This document shows, piece after piece, positions 1 to 64,000 of a stretch of DNA of 64,000 bases. The DNA comes from Nitratireductor thuwali (lineage in GTDB: Bacteria > Pseudomonadota > Alphaproteobacteria > Rhizobiales > Rhizobiaceae), in contig NZ_CP030941.1 in assembly GCF_036621415.1 (NCBI RefSeq), positions 2,292,001 through 2,356,000 of the forward strand, in the 5' to 3' direction. Made by a program: the position numbers and the translations under genes. Under the pieces are notes generated by a model that did no database searches, was not told the origin of the DNA, and saw only the letters and a program-made list of their open reading frames with translations. Each line of letters starts with the position of its first letter. Within the stretch, counting starts at the first letter, position 1.

Positions 1-517
1 CCCATTTCTGGGACGTCTTGCCGAAGAAGACATCTGATATGGTGGCGGCACGCGCCTGCAGTGCGGCCTGCGCCGAGTCTGGATCGGAGGTCGGACCGAG
101 TGGGGTGCCGTAGGGTACCCGCGTGTTCAGGATCTGCCTCATATTCTCATCGAGCAGGATGAGATAGGAGCCCGTACCGGACAAAGCCGATTTGGCCCTC
201 TCGTAAAAGTCGCCGAACTCGTCATTTGCCAGCGACGGAGTTGTCGACAACACCCTCAGGGTCGTCATCATGCCGCTGATTTCACGGTCGACTGCCTCGG
301 CGATCGACCCGGCCATCGCCTCGGCGAGCGTGTTCACCACCTCCCGCTGGGCCTCATCGTTGCGCTTTAGAAGAATGGCGGATATGGCGATCGCCGGGAC
401 GATGGTCGCAGCGATCAGCAGGAACAGGCAAAACCCGATAGGCAACGGGCTGATGCGCCGGATCGACCAGCGACCAACAGGTGCGACCTTATCGGGCTCG
501 TTCTTCTGTTTTTGCAC
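1..517 (-). CDS. Sensor histidine kinase, N-terminal part (cut by window edge)
   Basis: This is an open frame of 172 codons running off the left edge, starting at a GTG (515-517) with AGGGG a few bases upstream; an in-frame TAG lies just before it. About 25 polar residues are followed by one membrane segment (residues about 27-50) and a periplasmic sensor-like region containing NTRVPYGTPLG at about 131-141. That motif is typical, from memory, of the extracellular domain of rhizobial HWE/HisKA_2 sensor kinases. The kinase core, which would confirm the call, lies outside the window. It could also be another membrane-bound signalling protein with the same sensor domain. It is separated by about 100 bp from truB and reads in the same direction. 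Confidence 0.6.
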   Translation of the reverse strand, partial: MQKQKNEPDKVAPVGRWSIRRISPLPIGFCLFLLIAATIVPAIAISAILLKRNDEAQREVVNTLAEAMAGSIAEAVDREISGMMTTLRVLSTTPSLANDEFGDFYERAKSALSGTGSYLILLDENMRQILNTRVPYGTPLGPTSDPDSAQAALQARAATISDVFFGKTSQKW

Positions 518-615
518 GTTGCCCCTGCTGTGCTATGCGGCTGCCCTCGCCATCAACGTCGAACTCGGCAAAGCGTTGCATGGGCGGCCGCAATCGCCGT
601 CGGTCCTAGTGTCAA

Positions 616-1557
616 TCATGCGCTGCCGAAAACCCGCTTCGGCTTGAACATCCCGGCCTCGACCGTGCCCAGCGCCACCAGTCTGCCCCTGGAGCTCGCC
701 CAGGCTTCGGCCGCCTCCACCGGTGCGTCGCGCCCGCGTATGATGACCGGGTTGCCGAGCCTTATGCGCGTTGCAGCATCGTCGCTCAGCGCCACTTCCG
801 GAAGCCCGTCCAGGGCGGCGGCTGTGTCCATGATGAAGGGGTCCATGGCGGCAAACCGCTCCTCCTCGTTCTCGACTGCTTCGGCTGCAGCCTCGATGGC
901 GGCCAGCTCCACCATATGCGAAGGTTCGAACGGATAGACCTCCACCCGCCGCAGCTCGGCGATATGACCGTAGCATCCAAGGTCGCGTCCAAGATCCCGG
1001 GCGATGGAGCGCACATAGGTGCCCTTGCCGCATTCGATCTCGAAAAGCGCCGAGTTCTCGTCCGGCAGCGCTACCAGATCGAGGCGTCCCACCTCGACCT
1101 CGCGCGCGGCGATCTCGACGGTCCCGCCCTCGCGCGCCAGGTCGTAGGCGCGTTCGCCGCCGACCTTGATCGCCGAAAATTGCGGCGGCGTCTGCATGAT
1201 GAGGCCGGTATAGTTGGGCAGCAGCGCCCGAATTTCAGCCTCGCTCGGCCGGAGATCGGAGGTCTTGGCGACAGGTCCTTCCAGGTCGTCGGTCGTGCGC
1301 TCTTCGCCCCAGGCCACGGTGAAACGATAAACCTTGGCGCCTTCCATGACATAGGGCACCGTCTTGGTCGCTTCGCCCATCGCAATCGGCAGCATGCCGG
1401 AGGCCAGCGGATCGAGCGTGCCGGCATGGCCGGCCTTCTGCGCCTTGAACAGCCATTTGACCTTGGCGACGGCATCGGTGGAGCCCATGCCGGCTGGCTT
1501 GTCCAGCACGATCCAGCCGGAGACGGGCCGGCCCTTTTTCTTTCCACGACGCGCCAT
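616..1557 (-). CDS. truB: tRNA pseudouridine(55) synthase TruB
   Basis: TruB converts U55 in the T-loop of tRNAs to pseudouridine in the cytoplasm. The 313-residue product has the family signature [12 protein letters not shown], with the catalytic Asp at residue 49. It also has the downstream TPPQFSAIK and [12 protein letters not shown] motifs. The ATG at 1557 opens a basic N-terminus ([10 protein letters not shown]) normal for rhizobial TruB. It is the last gene of the rimP-nusA-ylxR-infB-rbfA-truB series, about 140 bp after rbfA, a common arrangement in bacteria. Length is normal and no defect is seen. Confidence 0.97.
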
Positions 1558-1699
1558 CAGGCTGCTTTCCTATCTGCTTTCCCGGCTGGAGCGGTGCATC
1601 CATACCAGACGCATGAACGACGCTCCGCGTTTGTTTCCCGCATTCCTGCGGATCTCAGCATATCCACTTGGCTGGAAGACGCCATCGTCGCGCCAGCGC

Positions 1700-2101
1700 T
1701 CACCCATTTTCATCATCGCCGTCTTCGAGGTCGCGGGTGACCTCCGGCGACCTCAGGAGACGATCGATCTTCTCGAAGTTCTCGAAACTCGTATCGATGC
1801 GGAACCGGAGTTCCGGCATGTATTTCATCTGCCTCAGCGAAGGGGTCACCTTGCCGCGGATGAAACGGGCATTGCGGTTGAGGGCGGCCACGATCTCATC
1901 CTTGTCCCCGGCGCCCAGCGGGGAAACATAGGCCGTGGCAATCTTGAGATCAGGCGACATTCGCACCTCGGTCACCGAAATGACGGCGCTCTCCAATTGC
2001 GGGTCGTTCACGTCGCCGCGCTGAAGAACCTCGGACAGTGCATGACGCACCTGTTCGCCGACACGAAGCTGACGCTGGGAAGGACCGGTGGAGGACGGCA
2101 T
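1700..2101 (-). CDS. rbfA: 30S ribosome-binding factor RbfA
   Basis: RbfA binds the 30S subunit and assists late maturation of the 5' end of 16S rRNA. The product has 133 residues from the ATG at 2101; an upstream in-frame ATG at 2143 would add 14 residues that look non-coding. The KH-like RbfA body is recognisable by [17 protein letters not shown] near the N-terminus and [12 protein letters not shown] near the C-terminus. The acidic tail ([10 protein letters not shown]) is typical of alphaproteobacterial versions. It sits between infB and truB as expected. Confidence 0.93.
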
Positions 2102-2294
2102 AAGGCACCTTGCTGCGGAGAATGTTCCAATATCCAGGCTCAACTGGCGTGAGCGGTCTGCATCTCGTTACCGAAGGCCGCAGCTGATCGGAGACCGATC
2201 GGCTGCCGCGCCGCATATCCCGCGGATGCGCGGCAGGCTCTGCGGCCGGCGTCCCGCCCGGCTGTGTTTCCACCGCCGGGCAGGCACTGCCGGA

Positions 2295-4853
2295 TCAGAG
2301 TGTGCGCGTCACATGCTCCACGCGGAAGGCTTCGATGACATCGCCCACGCGGATGTCCTCGTAGTTCTCGAAGGCCATGCCGCATTCCTGGCCCGCCGGC
2401 ACTTCGGACACTTCGTCCTTAAAGCGCTTGAGCGTCTTCAGCTTGCCTTCGTGGATCACCACGTTGTCGCGGATCAGGCGCACGCCCGCGCCGCGCTCGA
2501 CCTTGCCTTCCGTCACGCGGCAGCCAGCCACCTTGCCGGTCTTGGTGATGTTGAAGACCTCGAGGATCTCCGCATTGCCAAGGAAGGTCTCGCGACGCTC
2601 CGGCGAAAGCAGGCCCGACATCGCCGCTTTGATGTCATCCACGAGATCGTAGATGATGTTGTAGTAGCGGATCTCGATGCCCATCTGCTCGGCCGCATCG
2701 CGCGCCTGCTTGTTGGCGCGGACGTTGAAGCCGATGATCGCCGCTTCCGAGGTCTCGGCGAGCGAGATATCGCTCTCGGTGATGGCGCCGGCACCCGAGT
2801 GCACGATCCGCGCCCGCACCTCTTCCGTGCCCAGCTTGTCCAGCGCCGACACGATGGCTTCGATCGAACCCTGCACGTCTCCCTTGATGATCAGCGGGAA
2901 CTCCTTCAGGCCGCTGGTCTGAAGCTGCGACATCATCTGCTCGAGCGATCCGCGCTGGCCGGCCTGGCGGGCCACGGCCTTTTCGCGGGCAAGACGCTGG
3001 CGGTATTCGGAAATTTCGCGCGCCTGCGCTTCGTTCTCCACCACCGCAAACCGGTCGCCCGCCTGCGGCGTGCCCTGAAGGCCCAGAACCTCGACGGGCG
3101 TGGACGGCGCAGCATCCTTGAGCTGCTGTCCGCGCTCATTGACGAGCGCACGCACCCGGCCCCACTCGTTGCCGGCGACCAGAATATCGCCCGGCTTCAG
3201 CGTGCCGGCCTGCACCAGGACGGTCGCCACCGGCCCGCGGCCACGGTCGAGCTTCGCCTCGATGACCACGCCCTCGGCCGTACGGTCCGGATTGGCCTTC
3301 AGCTCCAGTATTTCAGCCTGTAGCACGATGGCTTCCAGGAGCCTGTCCAGATTGAGGCCCTTGATCGCCGAAACCTCAACATCCTGCACCTCGCCGCCCA
3401 TGGATTCGACGAAGACCTCGTGCTGCAGCAGTTCGGTCCGCACCTTCTGCGCATCGGCTTCCGGCTTGTCGATCTTGTTGATGGCAACGATGATCGGCAC
3501 CCCGGCCGCCTTGGCATGGTTGATGGACTCGATCGTCTGCGGCATCACGCTGTCGTCCGCCGCCACCACCAGGATGGCGATGTCGGTGGCCTGTGCGCCT
3601 CGCGCACGCATGGCGGTGAAGGCGGCGTGGCCCGGCGTATCGATGAAGGTGATGGTGTGCCCATCCTGCTCCACCTGATAGGCGCCGATATGCTGGGTAA
3701 TGCCGCCGGCCTCGCCGGAGACCACATTGGCCTTGCGGATCGCGTCCAGCAGCGAGGTCTTGCCGTGGTCGACATGGCCCATGATGGTGACGACCGGCGG
3801 CCGCGGCTTCATGTCTTCCGCCTTGTCCTCGACGTTGAACAGTCCCTCTTCGACGTCGGATTCGGCGACACGCTTGACCGTGTGGCCGAACTCCTCGGCC
3901 ACCAGTTCCGCCGTGTCGGCGTCGATCACGTCGCCGGGCTTCATCATCTGGCCCTGCTTCATGAAATATTTCACGACGTCCACGGCGCGCTCGGCCATGC
4001 GCTGGGCGAGTTCCTGTATCGTGATCGTCTCCGGCAGCACGACCTCGCGCGTGATCTTCTCGCGCGGCTCCTGGGACTGCGCGCGCCGGAACTTTTCCTG
4101 GCGGCGGCGCATCGACGAGAGCGAGCGGCCGCGGCTGTCGCCATCGTCGGAAAGGGCCGTGTTGAGCGTCAGCTTGCCACGGCGGCGCTGGTCTTCCACG
4201 CGCGGCTTGGCGGGACGCGGCGCTTCGGCAACCTTCGGCGGGGCGCCGCGTTTTGCGGCGAGCCCGCTGCGGCCCTTGTTGTCGTCGTCGGGGCCTGCAT
4301 CCGGAACCATGACATCCGGCTCGGGCGTACGCCGCTTGGCTTCCGCCTCGGCGCGCTGGCGCGCTTCGGCCTCGGCCTTCAGGCGCGCTTCTTCCTCGGC
4401 CTGGCGGCGCGCGGATTCTTCGCGCTCCTGCTGACGGCGCGCTTCATCCTCGGCCCGTCGCTTGGCCTCCTCTTCGGCGCGCTTGCGCTCGTCAGCCTCA
4501 CGCACCTTGGAGTCCTGCAGTGCGCGGCGGCGGGCCTCCATCTCATTGCTCGAAAGCTCGTTCAGCACCACGCCGGAGCGGTTGCTTTGCTGCGGCCTGG
4601 GCGCGGGCTGCGGCGCCGGCCTGGGCGCGGCGGCAGCCGGCTTGGGCTTCGGCGCGGCAACGGGCGCCGGCTCCGGGCGCTCGTCCGGCCTGGCAAATTT
4701 GCGTTTTTTGGTTTCGACAACGACAGCCTTCGTCCGCCCGTGCGAAAAGTTCTGACGCACAGTGCCCTGCTCGACGCCTGGGCGCTTCAATGTCAGTGTC
4801 TTCTTCGGGTCGACGCTCAGCGTCTTGTCGTCACCGGATTTCGTATCAGTCAT
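2295..4853 (-). CDS. infB: Translation initiation factor IF-2
   Basis: IF-2 is the GTPase that brings initiator fMet-tRNA to the 30S subunit and promotes subunit joining. The product has 852 residues. A long N-terminal part (about 1-270) is rich in Lys/Arg/Glu/Ala with repeated [12 protein letters not shown] stretches, probably coiled and flexible. The G domain follows with G1 GHVDHGKT (359-366), G3 DTPGH and G4 NKID; the C-terminal C1/C2 domains end in VEHVTRTL. The start ATG overlaps the stop of the upstream ylxR-type gene (ATGA), which suggests translational coupling. Confidence 0.98.
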
Positions 4854-5485
4854 TCCATATCCTCTGCGGCGCCCGCCGCGCCTGACACGGCGAAATCGGG
4901 TTCGAAACCCTTGTATTTCGCCAGTGCCCTGATCCGCTTCAGCGCTGCCTCGCCCGGCCCCTGGCCGAGCATGGCAGCATGTATCACATTTGTGGCCCCG
5001 AAAGCCAAACTCATTTCGGCTTCGCTAAAGAGCCTGAACGCCGGCACGTTCTGCCCGCCGGCATGGGCCAGAGATCGTCGCGCCGAAGCAATCTTGCGAA
5101 TGCCGTCTTCCGATGCCTCGACGGCATGCAGCACGCCCACGGCCTTGCCGCTGCGTACGCTTGCTTCCACTTTCGCAGCACCCAATGCCACGGCTCCGGC
5201 CTTTCGCGCAAGGCCAAGCGCACCGAGAGCATGCGAGACATAGAGCTTTTCGACGCGTTCGGCCAAGTCGGGCGGCACTTCGACCGCTGTCTTCAGCGCG
5301 CGGGAAAACAGATTCTTCGCCGCCGCCTTTTCGACTAGAGGACGTTCAGCGCCGACCCAGCAGCCCCGTCCCGGCAGCTTTCGCTTGAGGTCGGGAACGA
5401 CCGAACCGTCCGGGCCGGCCACGAAGCGTATCAACTCGTCGGCCGCCCGCGCCTGGCGCGTCACAATACATGTGCGGTCGTTCAT
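4850..5485 (-). CDS. YlxR-type RNA-binding protein with L7Ae-like C-terminal domain
   Basis: The 211-residue product starts at [10 protein letters not shown]; an in-frame ATG four codons earlier is less likely. Residues about 1-80 match the DUF448/YlxR fold (CIVTRQ, then GRGCWV, then KNLFSRALK). The second half ([18 protein letters not shown]) resembles the L7Ae/L30e-type domain fused to YlxR in many alphaproteobacteria. YlxR proteins bind RNA and have been linked to ribosome biogenesis, and their gene is nearly always between nusA and infB, as here. The exact biochemical role is not settled. The stop codon overlaps the infB start. Confidence 0.92.
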
Positions 5486-5514
5486 CGCGTTCCACAAGTC
5501 CCCGCGTCGGCATT

Positions 5515-7125
5515 TCAGCTTTCCGCGGTCTCTGTTTCCTCGGCTGCTTCTTCGCCCGCCGTTTCGGCCTCAAGATCTTCTTCCGTGATCCAGCCCACTT
5601 TCATGCGGGCCGCAACCACCATCTGTTCGGCTTCGGCGCGCGACACGTCGAAGTTGGAAAGCACCCCTTCCATGAACTTCGTCTCACCTTCGCTGCGTTC
5701 CTTCCAGCCGACCAGATCGTCCACGGCGTAGCCGGCGAAATCCTCGATCGTCTTCACGCCGTCTTCGCCCAGGGCGACCATCATGGCCGTCGTGATGCCG
5801 GGGATCTCACGCAGCTCGTCGGCCACGCCCAGTTCCTTCCGCTTCGCATCGTGCTCGGCCTCGATACGCTCGAGATATTCGCGCGCACGCGCCTGGATCT
5901 CCTCGGCGGTGTCGCCGTCGAAGCCGTCTATGGACGCGATCTCGTCCGGCTCGACATAGGCGAGTTCCTCGACGCTGGTGAAGCCTTCCGAAGCAAGCAC
6001 CTGGCCGACCATCTCGTCGACATTGAGCGCGTCCATGAACAGGGTCGAGCGCTCGACGAATTCCTTCTGACGGCGCGAGGATTCCTCCTCCTCGGTCAGG
6101 ATGTCGATATCCCAGCCGGTAAGCTGCGAGGCAAGCCGCACGTTCTGGCCACGCCGGCCGATGGCCAGCGAAAGCTGATCGTCCGGCACCACCACCTCGA
6201 TGCGCTCGGCGTCCTCGTCCAGCACCACCTTGGCCACTTCCGCCGGCTGCAGCGCGTTGACGATGAAGCTCGCGGCGTTGTCGTTCCACGGGATGATGTC
6301 GATCTTCTCGCCCTGCAACTCGCCGACCACCGCCTGCACGCGGCTGCCGCGCATGCCGACGCAGGCGCCGACCGGGTCGATCGAAGAATCATGGCTGATC
6401 ACGGCGATCTTGGCGCGGGAGCCGGGATCGCGGGCAACCGACTTGATCTCGATGATGCCGTCGTAGATTTCGGGAACTTCCATGGTGAAGAGCTTCACCA
6501 TGAACTGCGGATGGGTGCGCGACAGGAAAATCTGCGGCCCCCGCTGCTCGCGGCGCACATCATAGACGAAGGCGCGCACGCGATCGCCATATTTGAAGAT
6601 CTCGCGGGGGATGAGCTCGTCGCGGCGGATGATGGCTTCGCCGCGCCCCAGATCGACGATCACATTGCCGTATTCGACGCGCTTGACGGTGCCGTTGATG
6701 ATCTCGCCGATGCGATCCTTGTATTCCTCATACTGGCGGTCGCGCTCGGCCTCGCGCACCTTCTGCACGATCACCTGCTTTGCCGACTGGGCGGCGATGC
6801 GGCCGAAATCCATCGGCGGCAGCTGCTCGGCGATGAAATCGCCCACCTGCGCGTCGGGATTGCGGGCGCGCGCGTCCTTCAAAGATATCTCGCGCGCCGG
6901 CTCTTCCACGGTCTCGACTACTTCCATCAGCCGCTGCAGCTTCATCTCGCCGGTCTGCGCGTTGATGTCGGCGCGGATGTTGGTCTCCTGGCCGTAGCGC
7001 GAGCGCGCCGCCTTCTGGATGGCGTCGGCCATCGCCGCGATCACGATCTGTTTGTCGATGGACTTCTCGCGCGCCACGGCGTCGGCGATCTGCAAGAGCT
7101 CCAGCCTGTTTGCACTGACTGCCAT
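5515..7125 (-). CDS. nusA: Transcription termination/antitermination factor NusA
   Basis: NusA binds RNA polymerase and controls pausing, termination and antitermination. I place the start at the ATG at 7125, preceded by GGGAG, giving 536 residues (an upstream in-frame ATG would add 16 unlikely residues). Visible parts in order are the N-terminal RNAP-binding domain, the S1 domain (INGTVKRVEYGNVIVDLG), two KH domains (PVGACVGMRGSRVQ and LAIGRRGQNVRLA) and C-terminal acidic repeats of the AR1/AR2 type. It lies 53 bp after rimP, in the usual operon. Confidence 0.98.
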   Translation of the reverse strand: MAVSANRLELLQIADAVAREKSIDKQIVIAAMADAIQKAARSRYGQETNIRADINAQTGEMKLQRLMEVVETVEEPAREISLKDARARNPDAQVGDFIAEQLPPMDFGRIAAQSAKQVIVQKVREAERDRQYEEYKDRIGEIINGTVKRVEYGNVIVDLGRGEAIIRRDELIPREIFKYGDRVRAFVYDVRREQRGPQIFLSRTHPQFMVKLFTMEVPEIYDGIIEIKSVARDPGSRAKIAVISHDSSIDPVGACVGMRGSRVQAVVGELQGEKIDIIPWNDNAASFIVNALQPAEVAKVVLDEDAERIEVVVPDDQLSLAIGRRGQNVRLASQLTGWDIDILTEEEESSRRQKEFVERSTLFMDALNVDEMVGQVLASEGFTSVEELAYVEPDEIASIDGFDGDTAEEIQARAREYLERIEAEHDAKRKELGVADELREIPGITTAMMVALGEDGVKTIEDFAGYAVDDLVGWKERSEGETKFMEGVLSNFDVSRAEAEQMVVAARMKVGWITEEDLEAETAGEEAAEETETAES

Positions 7126-7178
7126 TTCGGTCTCCCTAAGCATGCGGGCGGGCAACTCGGCCCCTGCCGGCAAGAAAA

Positions 7179-7799
7179 TTAATCGTCGGCTTCGATATCG
7201 CCGTCGTCGGATTCATCGCCCTTCCGCCGCGCCTTCTTGCGCTGGCGGCGCTCTACCTTGTCCTTCTTAAGCGCTTCACGGATGAGCGCGTCGGTCAGGA
7301 CCAGCTTTGCCTCGGCTATGGCATCGAGCGGGATCACCGCGCGCGCTTCCTCGCCTTCGCCCACCTTGTCGCGATCGATCGTCAGCTTTTCCGCGTCGCA
7401 GGCGACAACCTCGCCTCGGAACCGTTTGCGCCCGTCCACAAGGACGGCGGTCTCCAGCTTGATCAGGTGGCCGATTGCCGCCTCGAAGTCGCTCAGCCGC
7501 ACGAGGGGACGGTCAATGCCCGGTGAGGATACTTCCAGCTGATAGGCGCTGTCGATGGGGTCTTCCACATCGAGCGCCGGCGAAACGGCGCGGCTCACTT
7601 CCTCGCAGTCCTCGACGGTCATGCTGCCGTCCGGCCGCTCGGCCATGATCTGCAGCGTCAAATCGTCCTGAGCAAGCAGCCGCACCCGCACGAGACGGTA
7701 TCCCGCAGCTTCGACGACGGGTCGCACGATGGCCGCGACTCGTGCATCGACGCCGCTTTCGCGGATAATGCGGTCGTCTTGCATCATGTTGTCCTGCAT
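7179..7799 (-). CDS. rimP: Ribosome maturation factor RimP
   Basis: RimP is needed for maturation of the 30S subunit. The 206-residue product has the conserved N-terminal domain (GYRLVRVRL, then the [22 protein letters not shown] stretch in two parts), the typical [11 protein letters not shown] motif, and an SH3-like C-terminal domain. The tail is very basic then acidic ([18 protein letters not shown]). The ATG at 7799 has GAGG upstream; an in-frame ATG a few codons later is an alternative. It is the first gene of the rimP-to-truB series and is preceded by a terminator-like hairpin at 7842-7873. Confidence 0.96.
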
Positions 7800-7841
7800 C
7801 GGGCCTCAGTCGCTCGTTTGTCCAAAGGCCCTGCGGCTAAC

Positions 7842-7873
7842 AAAAAAGAGCGGGACCGGCCGGACCCACTCTT
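7842..7873 (-). terminator. Terminator/attenuator-like hairpin upstream of rimP
   Basis: On the minus strand the sequence is AAGAG-T-GGG-T-CCGG followed by CCGG-T-CCC-G-CTCTT and then four further T residues. The arms are nearly perfectly complementary and end in a T tract, which is the form of an intrinsic terminator. It points toward rimP and lies 43 bp upstream of its start. The only gene farther upstream (8082-8246) is on the other strand, so this is either a leader attenuator of the rimP operon or a stop for antisense read-through. Confidence 0.6.
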
Positions 7874-8081
7874 CGCCACTAAGACCAAGAATTTGATGTG
7901 CATATAGCCGAGCGGGACCGATTATTCAAGCACCGTGGCCGCGACGGCACATTTTTGGCGCCGGAGAGGGTCGAGCCGATGCTGCAATGCACACAGCGCA
8001 TGGTTCCCCTGTCGAAACAGCGCTTCCCGCCACGCAGGCGAAAGCTTACCTATGCTGCAACGCAACATATGGAGAGTCCTC

Positions 8082-8246
8082 ATGAAAACCCGCAAGTTCG
8101 TGACCGGTGTCGGCGAATTCTTCGACTTCATGGGCAGCGCAATGGCGGTGTCCGCCGCCGTGCGCAACCGGCAGCCCGCGCGCGCGGCCGATCTGCAGCG
8201 GCTCGGCATCGATCCGGAGCAGTTCTCCCGGATCCGCCGCTACTGA
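8082..8246 (+). CDS. Small conserved-looking hypothetical protein (54 aa)
   Basis: This short plus-strand gene starts at ATG 8082 with GGAGAG about seven bases upstream. The product begins MKTRKFVTGVGEFFDFMGSA, continues with a stretch rich in Ala/Val/Arg, and ends LGIDPEQFSRIRRY. A weakly hydrophobic segment (FFDFMGSAMAVSAAV) is flanked by basic residues, so peripheral membrane or RNA contact is possible. I do not recognise a named family. The strong ribosome-binding site, normal codon use and lack of any opposing gene support it as real. It lies alone between the divergent rimP operon and trmB. Confidence 0.65.
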   Translation: MKTRKFVTGVGEFFDFMGSAMAVSAAVRNRQPARAADLQRLGIDPEQFSRIRRY

Positions 8247-8333
8247 GACTGCCTTCCCGGTTGGTTTCGCCGAACGGCGGGACCTTCCGGGCGTCCGATC
8301 CGATGTCCCCGGGCAAGCGTTTGCCTGGAATTT

Positions 8334-9032
8334 CTACCGGCGGATGAAGGTGAGATAGGCGGGCGTACGCCCTTCGCGCAGCGCCTTCGCCTCATAACGT
8401 GTGCCGGGCCATCCCTCATAGGGCGTGCGCCAATCTTCTGCACTCTGCGCCTGCCATTCGAAGTCGGCATGCGCCCTGCAGTGCTGAAGCGTCCAGTTGA
8501 CATAGGTATCGATGTCGGAGGCGAAGCGGAAGCGCGCGCCGGACCGCATGACACGGGCAAACCGGTCGAGATTGGCCGGGCTGACGAACCGTCGTTTCCA
8601 GTGCTTTTTCTTCGGCCAGGGGTCCGGATATAGAAGGTCGATCCCGTCGATCGATCCCGCCGGCAGCCAATCCAGGAGGCGCGTGGCATCGTCGTCGTAA
8701 AGACGGATATTGGCCGGCTCCCGCCCGCCGAGTTGCGCAGCCAGCTTCGCCATGCCGTTGACGAAGGGCTCGACGCCGATGAAGCCGGTCCGTTCGTGCC
8801 TGTCTGCCTCGTGCAGAAAATGTTCTCCGCCGCCGAAGCCGATTTCCAGCCGCACACTGTCAATATCGGCGGGAAACAGCGACGCCAGGTCGCTTGGCGC
8901 CGGCGCGCCAAGATCCAGGCGAAGCGTTTCGAGCGCTTTTTCGAGCGCGGCCAGTTGCTGCGGCCGCAGCCGCTTTCCACGGCGGCGACCGAAGAAGGCC
9001 TCGCTCGCCCGCTCGGGATGGTCGGCTGTCAT
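8334..9032 (-). CDS. trmB: tRNA (guanine-N7-)-methyltransferase TrmB
   Basis: TrmB uses S-adenosylmethionine to methylate N7 of G46 in the tRNA variable loop. The 232-residue product has the SAM-binding motif [12 protein letters not shown], the TrmB motif [16 protein letters not shown], and the C-terminal [12 protein letters not shown] region. It lies 28 bp after metK on the same strand, so the SAM-making enzyme and a SAM user are probably co-transcribed. Length and motifs are normal. Confidence 0.96.
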
Positions 9033-9060
9033 GGTTCTTGACGCTATCCGGCTTTATCCT

Positions 9061-10341
9061 TCAAGCCGCCTTGGCGAGAGCCTGCTGGAGCGCCTTGGCA
9101 AGGTCGGTCCGCTCCCACGAGAACGAGCCGTCACGCGCGCCCGGCTTGCGCCCGAAATGGCCATAGGCTGCCGTCCTGGCGTAGATCGGCTTGTTGAGGT
9201 CCAGGTGACGGCGGATGCCGGAAGGCGAAAGATCCATCACCTGCCGAATGGCGATCTCTATCTCTTCCTCGCTTATCCGGCCCGTGCCGTGCAGGTCGAC
9301 ATAGACCGAAAGCGGCTGGGCGACGCCGATCGCATAGGAAAGCTGGATCGTGCAGCGGTCGGCCAGCCCTGCTGCCACGACGTTCTTGGCCAGATAGCGC
9401 GCCGCATAAGCCGCCGACCGGTCGACCTTGGTCGTGTCCTTGCCGGAGAAGGCGCCGCCGCCATGGGCCGCCGCGCCGCCATAGGTGTCGACGATGATCT
9501 TGCGGCCGGTCAGGCCCGCGTCCCCGTCCGGACCGCCGATGACGAATTTCCCCGTCGGGTTGATGTACCAGCTGCAATCGTCGGCAATGGCAAGCCCGCC
9601 GCTGGAAAGCGCTTCGCGGATATAGGGCTCGACGACCTGGCGCACCTTCTTGTTGTCCCAACTCGGATCGAGGTGCTGGGTGGAAAGCACGATCTGGGTG
9701 GCTTCCTTCGGCTTGCCGTCGGCATACCGCACGGTCACCTGGCTCTTGGCGTCGGGGCCGAGCTTGGCTGCGTCGCCGATCCCCGATTTGCGGGCGTCGG
9801 CAAGAAGCTGGAGGATGCGGTGAGCGTAATAGATGGGTGCCGGCATCAGGTCGGGCGTTTCGCGGCAGGCATAGCCGAACATGATGCCTTGATCGCCTGC
9901 GCCTTCCTCGCCTTGCCGGTCGGCGGCGCTGTCGACGCCCTGGCCGATATCGGAAGACTGGCCGTGCAGCAGCACGTCGATCTTGACGGTCTTCCAGTGG
10001 AAGCCGTCCTGCTCGTAGCCGATAGCCTTGATGGCGCGCCGCGCGGCGGAGCGGAATTTGGACGGATTGACGGCCGGGTTGCCGCTCTGGTCGAGGACGG
10101 TGTTGCCGTCCTTGTCCTTCTTCAGAAGGCTCTGCGGAACGCGCACCTCGCCGGCTATGATTACCCGGTTGGTGGTTGCCAGCGTCTCGCACGCGACGCG
10201 CACTTTCCAGAGGTCCATTCCCTCCTTCTTGGCTTCGCGGTAGACCAGGTCCACGATTTCATCGGATATCCGATCGCATACCTTGTCCGGATGCCCTTCG
10301 GAGACGGATTCACTTGTGAAGAGATAGTTCTGGCGCGCCAC
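9061..10341 (-). CDS. metK: S-adenosylmethionine synthase
   Basis: MetK makes S-adenosylmethionine from methionine and ATP. I choose the GTG at 10341 as start: GAGGGG lies about ten bases upstream and the N-terminus [21 protein letters not shown] is the family norm. The product has 426 residues. ATP-binding and active-site motifs [22 protein letters not shown] and [16 protein letters not shown] are present. Two short stretches of extra sequence ([12 protein letters not shown] region) are usual for alphaproteobacterial MetK. It is followed closely by trmB and preceded by a structured leader. Confidence 0.97.
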
Positions 10342-10403
10342 GGGTAACCCCTCTGAGAAAAAACGCCGGCACGACGCCGGCCACTGGCGGCACCTTGTTA
10401 CCC
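10342..10403 (-). promoter_or_regulatory. metK leader with nested hairpins
   Basis: Read on the minus strand, GGGTAAC (10397-10403) is perfectly complementary to GTTACCC (10342-10348), which ends immediately before the metK GTG start. Between them sits GCCGGC-gtcgt-GCCGGC followed by G and six T residues (10358-10381), an intrinsic-terminator shape, and then the AGAGGGG ribosome-binding site. A promoter-like TTGACC lies just upstream at about 10420-10427. The hairpin may simply end the preceding regulator's transcript, or the leader may control metK. I could not fit it to a SAM riboswitch consensus from memory. Confidence 0.5.
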
Positions 10404-10525
10404 AATGGCAGATAATCAGGTCAAGAATTATGGCATGCCGGCAGGGTGCCAAACGCATGGCACATCGCAGCCTTCACGTTCGAAGCGCGGCGGCAACCCG
10501 GCAGCTCGGCGTTGCCGGTGCGCTC

Positions 10526-10951
10526 CTACTCGGGCGTTGCTGCCGCATCCGCGGCGAGTGCCTTGACCAGGTCCAGTATCTTGCGCCGCACCTTCGGGTC
10601 GCTGATCTTCACGAATGCGCGGTTGAGCTGGATTCCCTCGGAGCTGTTGAGGAAATCGGCCACATAAGCCGTCCCATCCTCCTGCAGGCCGGGAGCCGGC
10701 AGTCCGTCTTCGCCCGGCGCGCCTTCGAAGAAGAAAGATACAGGCGCGTTCAGGATCGAGGCGATGGCCTGGAGACGGCTGGCGCCCACCCTGTTGGTGC
10801 CTTTCTCGTACTTCTGGATCTGCTGGAATGTGATGCCCAGGCTGTCGCCGAGCTTTTCCTGACTGACACCGAGCATGTTACGGCGAAGCCTGATTCTGCT
10901 CCCAACATGTATATCAATCGGATTAGGCTTCTTTTTGTTGTTCTTATTCAT
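10526..10951 (-). CDS. Cro/CI-type helix-turn-helix regulator (PraR/PhrR-like)
   Basis: The 141-residue product begins with a lysine/asparagine-rich tail and carries an N-terminal XRE helix-turn-helix (IRLRRNMLGVSQEKLGDSLG, then ITFQQIQKYEKGTNRVGASRL). The C-terminal part (about 80-141) has no known ligand domain and ends in an alanine-rich tail. Regulators of this form next to metK are common in rhizobia and include PraR/PhrR proteins tied to quorum sensing, attachment or stress. That assignment is by resemblance and position only. It lies between lnt and metK on the same strand. Confidence 0.85.
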   Translation of the reverse strand: MNKNNKKKPNPIDIHVGSRIRLRRNMLGVSQEKLGDSLGITFQQIQKYEKGTNRVGASRLQAIASILNAPVSFFFEGAPGEDGLPAPGLQEDGTAYVADFLNSSEGIQLNRAFVKISDPKVRRKILDLVKALAADAAATPE

Positions 10952-11069
10952 TTATCCCTCGCCGAACTACCGGCTTGTCGTCCGACCATCAGCCGCCCCG
11001 GTTCTAGCTATCCAAAACCAGCGCGCGAATAGTCGGCTTATCCACTATGTGTAGCTGGAAAGCACAATG

Positions 11070-12614
11070 TCAAACTGAGCGCCCCCGCATTCTTATTAGC
11101 AGCGCCAAAATGGCAAAAACAGCGATAAAAGAAAGCCCTTCCACCCCAAAAACAGCGAAATTCGTGCATTCTGCACGTATGACAGGTAATCGAACGTCGA
11201 GCATACCGTTGGCGTTGTCGGCGAGGCCGTCGAGGACGCGTCCATGAGCATCGATCACGGCTGAAATTCCTCCCGCACTTGCCCGCGCCATGCTCAAACA
11301 GGCTTCGGCAGCGCGGAATTGGGCTTGCCGCAGGTGCTGGTAGGGCTGCGACGTGCCCGAATATGCGCCGTCGCTTGCCAGCGCCACGATGAAATCGGCC
11401 TCGCCCTTCTGCTCCCGCGCTGCAAACGGGATCACGGTCTCGCCGCCCAGGAGTGGAAGTGCCGCAAGACCGCCCTCTGTGGCAAAAAGCCGCCGCGAAG
11501 AGCCCAGCGCATAGTCCAAGCCGAGCTGTTCGAAGCCCAGCTGCCGAAGGTGGTCCGCAAGAGGTATGTAGTCGGCAAAGGGAACCATCCGCGTTTGATC
11601 GGCGGCATCGGCGATTTCGCCAGCACCGTTGACCTTGACGGCGGCATTGTAGACCCGACGATCCGTATTCCCCGTTCCCGATTCGGTGCGCAGGGTGCCC
11701 GCGATCAATGTCTGGTCCGGCCCAAGCGCCTCGGCAAGCGCATCCAGCACGTCGGCCCGTTCCGACGGTGTGAAGGGCAGCGCCCGTTCAGGCCAGATGA
11801 CGAACCGGGGCGATAGCCCGTCCCGCATCGGCGGTGCCCGCGAAAACATGACGAGGTCCGCAGCAGCATCGCCGCGCGCCGCCGGGCCGCTCGTCTGCAC
11901 GATGCGGATGGGGATGTGGCGCTCCGCTTCGGTGGCGTCCGACAGGCGGAAGAAGCCATAGCCCACCGTGGCGACGGCAAGGATCATGGCCACGGCCAGG
12001 CCGCTGCGCACATGCTTTCGCCCGCCAAGAAGCGCCGGCGCCGCGAATACGAACACGGCAATGGCGCTCATGCCGGCCGGTCCCGCTAGGGGAAGCAACT
12101 GCATGAACAGGGGCGAAGGCATTGCCGTGTAGCCTATCGTGTTCCAGGCAAAACCCGATAAGACCAGGGCCCGCAGCCACTCGGCGAAACCGAACCCGAA
12201 GGCAAGGCCTGCGACGCGGCCAAGCCCGTCATCCCAGAAAGGGCGGGCGAAGAGCGCCGCGGTCCCATATGTGACCGCCAGCAATGCAGGCAATCCGATG
12301 GTCACGACGGGCAGGGCCCATGCGTGCTCTCCCCCCTCGGAAAGCAGCGGCACGCCCAGCCACCACATGCCGGCGAGGAAGTAGCCAAATCCGAACCACC
12401 AGCCGGTGGAGAAGAAGGGAAAGGCGCGGCCGATCACGCCTCCCCGGCCCACCGCCCCGTCCAGCAGCCACACCAGAAGGCAGAAGGCAATGAAGCCTGC
12501 GGCAAGAAAATCGACGGGCGCGAGCGCCAGTGCAGCCACCCCTCCGGCGGCAAGTGCGCAAAGCCTGCGTGGCCAGCCCCACAGCAAGATCACCCAGCCC
12601 GCGAGACTTTCCAT
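11070..12614 (-). CDS. lnt: Apolipoprotein N-acyltransferase family protein, catalytic residues altered
   Basis: The 514-residue product has the Lnt layout: an N-terminal membrane domain with several segments (about 1-225), a nitrilase-fold domain (about 235-485) and a last membrane helix. Lnt adds the third acyl chain to lipoproteins at the inner membrane, using a Glu-Lys-Cys triad. Glu is present (VIWPE, residue 276). By alignment with recalled rhizobial and E. coli Lnt, the Lys before VPFGEY is Gln (ADQTRMVPFADY, residue 340) and the Cys of LICYE is Gly (LLGGE, residue 390). The frame is intact. Its place between corC and metK is the normal lnt locus, so loss or change of activity would be notable. 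Confidence 0.85.
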   Translation of the reverse strand: MESLAGWVILLWGWPRRLCALAAGGVAALALAPVDFLAAGFIAFCLLVWLLDGAVGRGGVIGRAFPFFSTGWWFGFGYFLAGMWWLGVPLLSEGGEHAWALPVVTIGLPALLAVTYGTAALFARPFWDDGLGRVAGLAFGFGFAEWLRALVLSGFAWNTIGYTAMPSPLFMQLLPLAGPAGMSAIAVFVFAAPALLGGRKHVRSGLAVAMILAVATVGYGFFRLSDATEAERHIPIRIVQTSGPAARGDAAADLVMFSRAPPMRDGLSPRFVIWPERALPFTPSERADVLDALAEALGPDQTLIAGTLRTESGTGNTDRRVYNAAVKVNGAGEIADAADQTRMVPFADYIPLADHLRQLGFEQLGLDYALGSSRRLFATEGGLAALPLLGGETVIPFAAREQKGEADFIVALASDGAYSGTSQPYQHLRQAQFRAAEACLSMARASAGGISAVIDAHGRVLDGLADNANGMLDVRLPVIRAECTNFAVFGVEGLSFIAVFAILALLIRMRGRSV

Positions 12615-12778
12615 GATCTGGCCTTCGCCCCCGAATCAAAGACCGGAATCTAGCAGTTCGGCATGCAGCCTCAAACCGAGGCGGACGAGCCAGCGGGAAA
12701 GACCGACTTTCGGTCGATGGGCATTGCAGACCTGCGGCAAGGCAGGATAACAGGGTTCCGGTAAATCGGGTGCCCAGG

Positions 12779-13386
12779 ATGGATGACATACTTGAAGGGT
12801 ACGCGGCCGCAGCGACGCCTTTCCTGATCGCGCGGTACGACGGGTTTGACCCCAGGCAGCTCTATGCGCCGGTTCTTGATCTCTTTCCTGCAGCGCCTGT
12901 TCGTGTCGCCGACATAGGAGCGGGGACTGGCCGCGATGCTGCCTGGTTCGCTCGGCAGGGACATGGCGTGCTCGCCGTCGAGCCCGTCAAAGAGCTTCGC
13001 GAGCCGGGAATGGCGCTGCATGCGCGCGACGGAATCGAGTGGCTGGACGATAGGCTTCCTCACCTGGCAAAACGCAGATCCTCGGCCCGTTCGACCTGGT
13101 GACCTTGTGCGGCGTCTGGCAGCACATCGACGGCGAGGCGCGACAAATCGCCATGCCGCGTCTCGGGCGGATCGTAGCGGCTGGCGGCCTGCTGGTCATG
13201 TCTCTTCGCCATGGCCCGGGAGCGCTTGGCCGGCGCGTCTTCCCCGCGTCACCAAGGGAAACCGTCGAATCGGCGACAAAGGCGGGCTTCGTTCTGCTGC
13301 GTCGGTCTGAAGCTGGCTCCATTCAGCCGGGAAACCAGTTGATGGGCGTTCGCTGGACTTGGCTCGCCTTCAGGAAACGCCGATAA
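12779..13386 (+). pseudogene. Class I SAM-dependent methyltransferase, frameshifted
   Basis: Two adjacent frames read as one protein. The first (ATG 12779) contains the SAM-binding glycine motif VADIGAGTGRDAAWFA and runs through WLDDRLPHLAK; the second continues GPFDLVTLCGVWQHID and ends LAFRKRR. The shift falls at an A-run at 13069-13072: adding one A restores a continuous frame of about 200 residues through KTQILGPFDLV. It is therefore either a decayed gene, a sequencing error in a homopolymer, or less likely slippage. Substrate is unknown. It is divergent from lnt. Confidence 0.7.
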
Positions 13387-13467
13387 AGCATCGGCTACGG
13401 CCGACTGTTGGAAATGTTCGGCCCTCGCGCATCTGCGCGACCTTGTGCCGGCATAAGGGGATGTGCC

Positions 13468-13914
13468 ATGCCCTTGATCCTGAGGCGACTTGCTTTGGAG
13501 GAGATGGACAGCGCCGCCATCATTCATCGGGCAGCCTTCGACGCGCGCCTTCCTTGGCTCGCAGGGCTTCACACGCCGGAGGACGACCGCGCCTATTTCA
13601 GACGGCACGTCTTTGCGGAGTGCCAGGTCTGGGGTGCTGTCGATGGCGAGACGATCGGCATCATCGCCTTCCGTGAAGGCTGGATCGATCAGCTATACGT
13701 GCTCCCGGAGCATCAAGGTCGAGGAGCCGGCGACGCCCTGCTGCAGCGAGCGAAAGCCGCGTTCCCAAGCCTGAAACTCTGGACCTTCAAGGAAAACGTC
13801 GCCGCTGTCCGCTTCTATGAGAAGCGTGGCTTTGTTGCGGTCAAGGAGACTGACGGTCGCGACAACGAGGAGCGCGAACCCGATGTCCTCTATCGCTGGG
13901 AACGGACCGTATGA
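13468..13914 (+). CDS. GNAT family N-acetyltransferase
   Basis: The 148-residue product starts at ATG 13468, with AAGGGG about seven bases upstream; longer in-frame starts lack this. The acetyl-CoA-binding motif is clear: IDQLYVLPEHQGRGAGDALL (about residues 71-90), followed by ENVAAVRFYEKRGF. These are the A and B motifs of the GNAT fold. The acceptor substrate cannot be told from sequence. It lies 81 bp after the broken methyltransferase on the same strand and may once have been co-transcribed with it. Confidence 0.85.
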   Translation: MPLILRRLALEEMDSAAIIHRAAFDARLPWLAGLHTPEDDRAYFRRHVFAECQVWGAVDGETIGIIAFREGWIDQLYVLPEHQGRGAGDALLQRAKAAFPSLKLWTFKENVAAVRFYEKRGFVAVKETDGRDNEEREPDVLYRWERTV

Positions 13915-13964
13915 CCGGCCCCGTCGATCGCGTTACGCGCCGTGCCTCCTTCATGCCCGATAGG

Positions 13965-14008
13965 GCATGATCCCGAAAGCTGAATCCCGGTTTCGGAAAA
14001 GATCGTGC
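13965..14008. repeat. REP-like imperfect palindrome of rhizobial type
   Basis: The sequence GCATGATCCCGAAA, a 7-base spacer, CCCGGTTTCGGAAAAG and GATCGTGC form an imperfect inverted repeat between the GNAT gene and corC, both of whose 3' ends face it. It matches, from memory, the dispersed short palindromes found between genes in Mesorhizobium and relatives. It may act on convergent transcripts. Only one copy is seen in this window. Confidence 0.6.
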
Positions 14009-14068
14009 TCCAGCAAGGAGATAGGGCATCTGGCGCGGCCCGGATGGAGACGGTGCCTGGGCAGCGGA

Positions 14069-15142
14069 TCAGCTTTCGGCAGGCTTGGCCGCCCGCCGTC
14101 TGCGGTCGGTCATGCGGCCCTGCACAATGCGCACGCGCTTGATGCGCCGCGGATCGGCATCGATAACGTGGAATTCGAAACCGGGTATAGCCTGGACAAC
14201 CTCGCCCCGCGCCGGCACCCGGCCCAGCGCGTTGAAGATCATGCCTCCGATCGTGTCGACCTCCTCGGCATGTTCGCCCGCGTCGAATCCGGCGCCGATG
14301 GCCTCTGCCACGTCCTCGATCTCCGCCTTGGCGTCGACGATGAACACGCCGTCGCCCTTCTGTTCGATCAGCGGCTCGTCTTCGTCGTGTTCGTCCTCGA
14401 TGTCGCCGACCACCATCTCGACGATGTCTTCCAGCGATACCAGGCCGTCAGTGCCGCCATATTCGTCGATGACGAGCGCCATCTGGATGCGGCCGGCCTG
14501 CATCTTCGCCATAAGGTCGGAGGCCAGCATGGATGGCGGCACGAAAAGCAGCGGCCGCATGATGCTGAGTTCGCCGATGGTTTTGGTGAGGTCGACGCTG
14601 CCGAGATCAAGAGGCGGCGTCTGGGCGGTGGTCTTCCCGTTGCGGCGGCCCTTCTTCTGCCGGGAGGAGCGGATGAGATGGCCAACCACGTCGCGGATGT
14701 GCACCATACCGCGTGGATCGTCCAGCGTCTCGCCGTACACGGGCATGCGCGAGTGGGCGCAGCGCTCGAATGTGGTCAGGAGATCGCCCAGCGTCGTGTT
14801 CAGGTCCACCGCCTCGATGTCGGCGCGCGGCACCATGACGTCCTCCACGCGCAATTCGCGCAGGCGAAGAATGTTCTTCAGCATGGCGCGCTCGCCGGGT
14901 GAGAAGGGGGCCGTTCCATGCCGATGCTCGTCTAGCGCATCCGCCAGGTCGTCGCGCAGCGAGTTGCCGTTGCGCATCCCCAGATAGGAGACGACGCGTT
15001 GCAATAGAGGCGTGCGGTGTTGGCTGTGTTCTCGGGGTCTACTAGACCCCTCTTCGCCCTCGGAGGGCGAGCCGGCGTCGCTGGGGGGCGAATCGCCGAC
15101 GGCTGTCATTGTCGTTTCAGTCATCGTCTTTCGATCGTTCAA
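14069..15142 (-). CDS. CorC/TlyC-type hemolysin-family CBS domain protein
   Basis: The 357-residue product has no clear membrane segment. It has an N-terminal Ser/Pro/Glu-rich region, a tandem CBS-domain pair (VMVPRADIEAVDLNTTLGDL to EYGGTDGLVSLEDIVE, about 115-255) and a C-terminal CorC_HlyC domain (GMIFNALGRVPARGEVV). Proteins of this class are linked to magnesium or cobalt efflux or to membrane integrity; the old hemolysin name is not evidence of toxin activity. It lies 9 bp after ybeY on the same strand, a conserved neighbour pair. Confidence 0.92.
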   Translation of the reverse strand: MNDRKTMTETTMTAVGDSPPSDAGSPSEGEEGSSRPREHSQHRTPLLQRVVSYLGMRNGNSLRDDLADALDEHRHGTAPFSPGERAMLKNILRLRELRVEDVMVPRADIEAVDLNTTLGDLLTTFERCAHSRMPVYGETLDDPRGMVHIRDVVGHLIRSSRQKKGRRNGKTTAQTPPLDLGSVDLTKTIGELSIMRPLLFVPPSMLASDLMAKMQAGRIQMALVIDEYGGTDGLVSLEDIVEMVVGDIEDEHDEDEPLIEQKGDGVFIVDAKAEIEDVAEAIGAGFDAGEHAEEVDTIGGMIFNALGRVPARGEVVQAIPGFEFHVIDADPRRIKRVRIVQGRMTDRRRRAAKPAES

Positions 15143-15151
15143 AGCACATAA

Positions 15152-15637
15152 TTATGCATACGGATCGCCGATCGCAAGTCCCTCAAGCACCCGTCGTTCC
15201 AAAGTTTCCATTTCCTCGGCCTCTCCCGGGGTCTCGTGATCATAGCCCATAAGGTGAAGAAAACCGTGAATGATCAAATGGGTCAAATGATGATCGAAGC
15301 GCTTTCCCTCCGCTTCCGCCTCGCGCTCGACGGTCTGCCGGGCGATTGCGATGTCGCCGACATAGCTGTCTTCGCCGGTCGGCAGGGCGGCTGCGGGAAA
15401 CGACAGCACGTTGGTTGCCTTGTCCTTGCCGCGAAAGCGGGCGTTGAGGTCGCGGATGCTTTCGTCGTCGGTAAACATGATCGTCAGATCCAAAGGCCGG
15501 GCCGCGCCGGCTGTCCGCGCGGCTGCTTCGATGGCGCCGTGGGCGAGGGCGCGCAAGCTCTCCTCCGGTGGCCAGCCATCGGCTTCGACGACGCATTCGA
15601 CGGAAATTTCCGGCCTGCTTGCGCTTGCCTCAGCCAT
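15152..15637 (-). CDS. ybeY: Endoribonuclease YbeY
   Basis: YbeY is a zinc-dependent endoribonuclease acting in 16S rRNA maturation and ribosome quality control. From ATG 15637 the product has 161 residues. The metal-binding signature HGFLHLMGYDH (H-x3-H-x5-H) is intact near residue 125-135, and NVLSFPA and GDIAIA are also family motifs. A longer frame upstream lies inside phoH and is unlikely to be translated. The start overlaps the phoH stop by 8 bases, pointing to coupling. Confidence 0.96.
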   Translation of the reverse strand: MAEASASRPEISVECVVEADGWPPEESLRALAHGAIEAAARTAGAARPLDLTIMFTDDESIRDLNARFRGKDKATNVLSFPAAALPTGEDSYVGDIAIARQTVEREAEAEGKRFDHHLTHLIIHGFLHLMGYDHETPGEAEEMETLERRVLEGLAIGDPYA

Positions 15638-16669
15638 CTTCTTCCGGCCGCGGCGCCGGCGTGCCCGACGAGCGGTCGTAAGCCTCCACGATTGCCGCCA
15701 CCAGAGGATGGCGCACCACATCCTTCTCGTTGAACCTGACCGTGACGATGCCCGGCACGTCCTTCAATATGCGCAGCGCCTCGATCAGCCCGGATTTGGT
15801 GTTGGGCGGCAGATCGATCTGGCTCGGATCGCCGGTAACGATCATGCGGCCGTTCTCACCAAGCCGGGTGAGGAACATCTTCATCTGCATGGGCGTCGTG
15901 TTCTGCGCCTCGTCGAGGATCACGACGGCGTTGCCCAGCGTCCGACCGCGCATAAAGGCCAGCGGCGCCACTTCGATGACGTCGGCGGCAAGCGCCCGCT
16001 CTACCTTGTCAGCCGGAATCATGTCGTAAAGCGCGTCGTAAAGCGGTCGCAAATAGGGATCGACCTTCTCGCGCATGTCGCCGGGCAGGAAGCCGAGGCG
16101 TTCGCCTGCTTCCACGGCCGGTCGCGACAGCACGATGCGGTCGACCATGCCGCGCTCCAACAGCATTGCCGCATAGGCGACGGCCAGGAACGTCTTGCCG
16201 GTGCCGGCCGGTCCGATGCCGAAAACCAGCTCCGAGCGCTCGAGCGCGCGCATATAGGCATCCTGATTGGCCGAGCGTGCATAGACGGTGCGCTTGCGGG
16301 TGGATATCTGCGCCGCCGCCAGTTTGCCCCGGCTTTCCAGCGTCGGCAGGCTCAGCTGGTCCTCGGCTGCCAGCGAAAGGCGCACCGCACCGTCGACCTC
16401 CGCCGTGTTCAACTCGGTTCCGCCCTGCACGAGCGCATAGAGATAATCCAGCGTCCGGCGCGCCTGCTCGGCCGCCACCGGTTCGCCCTTGATGGCGATC
16501 TGGTTGCCCTTGGAGTGAATATCGACGCCCAGCTTCTGCTCGATCCGGGCCAGGTTCTCGTCAAAGGGTCCGTAAAGCGCGCCTGCAAACTTGTTGTCGT
16601 CGAAAGTCAGTACGATATGCGCCATGTCCGACGCCCCGGAAGGCGTATTCTTCAGCTCGCTGCTGGCGG

Positions 16670-16673
<4 letters not shown>
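15630..16673 (-). CDS. PhoH-like ATPase
   Basis: The 347-residue product is a PhoH/YbeZ-type ATPase. An N-terminal KH-like part is followed by the P-loop [17 protein letters not shown] and the Walker B-type [12 protein letters not shown]. YbeZ works with YbeY in RNA metabolism and the two genes are neighbours in most proteobacteria, as here. Start may be the ATG at 16673 or a second one 16 codons later. It overlaps the miaB stop by four bases. Confidence 0.95.
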
Positions 16674-18163
<1,490 letters not shown>

Positions 18164-18228
18164 GCCGGTTTCCTAACGTTTTTACGTGTCAAAAAACAGG
18201 CGGTTTTTTGCCCTTGGCGGCATACACA

Positions 18229-19023
18229 TCAAGATTCCCGCCCGCGCAGCGCCGTGATGAGAAGGTGGCGCACCGCCTCTTCGGTCCTTTGCGCTATCTC
18301 CTTGCGGCTGTCCTCCGCCGCAAAGGCGATGGGCTCGCCGAAGCGCACCTCCACGTCGAGCGCCCCGCTCTGGAGGATTTCCCGCAGATGCGGGAACAGG
18401 TCCATGTCGCCGATCCAGGCGATGCGACCGCGCTCGCGGCGGTCGAGCGGCAGGCCCCTCTTGCGCGTATAGGCTATGGCCACCGGCTGCACACGCACAT
18501 GGTCGTCATCGAGCGCGGAAAGCGCAAGCTGCGCCGCGCCGAAAAGCGTGCTCTTGAAGGGCAGGACCCGGTTTCCGTCGCCCGTCGTTCCCTCGGCAAA
18601 CAACACCATGGGATCGCCTTCGGCCAGCCGTGCAGCGATTTCGCGCGCCTGCTCAGGCGAGGCGCCGCGTTTTTCCCGCTCGACGAACACCGAGCGCTGA
18701 AGCCGGGCAAACGTTCCCAGCACCGGCCAGGACCGCATCTCGGATTTGGCGATGAAATGCACGCCGGAAAGCGAGCCGAGCACCAATATGTCGGTCCAGG
18801 AAACATGGTTGGCGACGATCATGAGCGGCCCGTTGCGGGCCAGCTTTCCCTGCTGCCGCACTCTTATGCCGAGCACCCGCAGTGTCAGCCGGTGCCACAG
18901 GCGCGGCGCGATGCGTTCGTTGGGCCAGCCGATCCGCAGCGCCAGCCATTGCGCCCCCATCAGCGGCAGCGTGTAGACGGCCACGAGCAGGAGCGCCCCG
19001 TAAAGACGGATCGAGCGATGCAT
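18229..19023 (-). CDS. plsC: 1-acyl-sn-glycerol-3-phosphate acyltransferase (PlsC family)
   Basis: PlsC-family enzymes acylate lysophosphatidic acid to phosphatidic acid at the inner membrane. The 264-residue product has an N-terminal hydrophobic segment (ALLLVAVYTLPLMGA), the catalytic HX4D box NHVSWTDI and the FAEGTTGDG motif. Some rhizobial members of this family instead act on lyso-ornithine lipid (OlsA), so substrate is not certain. Its start lies one base after the rimI stop, suggesting co-transcription. Confidence 0.9.
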   Translation of the reverse strand: MHRSIRLYGALLLVAVYTLPLMGAQWLALRIGWPNERIAPRLWHRLTLRVLGIRVRQQGKLARNGPLMIVANHVSWTDILVLGSLSGVHFIAKSEMRSWPVLGTFARLQRSVFVEREKRGASPEQAREIAARLAEGDPMVLFAEGTTGDGNRVLPFKSTLFGAAQLALSALDDDHVRVQPVAIAYTRKRGLPLDRRERGRIAWIGDMDLFPHLREILQSGALDVEVRFGEPIAFAAEDSRKEIAQRTEEAVRHLLITALRGRES

Positions 19024-19533
19024 CTATGCCTGCCGCTCGTGCATCCCGCGCCGCATGATCAGGGCACTGGTTCGCCGCGCGGCCTCATCGCGATAGTAGT
19101 CGGGGCGGGAGCCGACCTGCTGAAACCCGAGCCGCCGGTAAAGGGCGATTGCCCCGATATTTGTCTCGTCCACTTCCAGAAACAGCGCTTCCGCCCGTTC
19201 GGCGTGCAGATGGCGCAGCACCGCGTCCATGAGATCGTATCCCAGTCCACGGCGGCGCAGCGCCCGCGACACGGCGATGGTCAGGATTTCGGCTTCTCCC
19301 GCCGCCAGCCGCGCCAGCACGAAGCCCTGCGGCTTCGCGCGCGCCCTGCCTTCCTCGACGGCGGCGAAGCCGAACACGGTTTCCTGGGCTATCAGCGCGG
19401 CGAATTCGTCGTCGGACCATGGCCGCGCAAAGCTCTCCTCATGCAGCGCGGCCAGGGCGTCGCAATCGTCGCGTTCGAGCGGTCGTATGATGAAGGTGCG
19501 GCGCCGGAAGCGCCCGATAGACAGCGCCATCAT
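19024..19533 (-). CDS. rimI: Ribosomal-protein-alanine N-acetyltransferase RimI
   Basis: RimI acetylates the N-terminal alanine of ribosomal protein S18. The 169-residue GNAT product carries the acetyl-CoA motif ILTIAVSRALRRRGLGYDLM, then FLEVDETNIGAIALYRRLGF, which is typical of RimI. The ATG at 19533 overlaps the tsaB stop as ATGA; a second ATG follows directly. Pairing with tsaB is a strong context signal for RimI rather than another GNAT. Confidence 0.9.
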   Translation of the reverse strand: MMALSIGRFRRRTFIIRPLERDDCDALAALHEESFARPWSDDEFAALIAQETVFGFAAVEEGRARAKPQGFVLARLAAGEAEILTIAVSRALRRRGLGYDLMDAVLRHLHAERAEALFLEVDETNIGAIALYRRLGFQQVGSRPDYYRDEAARRTSALIMRRGMHERQA

Positions 19534-20198
19534 GCGTCCTTCAAAGGCAGGGCAAAGGCCGTCTGCGGCTTCGCATCCGGCCCGCGCAGGTAGAGCGGAA
19601 CGGGTTTCGGACCACCCGCGTTCTGCGCCGCAAGCCGCGCATAGAATACGATGTCGGCGGTGGCCGCAGCCAGGCCGGCATCGATGGCGGCCGAACCGGC
19701 AACCTTGTCGGCCGCATCGCCTGCAAGAACGGGATCGCCCGTCAGCCATGCCGTGATCTCCGTTGCGGTTCCCAGCAGCGGACCTTCCACAGGCCCGCCC
19801 GCCGCGTCGTAGCGCGCGTAGGCAAGGCTCTCGCCTCGGTTACCGGTGACGACCACGACGTCGCGGCCGGGATGCGCCTCGCGCGCCTGCGCCGCGAGCG
19901 CTTCGAGCGCATTCGCTCCAATGGCCGGAATTCCGAGCGCCAGCGCCAGCCCGCGCGCCGCCGAAACGCCGACCCGCACGCCGGTAAACGAGCCCGGCCC
20001 CACATTCACCGCCACCGCCGCCAGCGACGCGAAGCCCAGCCCTGCATCATGCAGCGCCGCGTCGATGACCGGCATGACATGTTCGGCGTGTCCCTTGCCA
20101 AGGTCCAGCACCGCGCGGCCGAGTTCCGCCTGCTTGTCCGAGTCATAAACGCAGGCGGCGCATTGCGAGGCGGCGGTGTCGATGGCGAGGATGATCAT
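19530..20198 (-). CDS. tsaB: tRNA threonylcarbamoyladenosine biosynthesis protein TsaB
   Basis: TsaB is the non-catalytic partner of TsaD in making t6A37 on ANN-decoding tRNAs. The 222-residue product starts MIILAIDTAASQCAACVYD and has the signature VAVNVGPGSFTGVRVGVSAARGLALAL in two parts, with the ASKA-like nucleotide-binding fold. A start two codons earlier is possible. It leads the tsaB-rimI-plsC run and lies 24 bp after glcB. Confidence 0.95.
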   Translation of the reverse strand: MIILAIDTAASQCAACVYDSDKQAELGRAVLDLGKGHAEHVMPVIDAALHDAGLGFASLAAVAVNVGPGSFTGVRVGVSAARGLALALGIPAIGANALEALAAQAREAHPGRDVVVVTGNRGESLAYARYDAAGGPVEGPLLGTATEITAWLTGDPVLAGDAADKVAGSAAIDAGLAAATADIVFYARLAAQNAGGPKPVPLYLRGPDAKPQTAFALPLKDA

Positions 20199-20222
20199 GA
20201 ACAACGCACTCAGGCTTGCCGG

Positions 20223-22400
20223 CTATCGTGCAGCCCGGCCGGCCGCCTTCAGCTCCAGCCGCCGCTTGTGCAGCACCGGCTCCGTGTAGCCGTTGGGCTG
20301 TTCGCGCCCCTTGAAGACGAGGTCGCATGCCGCCTGGAAGGCGATGGACCCGTCGAAATCCGGCGCCATCGGGCGATAGTTCGGGTCGCCCGCGTTCTGC
20401 CGGTCGACCACCGCCGCCATGCGCTTCATCGTCTCCATGATCTGTTCCTGGCTGGCGACGCCGTGGTGCAGCCAGTTCGCCATATGCTGTGCCGAGATAC
20501 GCAGCGTCGCGCGGTCTTCCATCAGCCCGACATCGTTTATGTCGGGCACCTTTGAGCAGCCGATCCCCTGGTCCACCCAGCGCACGACATAGCCCAGGAT
20601 TCCTTGCGCATTGTTGTCCAGTTCCTGCTGGATTTCTTCCGGCGTCCAGTTCGGCCTGGTGGCGACCGGCACGGAAAGGATGTCGGGGAGCCTGGCGCGC
20701 CGCCTTCCTTTCAGCTTCTCCTGCACTTCTTTCACGTCGATCTGGTGATAGTGGGTGGCGTGCAGCGTGGCGGCGGTGGGCGAGGGCACCCAGGCGGTGT
20801 TGGCGCCGGCCTTGGGATGGCCGATCTTCTGCTCCAGCATGGCCGCCATCAGGTCGGGCATGGCCCACATGCCCTTGCCGATCTGCGCATGGCCTGAAAG
20901 CCCGCATGCAAGGCCCACATCCACGTTCCAGTCTTCGTAGGCCTTGATCCATGTGGCTTGCTTCATGTCGCCCTTGCGGATCATCGGGCCGGCTTCCATC
21001 GAGGTATGGATCTCGTCGCCGGTGCGGTCGAGGAAGCCGGTATTGATGAACACCACGCGCTCCGACGCGGCCCGGATGCATTCCTTGAGGTTGACCGTCG
21101 TGCGCCGTTCCTCGTCCATGATGCCCATCTTCATCGTGTTGGGCTTCATGCCGAGCGCGTCCTCCACCCGGCCGAAGAGATCGACCGCGAAGGCCACTTC
21201 CTCGGGGCCGTGCATCTTCGGCTTGACGATATACATCGAGCCTTCGCGGCTGTTCAGGTGCCTGCCGCCGGGACCGATGTCGTGCAGCGCGATGAGCGCG
21301 GTGAACATCGCGTCCATGATGCCTTCCGGCACCTCCTCGCCTTCCCGGTCCAGGATCGCCGGATTGGTCATCAGGTGGCCGACATTGCGCACCAGCATCA
21401 GCGAGCGGCCCTTGAGGCTGCGCTCGGAACCGTCTGGACCGTTGAAGGTCCGGTCGGGGTTGAGCCTGCGCGTGAAGGTTTCGCCGCCCTTCGTGACCTC
21501 TTCCTCCAGGTCGCCCTTCATCAGGCCGAGCCAGTTGCGATAGACGAGGACCTTGTCCTCGGCGTCGACGGCGGCCACCGAATCCTCGCAATCCATGATC
21601 GTCGTGAGCGCCGATTCCAGAACGACGTCGGCAATGCCCGCTCTATCGGTTTTGCCGATGGGGTGCTCGCGGTCTATGACGATCTCGGCATGCAGGCCGT
21701 TCTTCTCGACCACGATGGCGCGCGGCGAGGCAGGTTCGCCTTCATAACCGAAGAACTGTACGCTCTCCTTGAGGCGCGCCTGGCCTTGCTCCGTCTTCAC
21801 GACGAGTTGGCCATCCTCGATGGCGAACCCCGTTGCATCCGCCCAGCTTGCACCGTCCAGGGCCGCGCTCTGGTCGAGAAAATCGCGCGCCCAGGCAATC
21901 ACCTTCTCGCCGCGCCGGGGATTGTAGCCCTTGCCCTTTTCCGCCCCGTCATCTTCGGAAATGGCGTCGGTGCCGTAGAGCGCGTCGTAGAGCGAGCCCC
22001 AGCGGGCGTTGGCCGCATTCAGCGCGTAGCGCGCATTCATCACGGGAACGACGAGTTGCGGGCCGGCGGTCTGCGATATTTCGGGGTCGACATCTTCGGT
22101 CGTCACCTGGAAATCCGGCCCCTCCGGCAGCAGATAGCCGATGTCGCGCAGGAAATCCTCATAGGCTTCAAGATCCGAAGGCGCACCGTTCTCCTTGTAC
22201 CATGCGTCGATCTCCGCCTGCAGTGCGTCACGTCGGGCCAAAAGGGCGCGGTTTTTGGGCGCCATCGCATGAACGATGTCGGAAAACGCGCGCCAGAAGG
22301 TCTCCGCGTCCACGCCGGTACCCGGCAAGGCCTCGTCGACGGCAAAATCGTGCAGCTCCCGCGCGACCTTCAAGCCGTTGATTTCAACGCGTTCCACCAT
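20223..22400 (-). CDS. glcB: Malate synthase G
   Basis: GlcB condenses glyoxylate and acetyl-CoA to malate in the glyoxylate cycle or glycolate use. The 725-residue length is that of the monomeric G isoform, not the shorter A form. Family landmarks visible include [23 protein letters not shown] in two parts, the [14 protein letters not shown] region with acidic active-site residues, [15 protein letters not shown], and [21 protein letters not shown] in two parts. No isocitrate lyase is in the window. It is an apparently single gene upstream of tsaB. Confidence 0.97.
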
Positions 22401-22507
22401 TTCCGCTTCTCCGTAGGCACTGCTATTCCAACTCTGCCGGCGTTTTGATCACGCTGCGCACGCGCGGTCAATTCACTCGGCCCATGAGGCTGCGCCGCCA
22501 GGCTCCT

Positions 22508-24523
22508 TCATACGGCAATGCGCGGCCGGCCCGAAGCCCTCGCGGTCACCTTGGCCTCGATGAAGATGCGCTGCCCGTCGACCTCGGTGGCCGAGATGTC
22601 GCGGGCGACGGCGGTAACGCTGCCTTCCGCGCCGGCTTCCGCCGCCCGCAGCGCCGCCAGCCCGCGCGCCTGCTCTTCCGCAAACCCAATGGCCGCCTCC
22701 TCGTCGGCGAAATCGCGCATCAAGGCGCCGGCGCTCACCCGAAACGAGCCTTCGCCGAGCCTGCTGACGCTGGCCTCCGCGACGGCGGAAACCCGCCCCG
22801 CAACCGCGCCCACGGCATTGGCAACATCCATGTGCTCCGGCAGCACGCATTCGGTCCCCAGCAGCATTCCCAGCCCCGCATAGTGCAAGGCCGCCGACGC
22901 GCCGAGACCGACCACCGGCCGGTCGAGCGACAGCGCGATTCGCGTGATGCCCTGGGCGCCGTCGAGCGCGCGCTGGATGACGGTGTTGCGCGCCGTCATG
23001 GCGCTGTCGAACCCGTCCTCGGCCAGCGTCGTGTCGAGGATGGCTTCCGCCGAAAGCCTCGTAAGACGCGCCAGCACGCGCAGGCTGATTTCCACGCCGT
23101 CCCTGGCGATCGCCTGCCCGCGGCCGTCCCGGCGCCGCGCGAAAAGGGCCGCGCCCGCCCGGGCGGCGTCGCTGTTCCAAGTGGCCTGCCGCCCCGCCGC
23201 ATGCGCCGCGTCGGACGGCGTGAAGCCGCAGATCAGCGCCAGGCCGCGTCCCACCAGGCGCTGAAGGATCGCCTGTTCCATTCCGCCGCTGATCAGCCGG
23301 TCGAGGGCCTGCGGTCGCTCCGACAACCGCTCGTAAAGCCAGCTTTCGGCCTCGGTCAGCCCTGCGGCGAAGCGTGCCGGCAGCCCGGCCGTGAACGCGA
23401 ACCGGCCGTCCAGCCGGCCGGGCTGTATCTGGTTCAACTGCCGCTCCAACTGGGGCAGCACCACGCCCGGATGCAGCGTTTCGGCAAGCGACAGCGGGGT
23501 CAGCCGGCGCGGGCCGAGCCTCAGCACGGGCTCCAGCGCACCTTCTTCCAGGCTTACCTCCGAATCGCCGCCGAGCCCGTAGGTGCGCATGGCGACCGCC
23601 TCGACCATGGTGCGGTAGCCGCCCACCATGGCACCTTCGGGATCCAGCCTCGGCTGGCCTCCCGCCAGAAGTGCTATATCGGTCGTCGTTCCGCCGATGT
23701 CCGAGACAATGGCGTTATCGATGCCGGTGAGGCAGTGCGCGCCGACGAGGCTCGCCGCCGGCCCCGACAAAATGGTCTCGATCGGCCTGTCATGGGCAAA
23801 GCTCGCCGAAACGAGCGCCCCGTCGCCGCGCACCACCATCAGCGGAGCCTCGATGCCGCGCGCCGCAAGAAACCGCTTGGTCGACAGGATAAGGCGGTCG
23901 ATCAGCCCGATGAGGCGCGCGTTGAGCAGCGTGGTCAGCGCCCGCCGCGGCCCTCCCAACCTGGCCGAGAGCTCGTGGCTGGCCGTCACCGGCAGGCCGG
24001 TCCGCGCCCGCAGCATTTCGCATACCGTGATCTCGTGGGCGGGATTGCGCACCGCGAAGTAGGCGCAGACGGCAAAGGCCGTCACATGGGCGCCTCGCGT
24101 GTTCAGCCACGGGTCGAGCCCGGTCAGGTCGAGCTGGTTTTCGTTGCCGTGTACATCGTGCCCGCCCGGTATGAAGACGACTGGATCGCCGCCCAGCGCC
24201 GCCCGCAGCCCGTCGCGGTTGAGGTCCGCATCGCCGAAACCGACCATCACCAGCCCGACCCGTCCGCCCTGGCCTTCCACCAGCGCATTGGTGGCGAGCG
24301 TCGTCGACATGGAGACGAGGCTGATCGCGTCCGCTTCGACCCGGCCCTGTTCGAGCACGGCGTCGACGGCGCCGCCGATGCCGAGCGTCAGGTCATGCCG
24401 CGTCGTCAGCGCCTTGGCCTTGGCCAGCACGCCGCGCGCTTCGCAATAGATCACGGCGTCGGTATAGGTCCCGCCCGTATCTATTCCCAAAAGAAGCGCT
24501 TCGCGCCTGTCGTCCTGGTGCAT
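22508..24523 (-). CDS. Hydantoinase/oxoprolinase A-type protein (HyuA family)
   Basis: From ATG 24523 the product has 671 residues. An N-terminal hydantoinase A domain with the ATP-binding motif GIDTGGTYTDAVI is followed by the main domain, whose second phosphate loop is VSDIGGTTTDIALL. A C-terminal part contains DVANAVGAVAGRVS. Family members hydrolyse hydantoins, 5-oxoproline or acetone/acetophenone carboxylase-type substrates with ATP, usually with a B subunit. No HyuB-like gene is adjacent here, so this belongs to the stand-alone class whose substrate is unknown. Confidence 0.85.
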   Translation of the reverse strand: MHQDDRREALLLGIDTGGTYTDAVIYCEARGVLAKAKALTTRHDLTLGIGGAVDAVLEQGRVEADAISLVSMSTTLATNALVEGQGGRVGLVMVGFGDADLNRDGLRAALGGDPVVFIPGGHDVHGNENQLDLTGLDPWLNTRGAHVTAFAVCAYFAVRNPAHEITVCEMLRARTGLPVTASHELSARLGGPRRALTTLLNARLIGLIDRLILSTKRFLAARGIEAPLMVVRGDGALVSASFAHDRPIETILSGPAASLVGAHCLTGIDNAIVSDIGGTTTDIALLAGGQPRLDPEGAMVGGYRTMVEAVAMRTYGLGGDSEVSLEEGALEPVLRLGPRRLTPLSLAETLHPGVVLPQLERQLNQIQPGRLDGRFAFTAGLPARFAAGLTEAESWLYERLSERPQALDRLISGGMEQAILQRLVGRGLALICGFTPSDAAHAAGRQATWNSDAARAGAALFARRRDGRGQAIARDGVEISLRVLARLTRLSAEAILDTTLAEDGFDSAMTARNTVIQRALDGAQGITRIALSLDRPVVGLGASAALHYAGLGMLLGTECVLPEHMDVANAVGAVAGRVSAVAEASVSRLGEGSFRVSAGALMRDFADEEAAIGFAEEQARGLAALRAAEAGAEGSVTAVARDISATEVDGQRIFIEAKVTARASGRPRIAV

Positions 24524-24596
24524 CCCTGAAAGCCTGGCCCTGTCGTCAGCTTCGGGCTTTATCCGAATGCCGGGGTTTGGGAAAGCCCGGCTCGAC

Positions 24597-24628
24597 AAAG
24601 GCCGCCCCGCGCCCGCGGGACGGCCTCC
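24597..24628 (-). terminator. Intrinsic terminator after exported repeat protein gene
   Basis: On the minus strand GAGGCCGTCCCGC and GCGGGGCGGCC form a GC-rich stem around a short loop, followed by TTTG. It lies about 58 bp after the stop at 24686 and before the oxoprolinase gene, so it probably ends the upstream transcript. The T tract is short. Confidence 0.5.
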
Positions 24629-24685
24629 GTTTTCCGGCTCGGGGAGGACGAGCCGGAACCACTGGCTAGATCTGCCTCCGGCAGC

Positions 24686-25162
24686 CTAATCGACGACGTC
24701 AGGTTCGACGACGTCCGGCACAGGTTCGTCGCTCTGGTCCGCGGGCTCGAACTGGCCGGTGCCGGGATTGATCCGCTGGCCTTCAGCCGTGTCGTAGGTG
24801 TAGCCGGCCTCGTCGGCCGCAGCCCGGGTCATCCACCCCTCCGGGCACTCCGTTTCCACGAAACCAGGCGTCGGCTCGTCGCTCTGGTTCGACGGCTCGA
24901 ACTCGCCCACGCCCGGCACGACGCGAACGCAATCGTTCTGGGCGATCAGTGCCCGCGCATCGGCGTCGAGCCCGGCAGTAATGTCGACTGCGCCAGTGGT
25001 GCCGGTATCGGTGTCGTTGGGATCGACGAAATCAGGGGTCGGGCTATCGCTCTGATTTGAAGGCTCGAACTCACCCGTACCCGGATTCACGGTGTCCTGG
25101 GCCATGCCGATACTGCCGCCGAAAAGCAGCAGCGCGGATGTGGCCATGAGAAGTTTACGCAT
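24686..25162 (-). CDS. Exported protein with three GEFEPSNQSD-type repeats
   Basis: The 158-residue product has a signal peptide (MRKLLMATSALLLFGGSIGMAQ, cleavage probably near residue 21). The mature part is acidic and built around three repeats: NPGTGEFEPSNQSDSPTPDF, then VPGVGEFEPSNQSDEPTPGF, then NPGTGQFEPADQSDEPVPDV, separated by linkers. Two cysteines lie in the middle third (NDCVRV and TECPEGW) and could form a disulfide. No known domain is recognised. The repeat core resembles the C-terminal motif of the three small exported proteins just upstream. A GGAGAATACC leader precedes the ATG, matching theirs. Confidence 0.8.
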   Translation of the reverse strand: MRKLLMATSALLLFGGSIGMAQDTVNPGTGEFEPSNQSDSPTPDFVDPNDTDTGTTGAVDITAGLDADARALIAQNDCVRVVPGVGEFEPSNQSDEPTPGFVETECPEGWMTRAAADEAGYTYDTAEGQRINPGTGQFEPADQSDEPVPDVVEPDVVD

Positions 25163-25385
25163 GGTATTCTCCTTCCGTCTTTCGTTTCGCTCAGTTGGTC
25201 TAACGAGCGGTGGGGAACTCGGTTCCGCAGTCCGGTCGACCGTTTTCCGCCATGCTTGCCGTTCCGCGCTAACAAGCGGCGGGGTTCCGCGTTCCCGTCC
25301 CGCCGGTCACATTCGGGTTACAGACAAGCAGGAAATGTCGCACGGGGCGGTTCTGCGTTCCGAACGAGGAGAGGTCGATGCAATA

Positions 25386-25420
25386 AGAAAGGCCGCCCCG
25401 CGATGTGCGGAGCGGCCTTC
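25386..25420 (-). terminator. Intrinsic terminator after the exported small-protein genes
   Basis: On the minus strand AAGGCCGCTCCGC, a 5-base loop and GCGGGGCGGCCTTT form a long stem with a following T-rich end. It lies 25 bp after the stop of the 25445-25705 gene. It probably ends the transcript of the small exported proteins and separates them from the repeat protein gene at 24686. Confidence 0.7.
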
Positions 25421-25444
25421 TGGAGGTCGGTAAAAAGATCGTGT

Positions 25445-25705
25445 TTAGCGGGCGATCTGGAAGCGGGGGGTCGGCAGATCGTCCTGATTGCTGGGGCCGA
25501 AGCCCTGGGCGGCCGAGAAGCCGGCATTGCCTGCGGTGCCGACACTGGAGGTCGTGACCGAGCGGTCGACGCTATAAGCGCCGGCCGGCTGGGTGACGAA
25601 GGCGTCCGGCCCCGAATCCGGCTCGCTCACGTGGAAATCCTGGGCGCTGGCGCCCACGATGCCGGAAAGGGTGAGCGCGGCAGCCGCGATGAGGATTTTG
25701 TGCAT
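25445..25705 (-). CDS. Small exported protein, paralog 1 of 3
   Basis: The 86-residue product starts at ATG 25705 behind GGAGATTACC. It has a signal peptide (MHKILIAAAALTLSGIVGASAQ) and a mature chain of about 64 residues: DFHVSEPDSGPDAFV, SVDRSVTTSSVG, then the conserved end GFSAAQGFGPSNQDDLPTP. It lacks cysteines and known domains. It is close to identical to the next gene upstream, which shows a recent tandem duplication. Function is unknown; export and the low-complexity chain suggest an envelope role, but this is inference. Confidence 0.8.
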   Translation of the reverse strand: MHKILIAAAALTLSGIVGASAQDFHVSEPDSGPDAFVTQPAGAYSVDRSVTTSSVGTAGNAGFSAAQGFGPSNQDDLPTPRFQIAR

Positions 25706-25755
25706 GGTAATCTCCATTTTCCTGAAATTTGACTGGGATTTTGAAAGCGGGACGT

Positions 25756-26016
25756 TTAGCGGGCGATCTGGAAGCGGGGAGCCGGCAGATTGTCCTGGTC
25801 GCTGGGGCCGAAGCCCTGGGCGGCCGAGAAGCCCGCATTGCCCGTGGCGCCGACGCTGGAGGTCGTGACCGAGCGGTCGACGCTATAAGCGCCGGCCGAC
25901 TGGCTGACGAAGGCGTCCGGCCCCGAGTCCGGCTCGCTCACGTGGAAATCCTGGGCGCTGGCGCCGACAACGCCGGCCAAGATGAGCGCGGAAGCAACAA
26001 CGAATATCTTACGCAT
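25756..26016 (-). CDS. Small exported protein, paralog 2 of 3
   Basis: The 86-residue product starts at ATG 26016 behind GGAGACTACC, with a signal peptide ending ASAQ. The mature chain is nearly the same as paralog 1 (DFHVSEPDSGPDAFVSQ, SVDRSVTTSSVG, GFSAAQGFGPSDQDNLPAP). The DNA is also highly similar across the coding part while the spacers differ, so selection or gene conversion may hold the two together. No domain is recognised. Confidence 0.8.
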   Translation of the reverse strand: MRKIFVVASALILAGVVGASAQDFHVSEPDSGPDAFVSQSAGAYSVDRSVTTSSVGATGNAGFSAAQGFGPSDQDNLPAPRFQIAR

Positions 26017-26072
26017 GGTAGTCTCCATTCCTATATGTGCTTGGGAGGCACTTGGTGGTGGTGAGGAAATCG

Positions 26073-26321
26073 CTAGCGGCCCGCCTGGAAACGCGGGGCT
26101 GGCAGGTTGTTTTGGTCGCTGGGGCCGAAGCCCCGGGCGGCCGAGAAGCCGGCAACGCGGCCCTGTCGATGGTCGATGCCGACACTTGAGGTGACGGCAG
26201 CCTGATCGGCAGCGCGGGCGGCCGGAGGGGCATCGGAATCCCCGGACGGCAAGTCCTGCGCAAAAGCGCTGGAATTGCCGATCAGGGCGAAGACGAAAGT
26301 GAGGGTCAGAACCTTACGCAT
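26073..26321 (-). CDS. Small exported protein, paralog 3 of 3 (diverged)
   Basis: The 82-residue product starts at ATG 26321 behind GGAGACCACA. A signal peptide (MRKVLTLTFVFALIGNSSAFAQ) is followed by a shorter, diverged middle (DLPSGDSDAPPAARAADQ) and the conserved end SSVG plus GFSAARGFGPSDQNNLPAP. It is the most distant of the three and the first in the direction of transcription. The region up to the tRNA fragment at 26571 holds its promoter and no other gene I can support. Confidence 0.75.
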   Translation of the reverse strand: MRKVLTLTFVFALIGNSSAFAQDLPSGDSDAPPAARAADQAAVTSSVGIDHRQGRVAGFSAARGFGPSDQNNLPAPRFQAGR

Positions 26322-26570
26322 TGTGGTCTCCGGGGTGTTCCGATTGTGCTGCGAGGGTCGGCGACCTCCGCCTGCCCCGCTTATTTGGACACTCAAATCT
26401 AAATTTCTAGCCTTTGGATCAATCACAGAGTCGTGATGGACCAATTTTATTTGCATTGATGTCGTGAAAAAGAGACTGCTTCTTTGGCGGCCTCTGGGAA
26501 TTCACCGTTGATGCCAGCCCGGCCATCGGCTATGAAGGCCCTCGCAACGCATGTGTTGGCCCATATCCGG

Positions 26571-26622
<52 letters not shown>

Positions 26623-26747
26623 GGGCCGGGCGACAAAAAGGAGACGAAAAGAGGTAATAAGAACAAGGATTTGCGAGGCCCTCGTTCTGATCTTTCAACT
26701 CGCGAAAAGCTCACGTAAGCACTGCGTAAGCAGTTGCGACACGGTAA

Positions 26748-26824
26748 GCACCCATAGCTCAGCTGGATAGAGCGTCGCCCTCCGAAGGCGAAGGTCTCAG
26801 GTTCGAATCCTGATGGGTGCGCCA
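26748..26824 (+). tRNA. tRNA-Arg (anticodon CCG)
   Basis: The 77-base sequence folds as a complete tRNA: acceptor GCACCCA/TGGGTGC, D-stem GCTC/GAGC, anticodon stem TCGCC/GGCGA with loop CTCCGAA (anticodon CCG), T-stem TCAGG/CCTGA with loop TTCGAAT, then G and encoded CCA. It reads CGG codons. It differs from the upstream fragment at position 7 and in the anticodon stem. It marks the junction between core chromosome and the accessory region, and tRNA 3' ends are common integration sites. Confidence 0.95.
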
Positions 26825-26908
26825 TTTCTCAATGATCTCGTCATTTTTCAGCTAGGATGACCAGGTGGCACGGCTTGTCTGCCCGGGTTACGCGCATGGA
26901 GAGATGCG

Positions 26909-27619
26909 ATAGAGTATCTCCTGTTTGTACTAATCGGACTGATAGGGTCGCTTGCCTCGGCCGTCTTCGGGTTTGGAACAGCACTGCTTGTCCTCGCAAT
27001 CGGTTCGCATGTGCTGCCGATCAAGGAGGTAATCGTTCTCGCAACGGTGCTTTTCGCCGCATCAACGACCACCAAGACAGTTCTGTTCGGCAGACAGATC
27101 GAGTGGAAAGTCGTGGCGATCATGGCCATCGCCAGCCTGCCGTTCGCCTATTTGGGGGCGCAAGCGCTAGCGGTCGTGCCCGCCGATCATATCAAGCGCC
27201 TGCTCGGCCTGATGATCCTCATCTACATTGTGCTGACTGCCTGCAAGCTCCTGCCGTCGTTCCGGATCGGAACGGCCGGGCTTCTGGTAGGCTCGGCATT
27301 GTACGGCTTCATTTCGGGTTTCCTGGGCAGCGGCAACCTGGTCAAGGTCGTAATCTTTCGCGAACTGAAGTTCACAAAGGAGGCTTTCGTTGGCGCCATG
27401 GCGGCCACGTCCGTCCTGTCGAACTTCGCCAAGTTGGCCAGCTATTGGCAAACCGGCCTGTTGACCGCTGAGATGGTCTGGCCGGCTCTGGCATTGGTTG
27501 TCAGTGCCATCGTCGCTGCCGTGATCGGCCAGATGATCCTGAACAAACTCAATGCGAGTGCTTTTGAGACAGGTGTCCAGGTCCTGCTTGGAGTCAGCGC
27601 CGTCACACTCCTGATTTAG
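26909..27619 (+). CDS. TauE/SafE-family membrane exporter, start codon uncertain
   Basis: The frame encodes a polytopic membrane protein of the TauE/SafE (DUF81) family, thought to export sulfite or organosulfur compounds. The N-terminal family motif SAVFGFGTALL and the second-half FISGFLGSGNLVKVV are visible, with six to seven hydrophobic segments. No ATG, GTG or TTG precedes the first membrane segment; the codon correctly spaced from GGAGAG (26898-26903) is ATA at 26909. The first ordinary start is GTG 27011, which would remove the first helix. The gene may be impaired by a start-codon mutation. Confidence 0.65.
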   Translation: MEYLLFVLIGLIGSLASAVFGFGTALLVLAIGSHVLPIKEVIVLATVLFAASTTTKTVLFGRQIEWKVVAIMAIASLPFAYLGAQALAVVPADHIKRLLGLMILIYIVLTACKLLPSFRIGTAGLLVGSALYGFISGFLGSGNLVKVVIFRELKFTKEAFVGAMAATSVLSNFAKLASYWQTGLLTAEMVWPALALVVSAIVAAVIGQMILNKLNASAFETGVQVLLGVSAVTLLI

Positions 27620-27674
27620 CGTGATCGAGTTATCGCCGATGAAAAACGGGTGACGGAGGCTGCGTGCCCGACCA

Positions 27675-28613
27675 CTATTTCGTGGCCTTGATCTGCGGCA
27701 GATCGCGGGTCAGTTCTCGAAAGCCGACGCCGAAATACATGTCCCGCGCAGCGGGGGAGGCTGGCGCGCCGGGACATGCGACGAATATGCGCGTTGCGCC
27801 GGCGGCTCGGGCGAGATGCATACCATGGAGCTGTTGCGCGGTACCCAGTCCCCGCCGCCGGAAATCCTGATGCGTGCCGACCGGCTCGAATTCGGCAGTC
27901 CGGGTTTCCTCGTCGAGCCAGATGACTGCGGTCGCCGCTAGCGTTCGGTCCGGCGCCGCAATCAGCACATGCAGGTCGGAACGATACGGCCAAGTCCGGC
28001 GGACACGTTCGAACGCCGTGTGCGTGAGAGTCGAACGTGGCCAAGCTGCGTGATGTGCCCCGACCGCGTCGGCAACAGAGATTTCAGACGCCGTCAGGAA
28101 TTCGAAGCCTTCGGGCAATTGCGGGTCCGGTAAGTCGGTTAGGTCGCGGGCGTTGAACTGGACCCAGCTTCCGTCGTCGGCGCCGGCTTCCTCGTCAAAC
28201 GCATAACCATGGGCGGCGACGATGGCTTGTGACTTTGCATCAGCGGACTGCACGATTAGCAAGCGATCGACGCCGTCTGCGACATCGTCGTACCAGTCCA
28301 GAAGTTCAGTCAGCAGTTCCGGACGCTCCGGGTGAACCTGCCAAATGAGATTGGCCGCCTCGACGTCCCGGAGTGCGCTGTCGCGGCGCGGTATACGATG
28401 AGGCAGGCAGGCCCATGCCCAGGCAACCAGTCGTTTATCGACATACCAAAACTTGTGCCGCCAGAACGGGCCGAGGCTGTCGAAGTCTTTAGCCCAAACC
28501 CAGGCCAGTTCCCCGACGGTCGCCTCGCTGTTGAGCAGTTCAGGCCGAATTGCGGTGACCTCTTGCGCCAGTCCCTGCATCAGCCGAAGTTCAGTCGGAC
28601 CGAGTTCATCCAT
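27675..28613 (-). CDS. GNAT family N-acetyltransferase (two-domain)
   Basis: The 312-residue product has a C-terminal GNAT domain with the acetyl-CoA motif FEPVGTHQDFRRRGLGTAQQ (about 245-265) and an N-terminal half that looks like a diverged GNAT-like fold without the motif. Such tandem GNAT proteins are common in soil bacteria and their acceptors are unknown. It lies 20 bp after the CGNR regulator gene on the same strand, so it is probably in that transcript. Confidence 0.8.
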   Translation of the reverse strand: MDELGPTELRLMQGLAQEVTAIRPELLNSEATVGELAWVWAKDFDSLGPFWRHKFWYVDKRLVAWAWACLPHRIPRRDSALRDVEAANLIWQVHPERPELLTELLDWYDDVADGVDRLLIVQSADAKSQAIVAAHGYAFDEEAGADDGSWVQFNARDLTDLPDPQLPEGFEFLTASEISVADAVGAHHAAWPRSTLTHTAFERVRRTWPYRSDLHVLIAAPDRTLAATAVIWLDEETRTAEFEPVGTHQDFRRRGLGTAQQLHGMHLARAAGATRIFVACPGAPASPAARDMYFGVGFRELTRDLPQIKATK

Positions 28614-28633
28614 GTAGCGGTTCCTCTAAACAC

Positions 28634-29203
28634 CTAACCCCGCGTGCGCGCATAGTGAGCGCGGGCTTTCTCGCGGTTGCCGCACGTTTCCATGGAGCAC
28701 CATCGGCGTTGTCCGTTGCGGCTTTGGTCGACAAAGAGCCAACCGCAACGGTCGCCTGGACAGCGTTTTACCCGCTGGCGATCGGGGGATGTGAGCAGTT
28801 CGACTGCTGAGATCAGCACGGGCAATTGCAAACCAGGGCCGACTTCGTCGCTGTGGGCGAAAGCCAGAGCCCCATGCGAGACAACCATTGGGTTGGCTCG
28901 CCAGCAGTGCCCGAAAGCCCCGTTCAACAATGCGGCGTCGGCCTCGTCGAGCTCCTCGCCGGCAACCACCTTCAAGAAGACGGCCCGCAGGTCTTGGCGG
29001 AACGCCATGACGCGCTCCAGCACGTTCGCATCGGCCTTGGGATCGGCCGTTCGAGATAGGCCGACGCGACCCATCCACGCGCGCAGATCGGCGAGCGTCC
29101 CAATATGCTCGGCGGCGATGGCGCTCCCGTCCCAATCCGCTGTGTTGAGGAAATCCAGGCAGAGGCGACCGCCGACCAGGCGAAGATCCGGTATGGAAGT
29201 CAT
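28634..29203 (-). CDS. CGNR zinc-finger (ABATE domain) regulator
   Basis: The 189-residue product has an N-terminal ABATE domain, thought to bind a ligand (LCLDFLNTADWDG onward), and a C-terminal CGNR zinc finger with Cys at 148, 153, 169 and 174 (CPGDRC, WCSMETCGNREKARAHYARTR in two parts). Such proteins are presumed stress- or metabolite-responsive transcription factors. It is divergent from azlCD with 79 bp between, and a perfect palindrome lies in that gap, which suggests it may control both directions. Confidence 0.88.
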   Translation of the reverse strand: MTSIPDLRLVGGRLCLDFLNTADWDGSAIAAEHIGTLADLRAWMGRVGLSRTADPKADANVLERVMAFRQDLRAVFLKVVAGEELDEADAALLNGAFGHCWRANPMVVSHGALAFAHSDEVGPGLQLPVLISAVELLTSPDRQRVKRCPGDRCGWLFVDQSRNGQRRWCSMETCGNREKARAHYARTRG

Positions 29204-29242
29204 TCCGACATTCTAACCGGGATGGGGGTTGACGCGCAAGGC

Positions 29243-29257
29243 TATGATATTATCATA
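29243..29257. promoter_or_regulatory. Palindromic operator candidate between CGNR and azlC genes
   Basis: TATGATA-T-TATCATA is a perfect 7-1-7 inverted repeat. A TTGACG hexamer at 29229-29234 lies about 16 bases before TATCAT, so the palindrome would overlap the -10 of a promoter reading toward azlC. The position between divergent genes and the symmetry fit a repressor site. Which protein binds is inferred, the CGNR regulator being the first candidate. Confidence 0.55.
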
Positions 29258-29282
29258 ACCGGCGTCCTGGTTAGGAATAGTC

Positions 29283-29987
29283 ATGAGCCTGTCTTCGCAT
29301 TTGCAGACCTGTTTCACTGTGTCAGGCGGTATGCGTGGTGCCCGCGCGATGGCGCCAGTCAGCTTGTTCGTCATTCCGTTCGGCATGTCGTTCGGGGCAG
29401 CGGCGCTATCGCAAGGTCTCGACCCGCACGACGTCATTTTAATGAGCGTGATCGTCTTTGCCGGAGCCGCGCAGTTTGCAGCGCTCGATCTTTGGGGCCC
29501 GGACCTGCCGCTTTTGGCGATTGCCCTGACCGTGCTGGCAGTGAACGCGCGACATCTCGTCCTCGGCGCCGCACTATCGCCCTGGCTCCTGCAGGTTTCG
29601 CCGTCGCGGAGATTTCTGACGCTGGGGCTTTTGACCGATGTCAACTTCGCGCAGGCGATGGCGGCGAAGGACACCGGCGAGACCGATGCCGGCTTCCTTC
29701 TGGGTGGCGGGTTGATGCTATGGGCCGCGTGGGTCTGTGGCACCGCGTTGGGTGTTCTCGTCGGATCCGGAATCGACGATGTGGCGACATACGGTCTCGA
29801 TGTGCTGATGGTCGCTTACTTTGCCCCGATCGCCGTTCAGTTCTGGGAGGGGCGTGCCAACCTGCTTCCCTGGGCGGCCGCGGCCGGCATCGCAGCGACC
29901 GGATCATTGTTACTGCCGGCCGGCTGGCCGATCATCGCCGGCGCGCTGGCCGGAGGCCTCGTCGGAGCACTGCGCGATGCCGACTGA
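29283..29987 (+). CDS. azlC: AzlC family branched-chain amino acid exporter, large subunit
   Basis: The 234-residue integral membrane protein carries AzlC landmarks: GGMRGARAMAPVSLFVIPFG in two parts near the start, VFAGAAQFAALDLWG and NARHLVLGAALSPWL. AzlC with AzlD forms an exporter of branched-chain amino acids or analogues. Its stop overlaps the azlD start (ATG at 29977, stop at 29987), so translation is probably coupled. The divergent CGNR gene and palindrome suggest shared control. Confidence 0.9.
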   Translation: MSLSSHLQTCFTVSGGMRGARAMAPVSLFVIPFGMSFGAAALSQGLDPHDVILMSVIVFAGAAQFAALDLWGPDLPLLAIALTVLAVNARHLVLGAALSPWLLQVSPSRRFLTLGLLTDVNFAQAMAAKDTGETDAGFLLGGGLMLWAAWVCGTALGVLVGSGIDDVATYGLDVLMVAYFAPIAVQFWEGRANLLPWAAAAGIAATGSLLLPAGWPIIAGALAGGLVGALRDAD

Positions 29988-30279
29988 GAGCCTGGAACTC
30001 GTAATCATCTCGGTGATGGCGCTGGTCACCTATGCCACGCGGATCGGGGGTGTCGTCGGCATGTCGCTGTTTGCGATGACGCCGCGGGTCAAGGCATTCC
30101 TCAAATGGCTTGGATCTTCGGTTGTGGTGGCTCTGCTTGCGTCGGCCCTAGTGGACGGGACGCCGCGAACGGGGCTGGTGATCGCCGTTGCGGCCACTGC
30201 CATGTTCCTGACGCGGCAAGCACTTGTAGCAATGCTCATGGGCGTCTGTGCATCGATCGCTGTCGTTGGGTTCGGATGA
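29977..30279 (+). CDS. azlD: AzlD family branched-chain amino acid exporter, small subunit
   Basis: The 100-residue product starts at ATG 29977 inside the end of azlC. It is almost entirely membrane-embedded, with three to four helices and the family features TYATRIGGVVGM and VVVALLASALVDG. AzlD is the small partner needed with AzlC for export. Longer in-frame versions would run back through azlC and are not credible. Confidence 0.88.
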   Translation: MPTESLELVIISVMALVTYATRIGGVVGMSLFAMTPRVKAFLKWLGSSVVVALLASALVDGTPRTGLVIAVAATAMFLTRQALVAMLMGVCASIAVVGFG

Positions 30280-30353
30280 ACCGACATGTGTGAGGCACGG
30301 TATCCGCATCCGTCGTTTTCGTGCCTTGTTCTGATTTGGCAAGGAGCCTTTAA

Positions 30354-30989
30354 ATGCTGGTCTACAGCGTCGAACATTGGTCTGTTTTCCTGGCGGCCGT
30401 GGTTCTGCTCAACATCTCGCCAGGACCCGACATTGCCCTCATTCTCGGTCACACGGTGAAGGGTGGCGCGCGGGCCGGAACGGCCGCCATGCTCGGCATT
30501 TGGACGGGCGCCTTCGGTCATGTGCTTCTCGCAGCGCTTGGACTTTCCGCGGTCATAGCCGCGTCGGCAACAGCATTTTCGGTGGTGAAATGGGCTGGTG
30601 TCGGTTACCTGCTTTGGATCGGCGTGCAGGCGCTGCGCTCGGCTGGGGGCACATTCGTCTCCGATCAGGTTCAGGGCGGCAAAGCGTTCTGGTCGATCTT
30701 CCGGCAAGGTATGTTGACCAATCTGCTCAACCCCAAGGTCGCCGTCTTCTTCCTCGCCTTTCTGCCTCAGTTCGTGGTGCCGGAGGCCGGGCCGGTGTGG
30801 CTTCAACTGCTCGTGCACGGTAGTCTCGTCATCGTCGTGGCCGCGCTCATCGAGCCGCCGCTCGTCCTGCTGGGGGCCCGTATCACCGGTACATTGCGGG
30901 CCAGTCCCGCGATCGCTCGCTGGCTGGACCGAGCGCTCGGAACGCTTCTGATCGGCCTGGCGGCGAGGCTTGCCGTGATAGAGCGATAG
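30354..30989 (+). CDS. LysE family translocator
   Basis: The 211-residue membrane protein begins with a hydrophobic segment and the LysE/RhtB motif LLNISPGPDIALILGHTVKGG. It continues with GMLTNLLNPKVAVFFLAFLPQFV and ends with two helices. Family members export amino acids such as lysine, homoserine, threonine or their lactones. It lies 74 bp after azlD, and with azlCD makes a three-gene amino-acid export group. An AAGGAG site lies upstream of the ATG. Confidence 0.9.
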   Translation: MLVYSVEHWSVFLAAVVLLNISPGPDIALILGHTVKGGARAGTAAMLGIWTGAFGHVLLAALGLSAVIAASATAFSVVKWAGVGYLLWIGVQALRSAGGTFVSDQVQGGKAFWSIFRQGMLTNLLNPKVAVFFLAFLPQFVVPEAGPVWLQLLVHGSLVIVVAALIEPPLVLLGARITGTLRASPAIARWLDRALGTLLIGLAARLAVIER

Positions 30990-31044
30990 TTGCCCCGGCG
31001 AAGGCGCTTCTAAATTGCGAAACGGCTTATGTTCCGGCTGCTGT

Positions 31045-31773
31045 TCAGCTCCGCTTCTCTAGCCAGAGTCGTACCTGCTCGGCGGCTGCCAATTCGGTTT
31101 CCAAGCCTTCTTGTTCCAGTGCGTTGAGATCGAGGGCTGCGATCTCCGTTGCTGCGTTTTGGGCAATCTCAGCATCGTCCATGAGAATGGCGAGTTCGGC
31201 CCGCGCCGCCAGCAGCCGCGCACGATCGCGGTTGTTCGCGTCGGTCGAGAACTTTCCCAGTGCTGCGTCGAGAACCTTAGCCGCGGCGGGATAGTCAGTC
31301 TTGAATTCCCTGAATATCCGCGCGTTCTCAAGAGCCCGTTCGATGCTGTCAAGATGCTTGGCAGCGCCATGATCGAGTTCAGGTTCGGTTCGTTCAATAA
31401 CGATGATTGTATTGCCGTTCGGGTCGATGAGTGAGAAACGCGTCTGGCCGTCCTTGTACCGCGTCATTCGAGGCCGGCCCTTTGCCAGCACCCTGCCGTA
31501 ACGCTCGCGCATCGCCGCAGTGAAATGCTCGTGGTAAGGCCTCACCTTATCAACCATGATCAGGCAACCGCCCGACATTTCTTCCCCGATGTCGAGCCCC
31601 GAGGGCGCCGCGCCGAAGTGCAACTCGATCTGCTGCCATTTGAACGCCAGATAAAGATAGGGCCGGTTCATGCGGTAGGTGAGTTCAAATCCGAGCGCCG
31701 AATAGAATTCGATCGTTGCCTCCGGATCGGTGCACGGTAGCGTCGGTATCGTTGTCTCGTTTCCGAAGGTCAT
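31045..31773 (-). CDS. VOC-family (glyoxalase/bleomycin-resistance fold) protein with helical C-terminal extension
   Basis: From ATG 31773 the product has 242 residues; a start 15 codons earlier is possible. Residues about 1-115 form a VOC domain (TIPTLPCTDPEATIEFYSAL, LYLAFKWQQIELHF, LIDPNGNTIIVIE). Residues about 125-242 are helical and resemble a tetratricopeptide-like tail. This architecture is annotated elsewhere as bleomycin resistance family, but drug binding is not shown by the sequence. It is convergent with lysE and lies upstream of the tetR gene on the same strand. Confidence 0.78.
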   Translation of the reverse strand: MTFGNETTIPTLPCTDPEATIEFYSALGFELTYRMNRPYLYLAFKWQQIELHFGAAPSGLDIGEEMSGGCLIMVDKVRPYHEHFTAAMRERYGRVLAKGRPRMTRYKDGQTRFSLIDPNGNTIIVIERTEPELDHGAAKHLDSIERALENARIFREFKTDYPAAAKVLDAALGKFSTDANNRDRARLLAARAELAILMDDAEIAQNAATEIAALDLNALEQEGLETELAAAEQVRLWLEKRS

Positions 31774-31851
31774 GGGTGACTCCAGTGAAATCAGTCGACC
31801 ATTCCTGTTATCCGGCAATTTCAGAGCGAGGTCGTTCAGAAGAACCGTTTC

Positions 31852-32460
31852 TTATGCAATCGGCTCGGCCAAGTTCGCTTCCAATAGTTTCATCGCTTGC
31901 GGGATGAAAGCCAGCAAGCGCCTTTTCGGCACACCGTCGCGCGCCTGAACCGAAAGGCCGTTGAGCATCGCAGCGTAGTAGTCGGCCAGAACCTGGACAT
32001 CTGTTTCCGGTCGCAATTCGCCTGCTGTGATGCCGTCTCGGAGGCGATCTGCAATCGCCTCGATGCGCTCGAGCCGCAACTCGGCGAGCCAATGCAGCAC
32101 GCCTTCGTTGCTCTTGGCACAATTGGTCGCGGCCGAGACCACCATGCAGCCGAGGGGCCGGCCTGGAAGATAGAAGGAGGAGACGGCATCACGCAGCAGG
32201 CGCTCGATCGCACCGTGCGCAGTGGGCTCCTCGGCAAGTGCGCGTGACGCGAAGCCACCCTCTTTGTTGCGGTAATGATCAACGGCTGCCCGAAAGAGAT
32301 CCTCCTTCGACCCGAATGCAGCGTAAATGCGCGCCGGCGCCAGCCTGAGCTCCGCCTGCAGGTCGGCAAAGGAGATTGCTTCATAGCCGCGGCGCCAGAA
32401 GAGATTCCGTGCCTTCTCAAGCGCTTCGTCGCGATCAAACTCCCTTGGGCGTCCGGCCAT
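31852..32460 (-). CDS. TetR/AcrR family transcriptional regulator
   Basis: The 202-residue product has an N-terminal TetR helix-turn-helix (GRPREFDRDEALEKARNLFW, ISFADLQAELRLAPARIYAAFGSK in two parts, then FRAAVDHY). Its C-terminal ligand domain is of the TetR_C type found with small-molecule efflux. It is divergent from the MFS gene at 32555 with a 94-bp gap holding two matching operator-like sequences, so it most likely represses that transporter and itself. Confidence 0.92.
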   Translation of the reverse strand: MAGRPREFDRDEALEKARNLFWRRGYEAISFADLQAELRLAPARIYAAFGSKEDLFRAAVDHYRNKEGGFASRALAEEPTAHGAIERLLRDAVSSFYLPGRPLGCMVVSAATNCAKSNEGVLHWLAELRLERIEAIADRLRDGITAGELRPETDVQVLADYYAAMLNGLSVQARDGVPKRRLLAFIPQAMKLLEANLAEPIA

Positions 32461-32473
32461 TGATATCTCCTTC

Positions 32474-32540
32474 TTGAATGACTCTTAAATAATTCACTTG
32501 ACGGGCGACTGCAAGCATGGATTCTTTAATGACCATTCAA
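32474..32540. promoter_or_regulatory. Paired operator-like sites between tetR and MFS genes
   Basis: The plus strand at 32525-32540 reads TTTAATGACCATTCAA. The minus strand over 32474-32489 reads TTTAAGAGTCATTCAA. The two share TTTAA, four variable bases and CATTCAA, in opposite orientation, flanking a TTGACG -35-like hexamer at 32499. TetR-family repressors commonly bind such paired sites. The bound protein is inferred from position. Confidence 0.6.
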
Positions 32541-32554
32541 GATTGGAGGATTAC

Positions 32555-34021
32555 ATGACATCATCGATAGGAAAGGGTGCAGGGCGCGCGGACGATGCCG
32601 CTGGCGCCCAAAGGCCCAGGGGCGATGGCGGCAGTCTGGCGCTCCTGGCGTTCGCGCAGCTTCTGTTCTCGCTGGATATCTATATCGTGTTCGTAGCGTT
32701 ACCTGAGATAGGTGCGGATCTCGGCTTCTCGGAACAAACGCTGCAATGGGTGGTCAGTGCCTATACCGTGTTTGCTGGCGGATTCCTGCTCCTCGGTGGC
32801 CGCGCCGCCGACCTTTTAGGCAACCGCCGCATGTTTGTATTCGCCCTCGTACTCTACGCAGCCTCTTCCCTGGTCGCGGGATTTGCCTGGGAGCCGGCGA
32901 TCATCATCGTTGCTCGCGCCGTTCAGGGCATCGGTGGCGCGTTTCTGTTTCCAGCGACTCTCTCGCTGATCAATCGTCTGTTCGCTGAAGGTCCGGAGCG
33001 GAACCGGGCTTTGGCGGTCTGGGGCGGAGCCGGCGCAACCGGGTTGACGCTGGGTTCGTTGGTCGGCGGATTGCTGACGAACGCGTTTGGATGGCCATCC
33101 GTCTTCTTCGTCAATGTGTTGCTCGCCGGCATCGCAATCGTCGCGGCTTTCCTCGTCATCCCTCCGGACGGACGTCGTGCCAAGGGCCGCAATTTCGATC
33201 TCCCGGGCGCGGTCACCGTAACGGCTGGCGCGACGCTGTTGGTCTACTCCCTCGTGCAGGGGCCGGAATATGGCTGGGGCGCGACAAGTATCATGGGGAG
33301 CACTGGGCTCGCGGTCCTCTTCCTCATAGCTTTTGCAGTGATCGAAACCCGCAGTAGCGATCCGTTGATGCCGATGCGGCTTTTGCGAAATCGCAGTCTC
33401 GCAACGGCAATGACGATCACCTTCATTTTTATGGGGACGTTCGGTGCGTTGCCCTATTTTCAGACCGTCCTGTTTCAGCACGTCTTGGGCTTCGACGCAC
33501 TCCAAACGGGGCTGGCCTTTCTTGTTCCTTGCGTTGCGATTGCTACCGGTACGCAGATCGGCGAGCGCATGGCCAGCAGATCGGGAACCAGGCGCACGCT
33601 GATCATCGGCATGGTCATCGGTGCGATTGGAACGGTTGGCATGGCTTTGGGTGTCGTGCCAGGCAGTGGCTATCCGGCGCTCATTCCCGGCCTGATCATC
33701 TCCGGGATCGGACAAGGCATTACCTGGACCGCCATGTGGATCGCGGCTGCGTCCGGCGTTCACAACGAGGAGCAGGGCGTGGCTTCCGGCATGGCCTCGA
33801 CGACACTGAATGTCGGCAATGCGATCGGTCTCGCCATATTGATCGCGATCGCCAATGCGGGCCTCCATGGCCTTGCCGACGAACAATTCCACATGGCCAT
33901 GGCAGACGGGATCCGCCTGGCGTTTTATGTCACCGCGGGTGGTATATCGCTTGGTCTGCTCGTGGCGCTGGCTCTGCCTCGCATGCCTGCGTCCGCAACG
34001 GCAGCACAGGCGGCCGAGTAA
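32555..34021 (+). CDS. MFS transporter, DHA2 (14-helix drug efflux) family
   Basis: I choose ATG 32555, behind TTGGAGGATTAC, giving 488 residues. After a hydrophilic head of about 25 residues come about 14 hydrophobic segments. DHA2 landmarks are LDIYIVFVALPEIGADLGF, VVSAYTVFAGGFLLLGGRAADLLGNRRMF in parts, and AVQGIGGAFLFPATLSLI. The family exports drugs and dyes by proton antiport. The divergent TetR gene and operators imply substrate-induced expression. A strong hairpin at 34031-34062 ends the transcript. Confidence 0.92.
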   Translation: MTSSIGKGAGRADDAAGAQRPRGDGGSLALLAFAQLLFSLDIYIVFVALPEIGADLGFSEQTLQWVVSAYTVFAGGFLLLGGRAADLLGNRRMFVFALVLYAASSLVAGFAWEPAIIIVARAVQGIGGAFLFPATLSLINRLFAEGPERNRALAVWGGAGATGLTLGSLVGGLLTNAFGWPSVFFVNVLLAGIAIVAAFLVIPPDGRRAKGRNFDLPGAVTVTAGATLLVYSLVQGPEYGWGATSIMGSTGLAVLFLIAFAVIETRSSDPLMPMRLLRNRSLATAMTITFIFMGTFGALPYFQTVLFQHVLGFDALQTGLAFLVPCVAIATGTQIGERMASRSGTRRTLIIGMVIGAIGTVGMALGVVPGSGYPALIPGLIISGIGQGITWTAMWIAAASGVHNEEQGVASGMASTTLNVGNAIGLAILIAIANAGLHGLADEQFHMAMADGIRLAFYVTAGGISLGLLVALALPRMPASATAAQAAE

Positions 34022-34030
34022 AGAAATCTG

Positions 34031-34070
34031 CCCGTCCCGCCGCCGTAGTGCCGCGGGACGGGGCTCGTTT
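34031..34070 (+). terminator. Terminator-like hairpin after the MFS gene
   Basis: CCCGTCCCGC (34031-34040) pairs perfectly with GCGGGACGGG (34053-34062) around a 12-base loop, followed by GCTCGTTT. The stem is strong though the T tract is short. It starts 9 bases after the MFS stop codon. Confidence 0.7.
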
Positions 34071-34345
34071 CAGTCGTCGCTGTAGAATTCTCATCCGGGA
34101 CTTTGAATCTTTTGGTGATAGCGGAGAGGATCAAGCTGCGTTTTCTAGCAGGGCCGTGGGCCGGTATGACGAGGCTGGCCGCAAGATCTGCTGGCGTGTC
34201 GGCCGCGCAGATCGCGGATCCTCGCCAGCTCATCCATGAGGACAAGAAGCCGGTGGCGGGCCTTGCCCAGCTTCTAGGCACTTACTGCGCGACCCTCTTT
34301 CGGGCATGAGTACAGGCTTGCCCCAGCTGTGTGAAAACGAACAAG
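34071..34345. other. Non-coding gap between MFS and DinB genes
   Basis: The stretch from the MFS stop to the DinB gene is 324 bp. Apart from the terminator at its start, it holds only short frames in both directions without convincing ribosome-binding sites or known motifs. I see no gene here. It may be debris from earlier insertions. Confidence 0.5.
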
Positions 34346-34858
34346 CTAGGCTAGCACCTCAAGGTCTGTTGGCTCGGGTTTTGCGCCCGCCGCCGTAAGC
34401 ATCGCGTGAATCTGACCCCGATGATGAGTCTGGTGATTGAAGAGTTGGACAACACAGAGAGCGGCGGGCTTCTCGATCCGCGTTGAGCCGTCTCCAGGAT
34501 ACCAAACAACCCTCCCGTTCAGAGTCTCGTCGAGAACTCGCGCCGCCCACTCCTCGATTTCTTCGTTCCGTTGCAAACGGAGTGTTTTGAAGTCATCCCA
34601 ATCCGATGGGCTTGTCAGGGAGTGCTTGATGATTTTCTCCGGGCGCTCGTTTCCCTTTAACCGCTCCAAAATCAGGGCGTCAGCCCAATAGAGGTGGTTA
34701 AATGTAGCTGCGATCGATTTAAAGAACGCACCTCGATCCTCCCATCGATCCTCATTCGTGAGCCCATCAGCGGCAGTTACCAAAGAGGCATTCTGCCAAG
34801 TGTTGTAGCGGGCCATAAGTCGGCAGTATCCGGCTGAGATCATTTTCTCAGTCTCCAA
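34346..34858 (-). CDS. DinB family protein
   Basis: The 170-residue product belongs to the DinB/YfiT-like four-helix metalloenzyme family. It has MARYNTWQNASLV near the N-terminus and a conserved His in TFNHLYWADALIL. A C-terminal HQTHHRGQIHAMLTAAG follows, giving the three-His metal site typical of the family. Members include thiol transferases, and most have unknown substrates. It stands alone with the same strand as the beta-lactamase gene beyond a 225-bp gap. Confidence 0.88.
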   Translation of the reverse strand: METEKMISAGYCRLMARYNTWQNASLVTAADGLTNEDRWEDRGAFFKSIAATFNHLYWADALILERLKGNERPEKIIKHSLTSPSDWDDFKTLRLQRNEEIEEWAARVLDETLNGRVVWYPGDGSTRIEKPAALCVVQLFNHQTHHRGQIHAMLTAAGAKPEPTDLEVLA

Positions 34859-35083
34859 TAGTTATCGATGTTTGGCTGGAATAGCGCAGACGTACTTGCC
34901 TTATCGTGGATAAGGCCGCGTCTCAGAACCCGCGCCACATCGCAAATCGTCAGTCTGGACGCCTGAACGGCTCGATTGGCAACGTTCTGATTTGCACTGT
35001 AATCATACCGATAGGCTGGTCTCTTTTCATCGACAAGCCGCATAGTTTAATTTCTTGGGCATCGCCGTCCATGAGTGGGATAG
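34859..35083. other. Gap between DinB and beta-lactamase genes, no supported gene
   Basis: This 225-bp stretch has lower GC than its neighbours. One minus-strand frame (34840-35043, about 67 codons) runs into the DinB start and matches nothing I know; it lacks a good ribosome-binding site. I leave it unannotated. It probably holds the dinB promoter. Confidence 0.4.
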
Positions 35084-35968
35084 TCAGCCTCCGGCGGCAA
35101 TGCGGCCCACTTCGGCGATGACCGAATTGCGCTCATCCGCCGAGGCGTTCGGCATATCGCAATAGGAGGTGACGATGAATGGGGCGCGGTCGTTGGGCCA
35201 GCCAAAGCCGATGTCGTTGGCGTTGCCGCTCCGATTGGTTCCGGTCTTGTCTCCTACCATCCATTCAGCGGGCATGCCGGCGCGCAGGCGCTCGTCCCCG
35301 GTCTTGTTGGTGATCAGCCAGGCGCTCAGTTGGTCGCGCGAGGCGCGCGATAGCGCTTCGCCGAAGATGAGGGTGCGCAGCGTCTCCAGCATCGCGGCGG
35401 GCGAGGTAGTGTCGCGCGCGTCATCCGGGCCATCATGTTCGTTGAGGGCAGGCTCGATCCGGTCGAGCCGGGTTACCTCGTCGCCGAGCGAACGGGCATA
35501 GCCGGTGAGTGCTGCCGGCCCACCGGACGCGGCGAGCAGGAGGTTGGCCGCGACGTTGTCGCTCATCGTAACGACTGCCTCGCACAGCTCCGCGATGGTC
35601 ATACCGTCCCCGCCAATACGCGTTTCGGTGATCGGCGCCCAAGGAACCAGATCAGCCTCACTGATGACGATGCGACGGTCCAGCCGGTCTTCCTGCCGAT
35701 CAACGCGCGCCAGAATATGAGCGGCGAGCAGAGCCTTGAAGGTGCTGCACATCAGGAAACGTTCATTCTCCCGGTGACCACTGCGCGCGCCGCTGGACAT
35801 CTCGAGAATAGCAACGCCAAGGCGACCGCCGTGCCGGCTTTCCAGGTCAGCCAACTGCTGGCTCACATCTTCCACCGCCTTTGCCGCTGCCCCGCCGGGC
35901 AGCACCGTTGTCGCAGAAGCCATAAGCATTGAACCGACAAGCGCCTGTCGGCGGGATATCCAAACCAT
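35084..35968 (-). CDS. Class A beta-lactamase
   Basis: From ATG 35968 (GGAG eight bases upstream) the product has 294 residues. It starts with an SRRQALVGSMLMASATT-type signal sequence with an Arg pair, possibly Tat-dependent. All class A elements are present: S75-T-F-K78, S136-D-N138, E172-P-A-L-N176 and K241-T-G. The enzyme should hydrolyse beta-lactams in the periplasm; spectrum cannot be read from sequence. It lies 58 bp after the acetyltransferase gene, at the end of a five-gene minus-strand unit in ICE cargo. I cannot name the exact subfamily. Confidence 0.93.
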   Translation of the reverse strand: MVWISRRQALVGSMLMASATTVLPGGAAAKAVEDVSQQLADLESRHGGRLGVAILEMSSGARSGHRENERFLMCSTFKALLAAHILARVDRQEDRLDRRIVISEADLVPWAPITETRIGGDGMTIAELCEAVVTMSDNVAANLLLAASGGPAALTGYARSLGDEVTRLDRIEPALNEHDGPDDARDTTSPAAMLETLRTLIFGEALSRASRDQLSAWLITNKTGDERLRAGMPAEWMVGDKTGTNRSGNANDIGFGWPNDRAPFIVTSYCDMPNASADERNSVIAEVGRIAAGG

Positions 35969-36026
35969 CTCTACTACTCCGTGGATTGGGTATTCGTGTT
36001 CGACAGCAGATTGCTTGCCGCTATCG

Positions 36027-36560
36027 TCATTTATGGTCTTGACGCGTGCTTTCATCCATTGAGCCGTCGCCGGGGCCATGGATCGCTTCACGTGTCATGA
36101 GCACTACGCGCCCCCACGGTGTTTCCATCGGGCCGCCTGCCAATTTGAAGTGCGCCTTCTCATAGGCGCGGATTGCGGCGCCGTTGTCGGGGTGCGGATC
36201 GATCCCAAGGACCGGAGCACCTTCGCTGATCAAGGTCGAAGCGTGGCTTTCGAGCAATGCCGAACCATGGCCGATACCGATCATCTCAACTTCGGCGATG
36301 AACATGTCGAGACCGCGGGAGTGAGCCGGAAGGAAGCCAAAATGATGCCCTGGCCAAGCGTGGACGTCATAGTCCTGTACGAAGGCAAACGGTCGACCTC
36401 GATACTCGGCAATCCACATCGCGATACGTGGGTCACACAGTTCTTCAACCGTGAGCCTTTCGTCGCCATACCATTTCGCGACGTGGGCTAATGATTGCCA
36501 GTGATGCAGCATCGGCAAGTCCTGATCGCCGGCACGTCGAAATTTGTAGGATGTCGGCAT
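36027..36560 (-). CDS. AAC(6')-like GNAT acetyltransferase
   Basis: From ATG 36560 the product has 177 residues. The order of motifs follows AAC(6')-Ib-type enzymes and the related siderophore acetyltransferases: LHHWQSLAHVAKWYGDE near the start, IAEYRGRPFAFVQDYDV, GLDMFIAEVEMIGIGHGSALL, then GIDPHPDNGAAIRAYEKAHF. This suggests acetylation of an aminoglycoside amino group, but hydroxylamine-type substrates are possible. It sits directly upstream of the beta-lactamase gene. A longer upstream frame runs into the VOC gene and is not credible. Confidence 0.7.
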   Translation of the reverse strand: MPTSYKFRRAGDQDLPMLHHWQSLAHVAKWYGDERLTVEELCDPRIAMWIAEYRGRPFAFVQDYDVHAWPGHHFGFLPAHSRGLDMFIAEVEMIGIGHGSALLESHASTLISEGAPVLGIDPHPDNGAAIRAYEKAHFKLAGGPMETPWGRVVLMTREAIHGPGDGSMDESTRQDHK

Positions 36561-36615
36561 GGCTTTGACGTTCGTGTCGTTGCGTTTGGGGCCGTTCGAT
36601 TGAATGGTGGGACCG

Positions 36616-36996
36616 TCATCCATGCTCTTGCCAGGTGCTTTGATCGGTCGGCTCCCAGAGCTCGATCGGATTGCCTTCGGGGTCATGGATACGGGCGAAC
36701 CGGCCGACATAGGAGTTCCATTCCTCGCGCGTCTCCACTTGGACGCCGGCTTCCCGAAGCTCGGCAATCAATCCGTCGAGGTCGTCGACCCGGAAATTGA
36801 TCATCCATTTCTGCTCCCGCGGTCCCCAGTAGTCTGTAGCCTTGGGATACGAGGCGAAAATGGTCGGCCCCTCTTGTTGCTGCCAGACGGCCTTGCTCAT
36901 GTCGCTCACGCCGAGATGCCTCTCATACCATTGAGCAAGAACCTGAGGGTCTTCCGCCCGGAAGAACAGACCGCCTATTCCGACTGCTTTGGCCAT
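36616..36996 (-). CDS. VOC-family protein (glyoxalase fold)
   Basis: The 126-residue single-domain product has the paired beta-alpha-beta-beta-beta layout: GIGGLFFRAEDPQVLAQWYERHLG at the start and MINFRVDDLDGLIAELREAG, then IHDPEGNPIELWEP, in the second half. His/Glu-type metal ligands are partly present, so it may be a metal-dependent lyase or dioxygenase relative rather than a drug-binding protein. It lies 55 bp upstream of the AAC(6')-like gene and 18 bp after the beta-propeller gene. Confidence 0.85.
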   Translation of the reverse strand: MAKAVGIGGLFFRAEDPQVLAQWYERHLGVSDMSKAVWQQQEGPTIFASYPKATDYWGPREQKWMINFRVDDLDGLIAELREAGVQVETREEWNSYVGRFARIHDPEGNPIELWEPTDQSTWQEHG

Positions 36997-37014
36997 GCAT
37001 GTCTCCCCTGAAGA

Positions 37015-37644
37015 CTATCGCCGCACCGTGCGCAGCAGGCCACTATCGCCGCCGCCGCAGAAGAACTGTTCGCCATCGGCGTCGAGGCCGGATACATTGG
37101 CACCGGAGGGTAATTCGAGAACTTCGAGCACCTCTCCCGTCATGGCATCCACGTGCCTGAGTTCGCTCTTCTCGCCCTCCCATGTGCCGTGCCAGAGTTC
37201 TCCGTCGATCCAGGTGATCCCAGTGACGAACCGATTGGATTCGAGTGTGCGAAGGATCGCGCCCGTTCCGGGATCGATCTGATGGATTTTGCGCTCCCGG
37301 TCGTGTCCGACCCAGAGCGATCCCTCGGCCCAGGCGAGACCGGAATCGCCTCCTTTGCCAGGGGCCGGAATAGTCCCGATAACCTGGCCGGTTTCCGGGT
37401 CGATCTTCTGAATGCGGTCCTCGGCGATCTGGAAGAGGTGCTCGCCGTCGAAAGCGGTGCCGGCGTGAGCGGGTACCTCGATCGATCGCAGCAGTTCTCC
37501 GCTGTGCGGGTCGAGTGCGTTCAGCCGATCTCCCGTCGCAAACCACACGCGATCGCCGTCAAAGGCGAGACCATGCACCGCGTCGATCCCGGAGAAAGGA
37601 CCGAACTCGCGTAGAATTTGAGCTTTTGTCGGTGTGATCGTCAT
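37015..37644 (-). CDS. PQQ/NHL-like beta-propeller protein
   Basis: The 209-residue product consists of about five repeats of the type GLAFDGDRVWFATGDRLNALDPHSGELLRSI, seen again as GTAFDGEHLFQIAEDRIQKIDPETGQVIGTI and GLAWAEGSLWVGHDRERKIHQIDPGTGAILRTL (each abbreviated). No signal peptide is present, so it should be cytoplasmic. Such short propellers bind ligands or partners. It is 27 bp after the regulator gene and probably in its transcript. Function is unknown. Confidence 0.75.
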   Translation of the reverse strand: MTITPTKAQILREFGPFSGIDAVHGLAFDGDRVWFATGDRLNALDPHSGELLRSIEVPAHAGTAFDGEHLFQIAEDRIQKIDPETGQVIGTIPAPGKGGDSGLAWAEGSLWVGHDRERKIHQIDPGTGAILRTLESNRFVTGITWIDGELWHGTWEGEKSELRHVDAMTGEVLEVLELPSGANVSGLDADGEQFFCGGGDSGLLRTVRR

Positions 37645-37671
37645 GAATTCTCCCTTCAGTTTTGGCTCAAT

Positions 37672-38892
37672 CTAGCCGTTCGGCAGCGGAGCCGGGAGTA
37701 ACAAGCTTGTCGGGAATCCGGGAGCGGCTGGCATCAGCCAGCGCCGGGCTCGGCCATGGCCGAAGGACTGCACCTTTTGCGCCCCGGCGAGGTCCTCCAA
37801 CGCCCGTTGCACGGTGCGCTGGCTTGTACCGAGCGCCAGCGCGAGCGCCGAACTCGACCAGGTCTCTCCGTCGGCGAGTAGGGCGAGGACATCCGCGTGC
37901 TTTTCCTCGACGGGTGGCGTCAGAACCACCACGTCGGAGGTATCGTGCGGCTCCAGCCGGAAGCCCTCCGCTGTCGCCCTCACCCCGGCCAGCGGTCGAA
38001 CCACATCTCGCAACCGACCAATCTCGACCCGCAGCCTTGCGCGATGTGAGTCGTCGGCGTGTCTCGCTCCGAATGCGTGCGCGAGCAACGCCGCGCGCGG
38101 TACGTCTCCAGGCCAGGCTTCTGCAAGAGCTCGGACGAGCGCGGAAAGGACCGGCCGGCTCCTGAGAGAGACGATTTGGTCCCTGCGTCGCACGACCTGG
38201 CGGCAGCTATCGATGATCAGATTCTCCGATGCCAGAAGGTGCTCGATATCGTCGAGCAGGAGGAGACGCACCCAGCCATTGGCGACGAGGCGGGCAGCTG
38301 GCGCGTTCAGTTGCGACGATAGATCCTCTACTTCGGTGGTTAGTGCCGGGATGGCTGCCCGCCGCGCGGCGTGCTCGGCTCGCTCCAGTGCGGCGCGCGC
38401 CTCGCGGGCGCGGATGCGGCGCATTGCGATACCCGCCTTCACAAGTTCGATGCCGACGCTGAAAGCGGGTGGGTATCGATTGGCCTCGACGCTGGCAAGC
38501 GTCCGCCCGGCCTCGTCGAGCTTCCCGATCAGGAGAAAATAGCGGGCCGCAAGATAGCGAGCATGGGCGGCGTTGAGCCGGTCGCCATGCCGATCGAGCG
38601 TCGCCCGCGCTTTGTCGAACGTCTCGATTGATCCAACCAGTTCGCGTGAGACCAGCGCGATCTCGGCTTCCGCGACAATGCACCGCGCGCGGGCAACGGG
38701 CTCCTTTGAGCCGAATGCACGCGCTGCCCTTTTCAGCAAGGTTCTGGCCCGCTCTAGATCGCCCATCCGGGCCATGGCGATGCCGCGTAGTGCCAGCCCT
38801 GGCGGATCGTCCCTGAGCGCGACGCGGTTGAGCGCGCCAAGCGTATCGCCCGCCGCGAGCGCCTGCGCTGCTGCTGTGATCAACGAGTCCAT
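37672..38892 (-). CDS. TPR-type transcriptional regulator with winged helix domain
   Basis: The 406-residue product starts MDSLITAAAQALAAGDTLGA. Residues about 1-215 are helical and TPR-like (LERARTLLKRAARAFG, LDRHGDRLNAAHARYLAARY in part). Residues about 225-330 resemble the DNA-binding winged helix of SARP/OmpR-type regulators (RVEIGRLRDVVRPLAGVRAT), and about 335-385 a second helix-turn-helix (SSALALALGTSQRTVQRALEDLAG). It is divergent from the proline racemase-like gene, and a 31-bp element recurring at 43201 abuts its start codon. It likely controls both units. Confidence 0.75.
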   Translation of the reverse strand: MDSLITAAAQALAAGDTLGALNRVALRDDPPGLALRGIAMARMGDLERARTLLKRAARAFGSKEPVARARCIVAEAEIALVSRELVGSIETFDKARATLDRHGDRLNAAHARYLAARYFLLIGKLDEAGRTLASVEANRYPPAFSVGIELVKAGIAMRRIRAREARAALERAEHAARRAAIPALTTEVEDLSSQLNAPAARLVANGWVRLLLLDDIEHLLASENLIIDSCRQVVRRRDQIVSLRSRPVLSALVRALAEAWPGDVPRAALLAHAFGARHADDSHRARLRVEIGRLRDVVRPLAGVRATAEGFRLEPHDTSDVVVLTPPVEEKHADVLALLADGETWSSSALALALGTSQRTVQRALEDLAGAQKVQSFGHGRARRWLMPAAPGFPTSLLLPAPLPNG

Positions 38893-38920
38893 TCAATTCG
38901 CGCCAATTTTGTAACTCTCA
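38890..38920. promoter_or_regulatory. Repeated promoter/operator element, copy 1
   Basis: The element reads CATTCAATTCGCGCCA followed by ATTTTGTAACTCTCA and overlaps the start codon of the minus-strand regulator. It matches copy 2 (43201-43231) at 27 of 31 positions, and looser similarity extends about 90 bp downstream through GAAGAGA and ATCTC-GGGAGA. It lies in the gap between divergent units. It may be the regulator's binding site, or part of a duplicated promoter. Confidence 0.6.
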
Positions 38921-38981
38921 CCACCCACACATCAGCGACTAGATTCCCACTCAACATAGGAGAAGGCGAACGAGGAGACCA

Positions 38982-39095
38982 ATGAAGAGATTTCCAGCAA
39001 ATAATCTCAGGGAGAAACCCATGATCAGTATTCAGATGGATAACTTGGGCCCGAATACCAACGATCGCACAGAGCCCGAAGAAAAAATCGGGTGA
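38982..39095 (+). CDS. 37-codon leader peptide or small protein
   Basis: An ATG at 38982 behind GAGGAG opens a 37-codon frame (MKRFPANNLREKPMIS onward) that stops five bases before the proline racemase-like start. A second in-frame ATG at codon 14 has its own GGGAG. The product is hydrophilic with no signal sequence. Its position and two good ribosome-binding sites suggest a translated leader that couples to the next gene. I know no homolog. Confidence 0.45.
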   Translation: MKRFPANNLREKPMISIQMDNLGPNTNDRTEPEEKIG

Positions 39096-39099
39096 CGAG

Positions 39100-40149
39100 A
39101 TGAGTTCGGTCCGTCCACATGTCGACTTCGCGATGCTGGATGTCATGGATGTCGAGGCCGGCGGTGACGTGGGCCGCGTCGTGCTTGGCGGCTTGGCGGA
39201 TCTTCCTGGCCACACCGTTGCCGATAAAGCCCGAATTCTTCGCGACAGGGCTGACGGCCTGCGGCAGATACTGATCGAAGAACCGCTTGGCGATCCGTCC
39301 GTCTGCATCAACCTGATCGTTCCACCGGCCGCGCAAGATGGAACTGCGGGTCTGATTGTCATGGGCACCATGGGGTATCCGGATTTTTCCGGCTCCAACG
39401 CCATGTGCGCCGTCGCGGCCCTCATCGAAGAGAAACGTATCGAGATGCCCGAGGGCGGCGGCGGAATCCTGCTGGAGACCCCGGGTGGACTTGCGTGGAT
39501 GCGGGTTGAACGGGGTGCTTCACTTGCCATCGAGTACGAGGCGCTGCCCGCATTTGTCGTTTCGACCGGCGAAGTGGTCGAGGTTCCGGGTTACGGTGCC
39601 GTTCACTTCGACCTCGTTTATGGCGGCGTTCTATACGCGGTCATTGCGGCGGACGAAGTGGGGGTCGATCCTGCACGAACACCACCTGCCGAACTTGCCC
39701 GCTTCTTTACAACGTTCCTGCCGCGCGCCACAGACCAGGTTGCGCATCCACTACATCACGTGACGAGGCCACGTCTATCGCTGGGGCTGCTTGCCGGCCC
39801 GATAGAGCACGACAACGACGGTTCGCGTGCCCATGTGGCGGTCTACATGCATCCGGGCGTGATCTGCCATGGACCCACCGGCACAGGCACGTCGGCCTTG
39901 ATCGCCCGGATGCATAGTCGTGGCGAGACCGCTCCAGATACGCGTCTGCGCACGGTTTCGCCCTCCGGCAATAGCTTTTCCGGAACCCTGATTGGATCGA
40001 CCCGGGTCGGCAGCCGTCCCGCGGTGCGGACCCGCGTTCTCGGAATGCCGCAAGTCATTGGAAGAAGGCGTCTGAGGGTCGAACGATCGCAGATCGAGCG
40101 GTCGGGGATCGTCCATCTATTCGACGGCGCCTTTGGGGCCATCCAATGA
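39100..40149 (+). CDS. Proline racemase family protein (hydroxyproline dehydratase-like)
   Basis: The 349-residue product has the two-domain proline racemase fold. Racemases use two Cys; here the first site is GSNAMCAVAAL (Cys103, without the usual GH after it) and the second is GPTGTGTSA with Thr260 in place of Cys. The Cys/Thr pair is known in trans-3-hydroxy-L-proline dehydratases, so dehydration rather than racemisation is more likely. The altered first motif marks a distinct subgroup. It heads a plus-strand group with two DUF899 genes. Confidence 0.8.
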   Translation: MSSVRPHVDFAMLDVMDVEAGGDVGRVVLGGLADLPGHTVADKARILRDRADGLRQILIEEPLGDPSVCINLIVPPAAQDGTAGLIVMGTMGYPDFSGSNAMCAVAALIEEKRIEMPEGGGGILLETPGGLAWMRVERGASLAIEYEALPAFVVSTGEVVEVPGYGAVHFDLVYGGVLYAVIAADEVGVDPARTPPAELARFFTTFLPRATDQVAHPLHHVTRPRLSLGLLAGPIEHDNDGSRAHVAVYMHPGVICHGPTGTGTSALIARMHSRGETAPDTRLRTVSPSGNSFSGTLIGSTRVGSRPAVRTRVLGMPQVIGRRRLRVERSQIERSGIVHLFDGAFGAIQ

Positions 40150-40321
40150 GAGAGACCGACAGTGGATTCCTCTCCCGCATCGGGTCGTTGATTCCTCGTC
40201 GGCGAGAGCAATCCACGAACCGGAGAGACAACGATCGCAACGCTTCGGTGCCATGCGCGCCCGCCGAACCGAACTTCCCTCATTTGAAACGGCGCGTTCA
40301 AACCAAGCATGGAGTTACGAG

Positions 40322-41107
40322 ATGACCGCTCATCGAACAGGAACGCGGGAAGAGTGGCTGGCTGAACGGCTGGACCTGCTCGAGGCCGAGAAGGAGCTTA
40401 CCCGCCAGAGCGACGAATTGGCCCGCCGGCGGCAGGCTCTGCCCTGGGTGCGGGTCGACAAGACGTATGAATTCCAGATCGACGATGGCGAGGCTACGCT
40501 CGCGGATCTGTTCCGCGGCCGTTCGCAGCTTCTCGTCTACCATTTCATGTTCGGGCCCGACTGGGAGGCAGGCTGTCCTACCTGCTCGATTATCGCCGAC
40601 ACTTTCGACAAGCCTGCGGTTCACCTCGCCAATCACGACGTGATGCTTTGGGCCGTCTCACGCGCGCCGCTCGAAAAATTGCAGGACTACAAGCGGCGCA
40701 TGGGGTGGTCGTTTCCCTGGGCGTCCTCGAATGGCGGCGAGTTCAACTTCGACTTCAACGTCTCGTTCACCGAAGCGCAGCAGCAGGAAGGCATCGATTA
40801 CAATTTTCGGGGCGAAGCGCCGACCAGTGATGCGTTCCGGTGGCGTCCCGGCGAGGAAGGCGGCGGTGACGCGGCCGAGGCCAAGCTTGCAGCCATGTGC
40901 GGCGTCGACGCGCCCGCCTATCATCGCGACCGGCCGGGCATGAGCGCATTCGTGCTCGAGGATGGCGTCATCTACCACACCTATTCCGCCTATGCGCGCG
41001 GTGTGGACGCCTTTTTCGGCACCTATCGCTGGCTCGACCGGGCACCCAAGGGGCGCAACGAAACCGGCATCTGGTGGCGCCGGCGCGACGAATACGACAA
41101 GGCCTGA
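40322..41107 (+). CDS. DUF899 thioredoxin-like protein, copy 1
   Basis: From ATG 40322 the product has 261 residues. It begins GTREEWLAERLDLLEAEKEL and has a thioredoxin-like core with LVYHFMFGPDWEAGCPTCS (CxxC at Cys85/Cys88), then WSFPWASSNGGEFNFDF and the end WWRRRDEYDKA. DUF899 proteins are presumed redox or dithiol oxidoreductases of unknown partner. It is a close paralog of the next gene. A 172-bp gap separates it from the racemase-like gene. Confidence 0.88.
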   Translation: MTAHRTGTREEWLAERLDLLEAEKELTRQSDELARRRQALPWVRVDKTYEFQIDDGEATLADLFRGRSQLLVYHFMFGPDWEAGCPTCSIIADTFDKPAVHLANHDVMLWAVSRAPLEKLQDYKRRMGWSFPWASSNGGEFNFDFNVSFTEAQQQEGIDYNFRGEAPTSDAFRWRPGEEGGGDAAEAKLAAMCGVDAPAYHRDRPGMSAFVLEDGVIYHTYSAYARGVDAFFGTYRWLDRAPKGRNETGIWWRRRDEYDKA

Positions 41108-41206
41108 GCCTCCCGAATGGCAGTGACGATAGTTCGGCCGCGCGCACCGGTCGAGGCGTGCGGCCTTTCTCGAAAATGCGCACCGACTTTTGAAAGGATT
41201 GAGACA

Positions 41207-41968
41207 ATGAGCGAACTGACAACCGGAACGCGGGAAGAATGGTTGACAGAACGGCTGAGGCTGCTCGAAGCGGAAAAGGAACTGACCCGCAAAAGCGACG
41301 AGGTTGCGCGTCTACGACAATCGCTGCCGCGCGTAGCGATCGACAAGGAGTACGTCTTTCAAACCGTCGACGGGCCAGCCAACTTGGCGGACCTGTTCCG
41401 GGGCCGCTCGCAACTGCTCGTCTACCATTTCATGTTCGGGCCGGATTATGGGGCAGGATGCCCGTCCTGCTCGTCCATTGCCGATGGCTTCAATGGCATT
41501 GTCCCGCACTTGGAAAACCATGATGTCGCCTTCTGGGCGATCTCGCGGGCGCCGCTGGAAAAGCTGCAGGCCTACAAGCGCCGCATGGGATGGAGCTTCC
41601 CGTGGGCCTCGTCGAACGGCAGCGATTTCAATTTCGACTTCAACGCCTCCTTCACGGAAGACCAGCAGCGCGCCGGCGACGCCATCTACAATTTTGAGCC
41701 ATATGGCGCGATCTCGTCTAAGGCCACACCGGAGGCCCCTGCAAAACTGGCGGCGATGAGCGAGACGGATGCCGGAACTTATGCGCGCGAGCGCGAAGGA
41801 GTCAGTTCATTCGAATTGGAGGGCGGCAGGGTCTACCACACCTATTCAGGTTATGCGCGCGGCGTCGATGGCCTGTGGGGCATGTATCAGTGGCTCGACC
41901 GGGCGCCGAGAGGACGGAACGAGAGCGGTGTCTGGTGGCGCCGGCACGACGAGTACGACAAGGCCTGA
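41207..41968 (+). CDS. DUF899 thioredoxin-like protein, copy 2
   Basis: From ATG 41207 the product has 253 residues and follows copy 1 almost residue for residue: GTREEWLTERLRLLEAEKEL, LVYHFMFGPDYGAGCPSCS (Cys85/Cys88) and WWRRHDEYDKA. The main difference is an acidic loop at about residues 160-185. The pair arose by tandem duplication, probably before acquisition of the island since they have clearly diverged. Role is unknown; a shared redox pathway with copy 1 is an inference. Confidence 0.88.
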   Translation: MSELTTGTREEWLTERLRLLEAEKELTRKSDEVARLRQSLPRVAIDKEYVFQTVDGPANLADLFRGRSQLLVYHFMFGPDYGAGCPSCSSIADGFNGIVPHLENHDVAFWAISRAPLEKLQAYKRRMGWSFPWASSNGSDFNFDFNASFTEDQQRAGDAIYNFEPYGAISSKATPEAPAKLAAMSETDAGTYAREREGVSSFELEGGRVYHTYSGYARGVDGLWGMYQWLDRAPRGRNESGVWWRRHDEYDKA

Positions 41969-42121
41969 ACGGGATCAGTGCCGTGACGTCCATATCTCCG
42001 GCAAGGGCGCCTCGGTCTCACAAACATGGGGGCAGTCATCCTGGGAGGGCCGCCTCCCATCCGGGTTGAGTTCGCCATTCGAAAATCGGGCGTCCGCGGA
42101 AAACGCACCGGGAGTAAAGAA

Positions 42122-42403
42122 ATGACACACATGCTGGGCAATAAAATCGGACCACCAGCCGTCAACAAGCTGGTCGCCGCAACGGCGTGGTGGCTCCGTC
42201 TCGCAGCGGCCCCGACATTCGCCCTCATGGCGCTTTTAACCGCTGCTTTCACCGATGGCCGGTTAGCCGTCATCTGTTCGGCCGCGGCAAGCGCGACGCC
42301 GATCGATGGCATGGTGCTCATGTATCTCTTGATGAGCGCGTTTCATTTGCCTCCCTGGCTGGTACTGATGGCCGGTGCGCGCAATATCCCCGAGGCTCGG
42401 TGA
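42122..42403 (+). CDS. Small two-helix membrane protein
   Basis: From ATG 42122 (GGGAG upstream) the product has 93 residues and two hydrophobic segments: AWWLRLAAAPTFALMALLTA and GMVLMYLLMSAFHLPPWLVLM, with a Cys between them. Small proteins with the WLRLAAAPTFALMAL signature are common in rhizobia and have no known function. A truncated relative lies at 43067. It is in the same direction as the DUF899 and DUF3052 genes. Confidence 0.7.
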   Translation: MTHMLGNKIGPPAVNKLVAATAWWLRLAAAPTFALMALLTAAFTDGRLAVICSAAASATPIDGMVLMYLLMSAFHLPPWLVLMAGARNIPEAR

Positions 42404-42429
42404 GCCCACTACGTGAGGACGATTGTAAC

Positions 42430-42867
42430 ATGAAACAAATATCGCCTCACCGAACGGTCGCCCAGAAAATGGGTGTGAAAACCGGCGGCCGAGCATATTT
42501 TGTGAACGCTGCTTCCGACGTGCTTGCGGCCATGTCACTGCCGCCGCTGGAGATCGTCAACACGGCAAGAGGCTTGTTCGACCACATCCATGTCTTCGTG
42601 GCCAACCAGGCCGAGCTCGACGCGGAATTCTCGAAGCTCAAGCCGCATCTCGGCGAGCGAGGCGCGCTGTGGGTGTCCTGGCCGAAATCTGGAAAGCTGG
42701 GAACCGATCTCAAACTACCCGAGGTCATACGCATCGGCTATTCGCATGGCCTTGTCGAAAGCAAGACCCTGAGCGTCAATGACATCTGGGCGGCGATGAA
42801 GTTCACCCACCCTAAAGCGGGTAAAACCTATTCGAACAGCTACGGGAGTCTTCCTCCCGATCAATGA
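42430..42867 (+). CDS. DUF3052 family protein
   Basis: From ATG 42430 the 145-residue product shows the DUF3052 pattern: MGVKTGGRAYFVNA, FVANQAELDAEFSKLKPHL, GALWVSWPKSGKLGTDL, and VESKTLSVNDIWAAMKF. This family of small alpha/beta proteins has no assigned role. It begins 27 bp after the small membrane protein, probably in the same transcript. Confidence 0.8.
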   Translation: MKQISPHRTVAQKMGVKTGGRAYFVNAASDVLAAMSLPPLEIVNTARGLFDHIHVFVANQAELDAEFSKLKPHLGERGALWVSWPKSGKLGTDLKLPEVIRIGYSHGLVESKTLSVNDIWAAMKFTHPKAGKTYSNSYGSLPPDQ

Positions 42868-43066
42868 CTTGGCTATGTTCCGGGTGGCAGTTCACCACCA
42901 TACCAGAAAGGGCCGCAGCGCCCGCGCGGTGACGCAGGCAGGTCAACCGGCCAAGGCCAGGCGGTGCTTTGGCGTCTCACGGTGCCAAGGCATATCGTAC
43001 CCGGCCGGCCTATTGGCGACCGGCCACCAGCTGTTCCGCAAACTTGATGCAGGGTTGGCAGATCTG

Positions 43067-43165
43067 ATGTCCACCCGCCGAAAGGCGCGGTGGCTCCGCT
43101 TCGCAGCGGCCCCGTTGTTCGCACTCATGGCACACGCGTTCGGCCCGCTGTTCCAGTTGCCGTAG
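43067..43165 (+). pseudogene. Truncated relative of the small membrane protein
   Basis: A 32-codon frame (MSTRRKARWLRFAAAPLFALMAH and nine more) matches the first hydrophobic segment of the 42122-42403 product and then stops. The second helix is missing. It may be a broken partial duplicate; a functional micro-protein is less likely. No clear ribosome-binding site is seen. Confidence 0.5.
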
Positions 43166-43200
43166 GACGACAAGTAATTACGGAACCGTAGATGGTGTGA

Positions 43201-43231
43201 CATTCAAATCGCGCCATATTTGTAACTCCCA
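43201..43231. promoter_or_regulatory. Repeated promoter/operator element, copy 2
   Basis: The element reads CATTCAAATCGCGCCA followed by TATTTGTAACTCCCA, 27 of 31 positions the same as copy 1 at 38890. It lies about 95 bp upstream of a decayed MFS gene instead of a working operon. Because the similarity continues downstream, the copy appears to be a duplicated promoter whose gene has since been lost. Confidence 0.6.
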
Positions 43232-43325
43232 GCGTTTAACCATCGGACTCTACAATTGCTCCACGCAGAGGGCAGCTCCGAAAGAAGAGAATATCTCCGG
43301 GAGAGTGGTTGAACTGGAGAACGGC

Positions 43326-43647
43326 ATGCGGGAAGCGAGGCCAGAAAGTATTTTGATCCCTGCGAAGCTGGTTGACGGCAATTGCGCTTGCCATTGTCAT
43401 CTTCGCGATCGTCAGCAGCGAATTGCTGCCTATTAGCTTGCTGATGCAAATGGCGCGTTATGTCGGCATTTCTGAAGGTCCGGCCGGCCAGACGCTAACA
43501 TTGACCGTTCATTTTGTAAGTCTCGCGGTGCCGGTAGCCGTACTTGCCATCGAGTGTCTCGTCCGAAGGCTGATCATGTCGGACGTGTGCCTGATGCTGA
43601 TCGCATCCAACATGCCGAGCGCTTTCCGGGCGCCGTTGCCGACCTAG
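43326..43647 (+). pseudogene. MFS transporter remnant
   Basis: A segment beginning LTAIALAIVIFAIVSSELLP (frame of 43372) matches the first three helices of a DHA1-type MFS transporter (ISEGPAGQTLTLTVHF, then LMLIASNMPSAF) and then ends. A likely original start, ATG 43326 behind CTGGAGAAC, is in another frame, so there is a frameshift before the first helix as well. At least nine helices are missing. It is non-functional. Confidence 0.7.
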
Positions 43648-43799
43648 CCAAATGGATTGTGGATGGCCGGCTGATCTACCGCGAGGACATTATGGGAGGC
43701 CACGAAACCGCGCCTGCGGTTCTACAGGGATTATTCGACGACCGGAACATCGGCATGCAGCTTATGCGTCCTTGCGACCCCAGTGAGGTGCGAACATGA
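43620..43799 (+). pseudogene. C-terminal remnant of an NADP-dependent oxidoreductase
   Basis: The frame FPGAVADLAKWIVDGRLIYRED and GGHETAPAVLQGLFDDRNIGMQ (abbreviated) matches the last 50-60 residues of zinc-independent medium-chain reductases of the curcumin/quinone reductase type. The rest is replaced by the MFS remnant. Its stop overlaps the LysR start as ATGA, so the intact gene was once translationally joined to the LysR gene. Confidence 0.7.
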
Positions 43800-44737
43800 T
43801 CGGCCGGTCTCCAATGGATCTCCGGCGCCTGCGCTATGTCATAGCAGCGGCGGACACGGGAAGTTTTCGGAAAGCGGCTTCGAAGCTCAACGTACAACAA
43901 TCAACCATAAGCCGCGCGATCCGACAGCTTGAAGACCAACTGGGCGTCTCGATCTTCGAACGGAGTCGAACGGGAGCTCGTCTGACGGAGGCAGGCCGTC
44001 GACTGCTGGAGGAAGCGCGCACAGCGGTCGAACTCCTTGACCTGGCGGCGCTGTCAGCAGGAGAAGCTGGACGTGCAGAGACTGGAATCGTTCGTGTCGG
44101 CATAATTTCCTCACTTGCCGCGGGCTTTCTGCGCGAGCTTCTCTCCAGCTATTTCTCAAAGCATCCGAACATAGATGTCGATATCCAGAATGGCCGCCGT
44201 GATGAACATATCACCGCTGTCCAGCGCCGCTGGGTCGATGTCGCGATTCTGGCGGGCGTGAGCGATGTCGAAGGGTGTGACACGGTCGTCTTGTGGGAAG
44301 AACGCGTTCACGTAGCGCTTCCATCAGATCACAGGCTTGCCAATCGTAAGCAGGTCGATTGGCCGGACCTGTTCGAAGAGACTTTTATCGTCTCCAGAAT
44401 GGGACCGGGACCCGACGTCACTGACTTCATTCTTCGGCGTTCGGCCAGTCTGGGCGTGATGCCAAATGTTGTCTACAGAGCGGTTGTTCAGGAGACCCTC
44501 CTGCACCTCGTCGCGTTGGGACAAGGCATCACGCTTGTCTCGAGTGCTTGGATGGCGGTTCAACTGCCCGAGTTAGTGCTGCGACCATTGAGCGGGTCAG
44601 CTTCGGTCGTCCAGTTCAGCGCTGTATGGTCGACTCAGAACGACAACCCCGCTCTTCGCTGCTTCATCAGTGTGGCACATGTTTTGTCTGGTCGTGTACG
44701 CCGTGGTAATTCCGACTGGGTGCGGCATTCGGTATAA
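43796..44737 (+). CDS. LysR family transcriptional regulator
   Basis: The 313-residue product starts at ATG 43796 behind GTGAGGTGC; an internal start (MDLRRLRYV, codon 7) is possible. It has an N-terminal LysR helix-turn-helix (FRKAASKLNVQQSTISRAIRQLEDQLGVSIFER in parts) and a C-terminal substrate-binding domain. LysR genes at this spot, beside DUF2274 and trbI and reading away from trb, recur in related ICEs and may govern transfer or the adjacent cargo. The ligand is unknown. Confidence 0.9.
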   Translation: MIGRSPMDLRRLRYVIAAADTGSFRKAASKLNVQQSTISRAIRQLEDQLGVSIFERSRTGARLTEAGRRLLEEARTAVELLDLAALSAGEAGRAETGIVRVGIISSLAAGFLRELLSSYFSKHPNIDVDIQNGRRDEHITAVQRRWVDVAILAGVSDVEGCDTVVLWEERVHVALPSDHRLANRKQVDWPDLFEETFIVSRMGPGPDVTDFILRRSASLGVMPNVVYRAVVQETLLHLVALGQGITLVSSAWMAVQLPELVLRPLSGSASVVQFSAVWSTQNDNPALRCFISVAHVLSGRVRRGNSDWVRHSV

Positions 44738-44871
44738 GGGCGGTAGTGTCGGAATGAGCGTGGCGTGTTCAAAATGACCGACAACGCCGGAAGCGCATGC
44801 ATCCGATAAGCTGACCGTTCCGATCTGATCCTTGTGGGTGCTACGTTATATTCAGGCGGAACGCCGTCCTA

Positions 44872-45138
44872 TCAACTTGGACCATCACGTGACGGCTCTG
44901 ACCGCCTCGGCGTTTCGCATCGCTGATGATCTTTCCTGGCCTTGGCGAATCCCCGATCCGTCGCCATGAAGCGCGCCAGCATGGGTGCGATAAGTTTGGC
45001 CGGTTCATTCTTCTGTCCAGTCTCACGAGCCAGAACGTCAGCATAGGCTACGAGATCCCGGTGGACGTCGGCGGATAGTTCGATGTTCAGCTTAACGGGC
45101 TTGTCGTCGGGAATTGCGCCGAGTTTCAGCTTGGTCAT
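44872..45138 (-). CDS. DUF2274 family protein
   Basis: The 88-residue product has the DUF2274 pattern: MTKLKLGAIPDDKPVKLNIEL, then HRDLVAYADVLARETGQ and KLIAPMLARFMATDRGF. The first half resembles a ribbon-helix-helix-like fold, so DNA binding is possible. It is regularly the last gene of trb operons in this ICE family, and starts 3 bp after trbI ends. Its C-terminal 15 residues look unconserved. Confidence 0.88.
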   Translation of the reverse strand: MTKLKLGAIPDDKPVKLNIELSADVHRDLVAYADVLARETGQKNEPAKLIAPMLARFMATDRGFAKARKDHQRCETPRRSEPSRDGPS

Positions 45139-45141
45139 GGA

Positions 45142-46332
45142 TCAGCTCCGATAGGGTTCGAGGATGAGGTCGCGCGTGACCATGACGCGGACCGGAAAGC
45201 CGGGACGAATGGTCAGGGTTGGCGGAATGGAAATCTGACGGCGCACGATCTCATCACCGGCGCGGCCGACTGTATCCTGTGTCCCCTCGCGAATGGCGCG
45301 GGCAATATCACTCTCATTGTCGGTGCCAAGCTCCACACCGATATTGAGGACGGTGGCGAGACCGGCCGCCATGAACAAGCGGCCCCAATGATGATCGACG
45401 CCGTCTTCGAGCCCGGCGTAGCCGGCTTCGTCGGCGCCGGGCTGGCGTTCAAGAGTAATGGAGCGGCCATTGGGCAGGATCAGCCGGGTCCATACCAGAA
45501 GCACCCGGCTCTGCCCGAAGGCGACGCGGCTGTCATATTCGCCGATGAGACGCGACCCTTGCGGCATCAGGAGGAAACGCCCGGTCGGACTGTCATAGAC
45601 ATGGGATGTCACCTGGGCGGTAATCTGGCCGGGAAGATCGGAGCGAAGGCCAGTAACAAGTGCCGCCGGAATGACCGCGCCGGCTTGGACAACATAGGGG
45701 CTTGGCGGATCGGTGAGCCGGTCGGTACTCGTCGTGCGGCGATCGACAGGTTCGTCGAGAAAGGCCTCGCGCCGTTCCGTCGCGTCCGGCGCGGTGGAAG
45801 CCGCATTGGCAGGAAAGAATGACTCGGCGGTGGGCGGAGCGGCAGCCACTTGCGTGGTTTGCGGCTGTGCCTGCACGGTGGTGCTGGCTTCGGCAAAGAG
45901 TTGGCTGAGGCGGGCCGCTTCCATTTCCTGGGCGCGGCGCTGTTCCTCGGGATCGGCGGCCGGGGTGGTGACAACTGGCGCGGGGACCGGCTCGCCGCGC
46001 TGCCGGGCCGACAGGATCGGCCGTCCGAGTTCGCCAGGCAGCGGCGGGCCGAGCTGCGGCACATCCGTGTAATCCGCCGGCAGGCGCGACAGGCCTTCAG
46101 CCTCCTGAATGCGTTCCGTGGAATAGAGCTCTTGCGGGCCATCGACAGGCTCGAGGTCCTGCAGGGCAACGATCAGGATGGCGCCGAGCCCAAGACCGCC
46201 CACCGTTCCCAGAACCATGAGCGTCCGGCGTGAGAGCCGCATGACACGTGGCGGATCGGCGCGCAGTCTCAGCGACGCAGCGATGTCCTTCCCGTCTTCG
46301 ATCTCCGGCCGTTCCTCTGTTTTCTCGCTCAT
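45142..46332 (-). CDS. trbI: Conjugal transfer protein TrbI (VirB10-like)
   Basis: TrbI forms the periplasm-spanning scaffold of the mating channel, linking inner and outer membranes. The 396-residue product has a cytoplasmic head, one membrane segment (TLMVLGTVGGLGLGAILIVAL), a Pro/Ala-rich stretch, and the C-terminal VirB10 domain (AGAVIPAALVTGLRSDLPGQ, GSRLIGEYDSRVAFGQSR in parts). Its start overlaps the trbG stop by one base. Confidence 0.95.
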   Translation of the reverse strand: MSEKTEERPEIEDGKDIAASLRLRADPPRVMRLSRRTLMVLGTVGGLGLGAILIVALQDLEPVDGPQELYSTERIQEAEGLSRLPADYTDVPQLGPPLPGELGRPILSARQRGEPVPAPVVTTPAADPEEQRRAQEMEAARLSQLFAEASTTVQAQPQTTQVAAAPPTAESFFPANAASTAPDATERREAFLDEPVDRRTTSTDRLTDPPSPYVVQAGAVIPAALVTGLRSDLPGQITAQVTSHVYDSPTGRFLLMPQGSRLIGEYDSRVAFGQSRVLLVWTRLILPNGRSITLERQPGADEAGYAGLEDGVDHHWGRLFMAAGLATVLNIGVELGTDNESDIARAIREGTQDTVGRAGDEIVRRQISIPPTLTIRPGFPVRVMVTRDLILEPYRS

Positions 46333-47360
46333 TAGCGGCCTCCACCAGAAGAATGGTGTGCGGCTACGCTCTGCCGCACACCGTCGGTGCGGACGATCCG
46401 TACCCGTTTCTGTTCGTCGCCGAGGCGTAGCTCGGCGGCGGCGAAGAGCCGGTCGACGATCATGTAGTTGCGGCGAATGCGGTAATTGACGAGCTGGCCT
46501 TCGCCTTCGGGCCCAATGACAAAAAGCGGCGGCATTTCCCCCTGACCGACCCCGCGCGGAAACTCGATGAAGACCTGCCGCCCGTCATCGAAAGCGCGCC
46601 GCGGCCGCCAGGGCGCGCGGTCGCCTTCGATCCGGTAGCGGAAGCGCAGAGAGTCGAGCGCGACATCGCGTTCGATCGGCAGCGCGGCCTCAGCCTCGAC
46701 ATTACGTCGCCTGAGGGCGATCAGCGCGTCCTCGGCATAGGTCCAGGAGACCGACGCCATATAGGCGGACGGATTCGCCCTCAGTTCGAGATGATAGGTG
46801 CGCCGGTCGGTGTTGATGACGAGATTGGTCTGGAGATCGGGCCGTGTCGGTTTGACGAGGATATGGATGCGCTGGGAATCGCCCGAGCCGCTCTGCGTAT
46901 CGCCGATGATCCAGCGGGCGGTGTCGCCGGCGGCGATCGGACCGGAGCCGGTCAGCTTCTCGCCGGGTTGCAGGGCGATGTCGGTGATCTGGCCTGGCGA
47001 GGCATAGACCTGATAAAGCGCACCCTCGCTATACGGATAGAGCTGGACGGCATTGATGAAACCGTCGCGCACCGGCTCCATTCGGGCGGCGGCGTTCGCC
47101 TCGGTCACGCGTTCGGCAGGATCGGCGGATTCCGGTTCTTCTTCCTCGCCATCGACCGGCTTGAGCTGTCCCGGCAGGGGCAGCGGTTCGGTTCGCTCGA
47201 CGATCCGCACCGGCCGTTCCGGTTCCGGGAGAAGCGTCGCTTCGATGGCGGGTTCGTCATAGGCGATTTCCGGCGGCTTGAAGGTCGCGCATCCCGACAA
47301 GGCGGTGGCGGCCAAAAGGACGGCGATGGAGGCTTTGCGAGGCGGACGTGTTCTTGTCAT
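46332..47360 (-). CDS. trbG: Conjugal transfer protein TrbG (VirB9-like)
   Basis: TrbG is an outer-membrane-complex component. The 342-residue product has an N-terminal signal with a lipobox-like ATALSGCATF (probable lipoprotein), a Pro/Glu-rich linker, and the VirB9/CagX C-terminal domain (YHLELRANPSAYMASVSWTY, YRIRRNYMIVDRLFAAAELRLG in part). It overlaps trbF at the start (ATGA) and trbI at the stop. Confidence 0.94.
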   Translation of the reverse strand: MTRTRPPRKASIAVLLAATALSGCATFKPPEIAYDEPAIEATLLPEPERPVRIVERTEPLPLPGQLKPVDGEEEEPESADPAERVTEANAAARMEPVRDGFINAVQLYPYSEGALYQVYASPGQITDIALQPGEKLTGSGPIAAGDTARWIIGDTQSGSGDSQRIHILVKPTRPDLQTNLVINTDRRTYHLELRANPSAYMASVSWTYAEDALIALRRRNVEAEAALPIERDVALDSLRFRYRIEGDRAPWRPRRAFDDGRQVFIEFPRGVGQGEMPPLFVIGPEGEGQLVNYRIRRNYMIVDRLFAAAELRLGDEQKRVRIVRTDGVRQSVAAHHSSGGGR

Positions 47361-48043
47361 TGGGCAGTCTCCCGGGACCAGTTGATGGCGTTGACGAAAA
47401 TGCCGAGCGGATTCTTGCGCAGGCGCTCGGCGTCGCGCGGCTGTTGCAGGACGATGGTGAGAATGGCGGTCCAGCGTTCGGTCGCGGCGAGTTGCCCGTT
47501 CGTGTAACGGCGCTCGAGCCAGGCGACACGGAAACTGCTCTCCGAAGCGCGGATGACGCTTGAGACCTCAACCGAGACCTGCGTTTCGCCGACCTCGGCG
47601 AAGGGATCGTTCACGCGGGCATAGTCGTTGAGGGCGACCGCCCCTCTGTCTGTGGTGAAGTCATAGGCGCGCAGCCAGTTCTGGCGCAGCACGACGGGGT
47701 CGGCGGGGATCTGTCGCACATTCTCGATGAAACGCGACAGATGATAGGCGATCTGCGGGTCTGTCGGGCGGTAGTCTGCGGTTGCGGGCGCTACGGCTTG
47801 CGCCGCGCCGAGCCGGTCCACTTCGACGACATAGGGCGTGATCGTCCCTTGCGTGGATTGCCAGGCCAAGGCTGCGCTGAGCCCGGCCGACAGCAGCAGG
47901 CACCCGAACGCCATCAGCCGCCAGTTCCAGGCCTGGACGCGCGCCGAACCGATCCGTTCATCCCAGGCCTGGGCGGCTTTCTGATAGGGCGTGACGGGCT
48001 CGGGGGTCTTGGAATAGCGAACGCTCGGGCGACGGAACATCAT
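47357..48043 (-). CDS. trbF: Conjugal transfer protein TrbF (VirB8-like)
   Basis: TrbF is an inner-membrane assembly factor of the channel. The 228-residue product has a short cytoplasmic head, one membrane segment (LMAFGCLLLSAGLSAALAW) and a periplasmic VirB8 domain ending NPLGIFVNAINWSRE, a typical TrbF end. Its ATG overlaps the trbL stop. Confidence 0.95.
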   Translation of the reverse strand: MMFRRPSVRYSKTPEPVTPYQKAAQAWDERIGSARVQAWNWRLMAFGCLLLSAGLSAALAWQSTQGTITPYVVEVDRLGAAQAVAPATADYRPTDPQIAYHLSRFIENVRQIPADPVVLRQNWLRAYDFTTDRGAVALNDYARVNDPFAEVGETQVSVEVSSVIRASESSFRVAWLERRYTNGQLAATERWTAILTIVLQQPRDAERLRKNPLGIFVNAINWSRETAQ

Positions 48044-49335
48044 GATTTCTCCGAAAGGCTGACAGCGGTCCCGCCGCCGCCATGATCGCCGGAGCGAACG
48101 ACATGGGCGGCGGTGGTGGCGCCGTGGTGAAGGGTCTGCTGGTGTTTCATGCGGCGGGCCCAGGCGGGCGGCCCGCTTGGTGATCCTGGCGCGGACGCCG
48201 ACCTTTCGGGGGCGTTGGTGAACCTGCCGCCGGTGGACTCGAAGGCGGCGCGCGAACCGGACCGGTAGCTCTCGCTCATCGAGCGGCGGAGCGGACTCGT
48301 CGCGGCACCGACACCGGCCTGTCCGACGCCGGCTATGCCTGCCGCGACACCGGGAGCGCCGCCGCCAGCGGCCGTGCTGCCCACGCGGTAGGCGGTCGAT
48401 GCCCCGCCGGCCAGCGCCGCGGTGCCACGAGCCCCAGCGCCTGCCGCACCGGCGGCAAGCTTTGCGCCCGCCACGCCACCCATTGCCATGCCGCCTGCGG
48501 CGAGACCGGTTCCCACCGCGGCGCCAGCGCCGAGCTGTGGTCCGCCTGAGACGATCCCGTTGGCGATGCCGGGGCCGAAAATGCCGAGCGCCAGCATGGA
48601 GAGCGCGGCGAGCACGATCGCCATGGCGTCCTCGATGGTCGGCTCACCTGCGAAGCCTGCGGTGAACTCGCCGAAAATGGTCGAACCGATGCCGACGATC
48701 ACGGCGAGCACCAGCACCTTGACGCCGGACGAGATCACCAGCCCGAGCACGCGCTCGGCCATGAAGGCGGTCTTGTTGAAGAGACCGAAGGGCACGAGGA
48801 TGAAGCCGGCCAATGTCGCCAGCTTGAACTCGATCAGGGTGACGAAGAGCTGGATCGCCAGAATGAAGAAGGACAGGAGAACGACGAGCCAGGCGAACAG
48901 CAGGATCGAGATCTGGATGAAGTTCTCGAAGAAGGAAACGAAGCCCATCAACTCGGCGATCGAGGCGAGGATGGGCCGACCGGCCTCGAGGCCGATTTCG
49001 GCGATGCGGCCGGGCTGGAGAAGCTCGGTGGCGCTCAAGGCTCCGCCCGATGCTATGAGGCCCAGCCCGGCGAAGCTTTCGAAAACGATGCGGGCAAGCG
49101 TGTTCCAGTTACCGATGATGTAGGCGAAGACGCCGACGAAGAGCGTCTTCTTAATGAGCCGGGCGAGGATGTCGTCGTCGGCGCCCCAGGCCCAGAACAG
49201 CGCGGCGAGCGTCACGTCGATGACGATCAACGTCGTCGCTAGGAAGGCGACGTCGCCGCCGAGCAGACCGAATCCGGAGTCGATGTAGGAGGTAAAGACC
49301 TGCAGGAACCGGTCGATGACGCCAACGCCCTCCAT
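48040..49335 (-). CDS. trbL: Conjugal transfer protein TrbL (VirB6-like)
   Basis: The 431-residue product is an inner-membrane protein with about six helices in residues 20-270 and the TrbL signature (FLQVFTSYIDSGFGLLGGDV near the start). A Gly/Ala-rich low-complexity stretch (about 275-350) and a polar tail follow, as usual for TrbL. VirB6-class proteins form the inner-membrane pore region. Confidence 0.94.
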   Translation of the reverse strand: MEGVGVIDRFLQVFTSYIDSGFGLLGGDVAFLATTLIVIDVTLAALFWAWGADDDILARLIKKTLFVGVFAYIIGNWNTLARIVFESFAGLGLIASGGALSATELLQPGRIAEIGLEAGRPILASIAELMGFVSFFENFIQISILLFAWLVVLLSFFILAIQLFVTLIEFKLATLAGFILVPFGLFNKTAFMAERVLGLVISSGVKVLVLAVIVGIGSTIFGEFTAGFAGEPTIEDAMAIVLAALSMLALGIFGPGIANGIVSGGPQLGAGAAVGTGLAAGGMAMGGVAGAKLAAGAAGAGARGTAALAGGASTAYRVGSTAAGGGAPGVAAGIAGVGQAGVGAATSPLRRSMSESYRSGSRAAFESTGGRFTNAPERSASAPGSPSGPPAWARRMKHQQTLHHGATTAAHVVRSGDHGGGGTAVSLSEKS

Positions 49336-49338
49336 CGT

Positions 49339-49611
49339 CTATTCCTCCTCGGTATTGTCGGCAGGCAGACCGAGGAAGCGGCGACGATGCTCGGCCCAAG
49401 CGGCGCGGCAGGTCGTGTCGGTGTTCATATCTTCCGGGGTCATCGTCCGGCACCGCGTCAGCTCTTCCTGCAATGGATCGTCGCCCGCCGACGGCTCCAC
49501 CGGCACTTCTGGTGCGGCAGTGTTCGCCAACTCGACGGCTGCGAAGAGCGCCGTGAGCGCGCCGAGACCGAAGGAGACGAGCCGAAGAATACGGTCGGGA
49601 GAGCGGCGCAT
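49339..49611 (-). CDS. trbK: TrbK-alt entry exclusion-type protein
   Basis: The 90-residue product has one N-terminal membrane segment (ILRLVSFGLGALTALFAAVEL) and a short periplasmic part with two Cys (RCRTM and TTCRAAW). This matches the alternative TrbK form placed between trbJ and trbL in alphaproteobacterial ICEs. TrbK proteins block uptake of a second copy of the same element. It is not a clear lipoprotein, unlike RP4 TrbK. Confidence 0.85.
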   Translation of the reverse strand: MRRSPDRILRLVSFGLGALTALFAAVELANTAAPEVPVEPSAGDDPLQEELTRCRTMTPEDMNTDTTCRAAWAEHRRRFLGLPADNTEEE

Positions 49612-49617
49612 CGGTCC

Positions 49618-50358
49618 CTACCGGAACATGGTGACGGTGGTCGGCGCGTAACCGCTTCCATAGTCGAGGAAGCGATTAAGGTTCTCGCGGGCCTGAGCCT
49701 CGGCGGAGGCTCGGCGAGCCGCATCCAACGCCTGCGCGCGGTTCTGCGCGGCGATGGCGGCAGTCAAATCCGTTATCTGCTGGCTTTGCAGCGCGAGAAG
49801 CTGATTACCCGCCTGCGCCGCCTGCAGGGCGCCGGTCGCGCCCTGGCTCTGGGAGACAAGGTTGCTGAGCTCGGCGCGCGTTCCTTCGATATTGTCGACG
49901 ACGCCCGCCTGAACCTTCAGGGCGTCCTCGTATCCGGCGACAGAGGTGCGCCAGCGCGCTTCAGCGTTGGCGATCATGTCGGCGAAATCGCCGTTCGCGG
50001 CCGCGTCGCCATACTGCTCGTTGAAAGCGGTCTCGATCTCGGAGACCTGATAGGCGATGCTCTGCGCCTCGTTCAGGAGATCCTGGGTGCGGGCGATCGT
50101 GGTCTGAAGCTGGGCGAGCGAGGAATGCGGCAGGCTCGCAAGATTGCGCGCCTGATTGATCAGCATCTGCGCTTCGTTCTGGAGCTGCTTGATCTGGTTG
50201 TTGATCTGTTCGAGCGTCCGGGCGGCGGTCAGCACGTTTTCGGCGTAATTCGACGGATCGAACACGATGTCGCCGAAGCCGAACAGTGCATGGGCCGGTT
50301 GCACCGGCGCGAAGGCGATGGCGCCGATCATCATGAGGGCGGCGAGTTTCTTACGCAT
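49618..50358 (-). CDS. trbJ: Conjugal transfer protein TrbJ (VirB5-like)
   Basis: From ATG 50358 the product has 246 residues: a signal peptide (MRKKLAALMMIGAIAFAPVQ) then FGFGDIVFDPSNYAENVL and long coiled-coil-prone helices. VirB5-class proteins act as a minor pilus part or adhesin outside the inner membrane. The ATG lies inside the end of trbE. A longer upstream frame overlaps trbE entirely and is rejected. Confidence 0.94.
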   Translation of the reverse strand: MRKKLAALMMIGAIAFAPVQPAHALFGFGDIVFDPSNYAENVLTAARTLEQINNQIKQLQNEAQMLINQARNLASLPHSSLAQLQTTIARTQDLLNEAQSIAYQVSEIETAFNEQYGDAAANGDFADMIANAEARWRTSVAGYEDALKVQAGVVDNIEGTRAELSNLVSQSQGATGALQAAQAGNQLLALQSQQITDLTAAIAAQNRAQALDAARRASAEAQARENLNRFLDYGSGYAPTTVTMFR

Positions 50359-52810
50359 CTGTATTCTCCTTGGTTTGAGGTGAAGGATCTGGATCGGGGA
50401 CCGGGCCGAGCAGTTCGACGGCCCAGTCGAGTCCGCATCGGGTGAGCCAGGCGGCGGCGAAGCCGTCCCGCCCGTGTTCGGCGAGGATGTCGGTGATGGC
50501 GGCCTGGTCGGCCTTCGACGATGCGGCGGTGAAGGCGAGCGCGACCTCGCCGAGACCGAGCGAGAAGAGCCGATTGCCCCGTCGGGACTGGCAGTAATAA
50601 TCGCGCTTCGGCATGGCCCGCGCGACGATCTCGATCTGGCGCTCGTTGAGACCGAAGCGCCGATAGATGTCGGCAATTTGCGGTTCGAATGCGCGCTCGT
50701 TCGGTAGAAAAGCCCTGGTCGGGCAGCTTTCGACAATGGCGGGCGCGATGGCCGAATTGTCGATATCGGCGAGCGACTGCGTGGCGAAGAGGACGGAGGC
50801 GTTCTTCTTTCTCAGCGTCTTCAGCCATTCGCGGAGCTGACCGCCGAAGGTGCCGTCATCGAGTGCAAGCCAGCCTTCGTCGACGATGATCAGGCTCGGG
50901 CGTCCATCGAAGCGCTCCTCGATCCGATGGAACAGATAGGCGAGCACGGCAGGCGTTGCGGCCGAGCCGATCAGCCCTTCGGTCTCGAACGCCTGAAAGT
51001 CGGCGGTTCCCAGTTCCTCGGTCTCGGCGTCCAGCAACCGTCCGAAGGGGCCGCCGAGACAGAATGGCGCCATCGCCTGTTTGAGCTCGGTCGACTGCAA
51101 CAGAACCGAGAGGCCCGTCAGGGTGCGTTCCTCGACCGGCGCCGAGGCGAGCGAGGTCAGCGCCGACCAGAGATGATCCCGCGCCACCGGATCGACAGTG
51201 ACGCCTTCGCGCGCGATCAGGCCGGACAGCCAATCCTGCGCCCAAGTGCGCTCGCTCGTCTCGTCGATATTGCGGAGCGGCTGGAGTTGGACGGCCGCCT
51301 CATCCTCCGACAGCGCCCCGGCGAGATCCAGCCAGTCGCCGCCGCAGGCGACGGTTGCACAACGGATCGAGCCGCCGAAATCGAAGGCGAACACCTGTGC
51401 GCCGGGATAGCGGCGGAACTGCAGCGCCATCAGCGCCAGCAGCACCGACTTGCCCGAACCGGTGGGGCCGACGACCAGCGTATGGCCGACATCGCCGACA
51501 TGGGGTGAAAAGCGAAACGGGGTCGACCCTTCCGTCTCGGCGAAGAAGAGCGGCGGGCCGTCCAGATGATCATTGCGCGCCGGCCCCGCCCACACCGCCG
51601 AGATCGGGATCATGTGGACGAGATTGAGGGTCGAGACCGGCGGCTGGCGGACATTGGCGTAGAGGTGGCCGGGCAGCGAACCGAGCCAAGCCTCGATGGC
51701 GTTGACGGTTTCCGGCATGCAGGTGAAATCGCGACCCTGTATGACCTTCTCGGCCGCTTTCAGCTTGGCCTCGGCGACCGCTTCGTCCTCGTCCCAGACC
51801 GTCAGCGTGGCCGTGACATAGGCGGCGCCCGCCATGTCGGCGCCGAGCTCCTGCAGGGCTTCGTCAGCGTCGGCGGCCTTGTTCGATGCGTCCGAGTCGA
51901 GCAGCGTCGAGGCCTCGTTGGTCATCACCTCCTTCAGGATCGCGGCGATGGATTTGCGCTTGGCGAACCACTGTCGGCGAATGCGGGTGAGGAGCCTGGT
52001 CGCGTCTGTCTTGTCGAGGCAGACGGCGCGCGACACCCAGCGATATTCAAAGGCCTGGCCGTTGAGTTCGTCGAGCAGGCCTGGCCATGTGATGGTCGGG
52101 AACCCAATGATGGTCAGCGTACGGAGGTGGTCATCACCCAATTTCGGCGCCAATCCACCGACAAGCGCACTGTCGACCAGGAGCGCGTCGAGATGCATCG
52201 GCGTTTCCGGGACACGAACGCGCTGGCGCCGGGTTGAAATCGTCGAATGGAGATAGGTCAGCGTTTCCTCGTCGGAGAGCCAGGCCGCCTCCGGCATGAA
52301 GCCATCGAGGAGATCGAGCAGACGATCCGTGCGCGCGGTAAAGCTTGTGATATGCTCTTGCGGTTTCAGACCCTTGTCCGGGGCGTCCTCATAGAGCCAG
52401 CGTCCAGCGCGGCTGGCATCGTCCGCTGGCGGCATCCAGACGAAGGTCAGGAAATAGGCGCTCTCGAAATGGCTCGACGCCTCTTCGAACTGCGCTCGTC
52501 GTTCAGCATCGACCAGAGCCGAAACAGGATCGGGAAATTGCGAGAGCGGATAGTCCCGGGCGGGCAGTCGTTGCGCTTCGACGAAGACAGCCCAGCCGGA
52601 GCCAAGCCGGCGCAGGGCGTTGTTCAGCCGTCCCGAGACGGCGACGAGCTCCGCAGGCGTTGCGGAGTCCAGGTCCGGTCCGCGAAACCGCGCGGTGCGC
52701 TGCAGGCTGCCGTCCTTGTTGAGGATGATGCTTGGCCCGATGAGCGCTGCCCAGGGCAGGAAGTCGGCGAGCAAGGAGGCTTTGGAGCGATATTCGGCAA
52801 GGCGCATCAT
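50351..52810 (-). CDS. trbE: Conjugal transfer ATPase TrbE (VirB4-like)
   Basis: TrbE powers assembly of the mating channel. The 819-residue product has the VirB4 N-terminal domain and a C-terminal ATPase core with Walker A GPTGSGKS (Lys454), the Walker B-like PSLIIVDEGWLALDD, and the VLFATQSLADI motif. It overlaps trbJ at its stop and starts 3 bp after trbD ends. Confidence 0.97.
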   Translation of the reverse strand: MMRLAEYRSKASLLADFLPWAALIGPSIILNKDGSLQRTARFRGPDLDSATPAELVAVSGRLNNALRRLGSGWAVFVEAQRLPARDYPLSQFPDPVSALVDAERRAQFEEASSHFESAYFLTFVWMPPADDASRAGRWLYEDAPDKGLKPQEHITSFTARTDRLLDLLDGFMPEAAWLSDEETLTYLHSTISTRRQRVRVPETPMHLDALLVDSALVGGLAPKLGDDHLRTLTIIGFPTITWPGLLDELNGQAFEYRWVSRAVCLDKTDATRLLTRIRRQWFAKRKSIAAILKEVMTNEASTLLDSDASNKAADADEALQELGADMAGAAYVTATLTVWDEDEAVAEAKLKAAEKVIQGRDFTCMPETVNAIEAWLGSLPGHLYANVRQPPVSTLNLVHMIPISAVWAGPARNDHLDGPPLFFAETEGSTPFRFSPHVGDVGHTLVVGPTGSGKSVLLALMALQFRRYPGAQVFAFDFGGSIRCATVACGGDWLDLAGALSEDEAAVQLQPLRNIDETSERTWAQDWLSGLIAREGVTVDPVARDHLWSALTSLASAPVEERTLTGLSVLLQSTELKQAMAPFCLGGPFGRLLDAETEELGTADFQAFETEGLIGSAATPAVLAYLFHRIEERFDGRPSLIIVDEGWLALDDGTFGGQLREWLKTLRKKNASVLFATQSLADIDNSAIAPAIVESCPTRAFLPNERAFEPQIADIYRRFGLNERQIEIVARAMPKRDYYCQSRRGNRLFSLGLGEVALAFTAASSKADQAAITDILAEHGRDGFAAAWLTRCGLDWAVELLGPVPDPDPSPQTKENTDA

Positions 52811-52813
52811 CGC

Positions 52814-53083
52814 TCAGACTCCGAACCAGGTTGGAAAACGAAGATGCCGCCGGGCAACGTCGACGATCTGGGCGTCATGCTTGGCAGCCCAGACCGCGAG
52901 CAGATGGCCGACGAGCCAGAGCGCGATCCCGACCACCCAGAGCCTGAGACCAAGGCCGACTGCGGCCGCGAGCGTGCCGTTGGCGATGGCGATCGCACGC
53001 GGCGCTCCGCCGAGCAGGATCGGCTCGACCAGCGCGCGGTGAACCGGTGCATGAAAGCCAGGGATTTCGGTCGCGCCCTCCAT
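52814..53083 (-). CDS. trbD: Conjugal transfer protein TrbD (VirB3-like)
   Basis: The 89-residue product has two membrane segments (ANGTLAAAVGLGLRLWVVGIAL in part, and GHLLAVWA) and the TrbD opening IPGFHAPVHRALVEPILLGGAPR in part. VirB3-class proteins sit in the inner membrane with TrbE. It shares one base with trbC. Confidence 0.93.
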   Translation of the reverse strand: MEGATEIPGFHAPVHRALVEPILLGGAPRAIAIANGTLAAAVGLGLRLWVVGIALWLVGHLLAVWAAKHDAQIVDVARRHLRFPTWFGV

Positions 53084-53412
53084 CAGATCAGCGCCCCGCC
53101 GCCGAAGGAGAAGAAGGACAGGAAGAAACTCGACGCGGCGAACGCGATCGACAGGCCGAAGACGATTTGCACCAGCCGGCGGAACCCACCCGAGGAGTCG
53201 CCGAAAGCGAGCGTCAGACCGGTTATGATGATGATGATCACGGCGACGATCTTGGCGACCGGTCCTTCGATCGATTCCAGGATCGATTGGAGCGGCGCCT
53301 CCCAGGGCATGCCCGACCCGGCTGCATGGGCGGGCGCAGCAAGTAGAACGCCGACTGCGAGGGCCGTCGCAAAGAGCGGCCAGCGTGGATAGAGAATGGT
53401 GGTTCTCGTCAT
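53083..53412 (-). CDS. trbC: Conjugal transfer pilin TrbC (VirB2-like)
   Basis: The 109-residue product has a long signal sequence (WPLFATALAVGVLLAAPAHA) and two hydrophobic segments, IVAVIIIIITGLTLAFG and QIVFGLSIAFAASSFFLSFF, as in VirB2 pilins. TrbC is the pilus subunit precursor, cyclised in RP4 by TraF, which is also encoded here (61599-62177). It overlaps trbB by four bases. Confidence 0.93.
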   Translation of the reverse strand: MTRTTILYPRWPLFATALAVGVLLAAPAHAAGSGMPWEAPLQSILESIEGPVAKIVAVIIIIITGLTLAFGDSSGGFRRLVQIVFGLSIAFAASSFFLSFFSFGGGALI

Positions 53413-54392
53413 GGATGGTCTCCTGTTTTGGGGTGAAGAAGGGGCAGGAGCCGATAGTCGCCGCTCGTATCGAGGCGTTCGATACGAGCGAGTTCGGACA
53501 ACCGCCGCGCCGAGCCGCGTCCCGAGAGGACGGCGATCAGGTTGATCGTTTCGGCGATCATCGCGCGCGGTACGGTGACGACGGCTTCCTGGATGAGCTG
53601 TTCGAGACGGCGCAGCGCGCCGAGCGCCGAGCCCGCGTGGATGGTGCCGATCCCGCCCGGATGGCCGGTGCCCCAGGCTTTCAGAAGATCGAGCGCTTCG
53701 GCACCGCGCACCTCGCCGATCGGAATGCGATCAGGCCGCAGACGTAGCGAGGAGCGGACGAGATCGGAAAGCGACGCGACACCATCCTTCGTCCGCAGCG
53801 CGACGAGGTTCGGCGTCAGGCATTGGAGTTCGCGCGTGTCCTCGATCAGAACGACGCGGTCGGAGGATTTGGCGACTTCAGCCAGCAGGGCGTTGGTGAG
53901 CGTGGTCTTGCCGGTCGAGGTGCCGCCAGCGACAAGGATATTGGCGCGCGTTGCGATGGCCTCGCGCAATTCCGTCGCTGCTTGTTTCGGCATGATCCCG
54001 GCGCTGACATAGTCTTCGAGCGTGAAGACCGCGACCGCCGGCTTCCGGATCGCGAAGACCGGTGCGGCGACCACGGGCGGCAGCAGGCCTTCGAACCGCT
54101 CTCCCGTTCCAGGCAGTTCCGCTGAGACGCGCGGGGCTTCGGTATGGACTTCTGCGCCGACATGGTGCGCGACCAAACGAACGATCCGCTCGCCATCCGC
54201 CGCCGAAAGTTGTTCGCCCGTATCGGCGAGGCCTTCGCTCAGCCGGTCGACCCACAGGTGGCCATCGGGGTTGAGCATCACCTCGACGACGCCCGGGTCC
54301 GCAAGCCAGGTGGCGACATGCAGCCCAAGCGCCGTGCGAAGCATGCGAGAGCCGCGCTCGATCGCTTCGGTTCTGAAAGGTTGGTCGGTCAT
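53409..54392 (-). CDS. trbB: Conjugal transfer ATPase TrbB (VirB11-like)
   Basis: TrbB is the hexameric traffic ATPase of the channel. The 327-residue product has Walker A GGTSTGKT (156-163), the Asp-box/Walker B region [19 protein letters not shown] and the His-box [17 protein letters not shown]. It heads the trb run but is separated from copG by a 1.6-kb insertion, whereas these are usually adjacent. Confidence 0.97.
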
Positions 54393-54597
54393 TCGCGGCC
54401 CCGCAATTGGTTACGGGGCTCATCAAGAAGACCGTTATTTGGTCAGCGGCAACAGCCGTGAAGGCGTAGTAGTGCCAGAGCGGGCAAAGACAGGAGAAGG
54501 CGGAGGCGCCCGGGTAGGATCAACATTTAATATTGAGAATATTGGGGTCGTTCATCACACAAGCGCAACGGATATGCTGGTCGGTAAGTGCAGCGGG

Positions 54598-55908
54598 CTA
54601 TTCCAACGCCGAACGGAAGCCATGGTCGCCGTTTTCCATATCATCGTCGGGTGCCTCGCCCGCCTTGAAGCCGCAGTGCTCCATGAACATCCAAGCGCGC
54701 ATCCAATTGTTGATCTCATTAATCTTAAGAACAGAGACATCCTCACCATACCCCTCGCCGGAGGCCTCGCGAGCGTAAAGGTCGTTGAGGTAGTCGACAT
54801 AGGCTTCACGCATGATTCCGGTCGGCCGGAACGCGAAATTATGGGTGAAGACCACTTCCTGGCTCTCGGTGACGATCGCGCCCCAATAAGGGGTCTCGAC
54901 ATTCGCGCTATAAGCGTTGGTAAGGCAGTCCTTGATCGCCCGCTGGGCCAGCCGGATCAACCTCCCGTCGAAGGCCAGTTCAGGTGTTTCCAAAAAAGAA
55001 GCTCGCTCGCCTTCCGCCAACTGCGATTGGATCGCTTCGGTGCGTTCTGGCTCGGCGATGCGAAAAGGGTTGAGCGCGCACACAAATAGGCTGTTGCGAT
55101 AGTAGCGGGGCATCTCTCGCCAAGGTTTGCGGATAAAGCAGAAACCATGTAGCCGCTCGGCTTCCATCAGTTGAGCGGTGTAGCCGCTGAGCGCCGACAG
55201 GTGCTTTCTAGTCCAGTCGTTGAGGCTGCCTCCTTCCTCTTCGCTGTCGAACCAGCCATCAAGATCGTCGAAGGAGATTACCACACAAGCCATTGCATCG
55301 TGCGACAGCAGCTCGTTTGTAAAGTGACGAAAATCATCGTCGCTTGGCAAATAGACGTCGAGCTGCAAGCTCTCCACATTTCCGCCAGGAAAGCTTGGCC
55401 GATAGACGATGATATCTCGCTCGTTGATCAGGAGGTCATAGAGGAAGGCCTGTTTGGTGATCTTGTTGTCGAGATTTGCGACCAAGACGTTGGTAATGTC
55501 TTGGTGCCCCGTCAGGGCGAAAATACCAGCGATGTAATTGCTGTAAGCGAACAACTCGGAGAACGCGTTTCGCTCTGCCGATCGTTCCACCTTTAGTTCC
55601 AATACGAACAGGCCATCCTCGTGTGTACCGAGCAGATCAAGCTCCATCGGCTTGGTATTGTCGGTAGGAAGTTTGATTTTGGTTCCAACGAAGGTCCCGT
55701 AGCGGATTGTCCTATGGAGACGTTCCAGCTTCGCAATTGCGCGTGCCTTGATGATCCGCCAAAGTTCGAAATCATAGTCGTCCGCGCGCTGCGCGGCGTC
55801 CGACATTCGGTCAACTTCGGGCAAGTCGAGCTCTGGGCAGTCGACGATCACGGTCTCTAAGCCTTTAGCATAGAGATGCTCATGAACATCGTCTTCGGAA
55901 AATGCCAT
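54598..55908 (-). CDS. PD-(D/E)XK-like nuclease-fold protein inserted between copG and trbB
   Basis: From ATG 55908 (AGAGGA upstream) the product has 435 residues. Residues 88-125 show a PD-(D/E)XK nuclease pattern: MELDLLG (Asp91), FVLELKVE (Glu104, Lys106) and [15 protein letters not shown], close to NucS/DUF91-type domains. Residues about 125-435 have no domain I recognise; it contains [16 protein letters not shown] and a C-terminal aromatic region. There is no helicase or methyltransferase next to it. It is in the trb direction with lower-GC flanks, so it is probably cargo. A DNA-targeting defence or exclusion role is inference. Confidence 0.6.
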
Positions 55909-56062
55909 GCTGGTCCTCTGGATGGTCTTTGCTCGCGCCGGGTCTTGGGCGGCGATCGCTCCCGCCGACCTGATCCACGCAAACATCCTATACTACACAG
56001 ACTACCTCTGATGGACATCGCTCATATGGCGGCTACTGGGGTCATCTTCCGAAGTGAAGGTG

Positions 56063-56485
56063 TCATTGTCTTGCGTGAGCGCTATCAATATCCTCCGAAA
56101 CCTCCTTCGCCAATGTGTTCCCCTTCGCGAGCCGGCGTCCTAACGTCTCCACAAAACCCTCATAGCGCTCCCGCCCTTTGGCTTGCGCCGCCTCGCGGTT
56201 TGTGTCGGGCAGCGGCGGAGTCGTTGTCAGCCAGAACCGGACGAAGAGCGCCAACGCTTCGCTGGTGATAGTCTGATTGCGCTCCAGGCGTTCGACAGCG
56301 CGGGTCAGGCGATCGAGACGCCGGGTGATGGCGGCCTCGCGCTGATCGGCGGCGTCCGGCGAGAGATAGGACGCGAGCGCGGCTTCGACGACCTGCGATT
56401 TGGAGACCTTTCGTCGTGCTGCCAACGCTTCCAGCTCCGCTGTCAGCGATGAGTCGAAATACACATTGAGCCGGTCCTTCTTCAT
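56063..56485 (-). CDS. CopG family (ribbon-helix-helix) regulator
   Basis: The 140-residue product opens with a ribbon-helix-helix domain (LNVYFDSSLTAELEALAARRKVSKSQVVEAALASYL in parts) and continues with a coiled-coil-like stretch (ITRRLDRLTRAVERLERNQT) and a hydrophobic FVRFWLTTTPPLPD. This is the CopG-type protein found between traG and trbB in related ICEs. It probably controls the transfer genes. It starts 8 bp after... the traG stop lies downstream at 56494, so copG follows traG in the transcript. Confidence 0.9.
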   Translation of the reverse strand: MKKDRLNVYFDSSLTAELEALAARRKVSKSQVVEAALASYLSPDAADQREAAITRRLDRLTRAVERLERNQTITSEALALFVRFWLTTTPPLPDTNREAAQAKGRERYEGFVETLGRRLAKGNTLAKEVSEDIDSAHARQ

Positions 56486-56493
56486 GGCGGACC

Positions 56494-58503
56494 TCAGAGT
56501 TCGATGCCGTCATCGGGATCGAGCGAGGCTTGGCGCGCGACGCTTTTGAAGCGTCCCTGCATCTGCCGGGCACGCTGCGCATCATCATCCGGCTCATCGT
56601 GGAGGCCTGCGAATTCTTCCCGTGCCGGCGCCGTTCGTTCCGGTGCGATGTCTTCATGCTCGGGCAGTTCCGGTTCGCGACGGATGCCGCCGTCACTGTC
56701 CTCATTCCCGTAGCGGAAGGCCTTCTTCCCGGCCTTGGGTGCAGCGATAATAGCTCGTCCGCTCCAATCATCCGTTCCAGGTTTATCGGGCGCGGCGTGA
56801 TCGGCAACCAGGTGCGGCGGTTCGACGATGCGTGACTTGAATTGCGGGTCGGCATAGTAACGTGCCTTCTTCCCCCGGATCGGCGGTGCGCCGGAGACGA
56901 GGACGATCTCATCGTCCGGCGGCAATTGCATGATCTCGCCGGGGGTCATCAGCGCGCGCGCTGTCTCCTGCCGCGAAACCATCAGATGGCCGAGCCAGGG
57001 CGACAATCTGTGTCCGGCATAGTTCTTCATCGCCCGCATCTCCGTCGCCGTGCCGAGGGCGTCGGAAACCCTCTTGGCGGTGCGCTCGTCATTGGTCGCG
57101 AAACTCACCCGCACATGGCAGTTGTCGAGGATGGCGTTGTTCTGGCCATAGGCTTTCTCGATCTGATTAAGGGACTGGGCGATGAGGAAGGCCTTGAGCC
57201 CATAGCCCGCCATGAAGGCGAGCTGGCTCTCGAAGAAATCGAGCCGCCCGAGCGCTGGAAACTCGTCGAGCATCAGCAACAGGCGGTGACGCCTGCGATC
57301 GGTGTTCAGCTCTTCGGTCAGTCTGCGCCCGATCTGATTGAGCACGAGCCGGACCAGCGGCTTGGTGCGGCTGATATCGGAGGGCGGCACGACGAGATAG
57401 AGCGTTGTCGGCCGGGCCCCGGAAACTAGATCCTCGATCCGCCAATCACAGCGGCTGGTGACCTTGGCGACGACCGGGTCACGATAGAGACTGAGGAAAC
57501 TCATCGCGGTCGACAGCACGCCCGAGTGTTCGTTCTCGGCCTTGTTGAGCAGTTCGCGGGCGGCTTGCGCCACGACCGGGTGCGGCCGGTCGCCGAGATG
57601 GGGCGTGCGCATCATGGCCGTAAGCGTCGCCTCGACCGGCCGTCCTGGATCGGAGAGCAGGGCAGCGACGCCGGCGAGCGTCTTGTCGACTTCGGCATAG
57701 AGAACATGGAGGATCGCGCCGACAAGCAGCGAATGGCTTGTCTTCTCCCAATGATTCCGGCGTTCGAGCAGGCCTTCGGGGTCGACTAGAATATCAGCGA
57801 TGTTCTGAACGTCACGCACCTCGCTGTCGCCGCGCCGGACTTCGAGCAGCGGATTGTAGGCCGCGCTCTTCGCGTCGGTCGGATCGAACAGGAGGGTGCG
57901 GGAAAAGCGCGATCGCCAGCCGGCCGTGAGATCCCAGTTCTCGCCCTTGATGTCATGGACGATGGCCGAGCCCGGCCAGGTCAGCAGGCTCGGCACGACA
58001 AGCCCTACGCCCTTGCCAGAGCGGGTCGGCGCGAAACACAGTACATGCTCGGGACCGTCGTGCCGGAGATAGCGGTTCTCGAAACGGCCGAGCACCACAC
58101 CGTCCGGAGCGAGCAGCCCGGAGGCCTCGACATCCCTGCGTTCCGCCCAGCGGGCCGAGCCATAGGTGGTCACGTCGCGCGCCTCGCGGGCGCGCAGGAT
58201 GGAGAGGAAAATGGCCACAGCGATCGCGGCGATCCCGCCGCTGCCGGCGATGATGGCGCCTTCGACGAACACGCGCGGTGCATAGGCGTCGTAGAAATAC
58301 CACCAGACGAAGAAGCTCCAGGGCGGATAGACAGGCCAGCCGAGGATGTCCGTCATCGGCGCGCCCAGTTGCGGCTGGAAGCCGAGCCGCCATGCGGTCC
58401 ATTGCGTTGCCGCCCAGATGAAATTGACGACGACCAGCGTGACGATGATGATCTGGCCCCAGAGGATTCTGGAAGCTTGTGTCGGTTGGGTCTTGATCGG
58501 CAT
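56494..58503 (-). CDS. traG: Type IV coupling protein TraG (VirD4-like)
   Basis: TraG links the relaxosome to the mating channel. From ATG 58503 the product has 669 residues, with two or three N-terminal membrane segments, Walker A APTRSGKG (158-165) and Walker B LLLMLDEFPALGRLDFF, then IAQSLNQIEKAYG. The acidic C-terminal tail is typical. A longer frame upstream lies within the relaxase 3' end and is rejected. It is followed by copG after 8 bp. Confidence 0.97.
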   Translation of the reverse strand: MPIKTQPTQASRILWGQIIIVTLVVVNFIWAATQWTAWRLGFQPQLGAPMTDILGWPVYPPWSFFVWWYFYDAYAPRVFVEGAIIAGSGGIAAIAVAIFLSILRAREARDVTTYGSARWAERRDVEASGLLAPDGVVLGRFENRYLRHDGPEHVLCFAPTRSGKGVGLVVPSLLTWPGSAIVHDIKGENWDLTAGWRSRFSRTLLFDPTDAKSAAYNPLLEVRRGDSEVRDVQNIADILVDPEGLLERRNHWEKTSHSLLVGAILHVLYAEVDKTLAGVAALLSDPGRPVEATLTAMMRTPHLGDRPHPVVAQAARELLNKAENEHSGVLSTAMSFLSLYRDPVVAKVTSRCDWRIEDLVSGARPTTLYLVVPPSDISRTKPLVRLVLNQIGRRLTEELNTDRRRHRLLLMLDEFPALGRLDFFESQLAFMAGYGLKAFLIAQSLNQIEKAYGQNNAILDNCHVRVSFATNDERTAKRVSDALGTATEMRAMKNYAGHRLSPWLGHLMVSRQETARALMTPGEIMQLPPDDEIVLVSGAPPIRGKKARYYADPQFKSRIVEPPHLVADHAAPDKPGTDDWSGRAIIAAPKAGKKAFRYGNEDSDGGIRREPELPEHEDIAPERTAPAREEFAGLHDEPDDDAQRARQMQGRFKSVARQASLDPDDGIEL

Positions 58504-58526
58504 GTCTTTTCCTTCCGGTGCAGCGC

Positions 58527-60284
58527 TCAGAGGCTGAGCCCGCGCTTGCGGCCGAGGCTCCAGTCGATCCCGCCGCCGGGCGTCATCGTTCCCGTCACGA
58601 TCTGGCTGAGGTGACGTTCGAGCTGCGGTTTCCACGGGACGAGTTCGAAACCGAGGCCATCGTCGACCATGGCGAAGCGGCCCGAGGCGAGATCGAGCCG
58701 TCGGCGATAGGTGCCGGAGATGTGATCACCCTCGACGAGCTTGCGGCGAGGCAAGCCGGTCTCGGCCTCGATAGCCGCCGCCACCGTGTCGAGTTCTCGC
58801 TCGCTCAGCGTCTTCAGAAGGTCGCGGGCGAAGGTGATGCGCCGGCCGTTCCTGGTCGCTAGCCCCTCATCGACGAGATGATCGCCACGCCGGTTCAGCG
58901 CCTCGCGGACCTCGGCGCCGAACCCGCCCATGCTGAGCGGCGCGCGATCCCTGGCCAGTTGCAGGCGGTCGAGCCAGGTCGCGCCGTCGGCGCCGATCTG
59001 GGTTTCGAGGTTGAGATCGGAGCGGCCGACCATGGCCATGCGCTGGCGGCCGCTGTCGCCTGAACGCCAGACCCGCGTTTCGACAATGCCGCCTTCGGGC
59101 GTGTCGCCGGTAGCGTCGAGATCGTGGAACCGCAGATGATGGACCCGGCCGTCGACAGCGTCGATCACGGCATAGGCTTCGCCACTCAACTCATCATGAA
59201 GGCCGCGTTCGACCAGCCGGCCGAGCACGGGAGTGTCCGGCGCAGCCTCGATCGCGAAATCCGCCTGCGCCCGTTCGCGGCCACCCCCCATGGCGCGGTG
59301 CATGGTCTTGATGATGTCGCCACGCTCGGCAAGATCGCGCAGCGTCTGTTCTGCGCCGGGCTTCAGTGACCAGACTGCCGGCGCGAGCCTGTCGGCGAGA
59401 CTGAGCCGTTCCAGCGTCTGCGCGCGGCCGATCAGCAATTTGCGCAATTCCGGATCGCGCGGCTCCGGTGCGCCGGGCCGCAGATCGGCGAGGCCGGCGC
59501 CGTCATCGGCGAGGCCCTGGAGCGCGCGGTCGAGGCCCGTCCAGCGCTCGGCCGTGACCTCGGCCTGAAGTCCCGCGGCAATTTCGCGTTCGTTGCGCGG
59601 CCCGAGCTCCAGTTCGACCAACGTCTCGGCGCGGCCGCGAAGACCCCGGCTGATATAGTCGCGAGCGATGACAAGGTCTTTTCCGTTCTCGGCACGGCCG
59701 CGCACCAGCACGTGCACATGCGGATTGTCGGTGTTCCAATGATCGGCCCCGATCCAGTCGAGCTTGGTGCCGAGATCGCGTTCGGCCTGTTTCATCAGGT
59801 CGCGCGTGAAGGCGCGGATATCCTCGAGGTGGTCGGCGTCTTCGGGCGAGACGATGAATCGGAAATGATGCCGATCGTCTTCGCATCGCCCGGCGAAGGC
59901 ACGATCATCAATGCCGTCCGCGTCGGCACTGAACATACCGGCCTCACGGCCGTCGCGCGTCACGCCCTCGCGCTTGAGATAGGCGATATGCTTGCCGAGC
60001 GGCGCGGAGCGAAAGCGTGCACCGCGATGGCGGACGACGCGCGCCTTGACGACGACGCGGCGCTGCGTGCGGGACAGCTCGCGCGTCGCACCGGCGAACC
60101 GGCCGCGTCCGAATTGCGAGCCCCGCCCGCGTGCCTTCGAACCGCCCAGCTTGTATCCGGTGTGCCCGGCCTTGCGGGCGGCGCCCATGACCTGGCCGAC
60201 GAAGCTTTGGGCCTTGCGAGAGCTCGTCCCCTTATTGCGGATGCGCCCCGGCCGGATACGCAGATCATTGTCGCGGTCGCTCAT
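58527..60284 (-). CDS. Relaxase, VirD2-like with DUF3363
   Basis: The relaxase nicks oriT and leads the strand through the channel. The 585-residue product has a basic N-terminal region, the relaxase histidines HHFRFIVSP (139-140), DHW (182) and NPHVHVLVRG (189, 191), and a long C-terminal DUF3363 part. This fusion is typical of ICEs in Rhizobiales. The catalytic Tyr cannot be fixed without alignment; YISRG near 209 is a candidate. It lies 23 bp before traG. Confidence 0.93.
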   Translation of the reverse strand: MSDRDNDLRIRPGRIRNKGTSSRKAQSFVGQVMGAARKAGHTGYKLGGSKARGRGSQFGRGRFAGATRELSRTQRRVVVKARVVRHRGARFRSAPLGKHIAYLKREGVTRDGREAGMFSADADGIDDRAFAGRCEDDRHHFRFIVSPEDADHLEDIRAFTRDLMKQAERDLGTKLDWIGADHWNTDNPHVHVLVRGRAENGKDLVIARDYISRGLRGRAETLVELELGPRNEREIAAGLQAEVTAERWTGLDRALQGLADDGAGLADLRPGAPEPRDPELRKLLIGRAQTLERLSLADRLAPAVWSLKPGAEQTLRDLAERGDIIKTMHRAMGGGRERAQADFAIEAAPDTPVLGRLVERGLHDELSGEAYAVIDAVDGRVHHLRFHDLDATGDTPEGGIVETRVWRSGDSGRQRMAMVGRSDLNLETQIGADGATWLDRLQLARDRAPLSMGGFGAEVREALNRRGDHLVDEGLATRNGRRITFARDLLKTLSERELDTVAAAIEAETGLPRRKLVEGDHISGTYRRRLDLASGRFAMVDDGLGFELVPWKPQLERHLSQIVTGTMTPGGGIDWSLGRKRGLSL

Positions 60285-60531
60285 GACAAAGTCCTCGCCT
60301 GAAAGCGCGCGGCACGGGGAAACTCACGTGAAAGCAAGGATTTGGGTGGTTGGGTGGCACTGTGTTCATGACCGCGGCGGGCGAAATAGACAGCAACAAC
60401 AACGACATAGAGCGCCTCAGTGCCGCGCCTTTTATCTCGCCCTCCCGTCGTTGTTGCGCCGTCCGTCCCCGCCTTCCGTGCCGGAGACACGCTGAAGCGC
60501 GACGGACCGCGCTGGAATGCGCTCCGCGGGA
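60285..60531. other. Relaxase-slt gap, possible oriT region
   Basis: This 247-bp gap holds no supported gene. It contains an inverted repeat CCGCG...CGCGG at about 60508-60530 and an AT-richer stretch at about 60385-60410. The oriT of such elements usually lies next to the relaxase gene, so this is the first place to look. No nick-site consensus was recognised. Confidence 0.3.
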
Positions 60532-61251
60532 TCATCGCTGATCCCCGCTTCCATTCGATGGGAAGAGGCTGCTCGGGGCGTCTGATGTGTGCAGAAAATA
60601 AACGTCTACACCGCTGCTCGGGCGCATTGCATCGGCAGAGTTTTGTCGGTCGGCATGCGTGGCGAAGAGCGGCGCCGCGCGCCAATCCACGACCACGACA
60701 GCGTTCTGTTGTTGCGGTTCTGCTGCATCCGGAAGACCAATAAGCGGTTCGAGCGCCGCCACGTAGGCGCGGGTCTCGCGGGGCAGCGGGCGGCCCGTCG
60801 CCAGGTGCTCGGCATAGCGTGTCGGTCCCGCATTGTAAGCGGCGAGAAAGCCTGGTGAACCGAAGCGATCGTGCAGTTCACGCAGGTAAGCGGCGCCGGC
60901 GAAAATATTGTCGCGCGGATCGAACGGATTGCGCCCCAACCCGTATCGCGCGCGCAGCTCATTCCAGGTGCCGGGCATGATCTGCATCAGCCCCATAGCG
61001 CCTTTCGCGCTGACGGCGCGCGCATCCCCGGCGCTTTCCACGCGCATGACGGCCGCGACCCAGTGCGCCGGGATGCCGAACCGCTGCGCAGCTTCGGCGA
61101 TATAGGCCGCATAGGGATTGCTGCTTTGTGTCGTCCTAGAGGAGGCAGTTTCTGCACGCGTGGCATCGGAAATGATGGCCCCCGCGAGCAGGCCGCAGAG
61201 GACTATTCGCGCCACCAACGCGCGGTGTCGAGACGGCTTAGCTGCGGTCAT
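60532..61251 (-). CDS. Lytic transglycosylase (Slt/VirB1-like)
   Basis: From ATG 61251 the product has 239 residues: a signal peptide, then an SLT domain with the catalytic Glu72 in AVMRVESAGDARAVSAKGAMGLMQIMPGTW (in parts) and NIFAGAAYLRELHDRFGSPGFLAAYNAGP. It opens peptidoglycan locally for channel assembly. A Ser/Asp-rich tail follows. It overlaps the DUF736 stop by 14 bases. Confidence 0.92.
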   Translation of the reverse strand: MTAAKPSRHRALVARIVLCGLLAGAIISDATRAETASSRTTQSSNPYAAYIAEAAQRFGIPAHWVAAVMRVESAGDARAVSAKGAMGLMQIMPGTWNELRARYGLGRNPFDPRDNIFAGAAYLRELHDRFGSPGFLAAYNAGPTRYAEHLATGRPLPRETRAYVAALEPLIGLPDAAEPQQQNAVVVVDWRAAPLFATHADRQNSADAMRPSSGVDVYFLHTSDAPSSLFPSNGSGDQR

Positions 61252-61585
61252 CGCGCTTCTCGGGGCGCTTTGCGGGGCGATTCCAATGCAGCGCCCAATG
61301 TCCGTCCTCGACGTCCGTCTTGAAGAGATTGGCGCGGATCGGAAAAGCGAAGGTCGGATCATCGATCTGCAGAGAGATGTATTCGCCGGCCTTCTCGCCG
61401 GTGCGTTTCCAGCCGGCACCGATCTCCGGTCCATCATCACCGCCATGATGGATGCGATAGTCGGGAGCGTTCTCGCTGTCCGACGGCGCTGCCGGGACGA
61501 GGGTGAGTTCGCGGTAGAGAATGAGCGTGTGAAGGTGTCCGACGAAGCCAGTTTCCGTGCGGTTGAATTGGCCGATCTGAGCCAT
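61238..61585 (-). CDS. DUF736 family protein
   Basis: From ATG 61585 the 115-residue product starts MAQIGQFNRTETGFVGHLHTL and ends in a basic tail (WNRPAKRPEKRDDRS). DUF736 proteins are a constant member of this ICE transfer module, between traF and slt, with unknown role. The 5' longer frame overlaps traF and is rejected. It is likely cytoplasmic. Confidence 0.92.
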   Translation of the reverse strand: MAQIGQFNRTETGFVGHLHTLILYRELTLVPAAPSDSENAPDYRIHHGGDDGPEIGAGWKRTGEKAGEYISLQIDDPTFAFPIRANLFKTDVEDGHWALHWNRPAKRPEKRDDRS

Positions 61586-61598
61586 GGGAGGGTTCCTT

Positions 61599-62177
61599 TC
61601 ATTTGCGATCGGAAGAATTTGGAAGAGCGCCGGCGTCGCGATCGACGCGCCAGACATACCGACCGTCGCCGTCTTCATCGGTGAGGATCGGAACGGCGCG
61701 TCCGATCACGGCGTCCGCCGGGAGCGCGCCGAAATAGCGACCGTCGAGACTGTCGGGATGGCTCGGATTCAGGAGGAATAGTTCCGTCTCGGCGACGATA
61801 TGGCATCCTTGCCAAACGGGCAGTGCGCGGCCGAAGCGGTCGCTTGGTTGCGCCTGCGCCATGGTAATGTCGTCGACCGTGACGACGGCGCCGTCACGAC
61901 AAATGCGCTGTCCGGGAAGCGCAACGATGTGCTTGAGGAGCGGTACGCCGTCGGGCAGGTAGCCGCGCTCGTCGAGGTAGCGCGCAAGCGATTTCGGAGG
62001 ATCGACAACGACCAGATCGCCGACAGAAAGATCGTCGTCCGATGCGACGGCGTAGAGTCCGATCGGCGCGCTCGCGGAGGCGTTCCAGATCAGCTTCGGA
62101 CTGACATGGACGAAGGCCAGTCCGCCGATCGCGAGCGCCGAGAAACAGGTCCACATGACGTAACCGAGCCGGGTCAT
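61599..62177 (-). CDS. traF: S26-family signal peptidase TraF
   Basis: The 192-residue product is a membrane-anchored serine protease with Ser36 in SASAPIGLY and Lys82 in PLLKHIVALPGQ, the Ser/Lys pair of the S26 family. TraF matures and cyclises the TrbC pilin in RP4-type systems. A hydrophobic segment lies at about 5-25. It overlaps DUF2840 at the start (ATGA). Confidence 0.95.
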   Translation of the reverse strand: MTRLGYVMWTCFSALAIGGLAFVHVSPKLIWNASASAPIGLYAVASDDDLSVGDLVVVDPPKSLARYLDERGYLPDGVPLLKHIVALPGQRICRDGAVVTVDDITMAQAQPSDRFGRALPVWQGCHIVAETELFLLNPSHPDSLDGRYFGALPADAVIGRAVPILTDEDGDGRYVWRVDRDAGALPNSSDRK

Positions 62178-62680
62178 GATATGCTCCCCGCCGTCGCGGT
62201 GCGCTGTGTCTGTGGATCGGGCGGACAGGTCTGGCGCAGCAGCCAGGCGCGATGTTGAGCGGCTGTGTAGGAGCGCGGCTCCAAGCCCGCAGACAGTCTG
62301 TTGTGAACGTGGCGCCAGTAGTCCGGCGCGGCGTCCGCCGGGTCGATGCCGAGCGCTTCGATTTCATCGCCGATCTGGAGAACCCGTTCGACCTTGGGCC
62401 AGCCGGACAGGCGCAGCAAACTGTCGCCGCCGGGTGTCACATACGGAACGGTCGCGTAGGGCTCGCCCGATCGGGGCGCACGCAGAATGTCGATCCGGCT
62501 TATCGCCGTGCCGAAGTCATTTGCCTGCCATCGGACGAAGGCAAAGACAGCGCCGGGATCGAATGCGGCGGTGCTGCGACTGCGGCTCTGAATCGTTGTC
62601 CGCGCGATGCGGCCGAAGCGAATCCAGTGCTCGATCCGCTTCTCGATCCAGACGAGTTCGACAGTGGCGTCGCCGCTCAT
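62174..62680 (-). CDS. DUF2840 family protein
   Basis: The 168-residue product shows the DUF2840 pattern: VELVWIEKRIEHWIRFGR, DPGAVFAFVRWQANDFGT, IDILRAPRSGEPY and VLQIGDEIEALGIDP. These proteins occur upstream of traF in this ICE family; role unknown. It overlaps traF at the stop and the AlpA-like gene at the start. Confidence 0.9.
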   Translation of the reverse strand: MSGDATVELVWIEKRIEHWIRFGRIARTTIQSRSRSTAAFDPGAVFAFVRWQANDFGTAISRIDILRAPRSGEPYATVPYVTPGGDSLLRLSGWPKVERVLQIGDEIEALGIDPADAAPDYWRHVHNRLSAGLEPRSYTAAQHRAWLLRQTCPPDPQTQRTATAGSIS

Positions 62681-62961
62681 GAGCGGGCCTTCCGCACATA
62701 GGCGGGCGAGATCGCGGCATGCCGCTTGGCGGGCAGAACCTCTTGGCCCGTGTCATCCGAGGTCGAATGCTTCTCACCGCGGCTGACCCAGGCCTGCAGA
62801 TCCTCGATCGCATAGACCACACGCCCGCCGATCTTCGAATAGCGCGGCCCCGTGCCATAGGTGCGGTGCTTTTCGAGGGTTCTGCCCGACAGGCCGAGAA
62901 AACGGGCCGCCTCGGGCGTTCGCAGATAGCGTGGGGGAAGTCCGGCATTGGGGTCTGGCAT
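62677..62961 (-). CDS. AlpA/excisionase-like helix-turn-helix protein
   Basis: The 94-residue product has an N-terminal winged helix-turn-helix of the MerR/AlpA type (RYLRTPEAARFLGLSGRTLEKH, then YSKIGGRVVYAIEDLQAWV in part). AlpA-like proteins regulate excision or the transfer operon. The gene is the first of the DUF2840-traF-DUF736-slt run, and its upstream gap (62962-63118) contains the palindrome-like GGGATGACG...CGTCACCCC. Confidence 0.85.
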   Translation of the reverse strand: MPDPNAGLPPRYLRTPEAARFLGLSGRTLEKHRTYGTGPRYSKIGGRVVYAIEDLQAWVSRGEKHSTSDDTGQEVLPAKRHAAISPAYVRKARS

Positions 62962-63118
62962 GGGTCGCGTCTCCGGTTAGGTCGTCCCGCTGCAGGATGC
63001 GCGGGACTGTCGGAGACGAGAAAAGCGGGAGATGACCCCCTGGAGGGATGACGATCAGCGTACAGCGAAAACGTCACCCCCTAAACGACGGCAAAAAATG
63101 AAACTGCGGCGGGCTCGA
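62962..63118. promoter_or_regulatory. Upstream region of the AlpA-like gene
   Basis: This 157-bp gap has GGGATGACG (63045-63053) and CGTCACCCC (63072-63080) as near-complementary arms, with two CGCTG-type pentamers between them on the minus strand. It should hold the promoter of the transfer-module operon. A regulator site here is plausible but unproven. Confidence 0.4.
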
Positions 63119-63982
63119 TCAGAACGGGATTTCGTCATCCAAATCGGCGGCGGGTTTCTGCCGCGAGGCTTCTATGCGTTCGATGAATGCAAGCGAGGCG
63201 AGGACGCAGTCGATGATGAACTGTGCTTCGGAAACCTCGAGAAGCTCATTGTCGTGCGCGAAGGAGCGCTTGTTGCGGGCCTGGTTCAGGCTGTTGAAGA
63301 GCTTGTGCTGAACGCGGAGTGTCGGCAGGGCGAATTCGCTCACCGCGCCTTCATCACGTAATGCCTTGCCATATGCACCGAATATGGCGTCGAGTGGGGT
63401 CTTTGCATCGACGGCCTGGTTGCGCGATGCGAGCAGATCGCGGAAACGTTTGACGCAATAGGTATGCACACGATCCAGTGCGACATCCGGTTTTTCTGCG
63501 ACAAGATCGGCGGCGATGGACGCACGCAGTTTGGGAAGCGTTGTGTCGCGCGAGAAGTCCGTGAACGCGTCGTCGAGGTTCAGCGTAGATGCATTTTCAA
63601 GCTCACTCGTGAACTGCTCAAGCCATGCTTTCAGGCGCTCTTCTTTCGCGGCGTACGTATCCACGTAGCCATCGAGACTGCAGCGATACGCCCATAAGAC
63701 GCGAAGAACCTGAGCGACGAGGCGCGGTTCCGCGACCTCGACGAAGCCTCTGAGTGTCTTGCCCTTGCTTGCGCCTTCGACCTGAAAGCGCTCCTGGAAG
63801 ATCTGGATGTCGAAATTCTCTTCGAACCACTCGGCCATGGTTCGGTCGGAGAAGTCGAGGACGTAACCGCCGCCGCTGTGAAATATCTCGTCGAAGACGG
63901 TTCGTTGCTGAGACGGCAGCCGACGCGTGCGTCCGATAATCCTGGGAAGGCTGGAATCAAGGTTTTGCGAAGGCTGCGTCAT
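63119..63982 (-). CDS. Abortive infection-like protein with HEPN-type C-terminal motif
   Basis: The 287-residue product opens with a basic tail, then a domain with YVLDFSDRTMAEWFEENFDI and ASKGKTLRGFVEVAEPRLVAQVLRVLWAY in parts, a pattern I recall from abortive-infection-type proteins. The C-terminal part has LRVQHKLFNSLNQARNKRSFAHDNELL (in parts) with R236-X6-H243, the R-X4-6-H form of HEPN ribonuclease folds, as in Abi_C domains. It is the outermost gene toward the right edge. An RNA-cleaving anti-phage role is inference. Confidence 0.6.
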   Translation of the reverse strand: MTQPSQNLDSSLPRIIGRTRRLPSQQRTVFDEIFHSGGGYVLDFSDRTMAEWFEENFDIQIFQERFQVEGASKGKTLRGFVEVAEPRLVAQVLRVLWAYRCSLDGYVDTYAAKEERLKAWLEQFTSELENASTLNLDDAFTDFSRDTTLPKLRASIAADLVAEKPDVALDRVHTYCVKRFRDLLASRNQAVDAKTPLDAIFGAYGKALRDEGAVSEFALPTLRVQHKLFNSLNQARNKRSFAHDNELLEVSEAQFIIDCVLASLAFIERIEASRQKPAADLDDEIPF

Positions 63983-64000
63983 CCGATGAACATACCGGAA

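Follow-up and report, generated by a model that had tools for sequence, protein, structure and literature searches.

Triacylation of lipoproteins is taken to be the rule among Gram-negative bacteria. The enzyme that completes it, the apolipoprotein N-acyltransferase Lnt, has a two-domain build, as confirmed in PMC10313180. The Lnt of E. coli and P. aeruginosa has a catalytic Cys and a catalytic Lys, and it also carries Tyr388, E343, and the W237 loop; according to PMC6971011, W237A and E343A variants failed to rescue cells without lnt, and W237 is required for transfer to the lipoprotein. The transporter LolF is reported in Alphaproteobacteria, where lnt is described as non-essential in S. meliloti, and lnt loss is reportedly tolerated where LolF occurs (PMC7240156 and PMC11784454). 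The tolerance of LolF for diacylated lipoproteins is argued there from lnt mutants together with the species that have LolF (PMC7240156, PMC11784454).

Here, we analyzed a stretch of 64,000 nucleotides from Nitratireductor thuwali (contig NZ_CP030941.1, positions 2,292,001 to 2,356,000, hereafter the window), which encodes an Lnt homologue that has lost all five of the features named above for the E. coli and P. aeruginosa enzymes. We then compared its genome with the other sampled genomes of its genus and with those of more distant relatives.

The Lnt homologue and its active-site residues

The homologue lies on the minus strand (11070..12614), where it reads from an ATG start at 12614 for 514 aa; the plus strand of the same interval is broken by stops, and the initial annotation named no strand. 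It scored 236.5 bits against TIGR00546 (cut-off 132.9), and both PF20154 and PF00795 are present. The membrane domain (residues 1-225; 11940..12614, minus strand), with LNT_N at 23-190, is the better conserved part among Cys-less relatives, and the nitrilase-like domain (residues 230-480; 11175..11927, minus strand), with CN_hydrolase at 272-476, is the more relaxed part. The predicted fold is that of Lnt, comprising both domains.

The initial annotation had read Glu276 as kept, with Gln340 and Gly390 at the positions of the catalytic Lys and Cys. Alignment with E. coli and other Lnt sequences, with residue equivalences counted by hand along alignments to PDB sequences, bore this out. E. coli E267 corresponds to E276 (codon 11787..11789, minus strand), K335 to Q340 (11595..11597, minus strand), and C387 to G390 (11445..11447, minus strand), and neither a Lys nor a Cys was found at the K335 and C387 positions. 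Three further essential residues are also missing: E343 is replaced by Asp348, Y388 is replaced by Gly391, and W237 falls in a gap, as the canonical loop that bears it is absent at residues 241-249 (11868..11894, minus strand). E389 is matched by E392.

Across 233 aligned sequences, Cys occupied the C387 position in 204, and the other 29, representing about 20 distinct proteins as named loci and database proteins overlap, had Gly (28) or Asp (1). The two states were sharply separated. In the Cys-bearing sequences, E267, K335, E343, Y388, and E389 were each present in 204/204 and W237 in 194/204, whereas in the Cys-less sequences W237 and Tyr388 were absent from 29/29 and E343 was present in one; these sequences kept K335 in 19, E267 in 26, and E389 in 28 cases. 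Assembly error was rejected as the source of the substitutions, as the Nitratireductor luteus protein (77% identical) and database protein P0001 (97% identical) also have Gln and Gly.

Because two of the three triad residues, together with W237, E343, and Y388, are gone, loss of N-acyltransferase catalysis in the window's protein is well supported by the alignments. The same absences lend support to the earlier proposal that the protein either does not N-acylate lipoproteins or has taken another role. Given the failure of the W237A and E343A variants to rescue and the residues missing here, catalysis by the known mechanism is very unlikely. The Cys-less proteins of Chelativorans alearense, C. 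salis, and C. intermedius are named apolipoprotein N-acyltransferase, a name that is probably wrong.

The initial annotation also raised the prospect of a second lnt elsewhere, and this found no backing in the window's genome (99.93% complete, three contigs): a search for another lnt returned three other matches, all under the lnt cut-off, and these candidates were rejected, two being amidases of the nitrilase family and the third a TraB-type conjugation protein. The latter (L004, 1414-2832, minus strand, on the third contig, G000:C3) is a member of the nitrilase superfamily with an ICYE motif and is distantly Lnt-like. Among the other 15 genomes of the genus, for which sub-cut-off matches were read in part, a foreign gene in genome G299 was the only second kind of match over the cut-off. 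TIGR01906, which we take to be the Lit family, was rejected as an Lnt substitute, as profile search found no member in any of the 16 genus genomes; among 14 control genomes, only Lactococcus lactis matched.

Distribution of Lnt and the state of its locus across the genus

Most named members of the genus are Chelativorans. The 16 genomes searched, with sizes of 3.3-5.8 Mb, include N. luteus, C. alearense, C. xinjiangense, C. salis, C. intermedius, and Chelativorans strains YIM 93263 and Marseille-P2723. Twelve gave an lnt match over the cut-off and four gave none. Full-length Lnt without the Cys was found in 11, the window's genome included, with Gly in 10 and Asp in G167, and a native Cys-bearing Lnt was found in 0/16. 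The loss noticed in the window, beyond which the initial annotation could not see, spans every sampled genome of the genus. The member that departs furthest is G167 (locus L103), whose triad positions read Gly, Lys, and Asp and whose branch is the longest.

In a tree built from eight flanking proteins, some of which were missing for some taxa (e.g., nusA, 22/31), the genus stood apart from the 15 taxa outside it at 100% support, and Mesorhizobium sp. J18, which has a full-triad Lnt, adjoins the genus. In a class sample of 389 genomes at least 95% complete, the window's counted, 383 had lnt over the cut-off and 386 had any match; in the family, the count over the cut-off was 296/297, five genomes of this genus included. 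Both scans score lnt presence rather than the Cys, which was checked in the 233 aligned sequences. Genome G057 was considered as a further loss in the family scan and rejected, because its lnt is matched piecewise and the pieces together reach 197 bits, above the cut-off. Three genomes at least 95% complete from other families of the class (G352, G374, and G387) had no lnt match at all in the class scan. Among the literature matches listed, there was no paper on Lnt loss in the genus.

The gene had been described as sitting at the normal lnt locus, and its neighbours agree. In relatives, the lnt slot lies between corC and the HTH-metK genes, and in the window these conserved neighbours are a CorC/HlyC-type protein upstream (14069..15142, minus strand), an HTH regulator downstream (10526..10951, minus strand), and a gene that is presumably metK (9061..10350, minus strand, start approximate). 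In some genus members, corC no longer adjoins the lnt-HTH-metK block. Relative to N. luteus, the window carries ~1.2 kb extra between lnt and corC (12770-13914, plus strand), comprising a 110-aa methyltransferase-like open frame (PF13489, under its cut-off) and a GNAT acetyltransferase.

The slot is empty in 5 of the 16 genomes (G297, G299, G301, G304, and G305), in which corC and the HTH gene are adjacent, 627-868 bp apart. Using tblastn to search these gaps for lnt remnants, we obtained a best E of 7e-4 in G305, over a 33-residue stretch, and of only 0.17-0.39 in the other four. When each gap was dinucleotide-shuffled 100 times, the G305 score was matched by 1/100 shuffles, whereas the scores of the other four were reached by 49-91 of 100. 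On these counts, the G305 gap may hold a weak lnt trace and the other four hold none. The five empty-slot genomes group together, four with 89% support and G297 with 42%, and thus one or two lnt deletions in this group are possible.

Among these five, G299 has a foreign Lnt of plasmid type, whose E-K-C triad is intact and which shares only 28% identity with the window's protein. Its gene is 90.5% identical to an Aquibium oceanicum plasmid gene and 84.8% to a Nitratireductor rhodophyticola plasmid gene, and the foreign stretch also carries lspA. Judged from their sequences, the genes near this lnt include a metal-type P-ATPase as well as DsbD- and DsbA-like genes; the region (L154, 8164-11046, on G299:C11) is mobile-looking, and its lspA and intact lnt are accompanied by genes related to metals and redox. 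With the G299 Lnt as query, tblastn matched 277 plasmid records, 194 of which covered at least 80% of the query, and the 20 listed of the 277 were all annotated as apolipoprotein N-acyltransferase. The presence of this intact foreign Lnt in one genome hints that N-acylation may still be of use, a point against the main reading proposed below.

Selection on the Cys-less protein and the remaining lipoprotein route

Purifying selection acts on the Cys-less protein. In seven Cys-less pairs, dN/dS was 0.219, 0.231, 0.238, 0.249, 0.281, 0.198, and 0.135, each well below 1 (dS is saturated in the 0.135 pair; the G306/G302 pair has a saturated dS of 3.36). Five canonical pairs gave an overlapping range of 0.084, 0.126, 0.095, 0.209, and 0.290, where the last two values, reached at larger distances, are like those of the Cys-less pairs. 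By domain, dN/dS in four Cys-less pairs was 0.105-0.187 in the membrane domain and 0.225-0.323 in the nitrilase domain, whereas each of five canonical pairs gave similar values for its two domains (0.057-0.277 and 0.058-0.309, respectively). Amino-acid differences were concentrated in the nitrilase domain in 3/3 Cys-less pairs (p 1e-6, 0.005, and 2e-6) and in 0/3 canonical pairs. The pairs in all three comparisons were hand-chosen.

Branch lengths relative to the flanking proteins showed acceleration over the entire protein. The lnt-to-flank ratio was 4.92 inside the genus versus 1.70 outside, with 4.33 on the stem; this terminal-branch test used 10/11 inside and 15/15 outside branches, with C. 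alearense left out (flank <0.01, ratio 7.9). The corresponding ratios were 3.06 versus 1.26 for the membrane domain and 6.15 versus 1.61 for the nitrilase domain. The dead Lnt evolves ~2-4 times faster than canonical Lnt, most of all in the nitrilase domain. Near-invariant positions in the membrane domain numbered 79 in Cys-less and 83 in canonical Lnt, counts that depend on the sample (17 Cys-less sequences against 40 randomly drawn of 186 canonical ones). From the rate ratios and the dN/dS by domain, constraint on the Cys-less protein has loosened along its full length, above all in the domain that was once catalytic, but is far from absent. The initial annotation's judgment that the frame is fully intact and not in simple decay held up, given the open frame and purifying selection, though the protein clearly evolves faster than canonical Lnt does.

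The rest of the lipoprotein route is in place. Lgt, LspA, LolA, and one LolC/E-type permease over the cut-off, together a LolF-type set, were each found in 16/16 genus genomes. LspA has extra copies in four (G298, G299, G301, and G304, with 3, 4, 2, and 2 copies over the cut-off, respectively). A second permease match in G281, G300, and G307 reached ~169 bits, under the cut-off of 362, and a few genus genomes had permease fragments under 25 bits. We also sought a compensating change in LolF within the genus, using 30 outside genomes, of which G006 gave no locus. Three positions at least 90% conserved outside differed in at least 75% of the genus, and inside-outside identity (67.5%) equalled outside-outside identity (67.0%) for 16 inside and 29 outside sequences. 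These values give no hint of remodelling, in keeping with a transporter already accepting diacyl lipoproteins. Elsewhere in the window, a CagX-type conjugal transfer protein (46332-47360, minus strand) has a lipobox-like LSGC near its N-terminus.

Explanations for the Cys-less protein and comparison with known systems

The simplest account is that the genus has given up N-acylation, with lipoproteins diacylated and sorted by LolDF. We consider it probable, if by no wide measure, that lipoproteins stay diacylated and are sorted in this way while the Cys-less remnant serves a non-catalytic role. The diacylated state, the tolerance of LolF in the genus, the timing of the loss, and any role for the remnant are what we infer. 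The ancestor would have had a normal rhizobial Lnt, from which the Cys-less protein descends. Without the nucleophilic Cys and the Lys that belongs to it, and with Tyr388, E343, and the W237 gate likewise lost, a thioester acyl-enzyme and acyl transfer by the known mechanism would no longer be possible. As the native Cys is absent in all lineages of the genus, inactivation most likely preceded its diversification. Lgt and LspA would still make lipoproteins, which would stay diacylated, and a LolF-type transporter accepting diacyl substrates would hand them on to the outer membrane. The Cys-less protein would then have been kept in 11/16 genomes for a non-catalytic membrane role, perhaps the binding of lipoproteins or phospholipids, and deleted in the other five; we prefer to place such binding in the better conserved membrane domain. 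More tentatively, it is possible that this is a Gram-negative genus outside the reduced endosymbionts that abandoned N-acylation entirely and reused Lnt as a membrane factor without catalysis, such as a protein for escort or quality control to which diacylated lipoproteins are bound on their way from LspA to LolF.

The main rival is that the protein is a role-less, slowly decaying relic, heading to the deletion seen in five relatives. Acceleration of the whole protein, membrane domain included, and the five gene losses would also fit slow decay, and the lnt-to-flank ratio (4.92 versus 1.70), the free variation of many canonical active-site positions, and the five empty slots, with a possible weak lnt trace in G305, all speak for it. 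The open frames in 11/11 Cys-less genomes, dN/dS well below 1 in 7/7 pairs, and the similar numbers of near-invariant membrane-domain positions (79 versus 83) argue the other way, and we regard a relic as rather unlikely. That N-acylation continues through an unrelated enzyme outside the families searched is improbable; almost all Gracilicutes are reported to retain Lnt, with a fitness cost for mutants that lack it (PMC11784454), but no second lnt over the cut-off was found in the window's own genome, and TIGR01906, in a search of known families only, was absent from 16/16. It is very improbable that the protein is still an active N-acyltransferase with altered chemistry: the predicted fold is kept, and of the 29 Cys-less sequences 26 retain the equivalent of E267 and 28 that of E389, but there is no nucleophile at the Cys position, which is Gly in 28/29, and W237 and Tyr388 are each lost in 29/29.

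With Lnt activity apparently lost and a catalytically dead version kept in most sampled genomes, the genus serves as a natural experiment on the need for the third lipoprotein fatty acid. Its three natural states, with the dead protein kept, the gene deleted, or a foreign gene gained, make the idea of LolF tolerance testable on cultured species.

The closest precedent for an inactive homologue, as described in PMC3850990, is the mycobacterial BCG_2279c, an Lnt homologue in which the catalytic Cys is likewise replaced and which does not compensate for Lnt. There, however, an active Lnt paralogue is present in the same cell (PMC3850990), whereas here none was found, the loss is genus-wide, and more residues are affected. 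The LolF bacteria reported as able to dispense with Lnt (H. pylori, F. tularensis, N. gonorrhoeae, Acinetobacter, and S. meliloti) share with this genus one LolC/E-type permease, Lgt, and LspA, but in those accounts lnt was disrupted in the laboratory (PMC7240156, PMC11784454), whereas here it was lost by evolution. Wolbachia, described as an alphaproteobacterium naturally without an lnt homologue (PMC7240156), resembles this genus in lacking Lnt naturally; it is an endosymbiont, however, whereas the members of this genus have genomes of 3.3-5.8 Mb.
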